DNA of 64,000 bases, from the NCBI GenBank assembly GCA_028696075.1, contig JAQVHS010000002.1, forward strand, positions 99,701 to 163,700, written 5' to 3'. Shown here one piece after another: positions 1 through 64,000 of the stretch. Position 1 is the stretch's first letter. Each line of letters begins with the position of its first letter. The stretch comes from Candidatus Gastranaerophilales bacterium (lineage in GTDB: Bacteria; Cyanobacteriota; Vampirovibrionia; Gastranaerophilales; JAILCC01). The notes under the pieces are model-generated. The model saw nothing but the letters and a program-made list of their open reading frames with translations, was not told the DNA's origin and did no database searches. The translations under genes were made by a program, and so were the position numbers.

Positions 1-1
1 T

Positions 2-1402
2 ACGGATTATAAGGCAGGAAACATTAACAACGCTCTTGCCCAAACAAACTCTGATTTAGTTGTGGTATTTGATGCTGACCATAAGCCTGTATCTACATTT
101 TTAAGGGAAACAGTTTATTATTTTGCTGATGAAAGTGTAGCGTTGGTACAGACTCCTCAATATTTTTTGAATTTGGATGCTGTTCAGAAAAATCTTAATA
201 TGCCGAATTTTTTATCTAATGAACAGGATATATTTTATAATGTTATGCAGCCGGGATTAAGTAAATTTGATGCGGTTTTTTGCGGCGGAACCAATATTAT
301 CATCAGAAGAAAAACACTGGAAGACATAGGCGGATTTCCTTCAGGCAGCGTTACCGAGGATTCTCTTTTAGGCTTGATTTTTCACGCAAAAAAGCTGAAA
401 GTTATTTATTATAATAAGCCGTTAGCGGTAGGGATTGCCGCAGGAAGTTTTAACGAATATATGCAGCAGCGAAACAGATGGACAAAAGGCAACCTGCAGA
501 TAGTTAAAAACCCTGCAAACTGGAAATATTATTTGCATTTGAATTTCGGACAGCTATTCTTTTATTTTTTAAGCGCGTTGTATTTTTTAAACCCTGTTGT
601 AAGAATGATTTTACTTTTGACACCTGTTTTTTTTCTGGTGTTTAATGTTTCAACAATCTTGATAGTATTTTATCAGGTGTTTTTATTTCAGGTTTCTTAT
701 CTTCTGCTCAAATTTATATTTCTTTTTACCGATAAAGTCAAAAGGGGCAATGTTTTATTAGCGGATATGTATGAGCTTATCGTTTCTATATTTAATTTGG
801 GTGTGATTTTCAAGACTTTGTTCCTGCCTAAAAAATTGCAGGATTTATCTTTTAGGGTTACAAACAAAAATATAGAGTTTAAAAATAAAAATATCAAGTA
901 CAAGGTAGTGTTAACTATTATTCTTTTTGTTTTGATTTATGCTCAGATACAGGGTGTTTATGACCTTATATACGGTAATGTATATAGCGTTCCTGCAGTA
1001 TATGTTAATTTATTTTGGAATTTAATGAATATTATTATGATTATTATGGCGCTCAGGGTTGTTTTTGACAGAGATGAAAGCCGCAAGTATATAAGGCTGC
1101 CTATTGATAAACGTATAGTGTTGACTGATTGCAAAGGCAACAAGTATGACGCAAGAGTGCTGAACGTTTCTTTGGGCGGTCTAAAGTTCGTCAGCGGCAG
1201 CGAATTCAAAGACCCTGCGGTTTGTGCGCTAAAAGTTGAAATGAACGGAATTACAAGGCGTGTCAATCTTTTAAGCAAGCGATTAGGCAGTTATAGAGGT
1301 GTTTATATGAAAAAAATCCTGTTTAGGAACTTAACAACAAGAAAAATTCATATATTAAATAAATTTATTAATTTTGCTTTTGAAAAACTTAATATATCAT
1401 AG
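2..1402 (+). CDS. BcsA-like family 2 glycosyltransferase with C-terminal PilZ domain (5' end outside window)
   Basis: The reading frame is open from base 2, so the N-terminus lies upstream of the window. It shows the processive GT2 signatures: KAGNINNAL followed by FDADHKP (the DxD sugar-nucleotide site), VTEDS (the TED motif) and QQRNRW (the Q-x-x-R-W motif). Several membrane segments follow (about nt 540-760 and 900-1060). A PilZ domain starts near nt 1080, with RKYIR (RxxxR) and NVSLGG (N-x-S-x-x-G), the c-di-GMP-binding motifs. By family it should polymerise a beta-linked exopolysaccharide at the inner membrane under c-di-GMP control. Cellulose is the prototype, but the polymer is not determinable here. 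No bcsB-type partner lies downstream. Confidence 0.9.
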   Translation, partial: TDYKAGNINNALAQTNSDLVVVFDADHKPVSTFLRETVYYFADESVALVQTPQYFLNLDAVQKNLNMPNFLSNEQDIFYNVMQPGLSKFDAVFCGGTNIIIRRKTLEDIGGFPSGSVTEDSLLGLIFHAKKLKVIYYNKPLAVGIAAGSFNEYMQQRNRWTKGNLQIVKNPANWKYYLHLNFGQLFFYFLSALYFLNPVVRMILLLTPVFFLVFNVSTILIVFYQVFLFQVSYLLLKFIFLFTDKVKRGNVLLADMYELIVSIFNLGVIFKTLFLPKKLQDLSFRVTNKNIEFKNKNIKYKVVLTIILFVLIYAQIQGVYDLIYGNVYSVPAVYVNLFWNLMNIIMIIMALRVVFDRDESRKYIRLPIDKRIVLTDCKGNKYDARVLNVSLGGLKFVSGSEFKDPAVCALKVEMNGITRRVNLLSKRLGSYRGVYMKKILFRNLTTRKIHILNKFINFAFEKLNIS

Positions 1403-1409
1403 GTATAAT
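1380..1409 (+). promoter_or_regulatory. candidate sigma-70 promoter for the hydroxyacid dehydrogenase gene
   Basis: TTGAAA at 1380-1385 and a perfect TATAAT at 1404-1409 with an 18-base spacer. It lies at the very end of the preceding gene, about 35 bases before the next start codon. Confidence 0.55.
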
Positions 1410-1443
1410 AAAAGAATGCAATTAACTGTTAAGGAGGCATGGT

Positions 1444-2460
1444 ATGCTAAAGCTGGTATTTTTTGATGTAGAAGATTATGAAAAGGAATTTTTGCGGCAA
1501 GCTTGCGAGGGGAAGTATAACTACACGCTCATACATAACCCGCTTAACGACCTGGAAACAATACCTGATGAAATAAAAGACGCTGATGTGATTTCCTGTT
1601 TTACCACTTCGCGGGTTACAAGAGAAGTTCTTGAACAATTCGCACAACTAAGACTTATCGCCTTGCGCTCGGTCGGCTTTAACCATGTTGATACTGAATA
1701 TTGTCAGGCGAATGGTATTACGGTTGAGAATACACCAAACTATGGCAACAAAAGCGTTGCAGAATTTGCTTTCGGGCTTATGCTTGATGTTACAAGACGT
1801 ATCTCAAAAGCCTATTCGGCATTTAAAGAATTAAACGCCTGTCATAAATGTACAACAGGTTATGAACTTGGCGGTAAAACGATAGGTGTTTTCGGGCTTG
1901 GCGCTATAGGCAGGGAGTTTGCAAAACTTGCTTACGGTTTTGAAATGAATATTCTCGGTTTTGATATGTTTGAAAATCAGGAAATGAAGGAAAAATATAA
2001 CGTTGAATACGTTGATTTTGGCACTATGCTTGAAAAGTCTGATTTTATCTCGTTGCATGCACCGCTAACCAAAGAAACTTATCATGTTTTTGACGAAGAA
2101 GCGTTTAAAAAAATAAAACCCGAATGTGTTTTAATAAATACTGCAAGAGGTGAATTGATTGATACACAGGCGCTTTATAATGCTTTGAGCAAAAAGGAAA
2201 TTGCAGGCGCGGGGCTTGATGTTTTGGAGTCCGAAGAAGCAATTTCAGACCCTGAATATTTAATAGATGTTAACAGACTTCACGGCAATGCACTGAAAGA
2301 TACGGTCTTGAACAACAGGCTTTTGCAAATGGATAACGTTATTATTACTCCGCATATTGCTTACAACACTCACGAAGCCATAGGTAGAATTTTATCCACC
2401 ACAATAAGCAACATAGCCGCTTTTGCCGAAGGCAAAGTTCAAAATAGCGTGATAAAGTAG
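1444..2460 (+). CDS. D-2-hydroxyacid dehydrogenase (D-lactate dehydrogenase type)
   Basis: 338 residues, the usual length. It reduces 2-oxoacids (pyruvate to D-lactate in the LdhA group) with NADH in the cytosol. Visible features are the Rossmann GxGxxG (VFGLGAIGREF, about residue 150), catalytic Arg in NTARGELID, catalytic Glu in DVLESEEA, and catalytic His in TPHIAYNT. The strong Shine-Dalgarno AAGGAGG before the ATG fixes the start. It probably has its own promoter. Substrate cannot be settled from sequence; D-lactate formation would fit a fermentative lifestyle. Other members of the family (glycerate or phosphoglycerate dehydrogenases) remain possible. Confidence 0.88.
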   Translation: MLKLVFFDVEDYEKEFLRQACEGKYNYTLIHNPLNDLETIPDEIKDADVISCFTTSRVTREVLEQFAQLRLIALRSVGFNHVDTEYCQANGITVENTPNYGNKSVAEFAFGLMLDVTRRISKAYSAFKELNACHKCTTGYELGGKTIGVFGLGAIGREFAKLAYGFEMNILGFDMFENQEMKEKYNVEYVDFGTMLEKSDFISLHAPLTKETYHVFDEEAFKKIKPECVLINTARGELIDTQALYNALSKKEIAGAGLDVLESEEAISDPEYLIDVNRLHGNALKDTVLNNRLLQMDNVIITPHIAYNTHEAIGRILSTTISNIAAFAEGKVQNSVIK

Positions 2461-2470
2461 AAAAAGTACC

Positions 2471-2779
2471 TTACTGCCCTTCACAACCAAGGTTGCTGCT
2501 GTTTTTTTCGTGAAGCCAGCGTGCGAATAAAAAGTTTTCGTAGCTCAAACAAAATTGATACAGCGCATTTAACAAAACTTCTCCCGATTCGGAATTTGTT
2601 GTTATAATGCTTGAATTTTCCGTTATTTTTGTAACGCAAAGCTCTGTGTGGATAATATTTTCAACATGATTTTCAGGTTTTTTTGCAAGAATTTCTTTCA
2701 GCCATTTGTCTAAAAATATCAATGGCGAAGGTTTTTTCTCTTGTAAATTTAATGCTTCTGCAAAAGCCCCTATAATCAA
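2471..2779 (-). CDS. hypothetical protein downstream of proA
   Basis: 102 residues, starting with a TTG codon one base after the proA stop codon, which suggests translational coupling with proA. I do not recognise the family. No signal peptide or membrane segment is visible. The middle is mixed alpha/beta in character, and the C-terminus carries aromatic-rich helices (SYENFLFARWLHEKN). It may be a small cytosolic protein or a decayed gene; the tight spacing to proA favours a real gene. Confidence 0.5.
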   Translation of the reverse strand: MIIGAFAEALNLQEKKPSPLIFLDKWLKEILAKKPENHVENIIHTELCVTKITENSSIITTNSESGEVLLNALYQFCLSYENFLFARWLHEKNSSNLGCEGQ

Positions 2780-2780
2780 C

Positions 2781-4088
2781 CTAAACTATCCTTTCGTGCA
2801 AAAACTTTTTGGCATCTTTACCGCTGTAACTTGCAACAATTTGACCGTTGCCAAACAGCCTATATTTATAAATAGTTAAACCCTCAAGTCCTACAGGTCC
2901 TCTGGCGTGGGTTTTGTTGGTGCTGATTCCTACCTCTGCCCCGAAACCGTACCTGAAACCATCGGCAAACCTTGTCGAAACATTGTGATAAACCCCTGCA
3001 GAATCTATCAGGTCCATAAATTTGTCTGCAGAAGTTTTATCCCGAGTAATTATGCAGTCGGTATGTCCTGAACCGTAGCGGTTTATGTGGGCTATGGCGT
3101 CATCTGAGTCTTTTACTGTTTTGACTGAAACGATTTTATCGCCGTATTCGCTTTTCCAATCATCTTCGTTGGCAGGTTCTAAAGTATCATCTATTTCCAG
3201 GCATTTTTCGCAGCCTTTGACTTTAACCCCTTCATTTTTTAATGCCGCGGTCAATTCAGGTAAAAACTCTTTGCTTATTTTTTCTGATATCAGGATAGTT
3301 TCAACGCTGTTGCAGGCGCTTGGGTATTGAATTTTTGAATCAACGCAAACTTTTTTCGCAAGTTCGAAGTCCGCATTCTCGTCGATATAAATATGACAAA
3401 TCCCGTCAGCATGTCCTAAGACGGGGATTTTTGTATTTGATTGGATGAATTTCACCAGAGAATTGCCGCCTCTTGGGATAATCAGGTCTATGCAATCGTC
3501 GAGTTCAAGCATTTTGCTGACATCTTCTCTGCTTTTGAAAAAGTTTATTACGTTTCTGGGGAAAGCTGCCACTTTATCAAGCGCCTGATGAATAAATTTT
3601 ACAAGCGCTTCATTTGTCAGAACCGCTTCTCTGCCGCCTTTTAAAAGTACGGCATTAGCTGATTTAATGGCAAGAGCGGCTATTTGAACCACTACATCGG
3701 GACGGGCTTCAAATATCACGCCTATTACGCCGATAGGACAAGTTACTTTATAAAGCTCCAGCCCCTCATCAAGTTTCATAGCCCAAGTTGTTTGATTAAC
3801 AGGGTCTTTTAAGTTCTTAACATCCAAAATCCCCTCTGCCATAGCATCGAACTTGGAATCACTAAGCTCAAGCCTGTCATAAATTGCCCTTGAAATTTCG
3901 CCATTGTCTAAAAGAGTTTGAGCGTTTTTTAAATCCTCTTTATTCTGCGCAATAATGTAATCTTTATTTGCGATTAATTCTTCATAAATTTTCTCAAGCG
4001 CTTTGTTTTTTATATTTTCACCCAAAGACGCTAATATCAAAGACGCCTCTTTAGCCAGTTTTGCTGTTTGTTTAATATCGTTTTGCAT
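2781..4088 (-). CDS. proA: glutamate-5-semialdehyde dehydrogenase (gamma-glutamyl phosphate reductase)
   Basis: 435 residues from the ATG at 4088, which has GAAAGGG at Shine-Dalgarno distance; a TTG at 4103 is in frame but less likely. It is the NADPH-dependent reductase of proline synthesis, converting gamma-glutamyl phosphate to glutamate semialdehyde. Catalytic Cys lies in YPSACNSVETIL. Other ProA features are CPIGVIGVIFEARPD and the C-terminal GPVGLEGLTIYKYR. proB (glutamate 5-kinase) is not in the window. The small hypothetical gene follows immediately. Confidence 0.96.
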   Translation of the reverse strand: MQNDIKQTAKLAKEASLILASLGENIKNKALEKIYEELIANKDYIIAQNKEDLKNAQTLLDNGEISRAIYDRLELSDSKFDAMAEGILDVKNLKDPVNQTTWAMKLDEGLELYKVTCPIGVIGVIFEARPDVVVQIAALAIKSANAVLLKGGREAVLTNEALVKFIHQALDKVAAFPRNVINFFKSREDVSKMLELDDCIDLIIPRGGNSLVKFIQSNTKIPVLGHADGICHIYIDENADFELAKKVCVDSKIQYPSACNSVETILISEKISKEFLPELTAALKNEGVKVKGCEKCLEIDDTLEPANEDDWKSEYGDKIVSVKTVKDSDDAIAHINRYGSGHTDCIITRDKTSADKFMDLIDSAGVYHNVSTRFADGFRYGFGAEVGISTNKTHARGPVGLEGLTIYKYRLFGNGQIVASYSGKDAKKFLHERIV

Positions 4089-4146
4089 TAGAAACCCTTT
4101 CAACCGTTTAATAATATTCTAGCCTTTAATTTGTATTTTGTAAAAA

Positions 4147-4902
4147 CTATCTTACGGAAATACCCAATGAACGCAAGGCGGCTTTTAGCTCGGGGATAGG
4201 CAGTGTGTTGTAATGAAAAATTGAAGCCGCAAGCCCCGCATCGGCGTTAGCTTTTTGAAAAACATCCGCAAAGTGCATAGGGTCATCGCCTGCTCCGCCT
4301 GAAGCTATGACCGGGATGTTGGAATTATCGGCAACAAGCTTGGTAACCTCAAGGTCAAACCCGTTTTGTGTCCCGTCTGTATCCATAGAGGTCAACAAAA
4401 TTTCACCTGCACCCAACTTTTGGATTGTTTCAACCCAATCAAGAACTTTTATACCCGTGTTCTTTTGCCCTGCGTTGATAAAAACGTAAAATTCACCATC
4501 GATTTTTTTAGAGTCTATAGCAACAACAATGCATTGAGAACCAAATTGGCTTGATGTTTGATATATTAAGTCGGGGTTGTTAACAGCGGCAGAATTCAAA
4601 GAAACTTTGTCCGCTCCTGCGCTGAGCAAATTTTTTATATCCCCAATGGTCTTGATACCGCCGCCGACCGTAAATGGGATGAATACTTGATTTGCAACCT
4701 TTTCAACCATTTTTAATGTTGTAGCCCTGCCCTCATTTGTAGCTGTAATATCCAAAAATACAAGCTCGTCTGCACCTTCATCACTGTATTTTTTGGCAAG
4801 TTCCACAGGGTCGCCCGCGTACCTTAGATTTTTGAAGTTGATACCTTTTACCGTTTGCCCGTCTTTTACGTCAAGACAGGGGATTATTCTTTTTGCTAAC
4901 AT
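4147..4902 (-). CDS. hisF: imidazole glycerol phosphate synthase, cyclase subunit
   Basis: 251 residues, full length for HisF. A (beta/alpha)8 barrel that uses ammonia from HisH to close the imidazole ring, giving IGP and AICAR. The first catalytic Asp is in [10 protein letters not shown] and the second in VVAIDSKK. Phosphate-binding loops are FTVGGGI and VIASGGAGD. The gene stands alone here: hisH and other his genes are not in the window, so the pathway is dispersed. Transcribed away from rpsT from the shared intergenic region. Confidence 0.97.
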
Positions 4903-4968
4903 TTTTTTTCCTAAATTGTCGCTTTATTTTATTCTATACAAAACAAGTTTTTAAAACAAAACAAACAG

Positions 4969-4996
4969 TTTACAAGAAAAATTGAAGAGCTATAAT
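4969..4996 (+). promoter_or_regulatory. candidate promoter of rpsT
   Basis: TTTACA at 4969-4974 and perfect TATAAT at 4991-4996, spacer 16. The predicted start near 5003 gives a leader of about 50 bases, containing a short hairpin (CTACT/AGTAG). Confidence 0.6.
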
Positions 4997-5052
4997 AAAA
5001 TAACATTCTCTCTGGCTACTGTATAGTAGTACTTTAAAAAAGGAGCAAAAAA

Positions 5053-5316
5053 TTGCCAAATATTAAATCAGCAGAAAAAAGAGTATTGGTTTCCGAGCGC
5101 AACAGACTTAGAAATGTTGCTATGAAATCAAGCATTAAAACAGCGGTTAAGAAGGTTTTAGATGCATTAACAGCTAATAAAGACGAGGTCAAAACTTTAT
5201 TAAACGATGCATATAAACTTTTTGACAAAGCGGTAGGCAAGGGTATTCTTCATAAAAATACCGCAGCCAGAAAAAAATCCCGCCTGACTAAGCATGTTAA
5301 TAAAACTCTTGGCTAG
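5053..5316 (+). CDS. rpsT: 30S ribosomal protein S20
   Basis: 87 residues. Binds 16S rRNA in the body of the small subunit. Lys/Arg-rich and helical, beginning PNIKSAEKRV and ending KSRLTKHVNKTL, both typical of S20. The start is TTG, placed by AAGGAG upstream and by the conserved N-terminus; no ATG is available nearby. E. coli rpsT also starts with TTG and is autoregulated at translation, so the weak codon may be a conserved control device. Monocistronic, with its own promoter and terminator. Confidence 0.97.
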   Translation: MPNIKSAEKRVLVSERNRLRNVAMKSSIKTAVKKVLDALTANKDEVKTLLNDAYKLFDKAVGKGILHKNTAARKKSRLTKHVNKTLG

Positions 5317-5326
5317 AAAAATTTTA

Positions 5327-5355
5327 ATGGGCTACCTTTGGGTAGCCCATTTTTG
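5327..5355 (+). terminator. intrinsic terminator of rpsT
   Basis: Ten-base stem ATGGGCTACC / GGTAGCCCAT with TTTG loop, followed by a short T tract. It ends just before the Shine-Dalgarno of the response regulator gene. Confidence 0.85.
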
Positions 5356-5378
5356 TGCAAATTTTTAAGAGGTGTTTG

Positions 5379-6083
5379 ATGACAAAAATCCTTGTTGTAG
5401 ATGATGATGAATCGATTGTAGAATTACTCAAAATAAATTTAAAATTAATCGGACATGATGTAATTACGGCATATGACGGTATAAAAGCCTATGCTCTTGC
5501 ACAGCAGGAATTGCCCGACCTTATAATACTGGATGTAATGATGCCTAACGTGGACGGTTTTACGACAGCGCAAAAAATCAGAAATAACCCCGCTACAGAA
5601 CACATTCCCATTTTGATGCTCACTGCCTTGAGTATGTTGGATGATAAAGTTAAAGGCTTTAATTCAGGAGTGGATGACTATTTAGTCAAGCCTTTTGAAC
5701 TTGAAGAGTTGAAACTCAGGGTAAGAGCTTTACTCAAAAGGACAAATGCGCTGCCGCCTTCTTTGGCTAAACCGGAAATTTTATCAATCGGCGACATTAC
5801 TTTAGACCCTGATAATTTGACTGTGATTATAAAAAACAAAAATATAAAACTTACGCCTATTGAGTTTGATATTATGAGTATTTTAGTTCAACATAACACG
5901 CAGACCGTACAAGCTCCCGTGTTTTTAAGAGAAATTTGGGGCTACAGCGAAGATGATGAGGTAAAGACGGTAAGAGTTCATATAAGACACCTTCGCTCAA
6001 AGATAGAAAAAACTACGGGACAAAACGGCTACATAGAAACAGTTTACGGCGGAGGATACAAGCTAAATCCTTCTTTGAAATAA
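5379..6083 (+). CDS. OmpR/PhoB-family response regulator
   Basis: About 234 residues from the ATG at 5379 (AAGAGGTG Shine-Dalgarno); an upstream in-frame GTG overlaps the rpsT terminator and is unlikely. Receiver domain: acidic pocket VVDDDES, phospho-acceptor Asp in LIILDVMMPNVDGF, Thr in LTALS, Lys in LVKPF. C-terminal winged helix: VRVHIRHLRSKIE and VYGGGYKL. A DNA-binding transcription regulator activated by phosphorylation. No histidine kinase is adjacent, so it is an orphan here. Its 3' end lies two bases from the convergent aroH end. Confidence 0.93.
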   Translation: MTKILVVDDDESIVELLKINLKLIGHDVITAYDGIKAYALAQQELPDLIILDVMMPNVDGFTTAQKIRNNPATEHIPILMLTALSMLDDKVKGFNSGVDDYLVKPFELEELKLRVRALLKRTNALPPSLAKPEILSIGDITLDPDNLTVIIKNKNIKLTPIEFDIMSILVQHNTQTVQAPVFLREIWGYSEDDEVKTVRVHIRHLRSKIEKTTGQNGYIETVYGGGYKLNPSLK

Positions 6084-6085
6084 TC

Positions 6086-6451
6086 CTAATTTATATCGGG
6101 TCTTATTTTTTTAGCATCTTTCAGGTAAATATGCTTGATTTGCGTACGCTCTTTATCGGAATTGATTACCATCAGCACTCTTATACACATAGGGAGGCTG
6201 TTTTCTATGTCTAATTCCTGCATGCATAACAGCGGAATATCAGAAAAATTCAGTTTTTCTCTGACGCATTTTGCGGGATAGACCGCATTTAAGTCTTTTG
6301 TCATTGTGAAAATTACGTGAGAAACTTCTTCCAGGTTGAGAGCATTCTCTGAAATAACCGCTCTCATCATTTCCAAAGCCGCAGCTTCAATGGCAGAAAC
6401 AGAATTTTCACTAACGGTAACAGCGCCTCTTACGGCAAGGGTTTTAGTCAT
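6086..6451 (-). CDS. aroH: chorismate mutase, monofunctional AroH class
   Basis: 121 residues, the size of Bacillus-type AroH, a trimeric cytosolic enzyme that rearranges chorismate to prephenate for Phe/Tyr synthesis. N-terminal Arg in AVRGAVTV, ISENALN, VIFTMTKDLNAVYPA and the C-terminal CIRVLMVI strand match the family. The 150-base upstream region contains a long inverted repeat (GACCAAT...ATTGGTC) around a perfect palindrome and could form a structured leader. Confidence 0.9.
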   Translation of the reverse strand: MTKTLAVRGAVTVSENSVSAIEAAALEMMRAVISENALNLEEVSHVIFTMTKDLNAVYPAKCVREKLNFSDIPLLCMQELDIENSLPMCIRVLMVINSDKERTQIKHIYLKDAKKIRPDIN

Positions 6452-6470
6452 AAGCTTTATCCTTAATTAA

Positions 6471-6532
6471 GACCAATCCACAAGTTTATTCTTGCACAAA
6501 AATGTACTTGCGCAAGTCTTATGACATTGGTC
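6471..6532 (-). promoter_or_regulatory. inverted-repeat leader upstream of aroH
   Basis: GACCAAT (6471-6477) and ATTGGTC (6526-6532) are exact inverted repeats. They enclose the perfect 12-base palindrome ACTTGCGCAAGT (6506-6517). On the minus strand the closing helix ends just before the aroH Shine-Dalgarno AAGGA. It could be an operator or an RNA structure; function not known. Confidence 0.3.
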
Positions 6533-6580
6533 GTGAGCTGAAAAAATAAAATCCCGTACTTGCGTTGCGGTATTGATAAT

Positions 6581-6604
6581 AAAAAACCACTACGTAGTAG
6601 TGGT
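6581..6604 (-). terminator. terminator of tRNA-Leu
   Basis: Stem CCACTAC / GTAGTGG with a three-base loop, followed on the minus strand by six T residues. It sits eight bases after the tRNA 3' end. Confidence 0.75.
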
Positions 6605-6611
6605 CAAAATG

Positions 6612-6700
6612 TGGTGCCCTGAGCCAGACTTGAACTGGCACGAGGTGTGAGCCCCATTGGATTTTAAGTCCAACGCGTCTACCGGTTCCGCCATCAGGGC
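6612..6700 (-). tRNA. tRNA-Leu (UAA)
   Basis: 89 bases including encoded CCA. Acceptor stem GCCCTGA / TCAGGGC, anticodon stem-loop TTGGA-CTTAAAA-TCCAA giving anticodon TAA, T-arm GCCAG-TTCAAGT-CTGGC, and a long class II variable arm as expected for Leu. A TATAAT-like box lies at 6725-6730 on the same strand. Confidence 0.97.
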
Positions 6701-6769
6701 ATAAACTAAAGTAGTTCAGTACTCATTATACCAAAAAATAATTTTTGTCCATAATAATTTTTGATAAAT

Positions 6770-6798
6770 TTGTACTAAACCCAAAATAACATTATAAT
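6770..6798 (+). promoter_or_regulatory. candidate promoter of the 6818 exported protein gene
   Basis: TTGTAC at 6770-6775 and TATAAT at 6793-6798, spacer 17, about 20 bases before the start codon. Confidence 0.5.
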
Positions 6799-6817
6799 AA
6801 AAATATGAGGAGCTATA

Positions 6818-7363
6818 ATGCTAAAGCGGATTTTACTTTTATTTTTTATAGCGGTTTTATTTGTACCATGTGCTTTTGCAGATGATGATGAAGGGAATTG
6901 GCAAAAGTATATTGATGTTTATGACAGCGGAGGACTGGACAAGCCCGTTACACAAAAAGAGTTTGAAAAGGCTATTGATACGGTTAAAGGCTTGCAGAAA
7001 AAAAAGAAGAAACCCAAGCTTAAAAAAGACGAATTTCCTGAACCTTTTGCAATTAACGAACCTATACAGGTTGATAACACTAATGTAGTCAAGGTTACAT
7101 CAAGGCTTTATTATGACGGGCAAATTGTTCCTGTCGGTTTTTATAAAATCACTGCCAAAAAAGAGGAAGACGGTTTTTATATTAACCTTGTACAAGGACA
7201 AAGCGATATGGTAAAAGTTAAGGCGCAAAAAGTCAATTATATGAGCTTTTGCCCGACAAAAACAAACTGCATACAAACAGAAGTATACAAAGAAAAATAC
7301 TTCAAAATTTATTATAAAGATATCGATAATGCTTTAGTCGGCTTTTTGGCAATTATGGATTAG
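6818..7363 (+). CDS. exported hypothetical protein
   Basis: 181 residues with a clear N-terminal signal peptide (MLKRILLLFFIAVLF then a CAFA-like cleavage site before an acidic DDDEGN stretch). A lysine-rich linker near residues 65-75 is followed by a beta-rich region (VVKVTSRLYYDGQIVPVGFY...). Likely periplasmic or outer-membrane associated. I do not recognise a family. GGAG precedes the ATG. Its 3' end overlaps the convergent gene at 7360 by four bases. Confidence 0.8.
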   Translation: MLKRILLLFFIAVLFVPCAFADDDEGNWQKYIDVYDSGGLDKPVTQKEFEKAIDTVKGLQKKKKKPKLKKDEFPEPFAINEPIQVDNTNVVKVTSRLYYDGQIVPVGFYKITAKKEEDGFYINLVQGQSDMVKVKAQKVNYMSFCPTKTNCIQTEVYKEKYFKIYYKDIDNALVGFLAIMD

Positions 7364-7854
7364 CAATCTTCGCAGTCGCAGCCTCTGCAGACGGGAGCGC
7401 CGGACTCTCCTGCATAAACAGGCACAGGAACAGGTACGGGTATTTTTTTAATATCGGCGGAAGTTTTGCCTTTATATGCATCTACAAAGCTTAACAGCCT
7501 TAAAGTAGGACCTATGATTCCGGTAGCAGTCAATATAGCTGCTACTACCGGTAATTTTTTTGCATTTGCCCTGACTATTTCAGGAACTTGTTGAGCTGTT
7601 ACTCCAAGACGCTTCATCACTGATTTGGTAGCAAATGCCGCCGCAATAGTTGATGCTACGGCAGAAAGCATATAAAACGCACCTTTTGAACCGTCATTGT
7701 TCATATATTGACCTAAGCCGGGAAGCACCAATGAGGACACAGCAGGCAAAAAACCGCCGGTGTTTTGTTCTTTTATGCCGGAAAAATTAACGTTATTAAC
7801 ATGGTTAATATTGTTCGCATTATATTTTGTCGGTGGAATTGGACAAACGTTCAT
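7360..7854 (-). CDS. small membrane protein with PGLGQ motif and Cys-rich tail
   Basis: 164 residues. The N-terminus is Asn-rich with the segment NVNFSGIKE, resembling the N-termini of other unknown proteins in this window. It continues SLVLPGLGQYMNNDGSKGAF, a motif style seen in small TM2-like membrane proteins, then hydrophobic helices at about 50-80 and 105-130. It ends with a proline/valine run and CRGCDCEDC, which could bind metal or form disulphides. Function unknown. It has a good promoter (7884-7913). Confidence 0.75.
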   Translation of the reverse strand: MNVCPIPPTKYNANNINHVNNVNFSGIKEQNTGGFLPAVSSLVLPGLGQYMNNDGSKGAFYMLSAVASTIAAAFATKSVMKRLGVTAQQVPEIVRANAKKLPVVAAILTATGIIGPTLRLLSFVDAYKGKTSADIKKIPVPVPVPVYAGESGAPVCRGCDCEDC

Positions 7855-7883
7855 AAATACCTCACTTCCCTCATTGAGCCTAA

Positions 7884-7913
7884 ATTATATCATTAAAGCT
7901 CGTCCATTGTAAA
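7884..7913 (-). promoter_or_regulatory. candidate promoter of the 7360 gene
   Basis: On the minus strand, TTTACA (7908-7913) and TATAAT (7884-7889) with an 18-base spacer. Confidence 0.55.
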
Positions 7914-7962
7914 TCTTTATACGCAATTAAAGGTAAAAATTTGTCAGTTTGTAAATAAATCT

Positions 7963-9021
7963 TTACATCTGTTTGAAGGCGTTTTTGATGGATTTTTTGT
8001 AATCGGATTTTAAAATACCTTTTTCTGTAATTATACCCGCTATAAGCTCATTAGGGGTAACATCAAACGAAGGGTTTATGATATTTACACCCTGAGCGCA
8101 AATAGTTTTGCCGTTAATGTGGGTTACTTCCATAGGGTCGCGCTCTTCAATTTCAATTTCATCACCCGATTGAATAGTTGTATCTATGGTAGAAAGAGGG
8201 GCAGCTATGTAGAAGGGTACTTTGTGGGCTTTAGCCGCAAGTGCAACGGTATAAGTTCCTATTTTATTAGCGGTATCACCGTTTGCGGCAATCCTGTCTG
8301 CACCGACTACTACTACATCTATCATTCCTTTTTTCATAAAGTATCCGCACATACCGTCTGTAATAAGAGTTGTGGGTATATTATCCTCAATAAGTTCCCA
8401 GGTGGTTAGCCTTGCGCCTTGTTGTCTTGGCCGGGTTTCATCAGCAAATACCTGAATGGTTTTGTCTTTTTCAAACGCCGAGCGCACTACTCCTAATGCA
8501 GTGCCATATCCTACCGTTGCTAAAGCACCTGCGTTGCAATGCGTTAAAATGGTAGCGCCTTTGGGAATTATGGCTGCGCCGTTGTCGCCTATTTTTATAT
8601 TAATGTCTATATCTTCAAGCTCCAGCTTTTTTGAATTTTCCCATATTTTCTTTACCAAATCTTCTACAGGAAGATTTGAGTTGGCTTTTGCAAAAGTCAT
8701 TTGTTTATTAACCGCCCACTCAAGGTTCACCGCTGTTGGTCTTTGGGAAATCAGATATTGTGCTATGTCCGACATTTTATCAAGAAATACATTCATATTT
8801 CTTTCTTTTTTATTTTCTATTGCACCCAGTGTAAAGCCATGTGCGCCTGAAATTCCTATTGCGGGAGCGCCCCTTACAACCATTGTTTTGATTGCGTTTG
8901 CAACGTCTTTGTATGTTTTTAATTCTACGCTTTTATATTCATAAGGCAGCAGTGTCTGGTCAATTAATATAAGCGATTTATCCAACAGTGCTACAGGTTT
9001 AATATTCGATTTTAATGCCAT
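7963..9021 (-). CDS. mtnA: S-methyl-5-thioribose-1-phosphate isomerase
   Basis: 352 residues, full length. Methionine salvage enzyme converting methylthioribose-1-phosphate to methylthioribulose-1-phosphate. The catalytic Cys is in THCNAGALATVGYGTALGV and the catalytic Asp in VVVGADRIAANGD; TVVRGAPAIGISGA is also typical (here MVVRGAPAIGISGA). It belongs to the eIF2B-alpha-like superfamily, but the catalytic pair argues for MtnA. Methylthioadenosine from polyamine synthesis (speD is at 23837) would feed this pathway. Other mtn genes are not in the window. Confidence 0.95.
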   Translation of the reverse strand: MALKSNIKPVALLDKSLILIDQTLLPYEYKSVELKTYKDVANAIKTMVVRGAPAIGISGAHGFTLGAIENKKERNMNVFLDKMSDIAQYLISQRPTAVNLEWAVNKQMTFAKANSNLPVEDLVKKIWENSKKLELEDIDINIKIGDNGAAIIPKGATILTHCNAGALATVGYGTALGVVRSAFEKDKTIQVFADETRPRQQGARLTTWELIEDNIPTTLITDGMCGYFMKKGMIDVVVVGADRIAANGDTANKIGTYTVALAAKAHKVPFYIAAPLSTIDTTIQSGDEIEIEERDPMEVTHINGKTICAQGVNIINPSFDVTPNELIAGIITEKGILKSDYKKSIKNAFKQM

Positions 9022-9153
9022 GTCCTCTTCCCTTTTTCCCCATCTATGATTATTGTTCTTTCAAATATGATTGTTTGTCAATATGACAGATAGCAAAAAA
9101 ATCTTTGTCGGGCTTTAATATAAGTCTGTATAGCCTGTTTAAATTTTAACATT

Positions 9154-10689
9154 ATGCTTATAACACCTGTATCGATTGCAAAAAATAATTCTTTTCACCG
9201 TCAAGCCGAACATTCTAAAATATCAGAACGGGAATTCCGGCAGCAATATACTTATGCTCCTGCATTTTCAGGTCAGCAAAAGATATATTCTGATAAAATT
9301 AATGCATTAAAGCTTGAAATGCAGACTTATCCTCGGGATATTGAGTATCGCAGAAATCTACTTGAAAATGCAGGATTAAACCCTGATTTATATTACAGGT
9401 TAAGATCTGTCATAGGCAGCGGAGAAATTAAAGATATTATGGCTGATTATCAGCAAAAGCCCGAAGTTTACAGTGTTGGTGAAAATGATATTAATATTGC
9501 CGACAGGACAATTCGGGCTAATTTGCATATGCATACGGTAGCGTCAGACGGATTTTTAACGATTGAAGAGTTGTTGGGAAAAGCGAGCCTTTACGCTGAT
9601 GAAGCTGCTAAAATTCACAAAGATAAAGCCCCTTTTACTATTGCAATAACAGACCATGATACTACAGAAAGTGCAGAAGAAGCGATTAAATTGATTTTTG
9701 CAAATCCCGATAAATATAAGAATTTAAGAGTGATTTTGGGCGCTGAAATTACAAGCTTTAATAACATAGCTGCTCATATTAAAGATAAACCCACCTGCAC
9801 TCACATCCTTCTATATGGTATAGACCCTGGTGAAAAAGACTTTAAAAACTTCATAAATCATTATAAATCTTTAAAACAAACCTTATCAGGACGTATGATA
9901 GATGATGTTAATGCTGTTTACAAAGAATTTTTTGATGAAGGAGATTTTTACAACATTAAACAATTAAGAGAACAATACACTCCCGTTAGAAAAAATATTG
10001 TTGGAATTTATAACTACGTTAATGATTATGTGGTGACCAAAATGCTGGTTAAAGAGTCTGTGCTGAAAAATCCTGAATTGAAGCAAGAACTGGAATATCA
10101 CGGTATTGATACAACGGTAGACGGTTTTATGAAAGAGATGCAGGAGTATTTTAATATTTATGATAAAAATAATAAACTTAGAAAACCCACAGCTGCTATA
10201 ATTGAGGTAATAAGTATGTTTACTGTAGCACCTCAGGATACAATCAGAGATATGGTAGCGTCTGTTCCTTTGTCTCAAAAAGCCGAGGATTGTATAAAGC
10301 AAATCACAAAAAATCTGGAAAAATACAAAATAACTTTTGAGCCTCAGTATCATTATGTTCCTAAAATTCAAGATATTTATGCGGCGTTGCAGAATCAGCC
10401 TGATTCTCTTATCGGGCTTGCGCACCCTTTGGATTACGTGCAGAGGATTGAGTCTGATGATTTGAAGTATGAGGTTTTGGAAGAAGTTTATAAATATTTT
10501 AAGGAACATGCAAGGGATAAAGCCGCTTTTGCAGAGTCTTATTACCAAAGTTACAACGGGGCTTTGAGAGTTTTGCAGCATAAACCTGAAACTAAAGCTA
10601 TCTTAGACGAGCTTGGCAAAGCTTACGGCTTATATCAAACAGGAAGCGGAGATACACACAGGATAAATATTTTTAAGAGGTATTATTAA
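9154..10689 (+). CDS. PHP-domain metal-dependent phosphoesterase
   Basis: 511 residues. About 110 N-terminal residues include YAPAFSGQQK, the Phe-x-Gly-type segment shared with other proteins here. The PHP domain follows: NLHMHTVASDG (HxH plus SDG), ITDHDT, GAEITS, IGLAHP and TGSGDTH supply the metal ligands. A long helical insertion (about residues 250-400) separates the motifs. PHP proteins hydrolyse phosphate esters with a trinuclear metal site; the substrate is unknown. No clear Shine-Dalgarno precedes the ATG. A bidirectional terminator follows. Confidence 0.85.
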   Translation: MLITPVSIAKNNSFHRQAEHSKISEREFRQQYTYAPAFSGQQKIYSDKINALKLEMQTYPRDIEYRRNLLENAGLNPDLYYRLRSVIGSGEIKDIMADYQQKPEVYSVGENDINIADRTIRANLHMHTVASDGFLTIEELLGKASLYADEAAKIHKDKAPFTIAITDHDTTESAEEAIKLIFANPDKYKNLRVILGAEITSFNNIAAHIKDKPTCTHILLYGIDPGEKDFKNFINHYKSLKQTLSGRMIDDVNAVYKEFFDEGDFYNIKQLREQYTPVRKNIVGIYNYVNDYVVTKMLVKESVLKNPELKQELEYHGIDTTVDGFMKEMQEYFNIYDKNNKLRKPTAAIIEVISMFTVAPQDTIRDMVASVPLSQKAEDCIKQITKNLEKYKITFEPQYHYVPKIQDIYAALQNQPDSLIGLAHPLDYVQRIESDDLKYEVLEEVYKYFKEHARDKAAFAESYYQSYNGALRVLQHKPETKAILDELGKAYGLYQTGSGDTHRINIFKRYY

Positions 10690-10696
10690 TAAAATA

Positions 10697-10720
10697 AAAA
10701 GCCGGCTTATACCGGCTTTT
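10697..10720. terminator. bidirectional terminator between convergent genes
   Basis: AAAAGCCGG / CCGGCTTTT stem with a CTTATA loop. It serves the PHP gene on plus and the AMIN-like gene on minus. Confidence 0.8.
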
Positions 10721-10750
10721 AGTTTCTCTCTAATTCTCTCTCTAATTGAA

Positions 10751-11848
10751 TTACTTCCCTACCACTCTTGCCCTCTTGATGTTATTGGCCAATCCATTTG
10801 CCAAATCTACTCTCCCACTCTTCTCGTAAATCTTTGCCATTGATTCCAGGAATTTTACATTATCAATGTGAACTGTATTTTTTTGAATATCTTCCTGCAA
10901 TGCTCTTTGTGTAATACTATTGGTTCTTAACCCTGCAGATTTTCTTGTTAAATTTGACGGACGCTGAACTAAACTTCTGTCGTATTGAGTCCGTATATTT
11001 TTTCTTTGCAGTCCTGAAACTCTTGCGTCAGTTTCAGGGAAAGGATTTTTGTTCCCGTAGGCTCTTAACCCGTAATTTAGACTGGAAACATTTGTTTTGG
11101 GAAGGATTTGTTTTGTTCCCATATCAGAGCCGATTAAACCGCGTCTTCTTTCCAGGTTAGCTCTTATTATTTCCTCTTCCTTTTCATTTTCATCTGCTAT
11201 TTTAATGCTCACAGGCTTTGCAGTTTTGGTTTTTAGTTGGGATGCAATAAGCAATGCGAACATAATTGCAAAACTCATCATCCACCCGAAGTTTGAAGGT
11301 GTAATTAAACTTCTTATAAAATTTGAGTTTTTAAGTCTGTTTAACATTCCGGCTAATGTTGCTGTAGCAGCCGCGTCTTCGGCTTCTTCTTCATATACGG
11401 GAGCATATTCATTAAGAGGTTTGTTTACAAAAACAGTGTTTGCATAATTCTTTTCTTCCTGAACGGTATTCAGCGCTGTTTCGCCAAGTGTTACTTCGCT
11501 GCCTGAAACATTTTTACCCTGAATTGCAATCTGAAGACGTCCTTTATCAGCAGATTTAAGCATTACATGTTCAATACCTTTTGCATTGTTATAGACAGTG
11601 TTTGAATTTTTTGAAACTATAGTGTCCTTTAAATCTATAACGATATTGTTTTTTGAAGTGATTTTCTTTTCGTATGCTACATTTTTATCAGTGTTTAAAA
11701 CTATTGCATAACTGCCGTTTTCGGATGGGTTAATTTCTACCCCTGACAATATAGCTTTTTCATAAGCACAAGCCGAACTCACCGCTAAAAATACTATGCT
11801 TGTTGCACAAAGTGATATTGTTTTAATTTTTGCTCTCGATATTTCCAT
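10751..11848 (-). CDS. envelope protein with AMIN-like domain and internal membrane segment
   Basis: 365 residues. The N-terminal hydrophobic segment ending SSACAYEKA could be a signal peptide. Residues about 30-130 (LSGVEINPSENGSYAIVL, NIVIDLKD, LQIAIQGKNVSG) resemble AMIN-type beta domains that localise envelope proteins to peptidoglycan or septa; this is a resemblance, not proof. A second hydrophobic helix (SFAIMFALLIASQLK, about 190) is followed by a basic, Arg/Asn-rich, probably disordered C-terminal half. An ATAAACGTTTAT palindrome lies about 45 bases upstream (11892-11903). Confidence 0.7.
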   Translation of the reverse strand: MEISRAKIKTISLCATSIVFLAVSSACAYEKAILSGVEINPSENGSYAIVLNTDKNVAYEKKITSKNNIVIDLKDTIVSKNSNTVYNNAKGIEHVMLKSADKGRLQIAIQGKNVSGSEVTLGETALNTVQEEKNYANTVFVNKPLNEYAPVYEEEAEDAAATATLAGMLNRLKNSNFIRSLITPSNFGWMMSFAIMFALLIASQLKTKTAKPVSIKIADENEKEEEIIRANLERRRGLIGSDMGTKQILPKTNVSSLNYGLRAYGNKNPFPETDARVSGLQRKNIRTQYDRSLVQRPSNLTRKSAGLRTNSITQRALQEDIQKNTVHIDNVKFLESMAKIYEKSGRVDLANGLANNIKRARVVGK

Positions 11849-11996
11849 TAGAACCTCACTACTCCCAAGACAACCCGTCTATATGAATAGAATAAACGTT
11901 TATGGTTCAAGGAACATCGACCCGAAGACTTATAGCTTATTAACCATATGGTCTATTTTGAAATTTTCATATGGTGCAAATCTTCCAAAGTAAACT

Positions 11997-13397
11997 CTAA
12001 GCTGATTTTTGTAGTTTAGTTGAATATTCTCTGAGCAAATTTAAACCGTTGCTTTCTATAGGCTGAGGTCCCAGAATTTTGGTGGGGATACCCGCATGAT
12101 GTATTTTAGGAATAAGGTCTTTTGCTTTTATTTCTATAGGTCCGTTATGTGTATCGTCAGTATCATTGCAAACAAAATACAGTTCTTTATCAGCCCCTGT
12201 TTTAGCCGCAATAACCGTTATTTCATGACCGCCTATGATTTTTTTGTCAGAGTCGGTTTCGGTAATACCTATAATTACATTATGTCCTGATGAAAGTGAT
12301 TTTAAAAGGTGATCGCAGATTACTTCAAAACCGGTATTGTAGCCTTGTAAAACAGCATTTTCATCTACATTTTGGTAAGTCATAGAGGTTTTTTCACCCT
12401 CATTATTTATGACAGTTTCCGTAAATGTTTTTTCAAACTCCGTCAGACCCGTGTTATTTGTATTTAGCTGCCCGTATCTTTTATCGGTTAATGAGTTGTA
12501 GGTTGATTGTGAACCCACCTGCATAAATGCCGATTGCATAAGTATGTCTACCGCGGCACGCTCGTTTTCTTTGTTGCCGTAGGTGCTTTGTACTCTTGCC
12601 CGTATTATGGCATCTCTGTCAGGCGCTATTTTTATATCCGCTGTATGCCAATCAGCATCCGTTATTTCAACGTTAAACATTTTGAACAGCTGCATTGCAT
12701 CTATTATACTTGGCGTTACATCTGAATATTTTACTTTTGATATAACACCCATCTTGGGGCTTGTAAGTCCTTGGGCTAAACGTGCAAATTCTGCCGGTTT
12801 TTTATCCGCAAGGTTAAATTCAATACTTGCGGCAACACAGCTTGCGCTGTTTTGTACATTGATATCTTCTACCCCTTTGGGGTCATTGGGTTTGTCCTCA
12901 ATGCCGGAAGAAAGCGTGCTTTTAATAACCTTTTCCTGTTGTTTTGATTTGATTACTTCCGTGGCTATTTCTGCCGGGATTGTGCTGAATTTTTGATTGA
13001 TAATGAAAGGATTTGCCAATCTTTCGACGGTTTCCGAGAGAATTTTTTCTTTGCTTAGTCCGATAATTCTCGGCTCTTTGTAAATTCTGTAAAGATTTTC
13101 TATGGTTGAGCTTTTATCATTTGAATTTCTGTCTGATAGTCTTCCTGTCTTGTAAAGTAACTCAAAATTGGCTTTATCTTTGCCTTTTAATGTGCCTGAT
13201 AATTCTTTGTAAGCTTGTTTTTCTTGTGCCGTAGCGAATTTGTTTGTTCCGACTAAATCCGAAAGTAAGCCGTTAAAAGACGGCGTTGTCTGAGCTGCAG
13301 TATTATAATCAGCGCTTCTGGCATGGGGCTTGTCCATGCTTTTTTCATAACGGTTTATAGCACTGTTTTGATAGCTGTTTACAGAGTTGATTATCAT
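11997..13397 (-). CDS. large protein of unknown function, possible papain-like fold
   Basis: 466 residues, no signal peptide. The N-terminus includes TTPSFNGLLSD, the shared Phe-x-Gly-type segment. Three widely spaced elements suggest a cysteine-peptidase or transglutaminase-like fold: NSASCVAAS (Cys187), IGGHEITVIA (His391) and CNDTDD (Asn411/Asp412), in the order Cys-His-Asn/Asp. That order and the strand pattern around the His are the only support. Function and localisation are unknown. It is alone on its strand between two intergenic regions. Confidence 0.7.
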   Translation of the reverse strand: MIINSVNSYQNSAINRYEKSMDKPHARSADYNTAAQTTPSFNGLLSDLVGTNKFATAQEKQAYKELSGTLKGKDKANFELLYKTGRLSDRNSNDKSSTIENLYRIYKEPRIIGLSKEKILSETVERLANPFIINQKFSTIPAEIATEVIKSKQQEKVIKSTLSSGIEDKPNDPKGVEDINVQNSASCVAASIEFNLADKKPAEFARLAQGLTSPKMGVISKVKYSDVTPSIIDAMQLFKMFNVEITDADWHTADIKIAPDRDAIIRARVQSTYGNKENERAAVDILMQSAFMQVGSQSTYNSLTDKRYGQLNTNNTGLTEFEKTFTETVINNEGEKTSMTYQNVDENAVLQGYNTGFEVICDHLLKSLSSGHNVIIGITETDSDKKIIGGHEITVIAAKTGADKELYFVCNDTDDTHNGPIEIKAKDLIPKIHHAGIPTKILGPQPIESNGLNLLREYSTKLQKSA

Positions 13398-13504
13398 AAA
13401 AGACCAAGAAAATTACCTTACAATATTATTAAAACAGAACCTGTTTAAAAGTTGCCAATCCAAGCAGTATAAATATAATTATACGAAAATTTTTAATAAT
13501 CCTC

Positions 13505-13533
13505 TTGCATTTTGATTTTGAGCAAATTATAAT
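13505..13533 (+). promoter_or_regulatory. promoter of tRNA-Gly
   Basis: TTGCAT at 13505-13510 and TATAAT at 13528-13533, spacer 17, ending 13 bases before the tRNA. Confidence 0.65.
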
Positions 13534-13546
13534 TTAAAGGCAAGTT

Positions 13547-13621
13547 GCGGGAGTAATTCAGTGGTAGAATGCTTCCTTGCCAAGGAAGATGTCGCGAGTT
13601 CGAGCCTCGTCTCCCGCTCCA
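13547..13621 (+). tRNA. tRNA-Gly (GCC)
   Basis: 75 bases including encoded CCA. Acceptor GCGGGAG / CTCCCGC, anticodon arm CTTCC-TTGCCAA-GGAAG giving GCC, T-arm GCGAG-TTCGAGC-CTCGT. Confidence 0.98.
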
Positions 13622-13622
13622 T

Positions 13623-13655
13623 AAAAAGACCCAATCATCAGGTTGGGTCTTTTTA
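13623..13655 (+). terminator. terminator of tRNA-Gly
   Basis: AAAAAGACCCAA / TTGGGTCTTTTT stem with an eight-base loop, immediately after the tRNA CCA. Confidence 0.85.
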
Positions 13656-13818
13656 TGTACAGAGATAACGGATAGAAGAATTATTTGATTTAAATGGACA
13701 TAATAGTCCTTTAAAAGCTGAAATAACAAGTGGTTTACAAAAATTTACAAAAAATACGTTTAAAAAAATAAAAGATGTTACATAAGTAGTATATAAGACT
13801 AAATAAGAATAGAGTAGC

Positions 13819-14037
13819 ATGTCTAAGCTGATTAATATTTTGCTTATTGTAGTAATTTTTATGTTGGCTGGGTGCAATGATGTAAAGATGATTAAGCATA
13901 AAAGCCGCGTAAGCTCTATTGTGCATGAAGATAAGTACTCTATAGAACAAACAAGGAACGGGGTTTATATTTATAAAGACAAGAAAAAATACGCAACTGA
14001 TAATACAAGCTATATAATACCTTTCGAATATCAGTAA
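13819..14037 (+). CDS. small lipoprotein, hypothetical
   Basis: 72 residues. The N-terminus (MSKLINILLIVVIFMLAGC) is a classical lipobox, LAGC, predicting a lipid-anchored periplasmic or outer-membrane protein. The mature part is short, basic and tyrosine-rich (RNGVYIYKDKKKY). No family recognised. The Shine-Dalgarno is weak. It lies just upstream of the BlaI-type operon but has its own spacing of 64 bases, so linkage is uncertain. Confidence 0.65.
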   Translation: MSKLINILLIVVIFMLAGCNDVKMIKHKSRVSSIVHEDKYSIEQTRNGVYIYKDKKKYATDNTSYIIPFEYQ

Positions 14038-14078
14038 ATATATGTATATATAATTATATTTTTGTAATATACTATCAG

Positions 14079-14088
14079 TGTAGTTACA
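14079..14088. promoter_or_regulatory. candidate operator of the BlaI-type operon
   Basis: The dyad TGTA-GT-TACA lies between a TATACT box (14068-14073) and the start codon. BlaI/CopY repressors bind TACA/TGTA-type dyads, so autoregulation is plausible. Confidence 0.35.
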
Positions 14089-14101
14089 TGAGGATGAACT
14101 A

Positions 14102-14473
14102 TTGAATTTAGCACATGGCGGTTTGGAAAACCTTATTTTAAATGCAATTTGGAACAATGATAACTTGGAAATAAATTTGTTATCTGTAGCGAATATACAG
14201 GAAAAACTAAACAAGCTCAATGTTAAGAAAAAATGGGCATATACAACGGTTAAAACCGTTATGGACAGGCTTGTGGACAAAGGGCTTATAGACAGAGTTA
14301 AACTTGGTAAAAAATACCTTTATAAATCTATTATTCAAAAAGAAGACCTGGTTAGAAAAGCTATTCTGAAACTGTCCAAAGATTTCTTTAACGGTGATAT
14401 TAACGCCATGAAATCAGCTGTAGAAAAAGTCGCAGCAAAAGAACAAGAATTATTGGTTCATGTCTTTAGATAA
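14102..14473 (+). CDS. BlaI/MecI/CopY-family transcriptional repressor
   Basis: 123 residues with a TTG start after TGAGGATG. N-terminal winged helix typical of the penicillinase-repressor family: LENLILNAIW, then WAYTTVKTVMDRLVDKGLI and GKKYLYKSI. Members bind as dimers to dyads near their own promoter and are released by proteolysis or metal. No BlaR/MecR-type sensor peptidase or beta-lactamase is nearby; instead the gene overlaps an unknown gene by 14 bases. The N-terminus is longer than usual by a few residues. Confidence 0.85.
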   Translation: MNLAHGGLENLILNAIWNNDNLEINLLSVANIQEKLNKLNVKKKWAYTTVKTVMDRLVDKGLIDRVKLGKKYLYKSIIQKEDLVRKAILKLSKDFFNGDINAMKSAVEKVAAKEQELLVHVFR

Positions 14474-14840
14474 ACAAGAAGTTTTAAAATCAAAAGCAAG
14501 AGAAGTTGTAGGAAATTTAATCTATAATGTCATTGCAAGGCAAATGACCGCACTTGAGGCGCTTAAATTATTTCCGAAATCTGTTGAAGATGATTCAATT
14601 AAAGTTGCCTGGCATGCTTTAGTCCATTTTGAGGCGGATGAAGATTTGCAAAGTAAGGATAAGTTGTATTATGAGCAGCAGTTCCTTTATTTGGAGCTGA
14701 TTGCCAAAATTCTTGCGCAGGGCAAAAACATGCCTCAGAACATGCTCGATGAGTATATTAAGTATCATGGTGAAATAGTTTTACCTAAAAAAAACAGCGT
14801 TTTTGATAAACTTAAAAATCTTTTCAGATTTATTGATTAG
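14460..14840 (+). CDS. hypothetical protein co-transcribed with the BlaI-type repressor
   Basis: 126 residues, starting inside the repressor gene (14-base overlap), so the two are almost certainly one operon. Helical and soluble, with no signal peptide or metal motif. Residues 25-60 (MTALEALKLFPKSVEDDS) and 70-110 look like paired helices. I do not recognise it. It may modulate or respond to the repressor, or be its regulated target. Confidence 0.7.
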   Translation: MSLDKQEVLKSKAREVVGNLIYNVIARQMTALEALKLFPKSVEDDSIKVAWHALVHFEADEDLQSKDKLYYEQQFLYLELIAKILAQGKNMPQNMLDEYIKYHGEIVLPKKNSVFDKLKNLFRFID

Positions 14841-15180
14841 CCTTAAAGTCCTGTAAATACTGCGTAAATATCCTTTCATTACGAGAGGATTATTTTTTAT
14901 ATACAAAATATAGCAATTTTTTCAAGGCAAATGTTTTTATTAAAGTATGAGAGCTAAGTAAAAACCACAAAGAGAAAATCAGAGAGAATTAAATAGAGAT
15001 AATAGAGAAACTCATAAATACATACCTTACCTTACCTTATTTACCCTTTTACCCAACGGAATTACAAACACCTTGGGTCTTTTTTTGTGCAAAAGATTTA
15101 ATAGTTTAAGAGGTGAAGAGGTGATTGGCACCCAAATCCAGCCATATTGAGCAGCAGGTCAGGCATTACCCGAGTTATAA
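14841..15180. other. intergenic region without a recognisable gene
   Basis: About 340 bases. A weak hairpin ATCCT...AGGAT followed by T residues (about 14869-14900) may end the repressor operon. An ACCCAA...TTGGGT hairpin with a long T run lies at about 15051-15080. Three tandem ACCTT units are at about 15022-15038, and a purine-rich AGAGA/AATTA stretch at 14970-15012. No ORF with coding character seen; the leuS 3' end borders it. Confidence 0.5.
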
Positions 15181-17667
15181 CTATTTAGCTACTATATTAA
15201 CCAACTTTTTAGGTACAACGATTACCTTTACTACACTTAAGCCTTCCAGGAATTTTTGCACCCTTTCGTTCGCAAGAGCTATTTTTTCGCATTCTTCCTT
15301 GGATGTATTTTGGGGTACTTCAAGCTTATCTCTTGTTTTGCCGTTTATTTGAAGCACAAGCGTAATATTGTCGGCAACGGTATATTCTTCAACATATTTG
15401 CACCATGGTGCATCATGGATAGAGCCTTGCGCTCCCAAATTTTGCCATACTTCTTCGCTCAAGTGGGGAGTAATAGGCGCTAAAATTTTAATTAAAGTAA
15501 TAACAGCTTCGTTTAAAACGCCTTTATCATTTCCACTATATTCGTTTTTTACTGCGGTAAAATCATTTATTGCATTTACAAGCTCTCTGATTTTACTTAT
15601 TACTGTATTAAACTGGAAGGCGTTCTCTATGTCTTCGGTTACGCCTTTTATCGTTAAATGGGTTTTTAAGACAAGGTTTTTAGCTGTAGAATCCAAATCA
15701 GCATAATTGTAAGATTGGATGTTGATATCAAGCTTGTCTTGAACGCTTGCGATTGAGCGCCAAACTCTGTTTAAAAATTTGTAGCAGCCTTCAACACCTG
15801 CATCGCTCCAGTCAAAATCTCTTTCAGGCGGTGAATCGCTTAAGATAAACAGTCTTGCCGTATCCGCACCGTAGCTTTTAAAAATTTCATCCGGGTCAAC
15901 GGTATTGCCTTTTGATTTACTCATTTTTGAGCCGTCTTTTAGTACCATACCTTGGGTAAGAAGATTTTTAAAAGGCTCGTCAAAATCAAGCAAACCAAAA
16001 TCTTTTAGTGCTTTTGTGAAAAATCTTGAATAGAGCAGGTGCAAAATAGCGTGTTCTATACCGCCGACATATTGGTCCACACTAAGCCAATGGTTGACTT
16101 TATCTCTGTCAAAAGGAAGTTTTGTATTATGCGGGTCGGCATAGCGCAGGTAGTACCAGCTTGAGCAAATAAATGTATCCATTGTATCGCAATCTCTGGT
16201 TGCTTTCCCGCCACATTTTGGGCAGGTTGTTTCTACAAAAGTCGGCGAAGTTAATATCGGTGATTTACCTACCGCTTTAAAATCCACATCTTCAGGGAGC
16301 AATACCGGCAGGTCTTCTTCCCCGACAGGCTGTTCACCGCATTTTTCACAGTAAACTACGGGAATTGGCGCTCCCCAGTACCTTTGTCTTGAAATCAGCC
16401 AATCTCTCAACCTGAATTGAACTTTATGATATCCAAAGCCGTTTGCCTCTGCAAAATCGGTCATTGCCTTTTTAGCTTCGTTGTTATCCATTCCGTTAAA
16501 CTGCCCTGAATTTACCATAATACCGCTGTCGACGTAAGCGTCTTCAAGCGGCTTATCATCTTTTTTATCGGGATTTTTAATTACTTCTATAACAGGAAGG
16601 TTGAATTTTGCTGCGAATTCGAAATCTCTTATATCGTGTGCGGGAACTGCCATTACTGCGCCTGTACCGTATTCTAAAAGGGCATAATCCGCTGTCCAAA
16701 GAGGTACTTTTTCGCCTGTGAAAGGATTGATGAGGTGGGTTCCCAACGCAACGCCTGTTTTTACTCTTTCGGTCGATAATCTGTCTATTTCACTGGCTTT
16801 GCGTGCCATTTCCTGATATTCTTTCACTGATTGAAGATTTTCAGCTGTTGTAAGAGCTTCTATGTCCGGATATTCAGGAGCTACAACAACATAAGTTATA
16901 CCAAAAGCCGTATCGGGTCTTGTTGTATAGACAGGGATTTCAATCTCGGGGTTTTCTGCAAGTTTGAACTTCAAAATTGCGCCGGAAGACTTTCCTATCC
17001 AGTTTTTTTGCATTAATTTTACCCTTGAAGGCCAGCCTTCAAGCTTGTCTAAGTCTTCGAGCAATTTGTCCGCATATTCTGTGATTTTAAGAAACCATTG
17101 AGAGAGGTATTTTTTCTCTACGACTTCATCGCATCTCCAGCATTTGCCGTCAATTACCTGTTCGTTTGCAAGCACGGTTGCGCATTTGTTGCACCAGTTC
17201 ACGGCGGCTTCTTTTTTATAAGCCAGACCTTTTTTATAAAACTGCAAAAATAACCATTGGGTGAATTTGTAATAATCGCTCGAGCAGGTAGCTATTTCTC
17301 TGTCCCAATCGTACATTAAACCCAAGGTTTTAAGCTGTTCTCTCATATAGTCAATATTTTTATATGTCCAGTCAGCAGGGTTTGCACCGGAATTGATGGC
17401 GGCATTTTCCGCAGGAAGCCCGAAACTGTCCCAGCCCATAGGATGCAACACATTATAGCCTTGCATTCTTTTCACACGGGCAATCATATCCGTTATGGTA
17501 TAGTTGCGAACATGCCCCATATGCAGTCTGCCTGAAGGATACGGGAACATAGAAAGAGCATAATATTTTGGTTTTGGCGAGTCATCGGGAGTTTTGTTCA
17601 GTTGGGTTTCGTCCCAGATTTTTTGCCATTTTTTTTCAATTTCCTGAGGATAATATTGCTCTTTCAT
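15181..17667 (-). CDS. leuS: leucyl-tRNA synthetase
   Basis: 828 residues, full-length class I synthetase. HIGH motif appears as SGRLHMGHVRNY, KMSKS as GSKMSKSKGNT. The editing (CP1) domain contains the TTRPDTAFG threonine-rich region, and the zinc-binding insertions carry paired Cys (CEKCG, CPKCGG). Charges tRNA-Leu, one isoacceptor of which lies at 6612. It follows lysC by 20 bases on the same strand, so the two are probably co-transcribed. Confidence 0.98.
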   Translation of the reverse strand: MKEQYYPQEIEKKWQKIWDETQLNKTPDDSPKPKYYALSMFPYPSGRLHMGHVRNYTITDMIARVKRMQGYNVLHPMGWDSFGLPAENAAINSGANPADWTYKNIDYMREQLKTLGLMYDWDREIATCSSDYYKFTQWLFLQFYKKGLAYKKEAAVNWCNKCATVLANEQVIDGKCWRCDEVVEKKYLSQWFLKITEYADKLLEDLDKLEGWPSRVKLMQKNWIGKSSGAILKFKLAENPEIEIPVYTTRPDTAFGITYVVVAPEYPDIEALTTAENLQSVKEYQEMARKASEIDRLSTERVKTGVALGTHLINPFTGEKVPLWTADYALLEYGTGAVMAVPAHDIRDFEFAAKFNLPVIEVIKNPDKKDDKPLEDAYVDSGIMVNSGQFNGMDNNEAKKAMTDFAEANGFGYHKVQFRLRDWLISRQRYWGAPIPVVYCEKCGEQPVGEEDLPVLLPEDVDFKAVGKSPILTSPTFVETTCPKCGGKATRDCDTMDTFICSSWYYLRYADPHNTKLPFDRDKVNHWLSVDQYVGGIEHAILHLLYSRFFTKALKDFGLLDFDEPFKNLLTQGMVLKDGSKMSKSKGNTVDPDEIFKSYGADTARLFILSDSPPERDFDWSDAGVEGCYKFLNRVWRSIASVQDKLDINIQSYNYADLDSTAKNLVLKTHLTIKGVTEDIENAFQFNTVISKIRELVNAINDFTAVKNEYSGNDKGVLNEAVITLIKILAPITPHLSEEVWQNLGAQGSIHDAPWCKYVEEYTVADNITLVLQINGKTRDKLEVPQNTSKEECEKIALANERVQKFLEGLSVVKVIVVPKKLVNIVAK

Positions 17668-17687
17668 TCTTCATACATTCCTTTCTT

Positions 17688-18938
17688 TTATAAACCGTAA
17701 ACTTTAGCTATTTCCTGATTTTGGTCTAAGTCAAATTTTGTATGAAGAGATTTTACCGCTTTATCAGCCTGTTGTTTATCAATAACACAGCTGATTTTGA
17801 TTTCACTTGTAGAAATCATTTTAATATTAATTTGAGCTTCTGCCAATGCCCTGAACATATTAGCGGCAATCCCGGGTCTGTCAATCATGCCTGCGCCTAC
17901 TATGCTTACTTTGGCAATATTTTCATCGATAAGAATTTCACCGGAGTTAAATTCTTTTTTAAATGCTTCTACAATTCTAAGAGCAGTTTGTAAATCATTT
18001 TGACCTACCGTAAAGTCAATATCGTTTGTACTGTCTGTTTTTGCATGTGTTTGGATAATCATATCAACGCTGACGTTGTTGTCAGCAAGTTTGCCAAACA
18101 ATGCCGCTGCTGTACCCGGAGTGTCGGGAATGTGTGTTACCGATATTCTGATTTGAGTTAAGTCTGCCGCGACGCCGCTTACGGGTCTGTAAATTTCCAT
18201 ATCTTCTGCTCCTACTACTAATGTACCTAAATCGTCATGGTTAAAACTGCTTCTTACACGCAATTTAACGTCAAATTGTTTTGCTGTTTCAACAGAACGG
18301 GGATGCAATACTTTTGCGCCTACTCTTGCAAGCTCAAGCATTTCAGCATATAAAATTTTATCCAAACGTGTTGCATTTGAGACTACTCTCGGGTCTGCCG
18401 TATAAACACCATCCACGTCCGTATAAATATCACATCTGTCTGCATTTAATGCCGCTGCAATAGCTACGGCAGAGGTATCAGAACCGCCTCTGCCGAGGGT
18501 GGTTATTTCTCCTTCGGGAGTTACCCCTTGAAACCCTGCTACAACAACAATATTATCTTCGTTAAGTTTTTGCTTTAATTTATCTGTTTTTACATCAACA
18601 ATTCTTGCTTTATTGTGAATATTTTCCGTAATAATACCTATTTGCATAGCATTTAAGCTTACTGCTTTATATCCTTTTTCTATTAATGCCATACTAAGCA
18701 TTGCTATAGAAACCTGTTCACCTGTGGTTAAAAGTACATCAAGCTCCCTTAAATCAGGTTTTTGCGAGATTTCTTTGGCAAGTTCCATCAAATAGTTGGT
18801 GGTTTTTCCCATAGCTGATACAACTACTACAACCTGATTTCCTTTATTTTTTTCCTTAATAACACAATTGGCCACGTTTCTTATTTTATCTGCATCTGCT
18901 ACAGACGATCCGCCGAACTTTTGTACTACTAAACCCAT
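17688..18938 (-). CDS. lysC: aspartate kinase
   Basis: 416 residues. Phosphorylates aspartate in the first step of the Lys/Thr/Met pathway. N-terminal KFGGSSVAD is the kinase signature, with TLGRGGSDTSAVA in the substrate site. Two C-terminal ACT domains (DTPGTAAALFGKLADN; DRPGIAANMFRALAEA) give feedback control by lysine and/or threonine. AGGTGG precedes the ATG. Shares its upstream region with divergent marC. First gene of a likely lysC-leuS operon. Confidence 0.97.
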   Translation of the reverse strand: MGLVVQKFGGSSVADADKIRNVANCVIKEKNKGNQVVVVVSAMGKTTNYLMELAKEISQKPDLRELDVLLTTGEQVSIAMLSMALIEKGYKAVSLNAMQIGIITENIHNKARIVDVKTDKLKQKLNEDNIVVVAGFQGVTPEGEITTLGRGGSDTSAVAIAAALNADRCDIYTDVDGVYTADPRVVSNATRLDKILYAEMLELARVGAKVLHPRSVETAKQFDVKLRVRSSFNHDDLGTLVVGAEDMEIYRPVSGVAADLTQIRISVTHIPDTPGTAAALFGKLADNNVSVDMIIQTHAKTDSTNDIDFTVGQNDLQTALRIVEAFKKEFNSGEILIDENIAKVSIVGAGMIDRPGIAANMFRALAEAQINIKMISTSEIKISCVIDKQQADKAVKSLHTKFDLDQNQEIAKVYGL

Positions 18939-19101
18939 TGCTATCCACCTTAAAATCTTCTTCTAGCTTATAATATATAACTAAATTGACTATAAATCAA
19001 CAAGTGCTTTCATTAACTTATGAATTTAGTAATAACCGATAAAAAGCAGGTGTTGATATATTAAGTGGAAACCAAAAGATTTTAGTAATACAATTATAGA
19101 C

Positions 19102-19716
19102 ATGGAAGGTATAATTTCGATATTTGTAATACAATTTTGGGCGTTGTTTCTAACTATAGATGCAATAGGCGTTACGCCTATTTTTATATCTTTAACGTCA
19201 GGTATTGACGCGGCAAGACGCAAACAAATAGCAAACAAAGGGGTATTGATTGCGTTTTTAATATTAGTGTTTTTTGCTCTTACAGGCTCTATTTTGTTGG
19301 ATTTATTCGGGATATCACTTCCCGCATTCAGGCTTGCGGGGGGAATTTTGCTTCTTTTGCTTTCTATAGAAATGGTTCTTTCCAAGACAAAATCCGGCAC
19401 AAATGAAGAATCGGACAGTGATATTGCGGTATTTCCGATTTCCATTCCTCTTTTATCCGGTCCTGCCGCCATTACTATGCTTATATTATTTATTAAACAG
19501 TCAAACGGTCTTATTTGGAAGAAGTTAATTGTTCTTTTGGCTCTGCTTTTAAATATGGTAATTGTGTGGGTATGCCTGAGATTTGCCTCAAAAATAAGCA
19601 AACTGATGGGGAATACCGGTGCAAATGTAGTTACAAAGATTTTTGGTATCCTTTTAACGGCGCTTGCGTGTCAGTTTATTATTGACGGAATTTTTGAAGC
19701 GATAAAATTAAACTGA
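19102..19716 (+). CDS. MarC-family integral membrane protein
   Basis: 204 residues, six predicted membrane helices in two sets of three. The N-terminal LFLTIDAIGVTPIF and the loop SIPLLSGPAAITMLIL match the UPF0056/MarC family. Transport function is suspected for the family but substrates are not established; the old link to multiple antibiotic resistance is not supported. Its 3' end overlaps convergent bcp by nine bases. Confidence 0.92.
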   Translation: MEGIISIFVIQFWALFLTIDAIGVTPIFISLTSGIDAARRKQIANKGVLIAFLILVFFALTGSILLDLFGISLPAFRLAGGILLLLLSIEMVLSKTKSGTNEESDSDIAVFPISIPLLSGPAAITMLILFIKQSNGLIWKKLIVLLALLLNMVIVWVCLRFASKISKLMGNTGANVVTKIFGILLTALACQFIIDGIFEAIKLN

Positions 19717-20166
19717 TTGTTGAAGTTCGTCTATAACTTCATCAACGTGTCCTTGAACTTTTACATCTTTCCAGGATTTTATAACATTGTTGTTTTCATC
19801 AAGTAAAAATGTAGAACGGACTATGCCCATATATTTTTTGCCGTACATTGATTTTTCGCTCCAGGCTTCAAATGCTTCGGCTAATTTATGTTCCGGGTCT
19901 GATAGAAGTGTAAAGTTAAGCTCGTGTTTATCCTGAAAACCTTTATGGCTTTTTATACTGTCAGGGCTTACGCCTACTACTTGCGCTAAACTTGTTAATC
20001 TATTAAAATTATCCCTGAAATCGCAGGCTTCCTGAGTACAGCCCGGGGTATTGTCTTTAGGGTAGAAGTATAGTACAAGTTTTTTGCCTTTAAAATCCGC
20101 CAGAGAATATTCTTTTTCGTTGCCGTCTTTGTCTATGCCTTGAAGTTTTAAATTTTCTATGCTCAT
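19708..20166 (-). CDS. bcp: thioredoxin-dependent peroxiredoxin (BCP/PrxQ type)
   Basis: 152 residues. Reduces hydrogen peroxide and organic peroxides using thioredoxin. The peroxidatic and resolving cysteines are both present, five residues apart, in NTPGCTQEACDFRD, the atypical two-Cys PrxQ arrangement. FYPKDNTPG and STFLLDENN are also typical. Cytosolic, no signal peptide. Stands alone. Confidence 0.95.
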   Translation of the reverse strand: MSIENLKLQGIDKDGNEKEYSLADFKGKKLVLYFYPKDNTPGCTQEACDFRDNFNRLTSLAQVVGVSPDSIKSHKGFQDKHELNFTLLSDPEHKLAEAFEAWSEKSMYGKKYMGIVRSTFLLDENNNVIKSWKDVKVQGHVDEVIDELQQSV

Positions 20167-20271
20167 TTTTGCCTCCTTTTAGTTATTTAATATAATATCA
20201 AATTTTATCCGATATTTAATCACCCTGATATAAATTTATGCTACCATAATTTCAGGAGAAAAGTCAGAAAA

Positions 20272-21309
20272 ATGAAATTAAGTGAGTTTGATTATAATTT
20301 GCCGGAAGAATTGATTGCACAGTTGCCTGCGCACAAGCGTGAAAATTCCAGGATGATAGTTTTAAACCGCCACGAAAAAACCGTAAGCCATAAAAATTTT
20401 TTTGATATTGTGGATTTGCTTGATGAGAATGATGTTCTTGTTTTGAATAACACGAGGGTTTTCCCCGCAAGGCTTATAGGCTACAAGCCTACGGGAGCAA
20501 AAATAGAGGTTTTTTTGCTTAAACAGGTGGAGGCTAAAAAATGGGAAGCGCTGTTGAAGCCGGCCAAACGTTTTAAAATCGGTGATATTCTTGTGATAAA
20601 TCAGGAACTTGGTGTTAAATTGCTTGATAAAAACGATGAAAAAGCGATGGTCGAATTGATTTATGACGGGGATATATTTGAAATTTTAAACGGAGTGGGG
20701 CAAATTCCACTACCGCCTTATATAGAACGTAAGCTTTCCGATAAAGACATAAAGAAGCTTGATTTTGAACGTTATCAGACAGTTTTTGCGCAAAGGAACG
20801 GTTCTGTGGCAGCACCGACGGCAGGGCTTCATTTTAGCGGGGAAATTCTTGAGAAACTCAAAAACAAAGGCGTGCAGATTGTTTATATTACTTTAAACGT
20901 CGGGCTTGGCACGTTTCGTCCCGTGAAATGTGAAAATATCCTTGAACATAAAATGGACAGCGAAACTTTTGAAATTTCAAAAGAGGCGGCAGACACTATT
21001 AATACCGCCATTGAGCAAGGTAAAAATATTACGGCGGTCGGAACTACCACCGTAAGAACGCTTGAAACAACTATGCAAAAGTTCGGCAAGATTATTCCCT
21101 GCAATGAAGCAAGCGGATTGTTTATTTATCCGGGGTTTGAGTTTAGAATAGTAAATAAGCTGCTTACAAATTTTCACCTGCCTAAATCAACTCTTTTGAT
21201 GCTTGTGAGCGCGTTTGCGGGCAAGGACTTCGTCTTTGAAGCTTATGAGCAGGCTATAGAAAAAAAATACCGTTTTTACAGCTACGGTGATTGTATGTTT
21301 ATTAATTAA
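20272..21309 (+). CDS. queA: S-adenosylmethionine:tRNA ribosyltransferase-isomerase
   Basis: 345 residues, full length. Transfers the ribosyl part of SAM to 7-aminomethyl-7-deazaguanine in tRNA, making epoxyqueuosine. Hallmarks: FDYNLPEELIAQ, LVLNNTRVFPARL, VAAPTAGLHF, VGLGTFRPV and TNFHLPKSTLLMLVSAF. GGAG precedes the ATG. rnhC follows after 11 bases, so they form an operon. Other queuosine genes are not in view. Confidence 0.97.
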   Translation: MKLSEFDYNLPEELIAQLPAHKRENSRMIVLNRHEKTVSHKNFFDIVDLLDENDVLVLNNTRVFPARLIGYKPTGAKIEVFLLKQVEAKKWEALLKPAKRFKIGDILVINQELGVKLLDKNDEKAMVELIYDGDIFEILNGVGQIPLPPYIERKLSDKDIKKLDFERYQTVFAQRNGSVAAPTAGLHFSGEILEKLKNKGVQIVYITLNVGLGTFRPVKCENILEHKMDSETFEISKEAADTINTAIEQGKNITAVGTTTVRTLETTMQKFGKIIPCNEASGLFIYPGFEFRIVNKLLTNFHLPKSTLLMLVSAFAGKDFVFEAYEQAIEKKYRFYSYGDCMFIN

Positions 21310-21320
21310 GAGAGGTAATA

Positions 21321-22208
21321 ATGAACTGTTACAGCGGAAAACTTACGACAAAACAGGAAAAAGAGCTGAAAAAACGGCTTGAAACAGACGGGTTTGAATT
21401 TGCTTCCGTGCAAAATGCGCTTTGGTCGGCAAAAGGTTCCGCCGTAAGCGTAACATACTACAAAAGTACCAAGCTTTTGGTGCAGGGCAAAGAATGTGAA
21501 GCTTTTGTGGGTAAATATCTGAAACCCTTGGGGCAGCTATCTTTGGGTGTAAATTTAGCCGCAGAAAATACCGAGCATTGTTTTACCTCATGGATTGGGA
21601 CCGATGAATCAGGCAAAGGGGATTACTTCGGACCTTTGGTAACGGCAGGGGTTTTGGTTGACAGGGAACAAATAGCTGTTTTAAGCGAGTTTCAAATTCA
21701 GGACAGCAAAAAAATCAGCGACAGTATGATTGTTAAAATTGCACCAAAAATAAAAAAACACTGCGTTTTTAGCGTTGTGGTCATCAGCCCTGAAAAATAT
21801 AATCAGCTTTATGACAGTTTTAAAAATCTAAATAAGCTTTTGGCGTGGTCGCATGCCAGAGCGATAGAAAATATCCTTGAGAAAAAAGACTGCCAAAACG
21901 TTATTTCAGACAAATTCGGTGATGAAAATCTTATTAAAAATGCGCTTTTTAAAAAAGGCAAAACAATAAATTTAATCCAGAGAACAAAGGCTGAAAGTGA
22001 TATAGCAGTGGCTGCAGCGTCAATTTTAGCAAGGGAAGAGTATTTGAACAGAATGAAGCAGCTTGGTTTTGCTTATAAAATGGAGTTTTTAAAAGGCGGC
22101 AATGAAAAAGTCGATGAGCAGGCCCGTGAGTTTGTGAGAAAATACGGCGCTCAAAAATTGAACACCGTGGCAAAACTTCATTTTAAAAACACCCAAAGGG
22201 TTATTTAA
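21321..22208 (+). CDS. rnhC: ribonuclease HIII
   Basis: 295 residues. Degrades RNA in RNA/DNA hybrids. N-terminal TBP-like substrate-binding domain (about 1-85), then the RNase H fold with GTDESGKGDYFGPLV; here the second catalytic acid follows the DE-S-G pattern typical of HIII. AAASILAREEYL and the C-terminal LHFKNTQRV are also family features. The extra N-terminal domain and length separate it from RNase HII. Ends overlapping the convergent Xre gene by eight bases. Confidence 0.94.
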   Translation: MNCYSGKLTTKQEKELKKRLETDGFEFASVQNALWSAKGSAVSVTYYKSTKLLVQGKECEAFVGKYLKPLGQLSLGVNLAAENTEHCFTSWIGTDESGKGDYFGPLVTAGVLVDREQIAVLSEFQIQDSKKISDSMIVKIAPKIKKHCVFSVVVISPEKYNQLYDSFKNLNKLLAWSHARAIENILEKKDCQNVISDKFGDENLIKNALFKKGKTINLIQRTKAESDIAVAAASILAREEYLNRMKQLGFAYKMEFLKGGNEKVDEQAREFVRKYGAQKLNTVAKLHFKNTQRVI

Positions 22209-22422
22209 AATCCAATAATTCTTTTTCTTCAACTTCCAAAATATCAGCAAGTTCAAATAATAGTTTAAGGCTTATTCTTCGTTTTGCTGTTTCCAACTTG
22301 GCAAGATGTTCTCTGCTTATCTGCAGTTTTTCTGCCAATGCATTTTGAGATAAGTTTTTTAATTTTCTAAAATAACTTATATTCTTACCCAACTTAATTA
22401 ATTTTGTAGTCTCATTTGTCAT
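22201..22422 (-). CDS. small Xre-family HTH regulator
   Basis: 73 residues: a single Cro/C1-type helix-turn-helix, IGKN-like start then LSQNALAEKLQISREHLAKLE, followed by a short helical tail (LADILEVEEKELLDF). Such stand-alone proteins are often antitoxins or regulators of a neighbour. Divergent from the small gene at 22475 across a 52-base gap, which could hold a shared operator. No toxin family recognised nearby. Confidence 0.85.
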   Translation of the reverse strand: MTNETTKLIKLGKNISYFRKLKNLSQNALAEKLQISREHLAKLETAKRRISLKLLFELADILEVEEKELLDFK

Positions 22423-22474
22423 ATTTTATATTTTGATATATTATTCAGCATAAGTATGTAGCCTGAAAGAGAAC

Positions 22475-22681
22475 ATGATGAATAAAAAATTGAAAAAAGT
22501 AATAAAACTGTCTGATGAAATATTTAATTTAAGTACAATATTAAAAGGTTATTGTGAAGCGTATCATCAAGAATTAGAAGAAATGTTATATATTGCTTCT
22601 TTTAGTGAATACATATATAAAAAAATTGATTTGTTAAATTCAACTTTAATAAAATATAAAGCTGAAAAAAATAGACAATAA
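22475..22681 (+). CDS. small hypothetical protein divergent from the Xre regulator
   Basis: 68 residues, Lys-rich and helical (LKKVIKLSDEIFNLSTILK; YHQELEEMLYIASFSEYIYK). AAAGAGA precedes tandem ATG codons at 22475 and 22478. No family recognised. It could be regulated by the divergent Xre gene, or the pair could be a toxin-antitoxin module, but there is no motif to support the latter. Confidence 0.5.
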   Translation: MMNKKLKKVIKLSDEIFNLSTILKGYCEAYHQELEEMLYIASFSEYIYKKIDLLNSTLIKYKAEKNRQ

Positions 22682-22749
22682 TATAGAATTTATGATTGTG
22701 CCAAAGAGAGGAGTGATTAGAAGGATATTAAATTTGCCGGGCGCTGCTT

Positions 22750-23448
22750 TTATTTAGCTGCCAATTCCCTTTGCGGAACTCGTCCGCAGCCTCTTATTTC
22801 GTCGCAGTAGCCTTTGATGTCGCATTTTGGTACAAGGTATTCGCTTAACCAGTCTTCTTGCGCTATTACTAATTGACACATTTTTTTAAGCAAAGTCCTT
22901 ATTTCAAGCTGAGCATTCGTGCATAGTCTTAAATTCGCTAAATGAATTAACTCTCTTAAATTTAAACTTACGACAAGCGAGCTTGTTGCAGCGTTAGGAA
23001 GGACACATCTTGCATCTTCGGCAGGAATGCCTGCTTCCACCATTTTGCCGTAAAATTCGGAGATTTGTGTCATTAGTTTGTCATATTCTTCTTTTAGCGC
23101 AGAATTGGCTATTTTAGGCGGAGTAACGTATTCGAACTGTTCTTTTTCCGTAACGTAACGTTGTGATTTTTGCGAAAAAGACATATGCCTGTGTCTTACA
23201 AGTTGATGGGTGCAGGCTCTTGACACGCCGCTTATTGCAAATACAAATTGGCAATGCTCAATAGTACTGTGGTGTCCCGAGGACAAAACCTTTTTAACCA
23301 AACCAAGCATTTTTTCTCTTGGTACATCTTCGTTGTAAATATTTATGGGATATAGGGCGCTGTAACATGTACGACATGCTGTATAGATTGTTTTAAGAGT
23401 ATTTTGCGGATATGTTATCAAATCTACTATCGGGAATTTTTCACTCAT
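22750..23448 (-). CDS. thyX: FAD-dependent thymidylate synthase
   Basis: 232 residues. Makes dTMP from dUMP with methylenetetrahydrofolate and reduced FAD. The ThyX motif is present as RHRHMSFSQKSQRY. The N-terminal LITYPQNTLKTIYTACRTCYS and LREL-type active-site helix (LNLRELIHLANLRLC) fit. C-terminus GRVPQREL. Stands alone downstream of the rpmE terminator. A ThyX organism usually lacks ThyA. Confidence 0.95.
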   Translation of the reverse strand: MSEKFPIVDLITYPQNTLKTIYTACRTCYSALYPINIYNEDVPREKMLGLVKKVLSSGHHSTIEHCQFVFAISGVSRACTHQLVRHRHMSFSQKSQRYVTEKEQFEYVTPPKIANSALKEEYDKLMTQISEFYGKMVEAGIPAEDARCVLPNAATSSLVVSLNLRELIHLANLRLCTNAQLEIRTLLKKMCQLVIAQEDWLSEYLVPKCDIKGYCDEIRGCGRVPQRELAAK

Positions 23449-23481
23449 ATTTACTCCTCCTGTGTTTAAATATTTTACGAA

Positions 23482-23512
23482 AAAAAGCTCACATAAGTTT
23501 GTGAGCTTTTTG
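23482..23512 (-). terminator. terminator of rpmE
   Basis: AAAAAGCTCAC / GTGAGCTTTTT inverted repeat with eight-base loop between rpmE and thyX; works on either strand. Confidence 0.8.
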
Positions 23513-23547
23513 CCGGCTTTTTAAAAATAGCTCTCGTTATATTCAGG

Positions 23548-23748
23548 CTATTTTTTTTGGTAACGTTTTTTGAATTTTTCAACTCTTCCTTCAGTGTCAA
23601 TAATTTTTTGTTGACCTGTGAAAAGAGGGTGGCAGTTGTTGCAAATTTCAACCCTAAGGTTGTCTTCTACAGAACCTGTTTCAATTTCGTTACCGCATAC
23701 ACAAACTATTTTAGTTTTTTTATATTCAGGATGTATTCCGTCCTTCAT
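23548..23748 (-). CDS. rpmE: 50S ribosomal protein L31 (zinc-binding type)
   Basis: 66 residues. Begins [20 protein letters not shown] and contains [16 protein letters not shown], so the cysteines of the zinc-binding (C+) L31 are kept: CVCG and CNNCH. It bridges the subunits on the ribosome. Good Shine-Dalgarno. Followed by its own terminator. Confidence 0.97.
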
Positions 23749-23836
23749 TTTTTTGTCCTCTCTTTGCTGCTTGCCATGTTAGTAAATCATAACACAAAAA
23801 ACAAAGTTTCAAGCAATGATTTACATTTTGAGTTAA

Positions 23837-24277
23837 TCAGACCTCTATTTGGTCTTTTATATAAAAGGGAGCTTTGCTCACTAAATCAGAGGTTTGAAGA
23901 AGACCTCTTCTTAGTTCCGAGTAAGAACCTGATTTAGAGTTAAAAGCATTTTTTAGAAACTCATAGGCAACTTTAGGGTCACAATTTTCGCCGCAGGTAA
24001 ACAAATCTACAGCCGCATAGCCCAATTCAGGCCATGTGTGAATTGCCAAATGAGATTCTGATATTATCACAACTCCGCTTACGCCGTGCGGATTAAACAT
24101 GTGAAAACAAGTTTGGACTACAGTAGCCCCGCATGCCACAGCGGCATCCGTCATTTTTTTCTCAATAAGCTCTAAGTTGTTTAAAACGTTAGGGTTGCAG
24201 TCAAAAAATTCTGCCAAAATGTGTCTGCCTAAGTAGCCGGTGACTTGTTTTTCAGGGTGTTGCATGTAATTGTTCAA
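23837..24277 (-). CDS. speD: S-adenosylmethionine decarboxylase proenzyme (prokaryotic class)
   Basis: 146 residues from a TTG start; an in-frame ATG at 24265 is an alternative. Makes decarboxylated SAM for spermidine synthesis. The self-cleavage site Glu-Ser in IISESHLAIHTWPE generates the pyruvoyl group at Ser. FHMFNPHGVSGVV and VDLFTCGENCDP are typical. The product methylthioadenosine would be recycled by a pathway including mtnA (7963). No speE adjacent. A near-perfect inverted repeat (ATTGTTACAA...TTGTAATAAT, about 24358-24387) lies upstream. Confidence 0.94.
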   Translation of the reverse strand: MNNYMQHPEKQVTGYLGRHILAEFFDCNPNVLNNLELIEKKMTDAAVACGATVVQTCFHMFNPHGVSGVVIISESHLAIHTWPELGYAAVDLFTCGENCDPKVAYEFLKNAFNSKSGSYSELRRGLLQTSDLVSKAPFYIKDQIEV

Positions 24278-24417
24278 TTTGTGTCTTTACTCCATCATCC
24301 TTAATCTAATACGACATAGATTTTCTAATATCATAGAAAATACAATAGCATAAAAAAATTGTTACAACCAAAATATTTTGTAATAATATTTAAAGATTAT
24401 GAATGGAGGCAAGGATG

Positions 24418-25749
24418 TTAAGCATTCACTACATGTTCAAGCGCATCAACTATGATAGGATCCCACTTGATGCCCGCTTCTTGTTTCAATATTTTTAAAG
24501 CTTCTTCTTTACTTAACGCTTTTCTGTACGGTCTTTCATTAGTCAATGCCTGATAAGCATCAGCTACTGCTATAATTCTGGAGCCTAAAGGAATGCTGTT
24601 ACCGCAAAGTCCTTCCGGTTCGCCTCTGCCGTCCCAGCGTTCTTTATGGTAATGAATATACGGTACAACTTCTGAAAGGAAATTTATCTTCATAAGCAGA
24701 TTTACACCTACATTCGGGTGGTTTTGAAGCTTTTCCCAATCTTCTTTTGAAAGCTTTTGTTTCTTTGTAAACAATTCTTCAGGCAGGGTGATTTTACCTA
24801 TATTTTGAAGCATGCCCGCATAGTATATTAACTCTTTTGTTTTTTCGTTAAGTTCAAGATAATCTCCGATATCCCTGGTGGTTTGGGCTACTTTCATTGA
24901 GTGTTGGCTACCGTAGTGGCTCTTTTTATCTACGGAAGCGGCAAGAGTTTCTACAAAAGTCTGCTGTTCATCACTTAAATCGCCTATAATGGCAGTTAAC
25001 TCGGTTCTCAAATGCCTTAATTCCATTGGGGTTACATCGTCATCTTTCAGGATATCGGTTGTTTCTTCAACTAACTTTTGAATGTTCATAGATGTCACAA
25101 ATAATCTTGACGTTATTTTTACCAGGTCCAAAAATTCTTTTGCGATAACTTTTTTAGAATATGATTCGAGGATTATTATTCCGACTTTTCCTGAATTACT
25201 GCTCATTGGAATTATCATTGCCGATTTTACTTTGTCTTCTTTTAAGTCTTTAACAGGCTGCCAGTGGGGAGCTTTTGATACGTCATGCAGTTCTAAAATC
25301 TCATTGTTTTCAAAGCTTTCTATCACTGCATTATCAATGTCGGTCAACTTCAGCCCTATGTTTTTGTTGAAAATCTTTGGCGCATCTTCAATAGATGTAC
25401 CTACTAATACCAGGTCATTTTCTATGTCTATAAGATTAGTATTTTCGTTCATCAAGAATATATGACAGGCATCTATATCAAGCATGTTTACTGTTGTTTT
25501 TGCAATGGAGTTGTATATTACAAAATCGTCATTGTTATTAAAGCCAAGCAAATTAAGAGTGTTGTCAATGGAATATATTGAAATAAGCTCTTGCAACTGT
25601 GTTTTTAGCTTTTCGCTGTTGTCTTTATCAGCATTGCCTATCTTCTGTGCTAATTCATCGCTTATAAAATATTCTGTCAGAAAATCTCCCATATTAAGCT
25701 CAAATATCGCTTCTATAGGGTCTACTTCCAGCTGACGGTTGCTCTTCAT
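24418..25749 (-). CDS. GAF/HD-GYP-type protein with degenerate HD motif
   Basis: About 443 residues from the ATG at 25749, which has GGAG at the right distance; an upstream ATG at 25773 lacks one. A GAF-like sensor region (about 75-225) precedes an HD-GYP domain (about 265-440). The outer ligands remain (QHSMKVAQ, NHPNVG, HYHKERWDG). However, the HD pair, normally LHDIGKI, reads LQNIGKI (24802-24807), and GYP reads GEP (RGEPEG). Active HD-GYP enzymes hydrolyse c-di-GMP using a metal bound by HD, so this copy is probably inactive or altered and may act as a sensor. A PilZ effector is at the left end of the window. Confidence 0.88.
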   Translation of the reverse strand: MKSNRQLEVDPIEAIFELNMGDFLTEYFISDELAQKIGNADKDNSEKLKTQLQELISIYSIDNTLNLLGFNNNDDFVIYNSIAKTTVNMLDIDACHIFLMNENTNLIDIENDLVLVGTSIEDAPKIFNKNIGLKLTDIDNAVIESFENNEILELHDVSKAPHWQPVKDLKEDKVKSAMIIPMSSNSGKVGIIILESYSKKVIAKEFLDLVKITSRLFVTSMNIQKLVEETTDILKDDDVTPMELRHLRTELTAIIGDLSDEQQTFVETLAASVDKKSHYGSQHSMKVAQTTRDIGDYLELNEKTKELIYYAGMLQNIGKITLPEELFTKKQKLSKEDWEKLQNHPNVGVNLLMKINFLSEVVPYIHYHKERWDGRGEPEGLCGNSIPLGSRIIAVADAYQALTNERPYRKALSKEEALKILKQEAGIKWDPIIVDALEHVVNA

Positions 25750-25857
25750 GTTATCTCCAAGATTTGTTGACATCCTAAAACCTAAAACTATTCCTTACAC
25801 TTTTATCTATCGGCAAATTTGAAAAAAACTGAAGGGTTTTGAAAAAAAATCATACTA

Positions 25858-25903
25858 AAGTTTACATTTCTTAAAACTTTCTTATAAGTTTAAATTTCTT
25901 AAA
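25858..25903. repeat. pair of 18-base direct repeats upstream of the 26003 gene
   Basis: AAGTTTACATTTCTTAAA (25858-25875) and AAGTTTAAATTTCTTAAA (25886-25903) differ at one position and are offset by 28 bases. Possible regulator sites. Confidence 0.45.
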
Positions 25904-26002
25904 GCCTTTATTTGAAGCATATATACAGGCATGTGGACATGAAAAAGCAATCTTTTTTTTCAAAATGTTTTTATATAAGTAAGGTGAATAAAGGAAATGG
26001 TC

Positions 26003-27214
26003 ATGGGTACTGAAGGGATAAAAGGTATAACAGAAGTTGCGGTTCAACCGCCATTAGATTTCGTTAATAATACGGTTAACAATCTTTTCGGTTATACAAA
26101 CCAAACATTATCGACAATATTTGACGGAACTGCAAGAGTAGTTGCGCCTTTGGCACAAACAGCAGCGAATCTGGGTGCGGCAATATCTCCAAACCAGTAT
26201 GCATATTACGCTAATCCATACGCGTTAGCTCTGTATGCTCAACAAGCACCGGTCTACGCTGTTCCTGCTCCTGTTTATGCAGCTAATACTATTCCTTGTT
26301 ATGGTTCAAATTTTGGGGCTATGTATAGTGATAATACTTTTGCAGGTATTGCCAATTCTATGCAAATGATGCCCGCTTATGATAAGTATAATATGATTAA
26401 TTCAATTACTTCCGGCGGAATGGTTGATACATTCGGCGGCAGTGCAAGTGCTATGAATACTATGATGATGAACGGATATAACGGTTTTGGCGGATACGGA
26501 TACTATGGCGGTAATGTTAGTGAAATGCCGAGAAATGGCTATAATAACCCATGTTCCACGGTGAATAACCCTATAAACAATACATCTCAAAACGGTCAAG
26601 CTTCGACAAGCTGGTATGAAGCCTACAGAAGAAGTACTAATTTAACAGATGAACAAAGAGCAATAGCTGCCAAGCACGAAAAGATTTCCCGTTTAACAGA
26701 TCCAAACGGCAGCGAATACCAAAAGATAAAACTAAGTGTCAGTAAATTAAAATTGGCGCTTGAAACTAACGAAGAAGGCGTTGCAGAAGCAATGCTCCGC
26801 AATTTAGCTAAAAATCCTGAAGAATTGGCAGCGGTAGAACTTCTTTATGCTGCTGATACCCCCGGTAGTTCTTTAAGAAAAGATATAGTTAAAAACTTCA
26901 ATTATTGGGGATTTGGCTGGATGGGCAACAGAACGGCTAAAGCGGATGAAATGTTAGGTCTTTTGAATAAAGTTGCTTTTGAACACCCCGGAAACTTCGC
27001 GTTAGCAATGGCAAATGCCACTGACGGTTGGGGCACTTACAAAGATATCGTTTCTTCATTAGTTCTGGATTCAAGATTTACAAAAGAATTTGCATACTGT
27101 GCAGATCAAGAATATACAGGGCGTACGGGCAGAATGATGTTAAATGATGTTAATAAAAAATGGACAGGTTATGGCGGCAACAAGACTGCCATACAGCAAA
27201 AATTAGCAATATAA
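26003..27214 (+). CDS. protein with Ala/Tyr/Asn/Gly-rich N-terminal half and helical C-terminal half
   Basis: About 403 residues from the ATG at 26003 (AAGGA seven bases upstream; the ATG at 25997 is too close). Residues about 45-200 are low complexity: YAYYANPYALALYAQQ, then Met/Asn/Gly/Tyr-rich GYNGFGGYGYYGG. Residues 215-405 are helical and charged, with two segments (LKLALETNEEGVAEAMLRNL and NATDGWGTYKDIVSSL) whose spacing loosely recalls annexin-type repeats; this is only a suggestion. No signal peptide. Function unknown. Preceded by 18-base direct repeats and followed by a terminator. Confidence 0.7.
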   Translation: MGTEGIKGITEVAVQPPLDFVNNTVNNLFGYTNQTLSTIFDGTARVVAPLAQTAANLGAAISPNQYAYYANPYALALYAQQAPVYAVPAPVYAANTIPCYGSNFGAMYSDNTFAGIANSMQMMPAYDKYNMINSITSGGMVDTFGGSASAMNTMMMNGYNGFGGYGYYGGNVSEMPRNGYNNPCSTVNNPINNTSQNGQASTSWYEAYRRSTNLTDEQRAIAAKHEKISRLTDPNGSEYQKIKLSVSKLKLALETNEEGVAEAMLRNLAKNPEELAAVELLYAADTPGSSLRKDIVKNFNYWGFGWMGNRTAKADEMLGLLNKVAFEHPGNFALAMANATDGWGTYKDIVSSLVLDSRFTKEFAYCADQEYTGRTGRMMLNDVNKKWTGYGGNKTAIQQKLAI

Positions 27215-27261
27215 ATTTTCTCTTATAAATTTCTCCTCTTAATTTCTCTCTTAATTATCCT

Positions 27262-27286
27262 TAGCCCTCATCGAGGGTTTTTTTTT
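27262..27286 (+). terminator. terminator after the 26003 gene
   Basis: CCCTC / GAGGG stem with a three-base loop followed by nine T residues. Confidence 0.75.
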
Positions 27287-27414
27287 GAGCATGATTTTTA
27301 AGCCCTTCACTTTTTTACCTCTTAAGCTTACTCACCTTTTTTGGTCGTTGGCATATTAATCTTCATAGAATTAATGCTATAATAATTTGCGGTAACGATA
27401 TAGGAAGTAAAATT

Positions 27415-27828
27415 ATGAAATTTCTCACGGAATATCTGTGGTTTAATACGACGCACCATCGTGAATATATTAATATTACTCCGCAAATTGAAGCAATTCT
27501 GGAGAAAAGCGGCATTAAAGAAGGTATGATTTTAGTCAGTGCTATGCACATTACGGCAGGAATTTATGTTAATGACGATGAAAGCGGTTTGATTAAAGAT
27601 ATAGATAAATGGTTGGAAGAGCTTGCTCCGTTTGATATTAATTATAATCATCATAGAACCGGAGAAACTAACGGAGATAGTCATTTGAAAAGTCTTTTAA
27701 TCGGGCATGAAGTTATAGTTCCTGTTACTAACAGCAGATTAGACTTTGGTACATGGCAGCAAATTTACTATGCAGAATTTGACGGTCAACGCAGAAAAAG
27801 AGTTATAGTGAAAGTTATGGGTGAGTAA
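27415..27828 (+). CDS. yjbQ: YjbQ family protein (UPF0047)
   Basis: 137 residues. Family signature includes [34 protein letters not shown] and the C-terminal [18 protein letters not shown](R/K)KR. Some members show weak thiamine-phosphate synthase activity, but the physiological role is not established. Cytosolic, single domain. An 11-base perfect inverted repeat follows the gene. Confidence 0.92.
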
Positions 27829-27856
27829 TAAATAATTATGAAGTATTGTGAATTGT

Positions 27857-27886
27857 TTTTAAGTTTTCTGTTTAAAAAACTTAAAA
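27857..27886. repeat. perfect inverted repeat after yjbQ
   Basis: TTTTAAGTTTT and AAAACTTAAAA, 11 bases each, separated by eight bases. No T tract follows, so termination is doubtful; it may be an RNA 3' hairpin or operator for the downstream gene. Confidence 0.4.
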
Positions 27887-27968
27887 TATGGACATAATAA
27901 ACATGCTAATATAATTTCGATATAACATGATGCTCGGTTTGGTTAAAATTAATTATTAAGGAGAAGAT

Positions 27969-30414
27969 ATGTCAGGTAAGAAGAAGACCGCTTTTACATT
28001 AGCTGAAATAATGATTTCAATGGGTATTATAGGCATTTTACTCGCAAATTATTATATTATCTGCTACCCATTTTTCCAACAAAGATGAAAAAATTATTCT
28101 GGCTAAAAAACATCAGGCGGAAAGTCTGATTGTAAGCGTTTCAAAAGCCATTGCCTCAGGTGATACAACGGGTTTAGCTTTAACAGCATTAACACAAAAC
28201 GATGATACCCTCAGAGATGGTTTTGCTCTAAAACTCAATACTAAAAATGCCCAAGCCGTTGTGAACGATTTTTCAGGATACAATACTCCGCAAAATTTCG
28301 CAAAACCAGCCTCGTTACCTGCCGTGGAACTTGTTGACGGTACTACAATAGCTTTTCAGAAGTTAAACGCAACCTGCTCTACGGTGTCCGGCGGCGGAGC
28401 GCCTTGTGCTTTGGCTTATGTTGATGTTAATGAAAAAGCCTCAGGTGATGAAACACCGCAATTTGTGATGGCAATTTATCGCGACAGAGCTGTGAGCGAA
28501 TTTGAACTTTGCGAAGGTTACGAAGGCGGTAAAGTAACGGATGTTGACTGCCCTGCAGATTTTCCTAACGGCAATAAAAAAAAGATTGAAACTTGCAATC
28601 TTGGGGTTATCACCACAACTTATGAAGGAATTTGTTGTCCTCCCGATAAAACTCCCGATGGTAATGTATGTGTTTGTAAAAATCCTGATATGGCACTCGT
28701 AGACGATATTTGTACTTGTAAAAATAATAAAGAAAATGTAAACGGTATTTGTGTATGCGAAGGGAAAACAGAAGCCTGCCAAGGTAATATGGTCGGCTCT
28801 ATAATTTATGACGGGGTTTGCAGCGCTCAAGGAAAAACTTTTACACTAAAAAAGAGTACATGCGAATGTTCTTCTGATTTGCCGAATTTAAAAAGTGACG
28901 GTAAGACTTGTGTTGCAGCTTGCAGCGGAGAACAGGTTTTTGAGAATGATATTTGTAAATGCCCCGATAATTTGCCTGTTTTAACAAATGGTATATGTAC
29001 TTGTCCGAATATTGTTAAAGCCTGTAGCGCGCCTAAAGTAGGCACTATTACTTATGAAACAACATGTTCGGGTACAGCTAGGTTTGAAGGCGACAAAATA
29101 ACCGACAGTTGTACTTGTCCTTCTAAAGATAAAATTGAACCGGGGCAATATGCCGTTTACAATCCTTTGAGTGAAACCTGCACATCTTGTTTAATACCCG
29201 AAATGGTAAAAACAGTTTCAGGGTGTCAATGTCCTTCAGATAAACCGGTTTTTAACCCTCAGACTAAGACCTGTCAAAAGCTTCCGCCGAAAGTATTTAT
29301 AATCGCTTCTTACAATACGGCCGGGGCTGATAGTTTTGTCATTACTTATTTAAATATGAGACCGCTTTCAGTGAGAGACCAAATTCTGGATTTTGCATCA
29401 GGAAAGGCCGGTGACTTCTCTTCGGGTAACATAGATAGAACAAATTATATAGTAGCAACATCGGTATGCGGAGGATATTGCGGTTTATCAGGTTCTTGGA
29501 TTCATAATAGGGTGGCTGCTAATGATGCTGATTGGATGCAGCTTTTGGCTAATATTGAAAAAAATCAGCCCGATTTGTTAGATAAACGTTTTAATAAAGG
29601 CGAGGCTTATGTAATAAGAGAAGACGGGACGTTATTGGCTACAATAAGTTCAGGACAGGTATTACAAGTTGATAGAAATGCTGTATCCGCAACTTCTCCG
29701 GTTGCTGACCCTAAGTTTAAAATGATAGAACCTATAGGTATTTCTACCAGTTATAGCAGGATGGACGAAGAAGGCAGCGGTGGAAAAATAGAGTATGACG
29801 GTGTGATTTATGATGTGGTTCATTCTATTTACAGAAAAGAAACGCCGCTTGTTTTGGACCTTTATGGAAACGGATTAAAATTAGTTCCTGTAGAAAATGG
29901 TGTTGTATTTGATTTGAATGCTGACGGTAAAGCTGAACTCACTGCCTGGACTGATGTTCAAACTGAATTTGATGACGCATTTTTAGTTTATGATAAAAAC
30001 AAAAACGGCCAGATTGACAGCGGGGCGGAAATGTTTGGCAATCAAAACGGTGCACCGCAGGGATTTGATGAACTTGCAAAATATGATGACAATAACGATG
30101 GATTGATAGATAAACTTGATGGTATTTTCTATGAACTTCAAGTATGGTGCGATATGAATAAAAACGGCAAAGTTGACGAGGGCGAACTTAAAACCCTTGA
30201 TGAAGCAAAAATTACCGAGCTGTCACTTTCTTTTGAAAATCAATACGATGAAAACGGAAATCTTGTAGAAGATGAACATGGTAACACAGTGGGGCTTGTC
30301 GGTTCGTTTAAAATGATGGCTGAGAAAGTGATTGGCGGTGTTGCACAAATGGTGGCAGTTGTCCGCAGCATGATAGACGTTTTATTTAACACAATTCAAA
30401 GCTTTTTTGCTTAA
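27969..30414 (+). CDS. giant pilin-like protein with Cys-rich repeats and RTX-type calcium module, interrupted by a frameshift
   Basis: The ATG at 27969 follows AAGGAGA. It encodes a type IV prepilin N-terminus, KKKTAFTLAEIMISMGIIG, and then stops at 28086. The next frame, open from 28033 to 30414, continues naturally as SATHFSNKDEKIILAKKHQ. One extra base near 28045-28060 would explain this; GTG 28261 is not a convincing independent start. Downstream parts: pilin-like region, then Cys-rich EGF-like repeats (CVCKNP, CTCKNN, CKCPDN; nt 28600-29280). A module like the one in RTX proteins follows from nt 29845 (LVLDLYGNGLK, EF-hand-like DKNKNGQID, DDNNDGLID and DMNKNGKVD). Probably a surface adhesin. 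Real pseudogene, programmed shift or sequence error are all possible. Confidence 0.75.
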
Positions 30415-30437
30415 AATTGACGTTTTTTTAAGATTTT

Positions 30438-30469
30438 TTGCCCATAAAGTAATTTATGGGCAATTTTTT
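30438..30469 (+). terminator. terminator of the pilin-like gene
   Basis: TTGCCCATAAA / TTTATGGGCAA stem with a four-base loop and six T residues. Confidence 0.85.
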
Positions 30470-30559
30470 GCTATAAATCTGTTTGATTTCTTGTTTTGTT
30501 AGTAATAATATGTAATCTAACAGGTTAGTTTAATAGTTATTCGTACATGGAGACAATAA

Positions 30560-32311
30560 ATGGCAGAGCAATTTTCTACATTGGCAGCAGTTCAAGCAGA
30601 TAATGAAACAATGTTAGGTGCAAGAATTCTCTTAGAATGCCTCAGAAAAGAAGGTGTGGATGAGATTTTTGGTTATCCCGGCGGGGTCGTTCTCCATATT
30701 TATGATGAACTTTATAAGTGTGATTTTATTAAACATTACCTTGTCCGCCACGAACAGGCTGCTATTCATGCTGCCGAGGGCTATGCAAGAGTTACGGGCA
30801 AAGTAGGTGTTGCAATCACTACATCCGGTCCCGGTGCAACAAATGCAATCACCGGTATCACAAACGCTTACTTGGACGGATATCCTATAGTTGTTTTTAC
30901 CGGACAGGTGCCTGTTGAACTTATTGGCAATGATGCGTTTCAGGAAGCTGATATAGTCGGCATTACACGCTCTTGCTGCAAGCATAACTATCTGGTTAAG
31001 GATTTAAAAGACCTGCCCCGTATAGTAAAAGAAGCTTTCCATATAGCAAAAACAGGTAAACCCGGTCCTGTTGTAATTGATTTGCCTAAAAATGTACTTG
31101 TGCAAAAAGCAAAATTTAAGTATCCTGAAAAACTTGCACTGCCGGGATATAATCCGACCTACAAAGGGCATCCCAGACAAATTCTTAATGCTTTGAAATT
31201 GTTATATGAAGCGGAAAGACCTGTTATTATTGCAGGCGGCGGCGTTATAGCTGCAGGCGCGCACGAAGAATTGACAAAATTAGCGAAAAAATTACATATT
31301 CCTGTTGCCAATACTTTGATGGGGTTTGGCGGATTTCCCTCTGATGATAAACTTTCCCTTGGTATGCTTGGTATGCATGGCAATTATTGGGCAAATTATG
31401 CAGTATCCCACTGTGATGTGCTTTTAGCTGTAGGCACCCGTTTTAATGACAGGATTACAGGGTCTTTGAAGAGATTTTGCAAAGGGGCAAAGGTTATTCA
31501 TGTTGATATAGACCCTTGCTCTATCAGCAAAAATGTTCCTGTTGATATTCCGATAGTGGGCTGTGCCAAAAATATCTTAAACGATATGCTTGTTCAAGCT
31601 GAAAAGAAAGAACATGAAATCAATCAGGATTTGAAAGATTTATGGTTTGCACAAATTGATGAATGGAAGCAAAAACGTGCAATGCCTGTGGTTAATTCTG
31701 ACAAGCTTTCTCCTCAAACGGTAATTCAAAAAATCTATGAACTGACAAAAGATATCGACCCGATTGTATGTACAGAAGTCGGACAGCACCAAATGTGGAC
31801 AGCACAGCTTTATAAGTTTAATAAACCGAGAAGATTTGTAACCTCAGGCGGTTTAGGAACAATGGGATTTGGTTTTCCTTCTGCAATGGGCGCAGCTGTG
31901 GCTCTTAAAGACAGAACTATACTTAATATTGCCGGTGATGGCAGTATTCAGATGAATATTCAGGAGCTTATGACCTGCGTAGATTATAATTTGAATGTTA
32001 AAACATTTATTATTAACAACGGCTATTTGGGAATGGTGAGACAATGGCAGGAAAAACTGTTTGAAAAACATTATTCTCAAACTCACATTTCAAGCCCGGA
32101 TTTCCTTAAATTGGCAGAAGCTTACGGGGCTATGGGTATAAGAGTTACAAGGGAAGAAGAAATAGAACCTGCAATTAAAAAGGCATTGGAACACAAAGGT
32201 CCGGTTTTCGTGGATTTTGTGGTCGAACCGTTTGAAATGGTTTACCCCTGGGTTTTAGCGGGAAATCCGATAAACAAAGTTTTACTTTCCAATGATTGTG
32301 ATGAGCCGTAA
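30560..32311 (+). CDS. ilvB: acetolactate synthase, large (catalytic) subunit
   Basis: 583 residues. ThDP/FAD enzyme joining two pyruvates (or pyruvate and 2-oxobutyrate) in branched-chain amino acid synthesis. The catalytic Glu of the ThDP site lies in VRHEQAAIHAAEGYAR. The C-terminal ThDP-binding motif is IAGDGSIQMNIQELMT, ending near NNGYLGMVRQWQ. First gene of ilvB-ilvN-ilvC with short gaps and good Shine-Dalgarno sites. No leader peptide with branched-chain codons seen upstream. Confidence 0.97.
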   Translation: MAEQFSTLAAVQADNETMLGARILLECLRKEGVDEIFGYPGGVVLHIYDELYKCDFIKHYLVRHEQAAIHAAEGYARVTGKVGVAITTSGPGATNAITGITNAYLDGYPIVVFTGQVPVELIGNDAFQEADIVGITRSCCKHNYLVKDLKDLPRIVKEAFHIAKTGKPGPVVIDLPKNVLVQKAKFKYPEKLALPGYNPTYKGHPRQILNALKLLYEAERPVIIAGGGVIAAGAHEELTKLAKKLHIPVANTLMGFGGFPSDDKLSLGMLGMHGNYWANYAVSHCDVLLAVGTRFNDRITGSLKRFCKGAKVIHVDIDPCSISKNVPVDIPIVGCAKNILNDMLVQAEKKEHEINQDLKDLWFAQIDEWKQKRAMPVVNSDKLSPQTVIQKIYELTKDIDPIVCTEVGQHQMWTAQLYKFNKPRRFVTSGGLGTMGFGFPSAMGAAVALKDRTILNIAGDGSIQMNIQELMTCVDYNLNVKTFIINNGYLGMVRQWQEKLFEKHYSQTHISSPDFLKLAEAYGAMGIRVTREEEIEPAIKKALEHKGPVFVDFVVEPFEMVYPWVLAGNPINKVLLSNDCDEP

Positions 32312-32323
32312 GGAGAATATCAG

Positions 32324-32821
32324 ATGAAGCATACATTATCAGTACTTGTTCAAAATGAAGCCGGTGTTTTATCCAGTTTATCGGGGCTCTTCAGCGGCAG
32401 AGGCTATAATATCGAAAGTTTGACCGTGGCGCCTACTTTGGATAACGATTATTCACGCGTAACTATTGTTACTACAGGTGATGACAAGGTTGTTGAACAA
32501 ATTTGCAAACAGCTTCACAGATTGATATATACGCTCAAAGTTGTTGATGTTTCAAAAGAAAATGCAATTGACAGAGAGCTTGTTTTGATTAAGGTTACGG
32601 CAAGAGATGAAGACCGCAGCGAAATACTGAGAATTGCGGAAATTTTTGATGCGAAGATTGTCGATGTTTCGCCGAAAACTTATACGCTGCAAATAATAGG
32701 AGACGGTGAGCAGGTACGTTCAATTATTGAACTTTTAAGACCTATAGGGATAAAGGAGCTTGTACGTTCCGGTTTAGTTGTGATTACCAAAGAAAATCAA
32801 TTTTTAACAAGTATGAAATAA
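32324..32821 (+). CDS. ilvN: acetolactate synthase, small (regulatory) subunit
   Basis: 165 residues, the standard length. N-terminal ACT domain (MKHTLSVLVQNEAGVLSSLS, then SGRGYNIESLTVAPT) binds valine and confers feedback inhibition on the IlvB subunit. The C-terminal half (ELVLIKVTA) activates the catalytic subunit. Lies 12 bases after ilvB and 15 before ilvC. Confidence 0.97.
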   Translation: MKHTLSVLVQNEAGVLSSLSGLFSGRGYNIESLTVAPTLDNDYSRVTIVTTGDDKVVEQICKQLHRLIYTLKVVDVSKENAIDRELVLIKVTARDEDRSEILRIAEIFDAKIVDVSPKTYTLQIIGDGEQVRSIIELLRPIGIKELVRSGLVVITKENQFLTSMK

Positions 32822-32836
32822 AAAAGGAGAAATATT

Positions 32837-33868
32837 ATGACTACTGAAACACAATTGAAAATTTATTATGACAAAGACATTGATACTTCTAAAATTTTAA
32901 ATAAAAAAGTAGCTGTTATAGGCTACGGTTCTCAAGGTTACGGTCAAACTTTAAACCTTAGAGACAGCGGTGTTGAAGTAGTGAGTGCTTTAAGACCGGA
33001 CGGAGTTTCAGCTAAAAAGGCTCAGGCGGAAGGCTTAAGAGTTATGAATATAGAAGATGCCGTTAAATGGGCTGATGTTATTCAGGTTCTTATCCCTGAT
33101 GAAACTCAGGCAAAAGTTTATGAAGAGCAAATTAAACCTAACCTTAGAGCAGGACAGTATTTAATGTTCAGTCATGGTTTTAATATTCATTTTGGTAAAA
33201 TTGTGCCTCCCGCTGATGTTAATGTCATTATGGTTGCGCCAAAAGGTCCGGGGCATACGGTAAGAAGCCAATACGTTGAAAACAAAGGTGTTCCTGCCCT
33301 TATTGCTATATATCAGGATGCAACAGGCGATAGCAAAGAAGTTGCTTTGGCTTATGCTTCTACGATAGGTGCGGGCAGAGCAGGTATTATTGAAACCTCA
33401 TTCAAAGAAGAAACAGAAACAGATTTATTCGGAGAGCAGGCGGTTTTATGCGGCGGTATGACGGCATTGGTTAAAGCAGGGTTTGAAACACTTGTTGAAG
33501 CCGGATATTCTCCTTATATGGCATATTTTGAATGTTTGCACGAGTTAAAGCTGATTGTTGACTTGATGCAGGAGGGCGGTATTGCAGATATGAGATATTC
33601 TATTTCTAATACTGCCGAATACGGTGATTTGACAAGAGGACCAAGGGTTGCGAATGAAGCTACCAAAGCTGAAATGAAAAAAATATTAACAGAAATTCAG
33701 GACGGAACTTTTGCTAACGAATTTATTAATGAATGTAATTCCGGAATGCAAAAATTTAAAGCAATGGAAAAAGAAGGTGAAGAACACCTTATTGAAACAG
33801 TAGGTAATGAACTTCGCTCAAGAATGAGCTGGGGCAGAGAAAAAATTATCGACAGAGCAAAGAATTAG
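32837..33868 (+). CDS. ilvC: ketol-acid reductoisomerase
   Basis: 343 residues, short class I form. NADPH-dependent isomeroreductase making dihydroxy acids for Val/Ile/Leu. Nucleotide loop [31 protein letters not shown]; metal-binding Asp/Glu in [15 protein letters not shown]-terminal knotted domain [16 protein letters not shown] before the ATG. Last gene of the operon; a seven-base hairpin (ATACTGC/GCAGTAT) lies downstream without a clear T run. Confidence 0.98.
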
Positions 33869-34009
33869 CCGCTTAAAAGCTTGGAAGTTAAGATACTGCG
33901 GAAGCCTGCAGTATGATGTATTTCTTCGTGCAGATTTTCGGCTTCTTTACAATAATTATCTACCAATTTTTAGGAAGTTATCCTATAATATTAAAACAAG
34001 GAGAACTGA

Positions 34010-35272
34010 ATGAAGTTAGCAAATAAATTTGCATCAGACCTGACTGATAAAGATAAAAATAAAGCAAGGCAGGCAGCTAAATATATAATTGATAACAAAG
34101 ACATGGAAGCCTGGCGGTGTTTTGTTGAAAATTCCGACAATATTTTTCCTTTTATAAAACAAAATATCGCAAGCTATTTTTCTGATGTAATTGATGAAAA
34201 TAATTATCAAAACCTTTTCGAACTTTTTAAAATCCACTCGTTGGATTGGGATGAATGTTTTGTGCAAATCCTTTTAAGATTTTCTTATTCTAACAAAGAA
34301 TTGAATGATAAGATGTTTGAGCTGCTAAAGATAGGGTCTGAGGATGAAAAGGCTTATGCGGCGAAGTTTTTTTCTTTTATAACAAATAATGCCACGGCAT
34401 ATTATCTGTTCGATGCCTATTCCGGCAATTATGAACCGCTAAAGTACAATTGTGCCAAAGCGCTTGGCGATATGGGAGATAATTATTCTTATGAATATTA
34501 CATGAATAAGCTTGAAGCGGAAGATGATTGGGAAAAAACCGATGCAGCGCAGTTTTTACAATGGTATGGCAACAAAAAAGCCTTCATCCCCATTTTAAAA
34601 GCTATGTCAAAATCTTCTATGCCCGAGCATATAGCAGGTGCAGCCGCTATGCTTGAAGCCCCCAACAAATATTATGCGGATGATGACAAATGTGTAAGAG
34701 AGTTTGCTTTGGATTGCTACCAGCATTTAATCACAAGTTTAGCTGAAATTTGGCCGTTATCAACTATTATTGATTTCAAAATTTATGAGAGTATAGGCGC
34801 TTTAATTGATATTATAAATGCCCACCCCGAAAAAGACCTGATATCGAGATATGCGGTTTTGTTGTTAAAGACCAAATATCTTTTCCAAATGTTTTATGAG
34901 AATGACATCTATAAGTTCAATGAAACGCAGGAAACCTTAAAGGAGCTTGAGGAGATATTCGGTTATTTAAGCAGTTTGGATAATGCGTTTTGGCAGATTT
35001 GCGAGGATGCTATCGCCGTAGAGCTTATACAGGAAGAAAATTCAAGGGTTTGTTTTGCGCTTGAACTTATAAGTGATTTGAATTTGGAAAATTATATCGA
35101 TACGATAAAAAATATTTTAAAAGGTCAAAACTCTGAAAAAGTTATTTATCAGGCTGTTATGACATTGGCTTCCGTCGGTGAGTTTTACGGAGTTGATAAA
35201 GAATTCGTTTTATCTCAAATTAAAGACGAAAATCTTAAACCTCTTATAGATAGTACAATCCCTGAGTTATAG
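34010..35272 (+). CDS. HEAT-like helical repeat protein
   Basis: 420 residues, all-helical and acidic, without signal peptide or membrane segment. Several helix pairs with HEAT/Armadillo character are visible: LFELFKIHSLDWDECF, DEKAYAAKFFSFI, YNCAKALGDMG, EKTDAAQFLQWYGN and the C-terminal VIYQAVMTLASVGEF. Likely a cytosolic scaffold or protein-binding protein; partner unknown. AAGGAGA precedes the ATG. Convergent with the calpain-like gene, only two bases apart. Confidence 0.8.
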   Translation: MKLANKFASDLTDKDKNKARQAAKYIIDNKDMEAWRCFVENSDNIFPFIKQNIASYFSDVIDENNYQNLFELFKIHSLDWDECFVQILLRFSYSNKELNDKMFELLKIGSEDEKAYAAKFFSFITNNATAYYLFDAYSGNYEPLKYNCAKALGDMGDNYSYEYYMNKLEAEDDWEKTDAAQFLQWYGNKKAFIPILKAMSKSSMPEHIAGAAAMLEAPNKYYADDDKCVREFALDCYQHLITSLAEIWPLSTIIDFKIYESIGALIDIINAHPEKDLISRYAVLLLKTKYLFQMFYENDIYKFNETQETLKELEEIFGYLSSLDNAFWQICEDAIAVELIQEENSRVCFALELISDLNLENYIDTIKNILKGQNSEKVIYQAVMTLASVGEFYGVDKEFVLSQIKDENLKPLIDSTIPEL

Positions 35273-35274
35273 AC

Positions 35275-36084
35275 CTAGGCAATCTTCACAGCTACGATAG
35301 AAGATTTGTGCTTTTTAACTTCTTTGTACGGAATAAACCACTCCTTTGAGGTGTCATAAGGGTTTATAAGTACAAAAAACTCATTTCTAAACTCCTTTAC
35401 CGCATAAGAATGGTGGGGCATAAAAATTTGACCGTTGTATATAAAATCGTCTTCGCCTGAATGAAAAGAAACTGTTATAGCGTATGATTTTTTGTTTTTT
35501 TCCAATTCAGGCAGAGCTTTTTCTAATTCATCTTCTTTATTGAAATAATCATTAGGTTTGAACCCTGTCAAAAGAAACATAGCATATTCATCATAATTGG
35601 TATCCAAAGAACCGTAAGAGCTGGGCATAAAACCAGTATCGTACATATTTGCCCGCTTTTTTCCGTATGGAGCATTACACATCGTATATTTCAATGATAA
35701 CAACCAGTTGCTGCGCTGGTGTTTTAATACGGCTATCTCAAGAGCCTTTACTTTCTCACAGCCTGAAGACAGCTTCGGAATATACCTTATCTCTTCTTTT
35801 GTTATAATGTAGGATTTGGCAGCGCCGATTAGGGTTACTTGTACATCGCCGTTTGGCAGAGGCTTAAGAATGTTTTGGAGTAACCGTCTGCCTTTAGGTA
35901 TTTGGTTTATGGACGTTAGCGCTCCAAGTAACCAGCAATCTCCGGTTTCGCCTTGTTTAAAATTATTAATGGCACTTGCAGTGCTTATAAAATCTAAATC
36001 TTCAAAGTTAATGAACGGGTTTAACCTGTTTTGAATCTGATTAAAACCTAAAGTACTCTTGGATGTAAAAATATTTTCAGCCAT
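35275..36084 (-). CDS. calpain-like (C2 family) cysteine peptidase
   Basis: 269 residues, no signal peptide. The calpain active-site pattern is complete: QGETGDCWLLGAL (Cys50), MPHHSYAV (His225, calpain GHAYSV) and LINPYD (Asn241, calpain RNPWG). The calpain core is normally about 300 residues, and here no C2-like or EF-hand domain is attached. Calpain-type proteases occur sporadically in bacteria; activation and substrate are unknown. The 240-base upstream region has no clear promoter. Confidence 0.82.
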   Translation of the reverse strand: MAENIFTSKSTLGFNQIQNRLNPFINFEDLDFISTASAINNFKQGETGDCWLLGALTSINQIPKGRRLLQNILKPLPNGDVQVTLIGAAKSYIITKEEIRYIPKLSSGCEKVKALEIAVLKHQRSNWLLSLKYTMCNAPYGKKRANMYDTGFMPSSYGSLDTNYDEYAMFLLTGFKPNDYFNKEDELEKALPELEKNKKSYAITVSFHSGEDDFIYNGQIFMPHHSYAVKEFRNEFFVLINPYDTSKEWFIPYKEVKKHKSSIVAVKIA

Positions 36085-36327
36085 GCTCTAAAAATTACTC
36101 GTTCTTCTCACTTTATAAATAAAGGTAATTTTTTATGCTAAAATTAAAAGTAATACCAACAAAGTTACAAAAGTTAATTAAGGCAAGCATATTCTTAGAA
36201 AATCATCTGTTTGGTGGATTAAAACAAAAAAATATACTGTTATAGTGTTATTGATAATGGAGAGTATAAAATTCTATAAGCAGGGGAGATTTGATTTTTT
36301 AAAAACCTGCTTTTTTACTGCCCTGAT

Positions 36328-36792
36328 TTAAGGGTGGGGTTTAGTTTTAAATAAACCGAACATATCACAAACAATGAATTTGCCTGCCTGAAGAGCCAGA
36401 AGTCCTGCAGCAAGTTTGCCTACGATAGGGGCTTTGCCAAGTATACCCGGCTTTGACTTGGAAGCAAATAATGCAAGGAAGCCTAATCCGAATGTTATGG
36501 CATTATCGGTAATATTTCCGAAAAATCCTGTTACATAATTCTTAACGCCCATTAATACTGACATAATGCCTGTATCTGTGAACCAATTCTGAGCCCAGTT
36601 GCGTATTTTATGACTTGCTATGCTTTGGGTTTCCATGGAATCATTTCTTAAGTAAACGTCTTCTATTTGGTTAATAGTTTGAGCCTGAGTATCTCTTACC
36701 GCATTTCTGTGAGTGGAACTGAGCGAATCATAACCCGCTATACCAAGAGCCGCTATACCTATTGTTTTTGCTATAAAACTTCCTGCACTCAT
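36328..36792 (-). CDS. hypothetical membrane protein
   Basis: 154 residues. Hydrophobic helices at about 5-22 (FIAKTIGIAALGIAGY), 78-112 (MSVLMGVKNYVTGFF, AITFGLGFLALFASK) and 125-143 (KLAAGLLALQAGKFI). The middle part is polar (DTQAQTINQIEDVYLR). Family not recognised. It lies five bases after the HEAT-like gene and is very probably in the same operon. Confidence 0.7.
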   Translation of the reverse strand: MSAGSFIAKTIGIAALGIAGYDSLSSTHRNAVRDTQAQTINQIEDVYLRNDSMETQSIASHKIRNWAQNWFTDTGIMSVLMGVKNYVTGFFGNITDNAITFGLGFLALFASKSKPGILGKAPIVGKLAAGLLALQAGKFIVCDMFGLFKTKPHP

Positions 36793-36797
36793 TTTTA

Positions 36798-37481
36798 TTA
36801 CCCTTTCGATTTATTTTTAACTTGTTGGTTTTGGTCATAATGTGAATTGTCATCCACCGTTTGTTTTTCTTCCGCCAGTTTTAACATGGCAGATATTGAT
36901 TGATTTGCATCCTGACCGTAGTTGCTTTTTGATTTTTCTATATTACCGAGTATTTGTTTGGTTAGATTGTCGCCCTTGGCATAGCCTGTTTGCACAGCTG
37001 CCATTGCCAACGATTTTACTGCCTGATTTTGGTCCTGCAGCGCAATGTTTAAAAGAGCCGTTAAAGCAGGGTCTGATGCTCTTGATTTGTCTTCTTTAAA
37101 CCTTTTAAGAAGATTTGCTGCCGCATCCTTTCTGACTTCCGCATTGTTATTTTTCAAACATTGTTCAAGTGTTTTTATGTAATTATCGGTTAGTACAACA
37201 ACCTCTCTTTTTTTATTGTCTGCCGTCGCGGCAGGTGCGGCAGCTACGGGTGTTGACCCTATAGTTACCGGGGGTTGTGTATTTTGAGGCACATTGTTAT
37301 TTGAAATATAATAATTCGGCGGATATGCAAAACCGGGGTAAGATGCCGGCGGATATGCATACGCATACGGATTATACACAGGCATGCCCGCAGGCGCAAC
37401 ATTAGCCGAAGGGTTATTAATGTGAATGTTAATAGTCCCTGAACCGTTGTATGGTATGGATGTTGGTGTAGCTTGTGACAT
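36798..37481 (-). CDS. protein with Pro/Tyr/Asn-rich N-terminus and HEAT-like domain
   Basis: 227 residues. Residues 1-100 are low complexity (PVYNPYAYAYPPASYPGF, NNNVPQNTQPP), similar in style to the 26003 protein (both contain NPYA-type tracts). Residues 105-210 form HEAT-like helices: TLEQCLKNNNAEVRKDAAAN, LTALLNIALQDQNQAVKSLA. The C-terminus is Gln/Asn/Lys-rich. No signal peptide. Probably a scaffold with a disordered arm; function unknown. First gene of a two-gene operon. Confidence 0.75.
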   Translation of the reverse strand: MSQATPTSIPYNGSGTINIHINNPSANVAPAGMPVYNPYAYAYPPASYPGFAYPPNYYISNNNVPQNTQPPVTIGSTPVAAAPAATADNKKREVVVLTDNYIKTLEQCLKNNNAEVRKDAAANLLKRFKEDKSRASDPALTALLNIALQDQNQAVKSLAMAAVQTGYAKGDNLTKQILGNIEKSKSNYGQDANQSISAMLKLAEEKQTVDDNSHYDQNQQVKNKSKG

Positions 37482-37634
37482 AAACCGACCTTAAAATTTA
37501 CCTTATATATATAAAGTAAAAAATCCAATTTTTTTTGCTTTTAAACGGGCAAAATTCGCCCTAACTTTATATTTGTTTACAATACTTCAGGTGCAAAATC
37601 TTTATTTATCTTGATTATTTTTTCAAACTATTTT

Positions 37635-37656
37635 AATTGTTGCATATGCAACAATT
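37635..37656. promoter_or_regulatory. 22-base perfect palindrome, candidate operator
   Basis: Each half is AATTGTTGCAT, with no mismatch or spacer. It lies about 95 bases before the start of the envelope operon and 155 bases before the divergent HEAT-like operon. No T run follows, so it is more likely a repressor or activator site than a terminator. Confidence 0.5.
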
Positions 37657-37749
37657 TTAGTTTAAAATCTTGGGGTTAGAATTTTCAGTGTGAAGTCATC
37701 CTGGTGAATTATCAAACTGATTTGACGTATAAGATAGAGTGGAGAATTT

Positions 37750-40155
37750 ATGAAGAAGTTATTGAGTTTTCTGTTGTGCCTTATGATATTAGGCATGCAA
37801 TCGGGAGCGGCTTTGGCAATCACTGAAGTTGCCCAAAAAGCAAAAGCTCCGATTTACAAAACAAATGCAAGAACGATTAAATATGCGTTTGTTTTTGATG
37901 GTCCTTCAGACAAGAATGCAAAAGTTTTAAAGCAATTTCAGACAGAGATTACAAAATCTACAGCGCCTGATTACAAAGCCGAATTTCCTAAAAATCTGGT
38001 ATTTGAAGGAAACTGGACGTCTGATTCCGTTAAAGACGTAAGTCAAAAAGCCTTGTCTTCCGATGCTACGATGGTGGTTTCTTTGGGATATCTGTCATCA
38101 AAATATTTTTCTCAATTACAAAACAAAAAGAAGATGGTTGTTACTATTGACCAATACGGTTTAAGAGATTTCGGGGACGGACTTTTTAATCCTCTTCAAC
38201 AGTCTATAAAAGGTGCTTTGTTATTCAAGAAGCTTATTTCGTTTAATAAAGCAGCTGTTTTAATGACAGAAAGCTACTACAAAACACAAAAAGATTGGAA
38301 TAAATTCTTAGAGTCCAAATTACCGGGTTTGAACTTTACGGTTGTGCCTGTCAATGGTGGTGCAGCTGCAGTTCTTGGCAAAATTCCTTCTGATTGTGAT
38401 GCGGTTATTTTTACCCCGTTATACAATATGTCTTCAGACCAAAAAGAAATATTGATTTCTAACTTTAATTCAAAAAAAATGCCTACATATTCAACCGTAG
38501 GCAAAGAAGACGTTGAAGCAGGTGTTCTGTTTGGGACAGGAGCATATGACCTTGACAGAAAAATGGCTGAGGCTACTTCTTTTAGTATTCAAGGGGTTTT
38601 AAACGGAAATAAAGCATTTACCGGCAAAGTGGATTTTTATGAAGACGAGTTATTGTATTTCAATAAAGATACTGCCGAGCTGTTAAACTATCAGCCGCAC
38701 TTACGGGTATTAAATAATGCGGAAGTTATTACCAATAAAGCCCCAAAAGTATATAGCTTAACGGCTGTATTTGATACGCTTGATAAGCAAAACCTCGATA
38801 TTGAAAGAAAAAGACTGCTTGTGAAAGCTGCGAGAAGAGCTTCTGCTGCCGCTATTTTGAAGTATTTGCCTTCTTTTGGCATAACTTTAGGCTATCAGCA
38901 GTACAATGAAGATTTTGCCCGCTCTGCCCAACTTTCCGTACCCGAAAAAACAGGGGTATTCTCTATGGGTATCGAGCAGATTATTTATTCTCCCGCTCTT
39001 GTAACCAATATTTTGGTTAAAGGTAAGATGGTTAACTTCCAAAAGGCGGAACAACTTCTTACCGAACAAAATATGGGTATTGATATTGCACTGATGTATC
39101 TTGATATTTTAATGCTTGAAAATGCAATAAAAGTCCAAAAAGATTATGTAAAAGAATCAAGAGAAAATCTTGCCATCGCAAGAGTACGTGAAAAACTGGG
39201 TAAATGCGGCTATGAAGAGCCTTTAAGATGGGCTTCGCAGCTTAGTATAAACGAGCAGCATTTACTTGATATGACAGCTGAACTTAAAAATCTTAAAATA
39301 GCCGTAAATAAACTTTTGACGAGTGACCAAAAAGAGAATTTTGAGCTTGCCGAGCTGAAAGCTAACGACCCCGCTTTTTATACGAGCGAAATTCATATTA
39401 TAAACTATGTTTCAACTCCGGTTATGCTTGAAAAATTCACTCAAATGCTTATAGAGGAGTCTTACAGAGTTTCTCCCGAACTTGCTAAATTAAAAGCGGC
39501 AATTAAAATGAAAGACCATGAAATGTCTATGTATTATCAAAAATTTATTTTGCCTGATGCAAAATTATCTTTGGATTATACGTCTTTATTGGACAGACAA
39601 TTCACCGGTACAACTCAAATTCTTCAGCCTTTGGGACCGGGAGGAAAGCATATTCCCGTTAATATGAATCCGCCTAATGCAACTAACGGCAGGCTTGGTA
39701 TTTTTGCGCAATGGAAGCCTATTGAAGGCGGTACAAAAATAGCTGAAATCGCAAGAATTAAAGCGGAAAGAGAAGAATTACAGCGCTATAGCGATGAAGT
39801 TAAAATCACCTTGGAAGCCCACATCAGAGAAGTAATTAACAAAGCATTGGCAGGATACTTTAGTATTGAAAAGAACTATAAAGCCATGTATGCTTCACAG
39901 GAAAATTATCATCTGGTAAAGAACAAGTACTTAAAAGGCTCCATTCCTATTGCACAAATGGTTGATGCACAGCATACCTATTTAGACTCTAAAGTGAAAG
40001 CTATGAATTCCCAGTATATTTTCTTTAAAGAGCTGCTATGGGTGCAAAGAGGTATTTGTTCCGTTAACTGGAGTAAGGCAACTCCCGAAGCCAAACAATT
40101 TATACAAAAACTAAAAGACAATTTGGAAAGCAGACCGGATATACAATTACTATAA
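37750..40155 (+). CDS. fusion of periplasmic binding protein-like domain and TolC-type outer membrane efflux domain
   Basis: 801 residues with a signal peptide (KKLLSFLLCLMILG...GAALA). Residues about 45-310 look like an ABC substrate-binding/type I periplasmic-binding fold: KYAFVFDGPSDKNAKVLKQF, ATMVVSLGYLSSK, FNKAAVLMTESYYK and DAVIFTPLYNMSSDQKE. Residues about 340-780 resemble a TolC/OEP domain, with long coiled helices in two repeats (IALMYLDILMLENAIKVQKD; KALAGYFSIEKNYKAMYASQ) and beta-barrel-like strands between. TolC forms trimeric export ducts. The binding domain would sit in the periplasm, perhaps gating or sensing. Followed by terminator, bamA and skp. Confidence 0.75.
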   Translation: MKKLLSFLLCLMILGMQSGAALAITEVAQKAKAPIYKTNARTIKYAFVFDGPSDKNAKVLKQFQTEITKSTAPDYKAEFPKNLVFEGNWTSDSVKDVSQKALSSDATMVVSLGYLSSKYFSQLQNKKKMVVTIDQYGLRDFGDGLFNPLQQSIKGALLFKKLISFNKAAVLMTESYYKTQKDWNKFLESKLPGLNFTVVPVNGGAAAVLGKIPSDCDAVIFTPLYNMSSDQKEILISNFNSKKMPTYSTVGKEDVEAGVLFGTGAYDLDRKMAEATSFSIQGVLNGNKAFTGKVDFYEDELLYFNKDTAELLNYQPHLRVLNNAEVITNKAPKVYSLTAVFDTLDKQNLDIERKRLLVKAARRASAAAILKYLPSFGITLGYQQYNEDFARSAQLSVPEKTGVFSMGIEQIIYSPALVTNILVKGKMVNFQKAEQLLTEQNMGIDIALMYLDILMLENAIKVQKDYVKESRENLAIARVREKLGKCGYEEPLRWASQLSINEQHLLDMTAELKNLKIAVNKLLTSDQKENFELAELKANDPAFYTSEIHIINYVSTPVMLEKFTQMLIEESYRVSPELAKLKAAIKMKDHEMSMYYQKFILPDAKLSLDYTSLLDRQFTGTTQILQPLGPGGKHIPVNMNPPNATNGRLGIFAQWKPIEGGTKIAEIARIKAEREELQRYSDEVKITLEAHIREVINKALAGYFSIEKNYKAMYASQENYHLVKNKYLKGSIPIAQMVDAQHTYLDSKVKAMNSQYIFFKELLWVQRGICSVNWSKATPEAKQFIQKLKDNLESRPDIQLL

Positions 40156-40160
40156 ACACT

Positions 40161-40191
40161 AAAGGGGAGGCTTCAAGCCTTCCCTTTTTTT
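40161..40191 (+). terminator. terminator after the TolC fusion gene
   Basis: Stem AGGGGAGGCTT / AAGCCTTCCCT (one G-T pair) followed by seven T residues. Confidence 0.8.
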
Positions 40192-40284
40192 CTGTATTGT
40201 CTATAATTAAAGTAATTAAAAAAGTAGAATATTTTTTCATATTAAATTATTATGTTGTTATATTGTACCTGAAGTTTGTGGCTA

Positions 40285-42213
40285 ATGAATAAATTCAATA
40301 AATTATCAGCATTTATATTCTTTCTAATACTAGGCTTGGCAGTGCGGCAGAATACGGTTTGTGCCGAAGAAATGCAAACTCCGCGTCTTCAGGATAAAAC
40401 ATTGCAGACCTTGGAGAATGAAACACCTCAGCAGTTAAAAACAGAATCTAAAAAAGAAAACCCCGGTATCTATATTAAAGATATCAGAATTACAGGGAAT
40501 AACCTCGTTCGTCAGGAAGATATACTCAACGCTATTTCGACAAAAACGGGCATGCTTTATGACAGAGATTTAATCAAAGTAAACCTCAGAGAAATATATG
40601 ATATGGGTTATTTTTCCGACAAGATTAAGGCCAGTCCCGTTATGACACCTGAAGGAGTGGTATTGAACATTCAGGTTGAAGAAAACGTTCCTATTACAGG
40701 CTTTGTTATAACAGGTAATGAAGTAATTTCAACCGCGGAAATTCAGGCAATCCTGTCTAATCAGGTGGGAATGCCTCAAAATATTGTTGAAATTAATGAG
40801 GTTATAGGCGCAATAGAAAATTATTATGCAGAACACGGTTACATATTAGCACGTGTTAAAGATATTCATGACGAACCTGACGGTACCGTATTTGTTGAAG
40901 TTAATGAAGGTATTATCGATGAAATCAGATACACCGGTAATACCAAGACTAAAGACTATGTTATTGAAAGAAATATATCTGTCATTCCAAATACAATCTA
41001 TAACGATAATATTATGCAGAAGGATATTATGAGATTGTATAATACGCAAGCGTTTGCGAATGTTAAGCGCTCTTTATCGCCATCTGAAAACGACCCTGAA
41101 AAATATTGCCTGACCGTAGAACTTGAAGAAAAAAGAACGGGAAGTATCTCTGTAGGCGGCGGACTTGACCTTACTACAGGCTTGTTCGGTACGGTAGGAT
41201 ATGCCGACAGAAATTTCCTCGGCAGAGGACAGCAAACTTCTGTTAATTTCTCTACAGGTACGGGAGCCATGATGAGCGGCAGCGATGTTTTAAATCGTGC
41301 TGATTTCCAATTTGAGGCCAAATTGACCGAACCTCGCTTGATGGGAACCATGATTTCTATGGATAATACTGTTTACGGCAGCAGCTGGGCCAGTTTTCAA
41401 ATCCCTCTTGCAATTGAAAAAAGAATTGGCGGCAGTATCGAATTTGCTAAACCTCTTAAAAAATATCCCCACTTAATAGCGGGTCTGGGCTTTGGTATGG
41501 AGTTCGATAAGGTTGAAGAAGGTGATGAAGCGCAAGCCAGACAAAGATTTTTGGCACATGGTATTCCTTTTTCGGAAAGAGCTGAACAGTTAGTGTCAGG
41601 CACATATTTATCTTTGTCTCCGACATTAATATATGATACAAGAGATAATCCTATTGCACCTCGTAACGGTGTGTTTGCAATGGGTAAAATTAAAGGTGCG
41701 TTAAAGATTGCAGGTGATGCCGGAAGTTATGCATCCGTTACAGGCAGCATAAAGAAATTTTTCCCTGTAGCTAAAGCATCTACTCTGATTACATCGGCAA
41801 AAGTTGCAGGAAACCTAGCAGGAGATATGCCTGAATTTGCCGCATACAGATTAGGCGGCGCAAGAAACATCCGCGGGTTCAAAGAAGGACATATGGGCAG
41901 AGGATACGGCTATGTTATGGGTTCTGTAGAATATAGAACACCAATTCCTCTGTTGGATAAAGTTACTTCAAACGAGTTCTTAAACAGCACAAGACTTGCC
42001 GCTTTTGTTGATGCGAGTCAAATGTTTTCTCCTACCCTGTCAAATAAATTGTACTCTTTCCCCGGTTATGCTATAGTGGCTGGTGTAGGTGTAAGATTTT
42101 TTATACCCGGGTTAGGACCTTTGAGTTTAGATTATGGTATACCTTTAACCGGAGTTGGAGAAAACAACTCTCAGAACGGGCAATTTACTTTCTTCTTCGG
42201 CGAAACATACTAG
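40285..42213 (+). CDS. bamA: outer membrane protein assembly factor BamA (Omp85 family)
   Basis: 642 residues from the ATG at 40285; an in-frame TTG at 40276 is less likely. Signal peptide NKLSAFIFFLILGLAV...VCA. Three POTRA domains follow (YIKDIRITGNNLVRQEDIL; VPITGFVITGNEVISTAEI; IIDEIRYTGNTKTKDYVI), fewer than the five of E. coli but like cyanobacterial Omp85. The barrel has the conserved FLGRGQ and lid-loop IRGF (GGARNIRGFKEG). Inserts beta-barrel proteins in the outer membrane. A skp-like gene follows after 24 bases. Confidence 0.93.
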   Translation: MNKFNKLSAFIFFLILGLAVRQNTVCAEEMQTPRLQDKTLQTLENETPQQLKTESKKENPGIYIKDIRITGNNLVRQEDILNAISTKTGMLYDRDLIKVNLREIYDMGYFSDKIKASPVMTPEGVVLNIQVEENVPITGFVITGNEVISTAEIQAILSNQVGMPQNIVEINEVIGAIENYYAEHGYILARVKDIHDEPDGTVFVEVNEGIIDEIRYTGNTKTKDYVIERNISVIPNTIYNDNIMQKDIMRLYNTQAFANVKRSLSPSENDPEKYCLTVELEEKRTGSISVGGGLDLTTGLFGTVGYADRNFLGRGQQTSVNFSTGTGAMMSGSDVLNRADFQFEAKLTEPRLMGTMISMDNTVYGSSWASFQIPLAIEKRIGGSIEFAKPLKKYPHLIAGLGFGMEFDKVEEGDEAQARQRFLAHGIPFSERAEQLVSGTYLSLSPTLIYDTRDNPIAPRNGVFAMGKIKGALKIAGDAGSYASVTGSIKKFFPVAKASTLITSAKVAGNLAGDMPEFAAYRLGGARNIRGFKEGHMGRGYGYVMGSVEYRTPIPLLDKVTSNEFLNSTRLAAFVDASQMFSPTLSNKLYSFPGYAIVAGVGVRFFIPGLGPLSLDYGIPLTGVGENNSQNGQFTFFFGETY

Positions 42214-42237
42214 TTACGAATTTTATTGGAGGATTTT

Positions 42238-42714
42238 ATGAAACTATTACAAAAACTATCTGTCGGTGTATTAACTATATGTGCAGCGGCTGCTATTCAT
42301 CCATCTTTTGCTGCAACCGCTACCGTTGATGTTGAAAAAGTTTTGGCTGAATATAAAAAAGCTCAGACTTTTGCGCAGCAATTCAAAGCTGAAGAAGTCG
42401 GCTTGGAAAAATTCCTGGTAGATGCCAGAAGTCAGGTAAAGGCTGCTACTACCGAGATTGAAAGAACTAATATAGAAAAAAAATTAGAAAAAGAATTACA
42501 GGAAAAAGCTCAAAAAATTAAAGCGGAACAGATAAAAAGACTTCAGGAAATTGAAACTGATGTTTATAAAGCTATCGAAAAAGTAACAGCTAAAAAATAC
42601 GATTTAGTATTGAAAAAAACAGCTGTTATTCTCGGCGGCAGCGATATTTCCAATGATGTTATTAAAGAACTTAACGGAGTTTCTTACAAAACGCTCGGCG
42701 ATAAGAAAAAATAG
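42238..42714 (+). CDS. skp: Skp/OmpH-family periplasmic chaperone
   Basis: 158 residues from the ATG at 42238, with GGAGG at Shine-Dalgarno distance. Signal peptide KLLQKLSVGVLTICAAAA...SFAA. Mature part starts ATVDVEKVLAEYKKAQ and is dominated by charged coiled-coil helices (IERTNIEKKLEKELQEKAQK), ending with LVLKKTAVILGGSDISNDVI, the Skp C-terminal strand. It would shield outer membrane proteins in transit to the BamA encoded upstream. Terminator follows. Confidence 0.9.
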   Translation: MKLLQKLSVGVLTICAAAAIHPSFAATATVDVEKVLAEYKKAQTFAQQFKAEEVGLEKFLVDARSQVKAATTEIERTNIEKKLEKELQEKAQKIKAEQIKRLQEIETDVYKAIEKVTAKKYDLVLKKTAVILGGSDISNDVIKELNGVSYKTLGDKKK

Positions 42715-42736
42715 CATTATCAATTAATAAGTAAAA

Positions 42737-42776
42737 AATAACCGTATAAAGATTTTACCTTTATGCGGTTATTTTT
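42737..42776 (+). terminator. terminator of the bamA-skp operon
   Basis: AATAACCGTATAAAG / CTTTATGCGGTTATT stem with short loop and T tract. Confidence 0.85.
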
Positions 42777-42870
42777 ATGTTAAGAATGTAAATAATTCTT
42801 TTTCGCAAACCGTCAAATCCTTTTTTTTCTTGACTTAATGCTATTACCAATTAGAATATATATACTGTTT

Positions 42871-43040
42871 AAGGAAAGCAGGGTGAGCAGGATATTGTTA
42901 AGGATGTCTGCATGCGATTCCCTCGCTGATGCGCAGCCGTAAAGCCGGAATACTTAAAGAAGTAAAATAGTTGTCCGTACTTCGCACTTAAAGGGAAGAC
43001 ACTCAAAATCTTTTGAAGTACCGATAACGCGGTACTTTTT
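42871..43040 (+). promoter_or_regulatory. structured leader with attenuator-like alternating helices, class unknown
   Basis: A GC-richer stretch (42880-42950) is followed by alternating complementary segments: TACTT 42951, GAAGTA 42959-42964, GTACTTC 42977-42983, GAAGTACC 43015-43022 and GGTACTT 43031-43037 plus T residues. GTACTTC can pair with GAAGTA (leaving the terminator free) or with the 5' arm of the terminator (antitermination). That is the layout of a riboswitch or attenuator expression platform. A TTGACT box (42831) may be the -35. I could not match it to a known riboswitch core. Confidence 0.55.
42883..42942 (+). CDS. possible leader peptide
   Basis: GTG start seven bases after AAGGA, 19 codons then TAA: MSRILLRMSACDSLADAQP. 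An internal ATG is at 42904. It lies within the GC-richer part of the leader, before the alternating helices, so ribosome position could affect folding. No strong codon run. It may equally be chance within a structured RNA. Confidence 0.25.
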   Translation: MSRILLRMSACDSLADAQP

Positions 43041-43041
43041 G
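43016..43041 (+). terminator. terminator within the leader of the 43059 operon
   Basis: AAGTACC / GGTACTT stem, eight-base loop, T tract; ends 18 bases before the start codon of the first gene, so it would attenuate the operon. Confidence 0.75.
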
Positions 43042-43058
43042 TATTTAAGAGAGTATAG

Positions 43059-43724
43059 ATGTCTATTGGAGTTACAAATCAAAGAGCAGGAACCTGTCCC
43101 CATGGAATGCCTATGGGAGCATGCCCGCTTTGTGCAGGCATGAGCGGCGGCGGAGGCTCTGCCAATACTATCAGAAGGACGTCTAACGAAATGTCGTGGA
43201 ATGAGTGCTATGCTATCGGGCAGATGATGAAAGCCCAGCGTTTGAATAAACAAACGGACGTACAAATTAATCTTAATAATATAATGCAGAATGCTTTTGT
43301 GCAGCGTATTGCAGGCATGGCAGCCACAGTTGCTAATTTTTTAGGCAACATTATTTCTGCAACAGGGATACCTGCTGCAGTGAATACCGTAAAAAATATT
43401 GCGCTAAAAACTGTTCAAATTATAGCCGATACATTTGGCAATATGACGGCTAAATTGGTAAATACGGTTAAGAGTTTTGTTGCCGATATTTCAGATAAAA
43501 TAGCGGCTTTGCTTGGTGAAGAAAATATGGCAAAACTTAAAAAAGCCGGCGAATTTATTGAAAGAGGGAAGAAAAAATTACTTTCACTTTTTGGTTTTGT
43601 TGATGAAACAAGCGAAGAAGCCGAAAATTCGGAAGAAGTTAAAAAAGAAGCGAAAAAAGTTAATATTTTAACGGAGCTTCGCAAAAAATTTGATTTACTA
43701 AAAGAAGAAGAACAAGATGATTAG
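43059..43724 (+). CDS. protein with N-terminal Cys motif and amphipathic helices
   Basis: 221 residues. The N-terminus carries CPHGMPMGACPLCAGM, a compact Cys/His cluster that could bind zinc, then a Gly run. Residues 75-150 are long apolar/amphipathic helices (MAATVANFLGNIISATGI; ATFGNM-like repeats), and the C-terminus is very charged (SEEAENSEEVKKEAKK). May associate with membranes. Family unknown. AAGAGAG precedes the ATG. Stop and next start overlap by eight bases, so it is the first of a three-gene operon behind the leader. Confidence 0.75.
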   Translation: MSIGVTNQRAGTCPHGMPMGACPLCAGMSGGGGSANTIRRTSNEMSWNECYAIGQMMKAQRLNKQTDVQINLNNIMQNAFVQRIAGMAATVANFLGNIISATGIPAAVNTVKNIALKTVQIIADTFGNMTAKLVNTVKSFVADISDKIAALLGEENMAKLKKAGEFIERGKKKLLSLFGFVDETSEEAENSEEVKKEAKKVNILTELRKKFDLLKEEEQDD

Positions 43725-45297
43725 TAATATTACACCACTTAAATACGTCCGGCATAACATTACTTTTAATGCTATAGGCAACCCTAACAGCATAGAGAAT
43801 TACCGTGCTTCCATGTCAAAGACTGATACACAAAAAAGACGTTTAGATACTGTTAAAGAAGGCGTTTTAATAAACAGTTTTGTAAAAGATTCCATAGCAA
43901 ACAACAGGATAGATATTGAAGGTAACTTTATTATTCCTAAAAAAACGCATATAGACTCTGCTTTTAAAAATAATAACAAAGCGGATTCTTTTTTACAAAA
44001 CCTTCTCTCTAACCCTATCTTACCTTTATGCCTTACCGCAGTAGGAGTTTTAGGCGGAGTTGCACTTAGTGCCAAGGTTTTGAACAGCGCCGTTAAACAC
44101 AATCTTAAAGCGCCAAAGTTTGAACAATTGCCGGATTTGCCGCGTAATATGAACTTACTTAGCGAGAATGATTTTGTTACTTATATGGCGGTACAAAACC
44201 CCAGCGTCAAAAACATTCTCGGCGCTATGGGGGCTATATCTTTCGCTGCCGTGGTATTTGTGGTCAAGAACTTTGTTGACGGCTTTAAGGATATTTGGGT
44301 AAAAAAGCAGGAAACCAATATACAGAGAAACTTGCAGGAAAATTTAATTGAAGTGGAAACAAAAAGCTTCGCAGGTAAAAATAACATAATAAGAAATATG
44401 ATGAGAGAAAAGGCCGATATCATGAACCATACCATAGAACATGTTTTAAGGTGTAAAAATGATTTTCCGCCTGTGTTTAAAGGTTTTGTTACATTTGGGA
44501 ACAAATATAACAATCCGGATGAAGAATATCAAACTCATAAAAAACGGTCTTTTAACGCTTTATATATAGTTTTAGGACTTGCGACACTGGGGCTATCCGC
44601 TGTATTTGCACGTAAAACGTTTAAATATATCAGAAATATTGCCAAAGAAATGTCAAATTACAACAAAACTTTGCACCAAAATGTAGATAATGTCTTGCGC
44701 GAAGCTGCCCCCGAATCACTTAAAAATAATCAATCAACGCTGCTTGATATGTTCTCTTCATTGAATTTCAAGCCGGATTATGTTGCGGAAAAAATGCAAA
44801 AAGCAGGGTTTGAAAAAGCACAAATAGATGAAGTTGTATCCAGGCTTAAAGAGCGCTACAAAGTCTTTGTAGAAGCGCCTGAGGCGTTAGGCGGCAGGAA
44901 AGGTGTTCAGTACTATTCGTATATTGATGATGTACAGGGACATTTTTATAATTGGATTATGAACAAAGATAATGCCGGGATAGGCAAAGTAATGAGGAAT
45001 TTATTCCTGGCGCTGGCTGCCGTGTCAGGCTTGGGGTACGCAGGTAAAACCACTGTTGAAGGCTTAAAAGACATTCAGGTCAAAAAGATTAATGCCCAAA
45101 CCGATTTATCCTTGCATAAGCGTTTAGTTGATGTTGAATTGAGAAATTTTGAAGCCAAAAAACGTTCTAATATCGATATTTTGATGGCGGAATTTATGAA
45201 AACAGCCAAAACTACAGGCGATTGCGATAAATTGAAGGTTATGGCAACAGAGATTTTGTACGAGATTAAGAACGGTGCGCCGTTTGTATATTCATAA
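43717..45297 (+). CDS. membrane protein with internal duplication
   Basis: 526 residues. Starts with ISNITPLKYVRHNITFNAIG, one of the N-termini of the Phe-x-(Gly/Ala) style. Hydrophobic segments at about 95-118, 165-188, 283-302 and 440-458. The segment VDGFKDIWVKKQETNIQRNL near 190 recurs as VEGLKDIQVKKINAQTDLSL near 460, each preceded by a hydrophobic helix and followed by a charged helix with an F-A/E-K pattern, so the protein arose by duplication. Function unknown. Middle gene of the leader-controlled operon. Confidence 0.75.
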   Translation: MISNITPLKYVRHNITFNAIGNPNSIENYRASMSKTDTQKRRLDTVKEGVLINSFVKDSIANNRIDIEGNFIIPKKTHIDSAFKNNNKADSFLQNLLSNPILPLCLTAVGVLGGVALSAKVLNSAVKHNLKAPKFEQLPDLPRNMNLLSENDFVTYMAVQNPSVKNILGAMGAISFAAVVFVVKNFVDGFKDIWVKKQETNIQRNLQENLIEVETKSFAGKNNIIRNMMREKADIMNHTIEHVLRCKNDFPPVFKGFVTFGNKYNNPDEEYQTHKKRSFNALYIVLGLATLGLSAVFARKTFKYIRNIAKEMSNYNKTLHQNVDNVLREAAPESLKNNQSTLLDMFSSLNFKPDYVAEKMQKAGFEKAQIDEVVSRLKERYKVFVEAPEALGGRKGVQYYSYIDDVQGHFYNWIMNKDNAGIGKVMRNLFLALAAVSGLGYAGKTTVEGLKDIQVKKINAQTDLSLHKRLVDVELRNFEAKKRSNIDILMAEFMKTAKTTGDCDKLKVMATEILYEIKNGAPFVYS

Positions 45298-45308
45298 GGA
45301 GATATATT

Positions 45309-45770
45309 TTGATTCAAGCTGTTTCACCGATTTCACCGAATGCTATTTGCGGATGTATAGGCGCTAATGTGCAGATGCCCGTGCAGGGCAGAAATTATTG
45401 TATATTTGATGAAAATCTTGTAGACGGTTATGTAAGAACAAAAGATACGTCTTTGCCTTATTTGATTAATACTCTTGCTGTTGTACAGGACGAAAAAGCC
45501 ATCGCAGAAGGATTATACATTGCAGACAGGATGATTGATGCGGGGGTTAATGATATGGGCAAATATTACCATGTTTTTGCAAGGTTTAACAATACAAACT
45601 CCCCTGTTATACAAACATTTTTAGCCGGAATTTACAGGAAAACTAAAGTTCCTGACGCATTCGGACCTTTGCTGTCAATGCTTATGAAGAATACTTTTTC
45701 GCCAAAGACATCAAACTTTGACCCGAATGAAGAAATAGGAGGGGCTATTTTGGACTATCTTAAGAAGTAA
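45309..45770 (+). CDS. hypothetical protein, third gene of the leader-controlled operon
   Basis: 153 residues from a TTG start with AGGAGA at 45297-45302. N-terminus IQAVSPISPNAICGCIGANV; the rest is helical and could be HEAT-like (LPYLINTLAVVQDEKAIAEG, VIQTFLAGIYRKTKVPDAFG). No signal peptide. Family unknown. Its end overlaps the convergent Maf gene by 11 bases. Confidence 0.7.
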   Translation: MIQAVSPISPNAICGCIGANVQMPVQGRNYCIFDENLVDGYVRTKDTSLPYLINTLAVVQDEKAIAEGLYIADRMIDAGVNDMGKYYHVFARFNNTNSPVIQTFLAGIYRKTKVPDAFGPLLSMLMKNTFSPKTSNFDPNEEIGGAILDYLKK

Positions 45771-47646
45771 ATTTATTTTTGAAAATATTCCTTAAGACTT
45801 CTGTCTGTGGAGCGATGAAGTTATGGTAATCGCGGTAAAACAACAAATGTAAATAGAAAAATAATTTTTGTTTTTGCTTATCATCTTCATCAATATGTTT
45901 TATGAAAAAGTCTGTGAAAAAGATATTTCTTTCCCATAAAAGGGTTAACAATGCACTTGAAGGCATTGTTTTGAACTTTTTATAAATTCTAAGCAGGGTT
46001 TCAAATTCTTTAATAAATATTTTAAAGTTGTCGGGATTTTTTGTATCAAAGTCTATACCCGCAAAAATATTATAACCTTCCTCTAATATCGGCTTAAAGT
46101 ACTTATCGTATAGCTCAATACTTATTTTAATTTCATCCCTTATGATTTTTTTTCGTTGTTCTTTTTTGTTTGTAGTAACTTGAAACTCTTTATTTACAGG
46201 TTCTTTTGCATATTGTTCTATTACTTTTGCAAGCGGCATATTCTCGTAACCGTTTATTTGTGCGCCGCCTTCGGTCGAGTTGATAAGTTTCGTGTCTTTA
46301 CCGTACAACAGAGCTATTTCTTCAAAGTATTTAACAAAACTTGCATAATCCCCCGGTGATAAAAGGGTTTCACCGTTTTGACCCTTTACCTTATAAAGTT
46401 TTTCTGTAAGATTATTGAGCCTTTTGTTTGCCTGTTTCTCCGTAAAATTAGTCTTTTCCAGTGTTGCTTGCAGATTATCCGATGATACTTTATTGTTTTC
46501 GACTTTAAAATTATCGTAAAGACTGCCTTCCGCATAACATTTTGAATCCGTATACGCCAAATCCTGCCCGATTAACACTATAGGATTACATCCCGCAATC
46601 TTAGCGGCTACAAGAGCATTTATAGATACTGTGCCGCGGTTTATATAGTCTTTGCGCTCAATTCCCAGTTTTTTTGCAAGAACGCCCGACACAGGGTCAT
46701 TATCCGCATAAAATAAAAATTTATTTTTTGCTTTAAGTTCAAACATCCCTTTGTATGTGATGGGCTGCAAAATTATGTTCATGTCGCTTACATCTACGTC
46801 TTTTATTGACATCATAGAATGTTCAACATGCTCCACAAAACATATAAAATCAGGAGTAATGCCATTTTTAACCGCGGTTTTAATTGCGGTTGATACACAA
46901 AAAACAACAAAATTTTCACGGTACTGTTTTGCAATCAGAATATTTTTATTCAAGGAAGGACCTGCTGAAATAATTAATGCAGGCTTATTTTTAAACTTAT
47001 CTTTTAAAACCTTAACTTCTTCATATTCAGGAATATACTCAAGGTTATCGATTAATGACTTTGCCCATGGTTTTGTTTTTTTGAAATAGGTTTCATGGTT
47101 ACTTTGGAAAAAACCATGTATAAATCCGAGATTTTTTATAAATTCGCTACTTTCTTTATAACGATGGGTTTTATAATAATCAAGAATACTTGTTGAGATA
47201 GCATAATTAAGACAAAATATATCCTTATAAAGTTCCTCGGTTTCTTCAAAATTTTGCACTATATGAACGTTATATAATTTTAATTCATTCGTAAAGTCAA
47301 CCAGCTCAAACACAAGCCTTAAAACATCAAGGTCCGGCTCAAAGACAATAATATGCCCTGTTATACCTTTTACAAAGCGTTTTAACAAAAAACCAAGCCC
47401 AAGACCGTATATAAAGTTTATGGAATTGGAATTTTTGACCGCTATTGCCCGCATAAAATCTATTGCCTCCTGCTCGGGATCCGTTGTGTCATGAACAGGA
47501 ATATTGTTTATAAGCAAATTCGGCTCTCCCGACTTTGTTTCATCAAGTGCAAATTCGGAAGCCAGCTTGTTGTGTTCCGATATTTTTTTTGCAAGTTTCG
47601 GGTTTTTTAGTTTTAATATGTCAAGATTAGCTTTTAAATTATCCAT
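45760..47646 (-). CDS. Maf/DUF115-family glycosyltransferase (copy 2)
   Basis: 628 residues. Motility-associated-factor family: NFIYGLGLGFLLKRF, PALIISAGPSLNKN, GITPDFICFVEHVEHSM, RGTVSINALVAAKIAGC and LIGQDLAYTDSKCYAEG. Known members add nonulosonic acids (pseudaminic, legionaminic) to flagellin in the cytosol. No flagellar or sugar-biosynthesis gene is in the window, so the target may be another surface protein. Seven bases downstream of its paralogue. Confidence 0.86.
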   Translation of the reverse strand: MDNLKANLDILKLKNPKLAKKISEHNKLASEFALDETKSGEPNLLINNIPVHDTTDPEQEAIDFMRAIAVKNSNSINFIYGLGLGFLLKRFVKGITGHIIVFEPDLDVLRLVFELVDFTNELKLYNVHIVQNFEETEELYKDIFCLNYAISTSILDYYKTHRYKESSEFIKNLGFIHGFFQSNHETYFKKTKPWAKSLIDNLEYIPEYEEVKVLKDKFKNKPALIISAGPSLNKNILIAKQYRENFVVFCVSTAIKTAVKNGITPDFICFVEHVEHSMMSIKDVDVSDMNIILQPITYKGMFELKAKNKFLFYADNDPVSGVLAKKLGIERKDYINRGTVSINALVAAKIAGCNPIVLIGQDLAYTDSKCYAEGSLYDNFKVENNKVSSDNLQATLEKTNFTEKQANKRLNNLTEKLYKVKGQNGETLLSPGDYASFVKYFEEIALLYGKDTKLINSTEGGAQINGYENMPLAKVIEQYAKEPVNKEFQVTTNKKEQRKKIIRDEIKISIELYDKYFKPILEEGYNIFAGIDFDTKNPDNFKIFIKEFETLLRIYKKFKTMPSSALLTLLWERNIFFTDFFIKHIDEDDKQKQKLFFYLHLLFYRDYHNFIAPQTEVLRNIFKNKFTS

Positions 47647-47652
47647 TGTTCT

Positions 47653-49461
47653 TTACTGTATGGCTGATGCTAACTTATTGCTTGCTGCTACTATTGCTTT
47701 TAGCAGAGAAATTTCCTGATTTTTCAGCTTGATAATATCATCAACAGATGTTGCTTGTGGTTGATTATGACCGGCTGTAAAAGTCATGAAATTATTTTGC
47801 AAATACTGGGAGAGAAAATGATTTTCTATTACCGGTTTAATTATTTGAGAGAATTCTTCCGCAAGAATCAGCATTTCTTCCTGAAAATCGTTTGCCGGAG
47901 TTATTTTTTCGAGTAATAGTTCTTCTTTTTTAATTAAAAAAGCGATACTTTCTGCTATTTTCTCAAAAAATTCTTTTTGCTCAAGCATACAAGATTGGAT
48001 AGCGGCAAATGTTTTTGCCCAATTTTTTGCAGTGTCGTTAAAGAAACTGCCCATATCTTTCGCAATGTTAACGTTAACAGGCTCAAGCCCTTTTGCTATT
48101 TCTTCCAAAGCCAGATATTTCATATTTGAAATAAATGCCCCGAAGCCCGTAGTATTATAAAGTTCGACTTGCGTTTCTTTTGCAAACAGTTCGTTAAATT
48201 GCCGCACAAACATGGCGTAATCATCCCTTGTATTTATCATATTGCCGTTCAGGTCTTTGATTTGTACAAGTTTTTTATTTTTGACCTTATCAGAGATAAT
48301 TATATTGTTCTCATCGACTGATATATTTTGTCCGTCCGCATAAATAATGTTGTCCTTGAACGCCAAATCAAGCCCCGAGAAAATAATCTTTTTAAAACCT
48401 AATGCTTTGGCGCTGAAAAAAGCTTGTCCCGTTGCTGTTCCAACTGTTTCATAAAGTTTTATCATACCTTTTGTTTTTTCATGGAAGTAATGCGAAATAT
48501 TATCATTTTGAGAATAATAATTTAAGATTTGACCTTTGTTTAATTCGTATACAAAAGGATTGGAGCGCACATCAGCAATAATTTGAGTGCTTTTGAGCAG
48601 TTCTTCAATCCCGTCAATTGTAAATTTGATGTCCTGGGTATCGCTGAACATTACAAAATCAGGGATTATGCCGTTTTCAAATAACGTCCGCAAGCTTTTG
48701 TTAACGGCGAAAATAACGAATTTATCCCGCTGCGATTTAATGGTATCGAAATCTTTTGCTAAAGAAGGTCCTGCCCCTGCTATAAGCGCGGTTTTGCCTT
48801 CATATTTGTTTTCCAGCAGGCAAAGAGGACGGGTTGATGCCATGTTATTGATATTTTTGACTTCGTGGAACGCCCATTGTTTTGATAAATTGGCTACAGT
48901 TTTGATATCAAGCTGTTTTAAATTACAAACCTCAACCAGCTTGTTTGTGAAGTTAATCATGTTATCTATAAGCAGTTTTTGATAAGCGGCAGGGAATATA
49001 AAGTTTAATTTGTCCTGTGAGAGATAATTTTTGGCAATGAATTCAAAGCATTCCTCGTCATTTTTTGCTATAGATACACGCTCGTCCGCTATTTCTGCAC
49101 TGAAATCTATATAATTTAAAACGTACCTTAAAATATCAAGTTTCGGCTCGTAAAGTAAAATTTTGCATTCACAGCTTACATAGGCTCTTTTAAACAGATA
49201 TCCCAATCCCAGTCCGTAGACAACTACTATGTCATGAGGGTTTAAGATTGTTGTTACATTCTTATTCCAATTGGTTTTAGCAACTCTTATCGGGTCGTAA
49301 ATATCGTCAAGTGCCAAGTCATCATAGGCTATAATGAGGTCTTTTGTTTCCGCTTCGTATACTTTTATGTGATTGGAAGCTTCTTCGAGTGAAATTTTTT
49401 CAAGTTCTTCTGCCAAAGGCGCATTTTTAAGCTTTAGCGCTTCAATATTCCTGTTAAACAT
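47653..49461 (-). CDS. Maf/DUF115-family glycosyltransferase (copy 1)
   Basis: 602 residues, a diverged paralogue of the next gene with the same order of motifs: VVYGLGLGYLFKRAY, TALIAGAGPSLAKDFDTIKS, NGIIPDFVMFSDTQD, TVGTATGQAFFSAKALG and IFSGLDLAFKDNIIYADGQN. The C-terminal 130 residues are helical and differ from copy 2. First gene of the pair; shares its upstream region with gatD on the other strand. Confidence 0.86.
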   Translation of the reverse strand: MFNRNIEALKLKNAPLAEELEKISLEEASNHIKVYEAETKDLIIAYDDLALDDIYDPIRVAKTNWNKNVTTILNPHDIVVVYGLGLGYLFKRAYVSCECKILLYEPKLDILRYVLNYIDFSAEIADERVSIAKNDEECFEFIAKNYLSQDKLNFIFPAAYQKLLIDNMINFTNKLVEVCNLKQLDIKTVANLSKQWAFHEVKNINNMASTRPLCLLENKYEGKTALIAGAGPSLAKDFDTIKSQRDKFVIFAVNKSLRTLFENGIIPDFVMFSDTQDIKFTIDGIEELLKSTQIIADVRSNPFVYELNKGQILNYYSQNDNISHYFHEKTKGMIKLYETVGTATGQAFFSAKALGFKKIIFSGLDLAFKDNIIYADGQNISVDENNIIISDKVKNKKLVQIKDLNGNMINTRDDYAMFVRQFNELFAKETQVELYNTTGFGAFISNMKYLALEEIAKGLEPVNVNIAKDMGSFFNDTAKNWAKTFAAIQSCMLEQKEFFEKIAESIAFLIKKEELLLEKITPANDFQEEMLILAEEFSQIIKPVIENHFLSQYLQNNFMTFTAGHNQPQATSVDDIIKLKNQEISLLKAIVAASNKLASAIQ

Positions 49462-49559
49462 AAACTCCCCGTCTTTTTAGTTATCTGTATGCTGGTTTAA
49501 TTTTTTCTTTTATAATACTCTTAATTTATAAAGTATGACACCTTCAAATAAATTAGATT

Positions 49560-50303
49560 ATGAACAATATTGATTTAGAAATAAATATAGCACATCTTTA
49601 CCCTGAATTGTTAAATATTTACGGCGATTTTGGTAATGTGTTAACTTTGAAAAAACGTTTGGAATGGCGTGGTATTAAAGTTAATGTTGATACTGTTTCG
49701 AAGGGTGATTTAATAGATTATGACAAATATGACATCTATTTTATCGGAGGCGGTCAGGATAAACAGCAAATTATTGTATCAAACGAGCTGCAAAAACATA
49801 AAGAAGCTTTTCATAAATTATCGCAAGACAATGTTGTTATGTTGGGAATTTGCGGCGGATACCAGCTTTTGGGGCATTATTACCAGCCCATGGATGCTGA
49901 TAGAATAGAAGGTATAGGTATTTTGGACGCTTATACTGTTGCAGGGGATAAAAGGTTTATAGGTAATGTTACCATGGAAGTTGATTTTTTAGAACCTAAA
50001 ACTTTGGTTGGGTTTGAAAATCACTCCGGTCTTACCTATCTCAATGAAAAGGCATGCCCGATAGGAAAAGTTAAGGTCGGTTACGGTAATAATTGTAAAG
50101 AAAAGTTGGAAGGCGCAAAATTCAATAATGTATTCGGGACATATCTCCACGGTTCACTATTACCTAAAAATCCCGCTTTTGCGGATTATCTTTTAACAAT
50201 GGCGATTAGGCGAAAGCTCAATGATAACAACTATTTGCTGCCTAATTTGGATGATAGTTTGGAGCGTGCTGCTCATAATAATGTTATAGGTAAGAAATAC
50301 TAG
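49560..50303 (+). CDS. gatD: lipid II isoglutaminyl synthase, glutaminase subunit GatD
   Basis: 247 residues, class I glutamine amidotransferase of the CobQ/GatD type. N-terminal IAHLYPELLNIYGDFGNVL and nucleophile Cys in LGICGGYQLLGHYY, His in GTYLHGSLL. With MurT it amidates the D-Glu of the peptidoglycan stem. The partner murT, usually adjacent, is not in the window. A related cobyric acid synthase-like role is less likely given the short length. Confidence 0.87.
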   Translation: MNNIDLEINIAHLYPELLNIYGDFGNVLTLKKRLEWRGIKVNVDTVSKGDLIDYDKYDIYFIGGGQDKQQIIVSNELQKHKEAFHKLSQDNVVMLGICGGYQLLGHYYQPMDADRIEGIGILDAYTVAGDKRFIGNVTMEVDFLEPKTLVGFENHSGLTYLNEKACPIGKVKVGYGNNCKEKLEGAKFNNVFGTYLHGSLLPKNPAFADYLLTMAIRRKLNDNNYLLPNLDDSLERAAHNNVIGKKY

Positions 50304-50361
50304 GGTTTTAGCTTTGTTGATTACTTCGGTTGTAGTAATATTAACAGTTTTTAATAAATAC

Positions 50362-50389
50362 TTGCCAAAATCTCAAATATAGCTATAAT
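50362..50389 (+). promoter_or_regulatory. promoter of the HU gene
   Basis: TTGCCA at 50362-50367 and TATAAT at 50384-50389, spacer 16. Confidence 0.65.
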
Positions 50390-50420
50390 TACAGATGTAC
50401 TAGATAAAGGAGAGTTCCCC

Positions 50421-50699
50421 ATGAACAAAGAAGAATTAGTAAAAGAAATTTCAAAAAAAGCTAAAGTTTCTCAAAAAGCAGCAGCAGATGTTTTAGCTGC
50501 TATGTTAGATACAGTTGAAAAAACTGTTTCTAAAGGTAAAAAAGTTACTTTAGTTGGTTTTGGAACTTTTGAAGCTCGTAAAAGATCAGCAAGAACAGGT
50601 AGAAACCCTCAAACAGGCGCTGCAATTAAAATTGCTGCTAAAACTGTTCCTGCTTTCTCAGCCGGTAAAAAATTCAAAGAATTGGTTAACAAAGGTTAA
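50421..50699 (+). CDS. hup: HU-family DNA-binding protein
   Basis: 92 residues. Begins MNKEELVKEISKKAKVSQKA and includes VGFGTFEARKRSARTGRNPQ, the arm and proline tip that bends DNA. Nucleoid architectural dimer. Codon use is very uniform (GCT, AAA, GTT), as expected of a highly expressed gene. AAGGAGAG before the ATG, own promoter and terminator. Confidence 0.97.
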   Translation: MNKEELVKEISKKAKVSQKAAADVLAAMLDTVEKTVSKGKKVTLVGFGTFEARKRSARTGRNPQTGAAIKIAAKTVPAFSAGKKFKELVNKG

Positions 50700-50722
50700 T
50701 AACAGTTCCTTTATTGCAAAAG

Positions 50723-50747
50723 CACCTTCTTTTAGAGGGTGTTTTTT
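50723..50747 (+). terminator. terminator of the HU gene
   Basis: CACCTTCT / AGAGGGTG stem with three-base loop, then six T residues. Confidence 0.8.
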
Positions 50748-50802
50748 GTTTGGGTAAGTAACTCATTTGCCAATGTTGCCTTAACTTTGATATATTAAAG
50801 TT

Positions 50803-51045
50803 ATGAATATTCTAAAAACTTTTGAAATTTTTAACAGACAAGCAGTAAAATTCTTAACCGACAAGGTTTTGAACATTTTTTTGGTGGAAACAAAAGACAA
50901 AACCCACAGCGGGGTGTCTGTAAATACCTCCGCTAATGTGATTAATATCAATGTCGTTAACCGCCCGAAAACTTACAATTTACTGATGTATACCCATATG
51001 AAATATAGAGAAAAGTATGAAAATAAAAAACGCTCAATTCATTAA
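50803..51045 (+). CDS. hypothetical protein overlapping engB
   Basis: 80 residues, basic at the C-terminus (KYREKYENKKRS). The middle has a beta-strand pattern (VSVNTSANVININVVNRPK). Overlaps engB by 29 bases in another frame, suggesting operon linkage. No family recognised, and the Shine-Dalgarno is weak, so the start or the gene itself may be wrong. Confidence 0.5.
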   Translation: MNILKTFEIFNRQAVKFLTDKVLNIFLVETKDKTHSGVSVNTSANVININVVNRPKTYNLLMYTHMKYREKYENKKRSIH

Positions 51046-51583
51046 AAGCGCTGATGTGCTAAAAAACTGCCCTGCTCTGAATATGAAAGAAGTTGCGCTT
51101 TTAGGGCGTTCCAATGTCGGCAAGTCCTCTTTTATAAACAAAATATGCCAGCGCAAAGCTCTTGCCAAAACCAGTAATACCCCCGGAAAAACAAGGTTAA
51201 TGAATTATTTTGTTATTAACGATGAATTTGCGATAGTGGATTTGCCCGGTTACGGCTATGCAAAAGTTTCCAAAACAGAGCAGGAAAAATGGCGCAGAGA
51301 GCTTGAAAGTTATATTCTTAACCGTAGCGAGCTTGCATTTGTTATCCAGTTTATAGACGGCAGGCATGATGTTCAGAATAACGACCTGCAAATGCGGGAA
51401 TGGTTAGACTACCATGGGATAAAAACTTATACGGTTTTGACTAAAATGGACTATTTAAAGCAATCACAAGCCAAACAAACTATAGCCGAAGCAGAAAATA
51501 TTTTGCAGGACAAAATTATCCCGTTTTCTATAAAACAGCCTATAGACAGTCGTTTATGGAAAATTTTTGATGAGTTAACATAG
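51017..51583 (+). CDS. engB: ribosome biogenesis GTPase EngB/YsxC
   Basis: 188 residues, TrmE-Era-EngA-EngB-Septin family. G1 LLGRSNVGKSSFIN, G2 region GKTRLMNYF, G3 IVDLPGYGYAKVS, G4 VLTKMDYL. Needed for assembly of the large ribosomal subunit. Ends one base from convergent atpC. Confidence 0.96.
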   Translation: MKIKNAQFIKSADVLKNCPALNMKEVALLGRSNVGKSSFINKICQRKALAKTSNTPGKTRLMNYFVINDEFAIVDLPGYGYAKVSKTEQEKWRRELESYILNRSELAFVIQFIDGRHDVQNNDLQMREWLDYHGIKTYTVLTKMDYLKQSQAKQTIAEAENILQDKIIPFSIKQPIDSRLWKIFDELT

Positions 51584-51584
51584 T

Positions 51585-52015
51585 CTATCTGTATTTATTT
51601 TTGCTGTTGATTTTTGTCGCTACTTTAAGTCTTGCAAGAGCCTTTGCCAAAGAAGCCTGAGCTGCATCCATAACGATATCATCTTGTAGGTTTTGCGTAA
51701 GCATAGCTTCTGCACGTTCTTTTTCGGCATTAGCCATTGCTACATCAATATCTTCACCTCGTTCTGCCGCATCAGACAGGATGGTTACTTCATTGTTTTC
51801 TACCTGAAAAATCCCGCCGAGGGTTGTAAGGTAATGTTCTTCACCATTTTTAATATATTTGGTTACACCATAATCAAGAGAGGTTGTCATAGGAATATGT
51901 CCCGGCAAAATTCCGAAAGCTCCGCCTACCCCTTGAGAATATACGGCATCACATTCTTCCTCAAGTGTTATACCGACAGGTGTAATAACTTTTAATCTTA
52001 ATTTTTTAGCTTCCA

Positions 52016-52016
<1 letters not shown>
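51585..52016 (-). CDS. atpC: F1F0 ATP synthase epsilon subunit
   Basis: 143 residues. N-terminal beta sandwich (LRLKVITPVGITLEEECDAV, GILPGHIPMTTSL, GGIFQVENNEVTILSDAAER) and a C-terminal helical hairpin (MANAEKERAEAML). Inhibitory and coupling subunit of the central stalk. Its start overlaps the atpD stop. Beta and epsilon alone form this unit. Confidence 0.95.
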
Positions 52017-53458
<1,442 letters not shown>

Positions 53459-53519
53459 TCAAATTAAAATAATTCTTTATTAATTATATCGTCTATATTA
53501 TTTTAAATCAAAGAATTTT

Positions 53520-53702
53520 TTATACTACTCTAAAAAACCTTGCGCTGGTACCGCCTTCGCCGATTTTTATTCTTACTGTTCTCAGGCAGCCCGGGCATCT
53601 TCCCACATAAGCGCTGCCTTCTTTATTTTGGTATATTCTGGAATATACTCCGCAACAATCAAATTGTATTCCTAAATATTTTCTTCCTCGAAACTCTGAC
53701 AT
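53520..53702 (-). CDS. small Cys-containing conserved-type protein
   Basis: 60 residues: MSEFRGRKYLGIQFDCCGVY, then GSAYVGRCPGCLRTVRIKIG and ending ARFFRVV. The CC...CPGC arrangement suggests a single zinc or iron site. Its dense, ordered sequence and GGAAAG Shine-Dalgarno support a real gene. I recall similar short proteins in other bacteria, but no function. It lies 70 bases upstream of atpD on the same strand and might be co-transcribed. Confidence 0.7.
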   Translation of the reverse strand: MSEFRGRKYLGIQFDCCGVYSRIYQNKEGSAYVGRCPGCLRTVRIKIGEGGTSARFFRVV

Positions 53703-53882
53703 GGGCTTTCCGATTTGTAAAGTAATTATTTACATTATAAATAATTTTCAAGCCTTGATTAATCCGTTTTTCGGAGTAATTTCCTCCATCTTTGAATTTT
53801 TGTTAAGTCGTTTGTACTATATATCGAGCCAAAAAATTTTTTTCATGTTAGAATGACGATGGGAAGATATTCGGAGTTTCGA

Positions 53883-54098
53883 ATGAACAGTTTAAAGCTT
53901 ATGGCTTTAATGGGAACATATTTCGGAATATATGAAGGGGTTGGCAAAAAAAGTGTTAAGTTTGCATTACCCCGGGAGAGTATAGTATCGAGCTATAAAC
54001 AACCGCATACACAGCCTGATAATATATTAAAGTTTGACGGCTTGAATGCAAGGGCAAACTATAACATAGGAATACTAAAAGCGAAGCAGCCTAGATAA
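53883..54098 (+). CDS. small basic hypothetical protein
   Basis: 71 residues from the ATG at 53883, which has CGGAG eight bases upstream; an earlier ATG at 53853 lacks a site. Weakly hydrophobic N-terminus (LKLMALMGTYFGIYEGVG), polar basic remainder ending GILKAKQPR. No family recognised. Stands alone; a CCG/CGG hairpin (53758-53780) lies upstream. Confidence 0.5.
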   Translation: MNSLKLMALMGTYFGIYEGVGKKSVKFALPRESIVSSYKQPHTQPDNILKFDGLNARANYNIGILKAKQPR

Positions 54099-54146
54099 AG
54101 AGCAGCTTTTTTTGTGCCTGTTTACAGCAGCCTGAGTGGAGTTTTG

Positions 54147-55397
54147 TTACATAAAATTTTTGTATACGTCAGGCAGTTGACGCTCAGAGTGTGATTCTCC
54201 GGCTTTTAATCTTTTTGCTGCTTCTTCTTTGTCGTATCTGAATTTTGTGAAGAATCTTGAAACACCTGATACAAATAAACCCATAACCCCTATACTGAAT
54301 AAGAACGGTACTGATGTAATCAGAATTTTATTTTTGCAAAGTGTTTTAAATTCATCATTTATACAGGTTTTGTTTTTTGCGGCAAGATTTTTAGCTATTT
54401 CGCCAAGGTCTGCGAATTTTGGAACGCTTAAATCTTTGGCAATAAGATTTTTAAACCCTTCTTTATTTTTAAGCAGTGTTTTAAATCCTTTTTCCAATAA
54501 CTCACTGCCCGTAATTACATAAAAACCTACGAGCGGGAATCTGAACAATGTTTCAAGGAAGTTTTGTTTTCCCCTGTCCTTGGCGGATTTAAAGTACCCT
54601 GCGCCGCCTATAAGAACACAAGCTGTCAATTGACCGTTGCTTAGTGCTAGTTTACCGTTTCTTTCCGCAAAATCAAGGCTGAAGTATTTGTTAACAAATG
54701 CGGCTTTTTTAGGTGAACCGGCAAATAATTTATTTCCCGGTGCTAAAATGAATTCACCTATGTGTTTTAATACTTTGGAATTTTGACCTTTTTTAACCAA
54801 AAGCAAAGAAGTTGCCAGACATCCGCCAAATACAGCCGCTGCGCCCGCTATGTTTTTTATTGCACTGTTTTTAACTTTTTTCTGTCTTTGCTCGGTTTCG
54901 GTTTTATCTTTGTTAAGGTTTGCAATATTATTAAAATCCCCTTGCTTGAAAAGTTTTAAAGTAAAGAGATTTTTTGCAAATGTTAAAGAATATTCAAGCA
55001 GCGGGATTGCCATAGCTCCAAGCGCTATAGCCGCTTTTACAGGCATGATTTTGTCCGCGTTTTCTTTGGAAGTTGTTTTTACCAATTCTGTATAAGGAGT
55101 AGAAACCAAAGGTTTTAAGTTTTGTGCCAGTTTCTTGGAATAAATTTTTCTAAATACATTTTCGCCCAAAATTTTCGGGCAATAGTAAACTAAGAAACTT
55201 TCCGTAAGTTCTAAAAATGATGTTTCAGCCAGGTCTGCCCTGCTTCTTGCAAAAATAGCTTTGGGAGCAAGATTTGTAAGTGTATCCTGTGCAAATCTTG
55301 TGTTTGATAAATTCGAACCCGCTTCTTGTTTTATCAGGAATTTTGTAATCAATTTTGTTGTATATGGCAATTTATTTATTAAATTTACTGGTTGCAT
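54147..55397 (-). CDS. Trp-free membrane protein behind a Trp-codon attenuator
   Basis: 416 residues, no recognised family. Hydrophobic segments at about 120-145 (KAAIALGAMAIPLLEYSL), 183-205 (IKNIAGAAAVFGGCLATSL), 260-275, 290-305 and 363-390 (ILITSVPFLFSIGVMGLFV). Lys-rich, without a single Trp residue. C-terminus is charged (KEEAAKRLKAGE). The start lies 29 bases after the T run of the attenuator terminator at 55426-55463, so its transcription should depend on read-through. It has no visible link to tryptophan metabolism. Confidence 0.75.
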   Translation of the reverse strand: MQPVNLINKLPYTTKLITKFLIKQEAGSNLSNTRFAQDTLTNLAPKAIFARSRADLAETSFLELTESFLVYYCPKILGENVFRKIYSKKLAQNLKPLVSTPYTELVKTTSKENADKIMPVKAAIALGAMAIPLLEYSLTFAKNLFTLKLFKQGDFNNIANLNKDKTETEQRQKKVKNSAIKNIAGAAAVFGGCLATSLLLVKKGQNSKVLKHIGEFILAPGNKLFAGSPKKAAFVNKYFSLDFAERNGKLALSNGQLTACVLIGGAGYFKSAKDRGKQNFLETLFRFPLVGFYVITGSELLEKGFKTLLKNKEGFKNLIAKDLSVPKFADLGEIAKNLAAKNKTCINDEFKTLCKNKILITSVPFLFSIGVMGLFVSGVSRFFTKFRYDKEEAAKRLKAGESHSERQLPDVYKNFM

Positions 55398-55425
55398 TCT
55401 TAAACTCTTTCGTTAAATAATCGAC

Positions 55426-55463
55426 AAAAAAACAGCTTGCGCAAAAAAGTGCAAGCTGTTTTT
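55426..55463 (-). terminator. attenuator terminator (3:4 helix)
   Basis: AACAGCTTGC / GCAAGCTGTT stem, ten-base loop, flanked by A and T runs; could also work on the plus strand. Confidence 0.85.
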
Positions 55464-55484
55464 AAAAAACTGTTTTGTTAATAT

Positions 55485-55565
55485 TTAACGCCAACAAAAT
55501 CCGCTTGCACTGTTTGCAAGCCACCACCAAGAGTTATTTTTTTGATTTTGTTGTAAATTAATCAT
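55485..55565 (-). CDS. 26-residue leader peptide with WWW
   Basis: Starts MINLQQNQKNNS, then WWW, and ends LANSASGFCWR before TAA. AAGGAAA lies eight bases before the ATG. Four of 26 residues are Trp in an AT-rich genome, which is very unlikely by chance. The Trp codons directly precede segment 1 of the attenuator. Likely a regulatory leader peptide; an independent small peptide with its own terminator is the alternative. Confidence 0.65.
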   Translation of the reverse strand: MINLQQNQKNNSWWWLANSASGFCWR

Positions 55566-55682
55566 GCTTTTAATTTCCTTTACCTGTCTATAATAATACA
55601 AGAAGATAAAAAAATTTGCTAGTGTACTTTTGGATTATTTAGAAACTTTAATAATAATTAACAGCCGAAAATTTTTCAGGTT

Positions 55683-56570
55683 CTACGAACAGTATGCATA
55701 AATATCATTTTGCAGGCATAAATCTTTTAGTCTTCTTAATGCCCTGATTTCTGTTTGCCTTACGCATTCTTTTGTGATGCCGTAGATTTTGCCGATTTCA
55801 TCCAGTGTTTTTTTGGCGGTTTCACCTAATCCGAATCTTAATCTTATAACTTCTTTTTCCCTGTCTTTTAAACAGCCCATTATTTGATAAATATCCCTTT
55901 TTAGATTGGCAAATTCTGCGTTAACAGTGGTGTTCGCATTTTCATCAGCAATGATTTCCGCCAGCGTTAACACTTTATCACACGATGTATCGCTCGGAGT
56001 CTCCAAAGATACGGATTGATTAAATGCGCCCATATATTCCTCGAGTTTTTCAGCGGAAATTTTCATTCTGCTTGCCATATCTCTCACGGATAGGCTCGTA
56101 TTGGTTTCTTTTTCTATTTTGGCTTTTAATTTTGAATACTTGCCTAAAATCTCCTGAACATAAACCGGTACCTTGACGCAGCCTGATTGTTCCGAGATTG
56201 CTTTGAGTACCGCCTGTTTAATCCACCAGGTTGCATAGGTGCTGAATTTGTAGCCGTATTTATAATTGTATTTGTCTATAGCCACCATTAGTCCGACATT
56301 CGCCTCCTGGATTAGATCAAATAAACTCATGTTAGGATTTTTGATTTTCAGGGCAATGTTTGCCGCCAGCCTTAAATTCGCTTCGGTTAATTTTTTTCTG
56401 GCGTTCATATCGCCCCGTTTAATTCTTTTAGCCAGTTCAATCTCTTCTTCTGTAGTAAGTATGGTGATTTTTGAAATTTCATTAAGATACTTTTGGGTAA
56501 AATTTTCACTTTTTGAATTAAAGTAAACGACTTTTGCAGGATTTTGCATAGCAACTTTACATTTCTTCAT
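55683..56570 (-). CDS. sigma-70 family RNA polymerase sigma factor (SigA/group 2 like)
   Basis: 295 residues, lacking region 1.1. Region 1.2/2: ILTTEEEIELAKRIKRGD, EANLRLAANIA, LIQEANVGLMVAIDKYNY, then FSTYATWWIKQAVLKAI (2.3-2.4). Region 3: SVRDMASRMKIS. Region 4: LKDREKEVIRLRFGL and TLDEIGKIYGITKECVRQTE, the -35 recognition helix. At this length it is likely a second, non-primary group 2 sigma. AAGGAGATC before the ATG. The attenuator unit lies 118 bases downstream. Confidence 0.92.
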   Translation of the reverse strand: MKKCKVAMQNPAKVVYFNSKSENFTQKYLNEISKITILTTEEEIELAKRIKRGDMNARKKLTEANLRLAANIALKIKNPNMSLFDLIQEANVGLMVAIDKYNYKYGYKFSTYATWWIKQAVLKAISEQSGCVKVPVYVQEILGKYSKLKAKIEKETNTSLSVRDMASRMKISAEKLEEYMGAFNQSVSLETPSDTSCDKVLTLAEIIADENANTTVNAEFANLKRDIYQIMGCLKDREKEVIRLRFGLGETAKKTLDEIGKIYGITKECVRQTEIRALRRLKDLCLQNDIYAYCS

Positions 56571-56662
56571 AACCAGATCTCCTTAACAACCAGAAAAACA
56601 CACAACAAATAAGCCCCTGAAAATACTTGTTTATAGGGATAAAAACAATATAGTATATCAAC

Positions 56663-56692
56663 CTTATATAATAAATATATCAGATAAGTCAA
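56663..56692 (-). promoter_or_regulatory. candidate promoter of the sigma factor gene
   Basis: Minus strand TTGACT (56687-56692) and TATAAG (56663-56668), spacer 18, about 90 bases before the start codon. Confidence 0.5.
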
Positions 56693-56813
56693 CAAATCAC
56701 AAGTGTTTTTGTAACAAATGTTAAGAAATCGTTGCAAAAATGACAAAAAGGCTTAATATTTCTTAATAAAATTTTCTTCATCTGTTTTTTATTTTTTGTC
56801 GGATAATGTAGTT

Positions 56814-57800
56814 ATGAAAGCGATTGTAGTAAAAAATAAACGATTAATAGCAGAAGATATTCCAAAGCCTGTTCTTGATAAAAAAGGTGCGCTTATAAGA
56901 GTTTTGGGCTGCGGGCTTTGCGGTTCTGATATTGTAAAATTCAAGCATAATTTGGTAAAAGACGGCACAGTACTCGGGCATGAAGTTGTTGGCGAAATTG
57001 CCGAAATTAATGTTGAAAGTGATTTAAAAGTCGGGGATAAAGTGGCTGTTGCCCACCATTACCCGTGTTTTGAGTGCAATTTTTGCAGGCATGGGAATTA
57101 TTCCATGTGCGCTGTGTTTAAGAATTCGAACATAACCCCCGGCGGTTTTTGTGAATATATTACGGTTGATGAAAACCACCTTAAATATACTGTTTTTAAG
57201 ATTCCTGATGATTTGAGCTTAGCAGAGGCGTCTTTTACGGAGCCTGTAGCATGCTGCGTCAGAGCTGTGCGCAGGGCGGATTTTCTTAAAGGTGATAAAG
57301 CGGCTGTAGTCGGTTTGGGGTCTATTGGGGTTTTAATGGGTCAGACGGCTAAAGTCTTTGGGGCAAAGGTCGTCGGGCTTGATATCAGAGAAGATAGGCT
57401 CGAAATTGCAAAACAGCATGGCTTTGATGAAGTTATTAATTCGCTTTCTTTTGACGAAGAATTAAAGGCTGATGTTGTCTTTTTAACTTCAGGAGCTGAT
57501 GCTACGGTTGATTTAGCTCTGAAATGCGTCCGAAATGGCGGTAAAATCATTGTATTCGCAAGTGTTAACGATGATAAGACCGCTTTTTCAAATAATGAAA
57601 TATATTACAGAGAGCTTACAGTGCTTGGGAGCTATTCCCCCGGTCCAGAGGATTTAAAACTTGCGTTTGAAATGATAAAAGATAAAAAAATTCTCGTTAA
57701 AAGTCTTTCTTGTGTGTATAATTTATTAGAACTGGAACATGCACTTAAAGATACTTTGGATAACAGGATATTAAAAGCATTTGTGAGAGTGAGTGAATAG
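56814..57800 (+). CDS. zinc-dependent medium-chain alcohol/polyol dehydrogenase
   Basis: 328 residues from the ATG at 56814. Catalytic zinc ligands in LGCGLCGSD and GHEVVGEI; structural zinc cysteines in CFECNFCRHGNYSMC; Rossmann motif VVGLGSIGVLMG. NAD(P)-dependent oxidation of a secondary alcohol or polyol (sorbitol or threonine dehydrogenase-like); the substrate is not clear. Its stop lies one base before the next ATG, so it forms an operon with a second enzyme of the same family. Confidence 0.88.
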   Translation: MKAIVVKNKRLIAEDIPKPVLDKKGALIRVLGCGLCGSDIVKFKHNLVKDGTVLGHEVVGEIAEINVESDLKVGDKVAVAHHYPCFECNFCRHGNYSMCAVFKNSNITPGGFCEYITVDENHLKYTVFKIPDDLSLAEASFTEPVACCVRAVRRADFLKGDKAAVVGLGSIGVLMGQTAKVFGAKVVGLDIREDRLEIAKQHGFDEVINSLSFDEELKADVVFLTSGADATVDLALKCVRNGGKIIVFASVNDDKTAFSNNEIYYRELTVLGSYSPGPEDLKLAFEMIKDKKILVKSLSCVYNLLELEHALKDTLDNRILKAFVRVSE

Positions 57801-57801
57801 A

Positions 57802-58839
57802 ATGAAAATGAATGCCGTAATGTATTACGGACCAAACGATGTAAGATATGAACAGGTTGATGTGCCTGAAATTAATGACGACGAAGTATTGGTAAAAGTC
57901 GACAGCGCACTCACTTGCGGTACTGATATAAAAACCTATAAACGCGGTCATCCCGTATTGATTAAAACTATTCCGTCCGGTTTTGGGCATGAGTTTGCCG
58001 GAACTATAGAACAGTTGGGCAAAAATGTTCGGGGCTTCAATATCGGCGACAGGGTAGTAGCGGCTAACAGCGCACCTTGCGCAGAGTGTTTTTATTGCAA
58101 AATCGGTGAATATAACCTTTGTGAGAATATAGAATTTTTAAACGGAGCTTACGCAGAATATGTTAAAATCCCTGCAAGAATAGTAAAGCATAATCTTTTA
58201 AAAATACCTGAGGGTGTGAGTTTTGAAGAAGCTGCTTTTGTAGAACCGTTGGCAAATGTGGTACATGGCGCCGAGCGTACGCAGATTTTACCCGGTATGA
58301 CAGTGGGTATCGTGGGGCTTGGGCCTATCGGATTGATGTTTGTTAAAATGGCAAAGCTTAAAGGCGCTACCGTTATAGCTGCGGGCAGAAACCCGTTGAA
58401 GCTTAAACTTGCGCAGGAATTTGGCGGTGCCGACCATATTATTAATTTATCCGAAAATGAAAATCCGGAACATTTGTTTAAAGATTTAACGCCTGAAAAA
58501 AAAGGATTGGACATAGTTGTAGAGGCTGTAGGTTTGCCTGAAATTTGGGAAAGAATGTTTTCGCTGACAAGAAAGGGCGGTACAATCCACTTGTTTGGCG
58601 GCTGCAAACAGGGAACGCAGGTAAAAATAGATACCAGACGGCTTCATTACGATGAAATTAAAGTGATGAGTGTTTTTCACCATACCCCGCTTTTTGTCAA
58701 AGAATCCTTGCGTTTGATTTCAGAGAAAAAAATTGATGTCAAAAAGTTAATTACACATACCTTGTCAATCAAAGATATTGATAAGGCGATTAAACTCCAT
58801 GATGAAGGCAAAGCTATAAAAGTACTAATGAAACCTTAA
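57802..58839 (+). CDS. zinc-dependent medium-chain alcohol/polyol dehydrogenase, second copy
   Basis: 346 residues from the ATG at 57802 (another ATG at 57808). Zinc ligands in ALTCGTDIKTY and GFGHEFAGTIE; structural cysteines in CAECFYCKIGEYNLC; Rossmann VGIVGLGPIGLMFV. Closest in style to sorbitol/threonine dehydrogenases. Diverged from the upstream gene, so the two may act on different alcohols or on successive steps. The TPR gene follows after nine bases. Confidence 0.88.
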   Translation: MKMNAVMYYGPNDVRYEQVDVPEINDDEVLVKVDSALTCGTDIKTYKRGHPVLIKTIPSGFGHEFAGTIEQLGKNVRGFNIGDRVVAANSAPCAECFYCKIGEYNLCENIEFLNGAYAEYVKIPARIVKHNLLKIPEGVSFEEAAFVEPLANVVHGAERTQILPGMTVGIVGLGPIGLMFVKMAKLKGATVIAAGRNPLKLKLAQEFGGADHIINLSENENPEHLFKDLTPEKKGLDIVVEAVGLPEIWERMFSLTRKGGTIHLFGGCKQGTQVKIDTRRLHYDEIKVMSVFHHTPLFVKESLRLISEKKIDVKKLITHTLSIKDIDKAIKLHDEGKAIKVLMKP

Positions 58840-58847
58840 GAGGGATT

Positions 58848-59666
58848 ATGATTAGAATTATTTTAATATTTTTAGTTATGTTGCTGCCGTTTTCGGCTTA
58901 TGCCCAAGAGAGTGATTCCGCTGCGTTAAAAATCTATATTTCTGATACATCTTATGTTTATCAGGACAAGTCTTTGCTGGCTTTGAAAAATCTGATTTTA
59001 AACGATAAGCCGCAAGAAGCAGTTCAGCTTGCAGTGCAGCTTAAGCCAAAATTTAAAGACAATTCTGATTATTATGTTTTGTTGTATGAACTTGCTATCC
59101 GGGAGAATAATTTTGAGGCGGCAAAATCCGCTGTTCAAATTTTTGAAAAAATCAGTAATAAAGGGTATGAAACCGGTCTTTTATGGGGCGATTTTTACTT
59201 AAATCAGGCTATGGCATCGCAAACCGAAGAGTGGAGGGAGTTTTATTTAAAACGGGCGAAAATTTGTTATACAAGCGCAATGACATTAAGTCCTGCCCGT
59301 CCTGAAGCCGTCTTGGCTATGGTAAAGTATTTTATAGAAACCAAAAATTACCCGGATGCATTTGAAAAGGCGTTGGAGGCTAAGGAGTTAAATATTAATT
59401 ATCCTGAGACTTATTATTATTTGGGGCAAATTTATTTAATAAATAAAGATTACATTTCTTCTCTTAATAACTTTAATATATATATTAAAAAAACACCGTA
59501 TAGAAACTATTACGTTCATTATATTTTGGGTACGCTTTATGATAAACTTGCCGAAAGCAATAAGGCACGGGAAGAATACCTGAAAGCGCTTGAAATTAAC
59601 CCTGATGCGCAGGCGCTTGCAGAGTTCAAACTTGAGCATGAAGAGCCGAAACTCGAACAGCTGTGA
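58848..59666 (+). CDS. exported TPR protein
   Basis: 272 residues. Signal peptide IRIILIFLVMLLPFSAYAQ, cleaved near residue 20. Then tetratricopeptide-like helix pairs: DNSDYYVLLYELAIRENNFE, PEAVLAMVKYFIETKNYPDA, PETYYYLGQIYLINKDYISS and the clear TPR YYVHYILGTLYDKLAESNK. Likely periplasmic scaffold. Third gene of the dehydrogenase operon by spacing. Confidence 0.85.
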   Translation: MIRIILIFLVMLLPFSAYAQESDSAALKIYISDTSYVYQDKSLLALKNLILNDKPQEAVQLAVQLKPKFKDNSDYYVLLYELAIRENNFEAAKSAVQIFEKISNKGYETGLLWGDFYLNQAMASQTEEWREFYLKRAKICYTSAMTLSPARPEAVLAMVKYFIETKNYPDAFEKALEAKELNINYPETYYYLGQIYLINKDYISSLNNFNIYIKKTPYRNYYVHYILGTLYDKLAESNKAREEYLKALEINPDAQALAEFKLEHEEPKLEQL

Positions 59667-59771
59667 TAAATTTTGAAACAGATTGGGCTTTTGGCGATTT
59701 TTCCGGTATTCTGATGGACATTTTGTTCTAAATATTTTATACTTGAGGAGTACTATGTAGAGGTGTTTTTA

Positions 59772-61256
59772 ATGGAAATTAAGGCTCAACAAACAAGCGT
59801 AATAGACGTAGCTTGTGATGTTTTGATAATTAATCTTTTTGAAGGGGTCAAAATCCCGGGAGGGGCTACAGGTGTAGTTGATAATACACTTGGCGGTATT
59901 ATTACAAATTATGTGATTAAAGAACAAGGATTTAGCGGTAAGTTTGCCGATACTTATGTGCTTGATACAAACGGAAAAATTCCCGCTAAAAAAGTTTTAA
60001 TTATCGGGCTTGGAAAGCAGGAAGATTTTGATTTGAATAAATTAATTATTCTCTCGTCTAAAATGATAAGAAAATGCGAGGGAATACTGAATGCAAAAAA
60101 AATAGCAACCATCCTTCATGGCGGCGGATTGGCTGCGCTTGATGCTAAATGCTGTGCTAAAGCCATTACTACAGGCTTAATGATTGGTGCTTACAAGTTT
60201 AATAAGTATAAATCAGAAAAACAGGAAGATAAAAGCATAGATGAAGTTATTATTGTTGAGCAAGACCCGGCTAAAGTAGAGAAGATTAAAGAAGGTATGG
60301 CAAATGCAAAATCTGTAGCTAATGCGGTGAATTTTGCAAAAGATTTGGTAAACGAACCTGCTTCTTATATGACTCCTGACAGGATAGCCGAGATTGCTAC
60401 CGATATGAAAAAAATTGAAACACGTATTATTGACGAAGATGAAGCAAGACAAATGGGTATGGGTGCTTTTCTCGCTGTAGGAAAAGGCAGCAGTAAATCT
60501 CCCGTGTTTATTCATATGAAATACAGACCTTCAAAAAAGAAAAAATCTATTGCAATTGTCGGCAAAGGCATAACTTTTGACAGCGGCGGTCTGGACTTGA
60601 AGCCTACTGCGGGTATGGCGACAATGAAGGGAGATATGGCTGGCGCTGCCTGTGTTTTAGGTGTTTTTAAAGCGCTTATAGAATTAAACCCTAACGTTGA
60701 AGTCCATGGAGTTATTGCAGCTTGCGAAAATATGCCTGGCTCCAGAGCTTACAAACCGGGTGATATTCTAACAGCTATGAACGGTAAAACAATAGAAGTT
60801 GATAACACAGATGCAGAGGGACGTTTGACGTTGGCGGATGCGCTTTCTTATGCCGTTGATTTGAATGTTGATGAAGTTATTGATATAGCTACCCTTACAG
60901 GCGCCTGCTCTGTTGCTTTAGGCGCGCTTAATTCAGGTGTTTTCGGCAATAACCGGGAATTAATTGACGATATTATTGAAGCCTCTAAACAAGCCGGCGA
61001 GCATTTGTGGCAAATGCCTATGGATGAAGAATATTTTGAAGATTTAAAAAGTGATATAGCCGATTTTAAAAATTCCGGCTCAAGAGGAGGCGGTGCTTCC
61101 GGCGCTGCTTTGTTCCTAAAACAATTTGTGGGAGAAATTCCATGGGTACACCTTGATATAGCAGGTACTTCTATAATTTCTAAAGACCTGCGGGAAAACA
61201 AAAAAGGACCAACAGGAGTTGGGGTAAGAACCTTAATAAACTATATTTGCAGTTAA
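59772..61256 (+). CDS. pepA: leucyl aminopeptidase (M17)
   Basis: 494 residues from the ATG at 59772, with AGAGGTG at Shine-Dalgarno distance. Cytosolic hexameric zinc exopeptidase. Active-site and metal residues lie in VGKGITFDSGGLDLKP (Lys and Asp), MKGDMAGAACV and NTDAEGRLTLADAL (Asp, Glu, Arg). The N-terminal domain of about 170 residues is the usual macro-like fold. PepA proteins in some bacteria also bind DNA. Confidence 0.96.
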   Translation: MEIKAQQTSVIDVACDVLIINLFEGVKIPGGATGVVDNTLGGIITNYVIKEQGFSGKFADTYVLDTNGKIPAKKVLIIGLGKQEDFDLNKLIILSSKMIRKCEGILNAKKIATILHGGGLAALDAKCCAKAITTGLMIGAYKFNKYKSEKQEDKSIDEVIIVEQDPAKVEKIKEGMANAKSVANAVNFAKDLVNEPASYMTPDRIAEIATDMKKIETRIIDEDEARQMGMGAFLAVGKGSSKSPVFIHMKYRPSKKKKSIAIVGKGITFDSGGLDLKPTAGMATMKGDMAGAACVLGVFKALIELNPNVEVHGVIAACENMPGSRAYKPGDILTAMNGKTIEVDNTDAEGRLTLADALSYAVDLNVDEVIDIATLTGACSVALGALNSGVFGNNRELIDDIIEASKQAGEHLWQMPMDEEYFEDLKSDIADFKNSGSRGGGASGAALFLKQFVGEIPWVHLDIAGTSIISKDLRENKKGPTGVGVRTLINYICS

Positions 61257-61286
61257 AGACCGACGGTTAAAAAGGTAAAAGTAAGA

Positions 61287-64000
61287 ATGATATGCCCGAA
61301 ATGTAAAGCAGAAAATGATGACGGCGCAATAGTATGTAAAAATTGTAACTTTAAGCTCAAACTTAAATGCCCTGAATGTGGAACATATAACACCACAGGT
61401 ACAAAAGTCTGTTCTAATTGTTCAACTAAATTACTGAAAACTTGCCCCGAATGCAAGGCGGTTAATTTTGCACAGGCAAAAATTTGCCGCAAATGCGGAA
61501 TTGACTTCTCTGCTGCCGTTGATGCACCAATTGCCCATACTGAGGCTGAGGCTCCGGCTACCGCTGAACCTAAACCGGCAGGAAATATTGAAAATGTGCC
61601 GGTTCTTGCTATTGAGCTTATAAATTTTTCGGTGTTGAAATCAAAAATTAAATCACCTGAAACAGCAAAAAAAATAATTATGAAATTCTATCAGATTTTT
61701 GTTAAAGAGGCGCAGGCGTTTGCGCTTAAACCTAAAAAAATAAGTGATAATATTTTAACTTTGGAATTTCGTGGATACCCTTCAATAACAGCGGCTCTGG
61801 ATGAAGCTTTGAAGTTTGCGGATAATTTGCGGGAGCAAATAAAAGAGGTGAATTTTACGCTTGAAACTAAGCTTAGAACCTCTTATAAATCAAGGATTTT
61901 TATTGATATAACGCCGTTAAAAGCTTCACTTCAGGAAATTTTGCAATACGGGGTAGTTAACGATGTTTTGGTTGGAGAAGAAGCTTATAACTTGTTAAAT
62001 AATACTTATACGTTCGAAAAAACAGACGCAAGTCTTTCGTTTGATTTATACAAGCTGCAGCCTGACAGTGAAACAGCTGTTATTAATAAAGAAAATATAG
62101 AAGCTGCGCCTGACGTTGAAGTTCAGAGAAATAACGTTTTCGGCGAACTTTTACAGCAGCTTGAAAAAACCGACAAAGGTTACGTCGCCTGCTTAAATGC
62201 ACCTGACGGGATGGGTAAAACCAATATTTTTGCGCTTTTTAGAAATTCGCTTGAAGATAACAAAAAACAAATTTGGCTTATGGGGCAATGTTCGCTTGCC
62301 TGCCGGCATGATATAGGTGCGTATTTTAAAGATGTTCTTCGTAATATGTTTGATTTGCCTGCTCTGAATATTGACGTTGATAATATGAAAAACAGAGTGT
62401 ATGAAGCTATTGCCCAAAAACTCGGTATTGCTGATGAAGACGTAATGCAGGATATTTTTACTTTTCTTTTCTATGATGAAAGTTATTTGGCTCACAATAT
62501 TTTTGAAAATAAAAATCGTATCTATATGGCAATCTCAAAAATTTTGATGAAACTACTTTTTGATAACAGGGTATTTTTGCAAATCGAAGATATTGAATAT
62601 ATAGATGAGCTTTCTTTGTATATTTTAAGGAGAATGTTTGCTGACGGAATTTTAAATTATGATATTAAAATTTTAATTTCTTCAAATACACAAAAGAGTC
62701 TGAATGAGATATTTGCAGTTGAAGCTTTAACCGCTGAAAATTCCGCTTTTTACGAATTTCCGCCTTTAACAAAAGACGAAATAGATAATTTTATTAACGG
62801 TTTGCTTCAAAATAAAGATATTCTCGGTGATAATCTGCTCAATCAGCTTTATGCAAATGCAAACGGGCTGCCTATTTATATGGAAGAATTTTTGTATGTA
62901 TTGCTTCAGATAGGAATTATTAAATTTGACCGGGAAATTCCAAATAAAATTAACATCGCGCCTGAGGCGCAGCAGTTTACGCTGCCTAAAAATGCCGAAG
63001 GGATTATTAAGCTCAGGCTGAATACTGTTTCTCAGGTTAACCCTAATGCGTTTAAAGCGCTTTATTATGCGGCTATTTTGGGGTATAAGTTTGTACCGCC
63101 TTTATTGCGGGAAATCCTGAATGTTGAAGAGGGTGAATTTAACGATATTATTACCTATCTTGCGATGAATAATTTCATTTATGCTTTTGACAGCTTTAAT
63201 TATGCTTTTAAAAACAAAACAATCTGGACCGTTGTAAGAAATCTTGAATTAAGCCCTGAAAACAAAAACTTTAGCCTTATAACCGCCACTAATATAATAG
63301 CCAAAGCTACAACGGGCGGGTTCCCTCTTGTAGTGAAAAACCTTGAAGATGCACAAACCCCTCCTGCGGGTTTACTGTCATTTGTTGAAAGTGCAGCCAA
63401 AGAAGCTTATATCGCAGGTGATGAGGTTTCATACATATATTACAAGAAAAAACTCCTCGAAATAGTTGAACAATCGGAATATGAGAATAAAACGGAAATT
63501 CTTCTCTCTATCAAGGAAGAACTGGCAAGAATGACTTATTTGGCGCACAGCGAGGAGTCCGTCAGTTACTTTAAAGATTTGATAACTCATTATGAGCCTG
63601 TAAATACACCTAAAACAATTGAATTATTAGGGTTTATGAGCCGTGCTTTTGAGAATTTCGGTAACTATACCGTGGCTATAGAGTGCGTAGATAAGGCAAT
63701 CGAGAAGATTAATATCGCCACAAACCCTGTTTCTTATATGACTTTGTGCTATTCAAAGCTTGAACATCTGCTCAATTCAGGTACTTATGAAGAGTTGATT
63801 AATCTTGCCACAACTGCAATTTTGCCTGCCGTTGCAAATATCGGAAAACTCTCCCAACAGGAAGAAACCACCCTGAAACCCGAGGAAATTGCTTATATCG
63901 AGCTTGATACCAAATATTTATGCGGTTTTGCACTTGCGATGCAGGGTAATATCGATTGTGTAGCTATGCTTGAAAATGTCTATGCTTCTGCTGTTGAATA
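61287..64000 (+). CDS. triple zinc-ribbon, cyclase-like, STAND-type ATPase with TPR tail (3' end outside window)
   Basis: Open from ATG 61287 to the window end, at least 904 codons. Three zinc ribbons come first: CPKC/CKNC, CPECG/CSNC and CPEC/CRKC (nt 61290-61510). An Ala/Pro/Glu linker precedes a class III cyclase-like domain (LAIELINFSVL; KISDNILTLEF), where the first metal Asp is Glu and the GDG loop is SDN, so it is probably inactive. A P-loop NTPase follows: Walker A APDGMGKT (about nt 62199-62222) and Walker B VFLQIEDIE. Helical TPR-like repeats come last (ELLGFMSRAFENFGNYTVAI). Architecture resembles cyclase-STAND signalling ATPases; likely a sensor or scaffold. Confidence 0.82.
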   Translation, partial: MICPKCKAENDDGAIVCKNCNFKLKLKCPECGTYNTTGTKVCSNCSTKLLKTCPECKAVNFAQAKICRKCGIDFSAAVDAPIAHTEAEAPATAEPKPAGNIENVPVLAIELINFSVLKSKIKSPETAKKIIMKFYQIFVKEAQAFALKPKKISDNILTLEFRGYPSITAALDEALKFADNLREQIKEVNFTLETKLRTSYKSRIFIDITPLKASLQEILQYGVVNDVLVGEEAYNLLNNTYTFEKTDASLSFDLYKLQPDSETAVINKENIEAAPDVEVQRNNVFGELLQQLEKTDKGYVACLNAPDGMGKTNIFALFRNSLEDNKKQIWLMGQCSLACRHDIGAYFKDVLRNMFDLPALNIDVDNMKNRVYEAIAQKLGIADEDVMQDIFTFLFYDESYLAHNIFENKNRIYMAISKILMKLLFDNRVFLQIEDIEYIDELSLYILRRMFADGILNYDIKILISSNTQKSLNEIFAVEALTAENSAFYEFPPLTKDEIDNFINGLLQNKDILGDNLLNQLYANANGLPIYMEEFLYVLLQIGIIKFDREIPNKINIAPEAQQFTLPKNAEGIIKLRLNTVSQVNPNAFKALYYAAILGYKFVPPLLREILNVEEGEFNDIITYLAMNNFIYAFDSFNYAFKNKTIWTVVRNLELSPENKNFSLITATNIIAKATTGGFPLVVKNLEDAQTPPAGLLSFVESAAKEAYIAGDEVSYIYYKKKLLEIVEQSEYENKTEILLSIKEELARMTYLAHSEESVSYFKDLITHYEPVNTPKTIELLGFMSRAFENFGNYTVAIECVDKAIEKINIATNPVSYMTLCYSKLEHLLNSGTYEELINLATTAILPAVANIGKLSQQEETTLKPEEIAYIELDTKYLCGFALAMQGNIDCVAMLENVYASAVE

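Follow-up and report, generated by a model that had tools for sequence, protein, structure and literature searches.

A probable tryptophan attenuator on a membrane protein gene of Gastranaerophilales and an apparent methionine counterpart on its paralogue

Attenuators normally show what the genes that they control are for. What a tryptophan (Trp) attenuator serves when the gene behind it is not a trp gene is the question raised by one locus in the window, a 64,000-nucleotide stretch of contig JAQVHS010000002.1. The source genome (1.84 Mb, 21 contigs, 99.6% complete) belongs to the Gastranaerophilales (Melainabacteria), gut-dwelling relatives of the cyanobacteria, and its closest named relatives are Candidatus Gastranaerophilales and Gastranaerophilus metagenome-assembled genomes. 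The original prediction, made from the letters of the window, described a 26-residue ORF with a good Shine-Dalgarno sequence and three consecutive Trp codons, four segments forming mutually exclusive 1:2, 2:3, and 3:4 helices, and a strong terminator just before the gene of a 416-residue, Trp-free product that is not a trp gene. All of these features were confirmed on the minus strand (Table 1).

The leader ORF is predicted to be translatable, with a Shine-Dalgarno sequence, AAAGGAAA, about 10 nt upstream. The folding energy of the RNA is -48.2 kcal/mol, with a z-score of -4.3 relative to dinucleotide shuffles, and the 1:2 hairpin was also picked up by a scan for terminator-like structures. 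The U tract of the intrinsic terminator ends shortly before the start codon. A fourth Trp codon, W25, lies 3' of segment 2. The leader is present once in its own genome. The gene upstream encodes a sigma-70-type factor and those downstream, judged by sequence, encode ATP synthase subunits; neither is Trp-related. Rfam covariance models for the Trp leader, the T-box, and the SAM riboswitch gave no match in the window or at 20 loci.

Table 1. Positions of the leader elements and the controlled gene in the window, and loci of related elements
Feature	Position or loci	Strand	Basis or remark
Predicted leader ORF, 26 codons, MINLQQNQKNNSWWWLANSASGFCWR followed by stop	55485..55565	-	Sequence reading and leaders of relatives
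UGG UGG UGG, tandem Trp control codons, site 1	55521..55529	-	WW in 69/70 orthologue records
Segment 1, GCTTGCA	55515..55521	-	1:2 helix covaries
Segment 2, AGTGCAAGC, partner of 1 or 3	55503..55511	-	Covariation of 1:2 and 2:3
W25, second Trp codon, site 2	55491..55493	-	Leader alignment
Segment 3, GCTTGCACT; 2:3 is the antiterminator	55448..55456	-	2:3 covariation, constrained folding
Segment 4 and U tract, GCGCAAGCTGTTTTTTT	55442-55426	-	Sequence reading
Terminator hairpin 3:4, AAAAACAGCTTGCAC-tttttt-GCGCAAGCTGTTTTT, and U tract	55426..55463	-	Covariation, constrained folding
Controlled gene, 416-aa Trp-free membrane protein	54147..55397	-	ATG at 55397
Met-codon leaders (MMMxMMM...RM-stop) before the clade B gene	L074, L076, L087, L092, L098, L102, L115, L118, L119, L154-L182
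Near-perfect palindrome TGTATCGATATATCGATACA	L030, L031, L032, L035, L036, L038, L040, L042		Shortly before the leader ORF

The protein family occurs in 213 of 383 genomes of the order, and a sample of the phylum outside the order yielded nothing except two weak fragments. Clade A of the family comprises 70 orthologue records, which reduce to 65 distinct loci once apparent repeats are removed (L005-L009 seem to come from the genomes of L014-L018). A short ORF with WW or WWW lies within 340 nt before the gene in 69 of these records, or 64 of the 65 distinct loci, so the predicted leader ORF and its segments recur in relatives. Dinucleotide shuffling of the upstream regions produces such a leader in 2.3% of cases, and the paralogues have none (0/39). 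Conservation of the clade A leader spans three families in which the genes upstream are unrelated. The single exception, L103, has one W in its leader (MNNEMYKINKSWRSLT followed by stop).

Several leader subtypes can be distinguished. One ends in WWRL and has its stop codon inside segment 1. The long type, to which the window leader belongs, runs past segment 2 to a conserved ending, [FL][CS]W[RQH] and stop; the W of this ending is the fourth Trp codon noted above and is conserved in this large subtype. A third group has longer spacers. Between subtypes the RNA sequence has diverged and the pairing has been kept, and apart from the W codons and the pairing, peptide and RNA are poorly conserved.

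Covariation was scored in an alignment of 22 long-type leaders, with each competing helix counted separately. Paired cells amounted to 83.8% for the 1:2 helix (covariation 0.340 vs. a shuffle mean of 0.184), 82.5% for 2:3 (0.329 vs. 0.187), and 90.8% for 3:4 (0.500 vs. 0.259), and none of 500 shuffles reached the observed covariation of any of the three. Sliding the partner by 1-3 columns, as a control, left clearly fewer cells paired in every helix. Each of segments 2 and 3 has two partners to fit (1 and 3 for segment 2, 2 and 4 for segment 3), so that a change must be passed on through all four segments, and such linked changes are the signature of an attenuator. These compensating changes, together with the conserved WW(W) codons, support the trp-type layout that had been predicted. 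Complementarity of 2:3 is significant against shuffles (p<0.05) in 75% of the scorable Trp leaders and in 65% of the scorable methionine (Met) leaders described below.

Folding without a ribosome gives 1:2 together with 3:4. For constrained folding, the whole stretch between the ribosome binding site and the ribosome was kept unpaired, which is a simplification. Placing the A site at W13, W14, or W15 exposes segment 2, and nascent RNA then folds into 2:3 (-15.7 to -16.9 kcal/mol). A ribosome placed at W25 or the stop codon covers segment 2, and 3:4 alone forms. The full transcript at equilibrium prefers 3:4 even with a ribosome at the Trp codons, and the switch must therefore be kinetic. Control by the E. 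coli trp leader is likewise kinetic. Both the positions of the ribosome and the direction of the response are inferred. When charged tRNATrp is scarce, the leader ribosome would stall at WWW and cover segment 1, and segment 2 would pair with the freshly transcribed segment 3 while segment 4 is still to come. This pairing would block the terminator and allow the membrane protein to be produced. With Trp in good supply, the ribosome would reach the end of the leader and cover segment 2, so that 3:4 could form and transcription would stop. The element is very probably a trp-type transcription attenuator that depends on the leader ribosome and controls a single gene in cis.

The dedication of the leader to this gene was assessed with a pattern combining the W codons and the first hairpin, TGGTGGNNNCTGTN{3,12}ACAGG. 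It has a single match in each of 69 genomes and none in the rest of the 286, and the reversed pattern used as a control has 1 match. By comparison of positions, 67 of the 69 matches lie directly upstream of a clade A gene; the two others, in G062 and G021, are probably chance matches. The pattern misses some subtypes, including the leader in the window, because segment 1 there is CTTGC. The scan of these 286 genomes revealed no regulon of leaders of this type. Because almost all matches stand directly before the clade A gene, the leader most likely serves that gene in cis and is dedicated to it.

By anatomy, the element belongs to ribosome-mediated transcription attenuation. It shares with the leaders of trp operons (E. 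coli trpL, rhizobial trpLE(G) including that of S. meliloti, and those of Corynebacterium and Streptomyces) a short ORF with tandem UGG codons, the exclusive 1:2, 2:3, and 3:4 helices, and an intrinsic terminator just before the gene. By its controlled gene, it is not a trp-operon leader. Unlike in those systems, the gene is neither a trp biosynthesis gene nor trpS and the host lacks trpA, many of the leaders extend across segment 2 and have another W codon close to the stop, and no Rfam family matches. Classical attenuators on single genes outside biosynthetic operons are known for Streptomyces trpS and leuS (PMC1262725). These share the arrangement with the window gene; however, they encode aminoacyl-tRNA synthetases, whose link to the amino acid is known. 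No report of attenuation in the Gastranaerophilales was found in the literature searched, mostly outside subscription journals. What is new is the target family, the order-wide conservation, the exchange of control codons between paralogues, and the conserved second control codon.

The controlled protein offers few clues of its own. An AlphaFold2 model from 52 sequences (pLDDT 90.6; an earlier model from 8 sequences was poor) is almost all helical, and hydropathy reveals three strong hydrophobic stretches only. No sequence relatives were found in Pfam, NCBIfam, or PDB sequences, and Foldseek searches with the pLDDT 90.6 model against PDB and the viral BFVD library returned no fold relatives at E <1e-3. 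In these searches, neither sequence nor fold places the protein in a known transporter or receptor family. No conserved partner gene was seen beyond small groups of loci (20 loci, the window, and two more), and no ATPase or binding-protein gene is a conserved neighbour in the neighbourhoods examined. The attenuator is the first clue to the function of this family, which is widespread in mostly uncultured gut bacteria and has no known relatives.

The Trp metabolism of the hosts narrows the possible roles. trpB (TIGR00263 above cut-off) is found in 128/367 genomes, and of 63 leader-bearing genomes included both in this survey and in that of the protein family, about 50 are without full-length trpB. 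trpA (PF00290) is absent from 22 of 24 leader-bearing genomes tested, including the window's own, whereas all 14 control genomes score with this model; trpS is above cut-off in 23 of the 24. Since the attenuator is kept in apparent Trp auxotrophs, control of Trp synthesis is unlikely. A leader of a trp biosynthesis operon was considered and rejected, because the downstream gene has no Pfam match, the genome's own trpB has no W leader, and trpA is absent. Trp attenuation can thus persist in organisms apparently unable to make Trp, so that trp-type leaders may be used to find genes for scavenging rather than biosynthesis. The genome of the window has a lone trpB beside a tyrosyl-tRNA synthetase-like gene (L114, C2:9000-28000, 8153-9454), probably for indole salvage in the absence of trpA. 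No W leader was found in this region, and no trpB locus convincingly bears one.

A sister clade carries the same design keyed to another amino acid. Clade B proteins (about 430-470 aa) are ~40-48% identical to the window protein, and at 38 of 39 loci their genes follow the same layout with runs of Met codons and then a terminator (for example, MQNNTMMMQMMMMQSLMSGGHCYADRMC followed by stop at L163). The exception, L112, has few Met codons upstream. Met-run leaders occur in 1.0% of shuffles and in none of the 70 clade A records, and neither clade carries the leader type of the other. The 2:3 helix of the Met leaders covaries (0.386 vs. 0.240, 0/500 shuffles); a 1:2 helix was sought in them and was not significant. 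From their sequences, the clade B leaders are apparent methionine attenuators. On a FastTree tree, a single change suffices for each clade (support 93 for A, 79 for B, and 100 for C), and thus leader type follows protein clade. Met-codon-rich leader peptides have been described mainly for Campylobacter jejuni and close relatives, namely MetL and CJsORF19 (MMYQMR), the latter before a D-methionine transport gene (PMC11955535). The leaders here share the Met-rich peptide, which in that one case is proposed to precede a transport gene, but they are order-wide, have the form MMMxMMM, stand before a paralogue of a Trp-controlled gene, and have a covarying 2:3 helix.

The composition of the proteins follows the leaders in part. 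Trp makes up 0.018% of clade A, 0.651% of clade B, and 0.59% of neighbouring ORFs, and Met makes up 0.70% of clade B, 1.38% of clade A, and 2.0% of neighbouring ORFs. Each of the two clades is therefore poor in its own regulatory amino acid. Clade C has no leader, yet it is Trp-poor (0.10%), which indicates that Trp avoidance is only partly specific. The absence of Trp is for this reason weak as a stand-alone argument, and the compositional case rests on the contrast of clade A with clade B and on the Met depletion of clade B.

The Trp and Met switches on sister genes point to a new protein family made at amino-acid shortage. In the case of the window, scarcity of charged tRNATrp most likely switches on the production of a solo membrane protein. 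Because the hosts apparently cannot make Trp and the paralogue carries a Met version of this switch, the protein may be part of a Trp-acquisition response, a role to which we give about an even chance; by analogy, the Met paralogue would probably help to acquire Met. The importer or surface protein made at Trp scarcity that the original prediction had put forward is accordingly favoured by the lack of a trp linkage, the absence of trpA, and the Met-leader sister family. The pair also illustrates that attenuator specificity follows gene duplication, and it predicts the nutrient served by each paralogue. A bolder proposal, which we regard as tentative and rather unlikely, is a new-fold family for amino-acid scavenging whose duplicates were re-keyed to different nutrients through the control codons of a two-site attenuator. 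The first site, before segment 1, would open the gene, and the second codon near the stop, W or M, would act as a second check that sharpens the threshold. In the Trp leaders, a ribosome paused at the second codon would mask segment 2 and so promote termination; the corresponding codon of the Met leaders lies too far downstream for such masking.

The attenuator may be real and its product may nonetheless have a general role in the envelope or under stress, or be a surface protein resembling a receptor, with Trp or Met starvation serving just as the signal. This reading is a substantial possibility that falls somewhat short of even. It draws on the lack of any fold or sequence match to a transporter, on the presence of only three clearly hydrophobic stretches, and on the lack of a conserved ATPase or binding-protein neighbour. 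However, two paralogues specifically keyed to two amino acids fit products that handle their own amino acid better, and the third clade, some members of which have Fur-box-like promoters, again suggests a nutrient signal.

The other alternatives concern the leader itself. A chance ORF that happens to precede an ordinary terminator belonging to the sigma-factor gene upstream has a practically negligible probability: the frequency of short WW ORFs in shuffled regions would permit it, but it is refuted by covariation and by conservation in three families whose loci have unrelated genes upstream. The window leader is not a chance feature. A leader acting mainly in trans, also considered in the original prediction, is disfavoured and very unlikely. 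A terminated RNA of ~140 nt with an ORF is expected, and the trp leader RNA and peptide of Sinorhizobium meliloti, rnTrpL and peTrpL, are reported to act in trans (PMC7298713); the WWW leader RNA here could in principle act on other genes as those rhizobial leaders do. Unlike in Sinorhizobium, leader and gene co-occur across genomes, with the pattern almost solely before the clade A gene barring the two probable chance matches, and the poor conservation beyond W codons and pairing is not that of a trans-acting RNA or peptide. Nascent-peptide arrest by free Trp, as in TnaC-type leaders with their conserved arrest peptide and Rho-dependent termination, would reverse the response and turn the gene on when Trp is plentiful. 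Although the shared endings, [FL][CS]W[RQH] and stop or LN-x(1-2)-WWRL and stop, could reflect conservation of the peptide, the tandem codons before segment 1, the intrinsic terminator, and the exclusive 2:3 and 3:4 helices form a starvation-type anatomy. Leaders of the same design swap W for M, and no arrest motif beyond W is fixed across subtypes. Arrest of this kind is highly improbable, and starvation-driven attenuation in cis is the preferred reading.

Further features vary among the leaders. A second control codon near the leader end is conserved as W in Trp leaders and as M in Met leaders, and the nucleotides CGAATGTG are nearly invariant in Met leaders and conserved as such; an RNA polymerase pause motif is one candidate reading of them. 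The terminator is weak in one genus group. The Trp leaders of L030, L038, L040, L043, and L106 have longer spacers, in most cases with a strong 2:3 helix and a weak U tract, and perhaps act by translational instead of terminator control. L043 has a later CTTGTG...CACAAG pair near the Shine-Dalgarno sequence of the gene. In one genus group, the palindrome listed in Table 1 lies between a promoter-like TTGACA and the WW leader and is probably the operator of a repressor. In clade C, TGATAATAACTATCA-like palindromes resembling a Fur box are found at the promoters of L124-L127, and that of L126 is one position off TGATAAT-N-ATTATCA. Other clade C genes (L128-L131 and L183-L185) follow a tatC-like gene, assigned by eye from its sequence.
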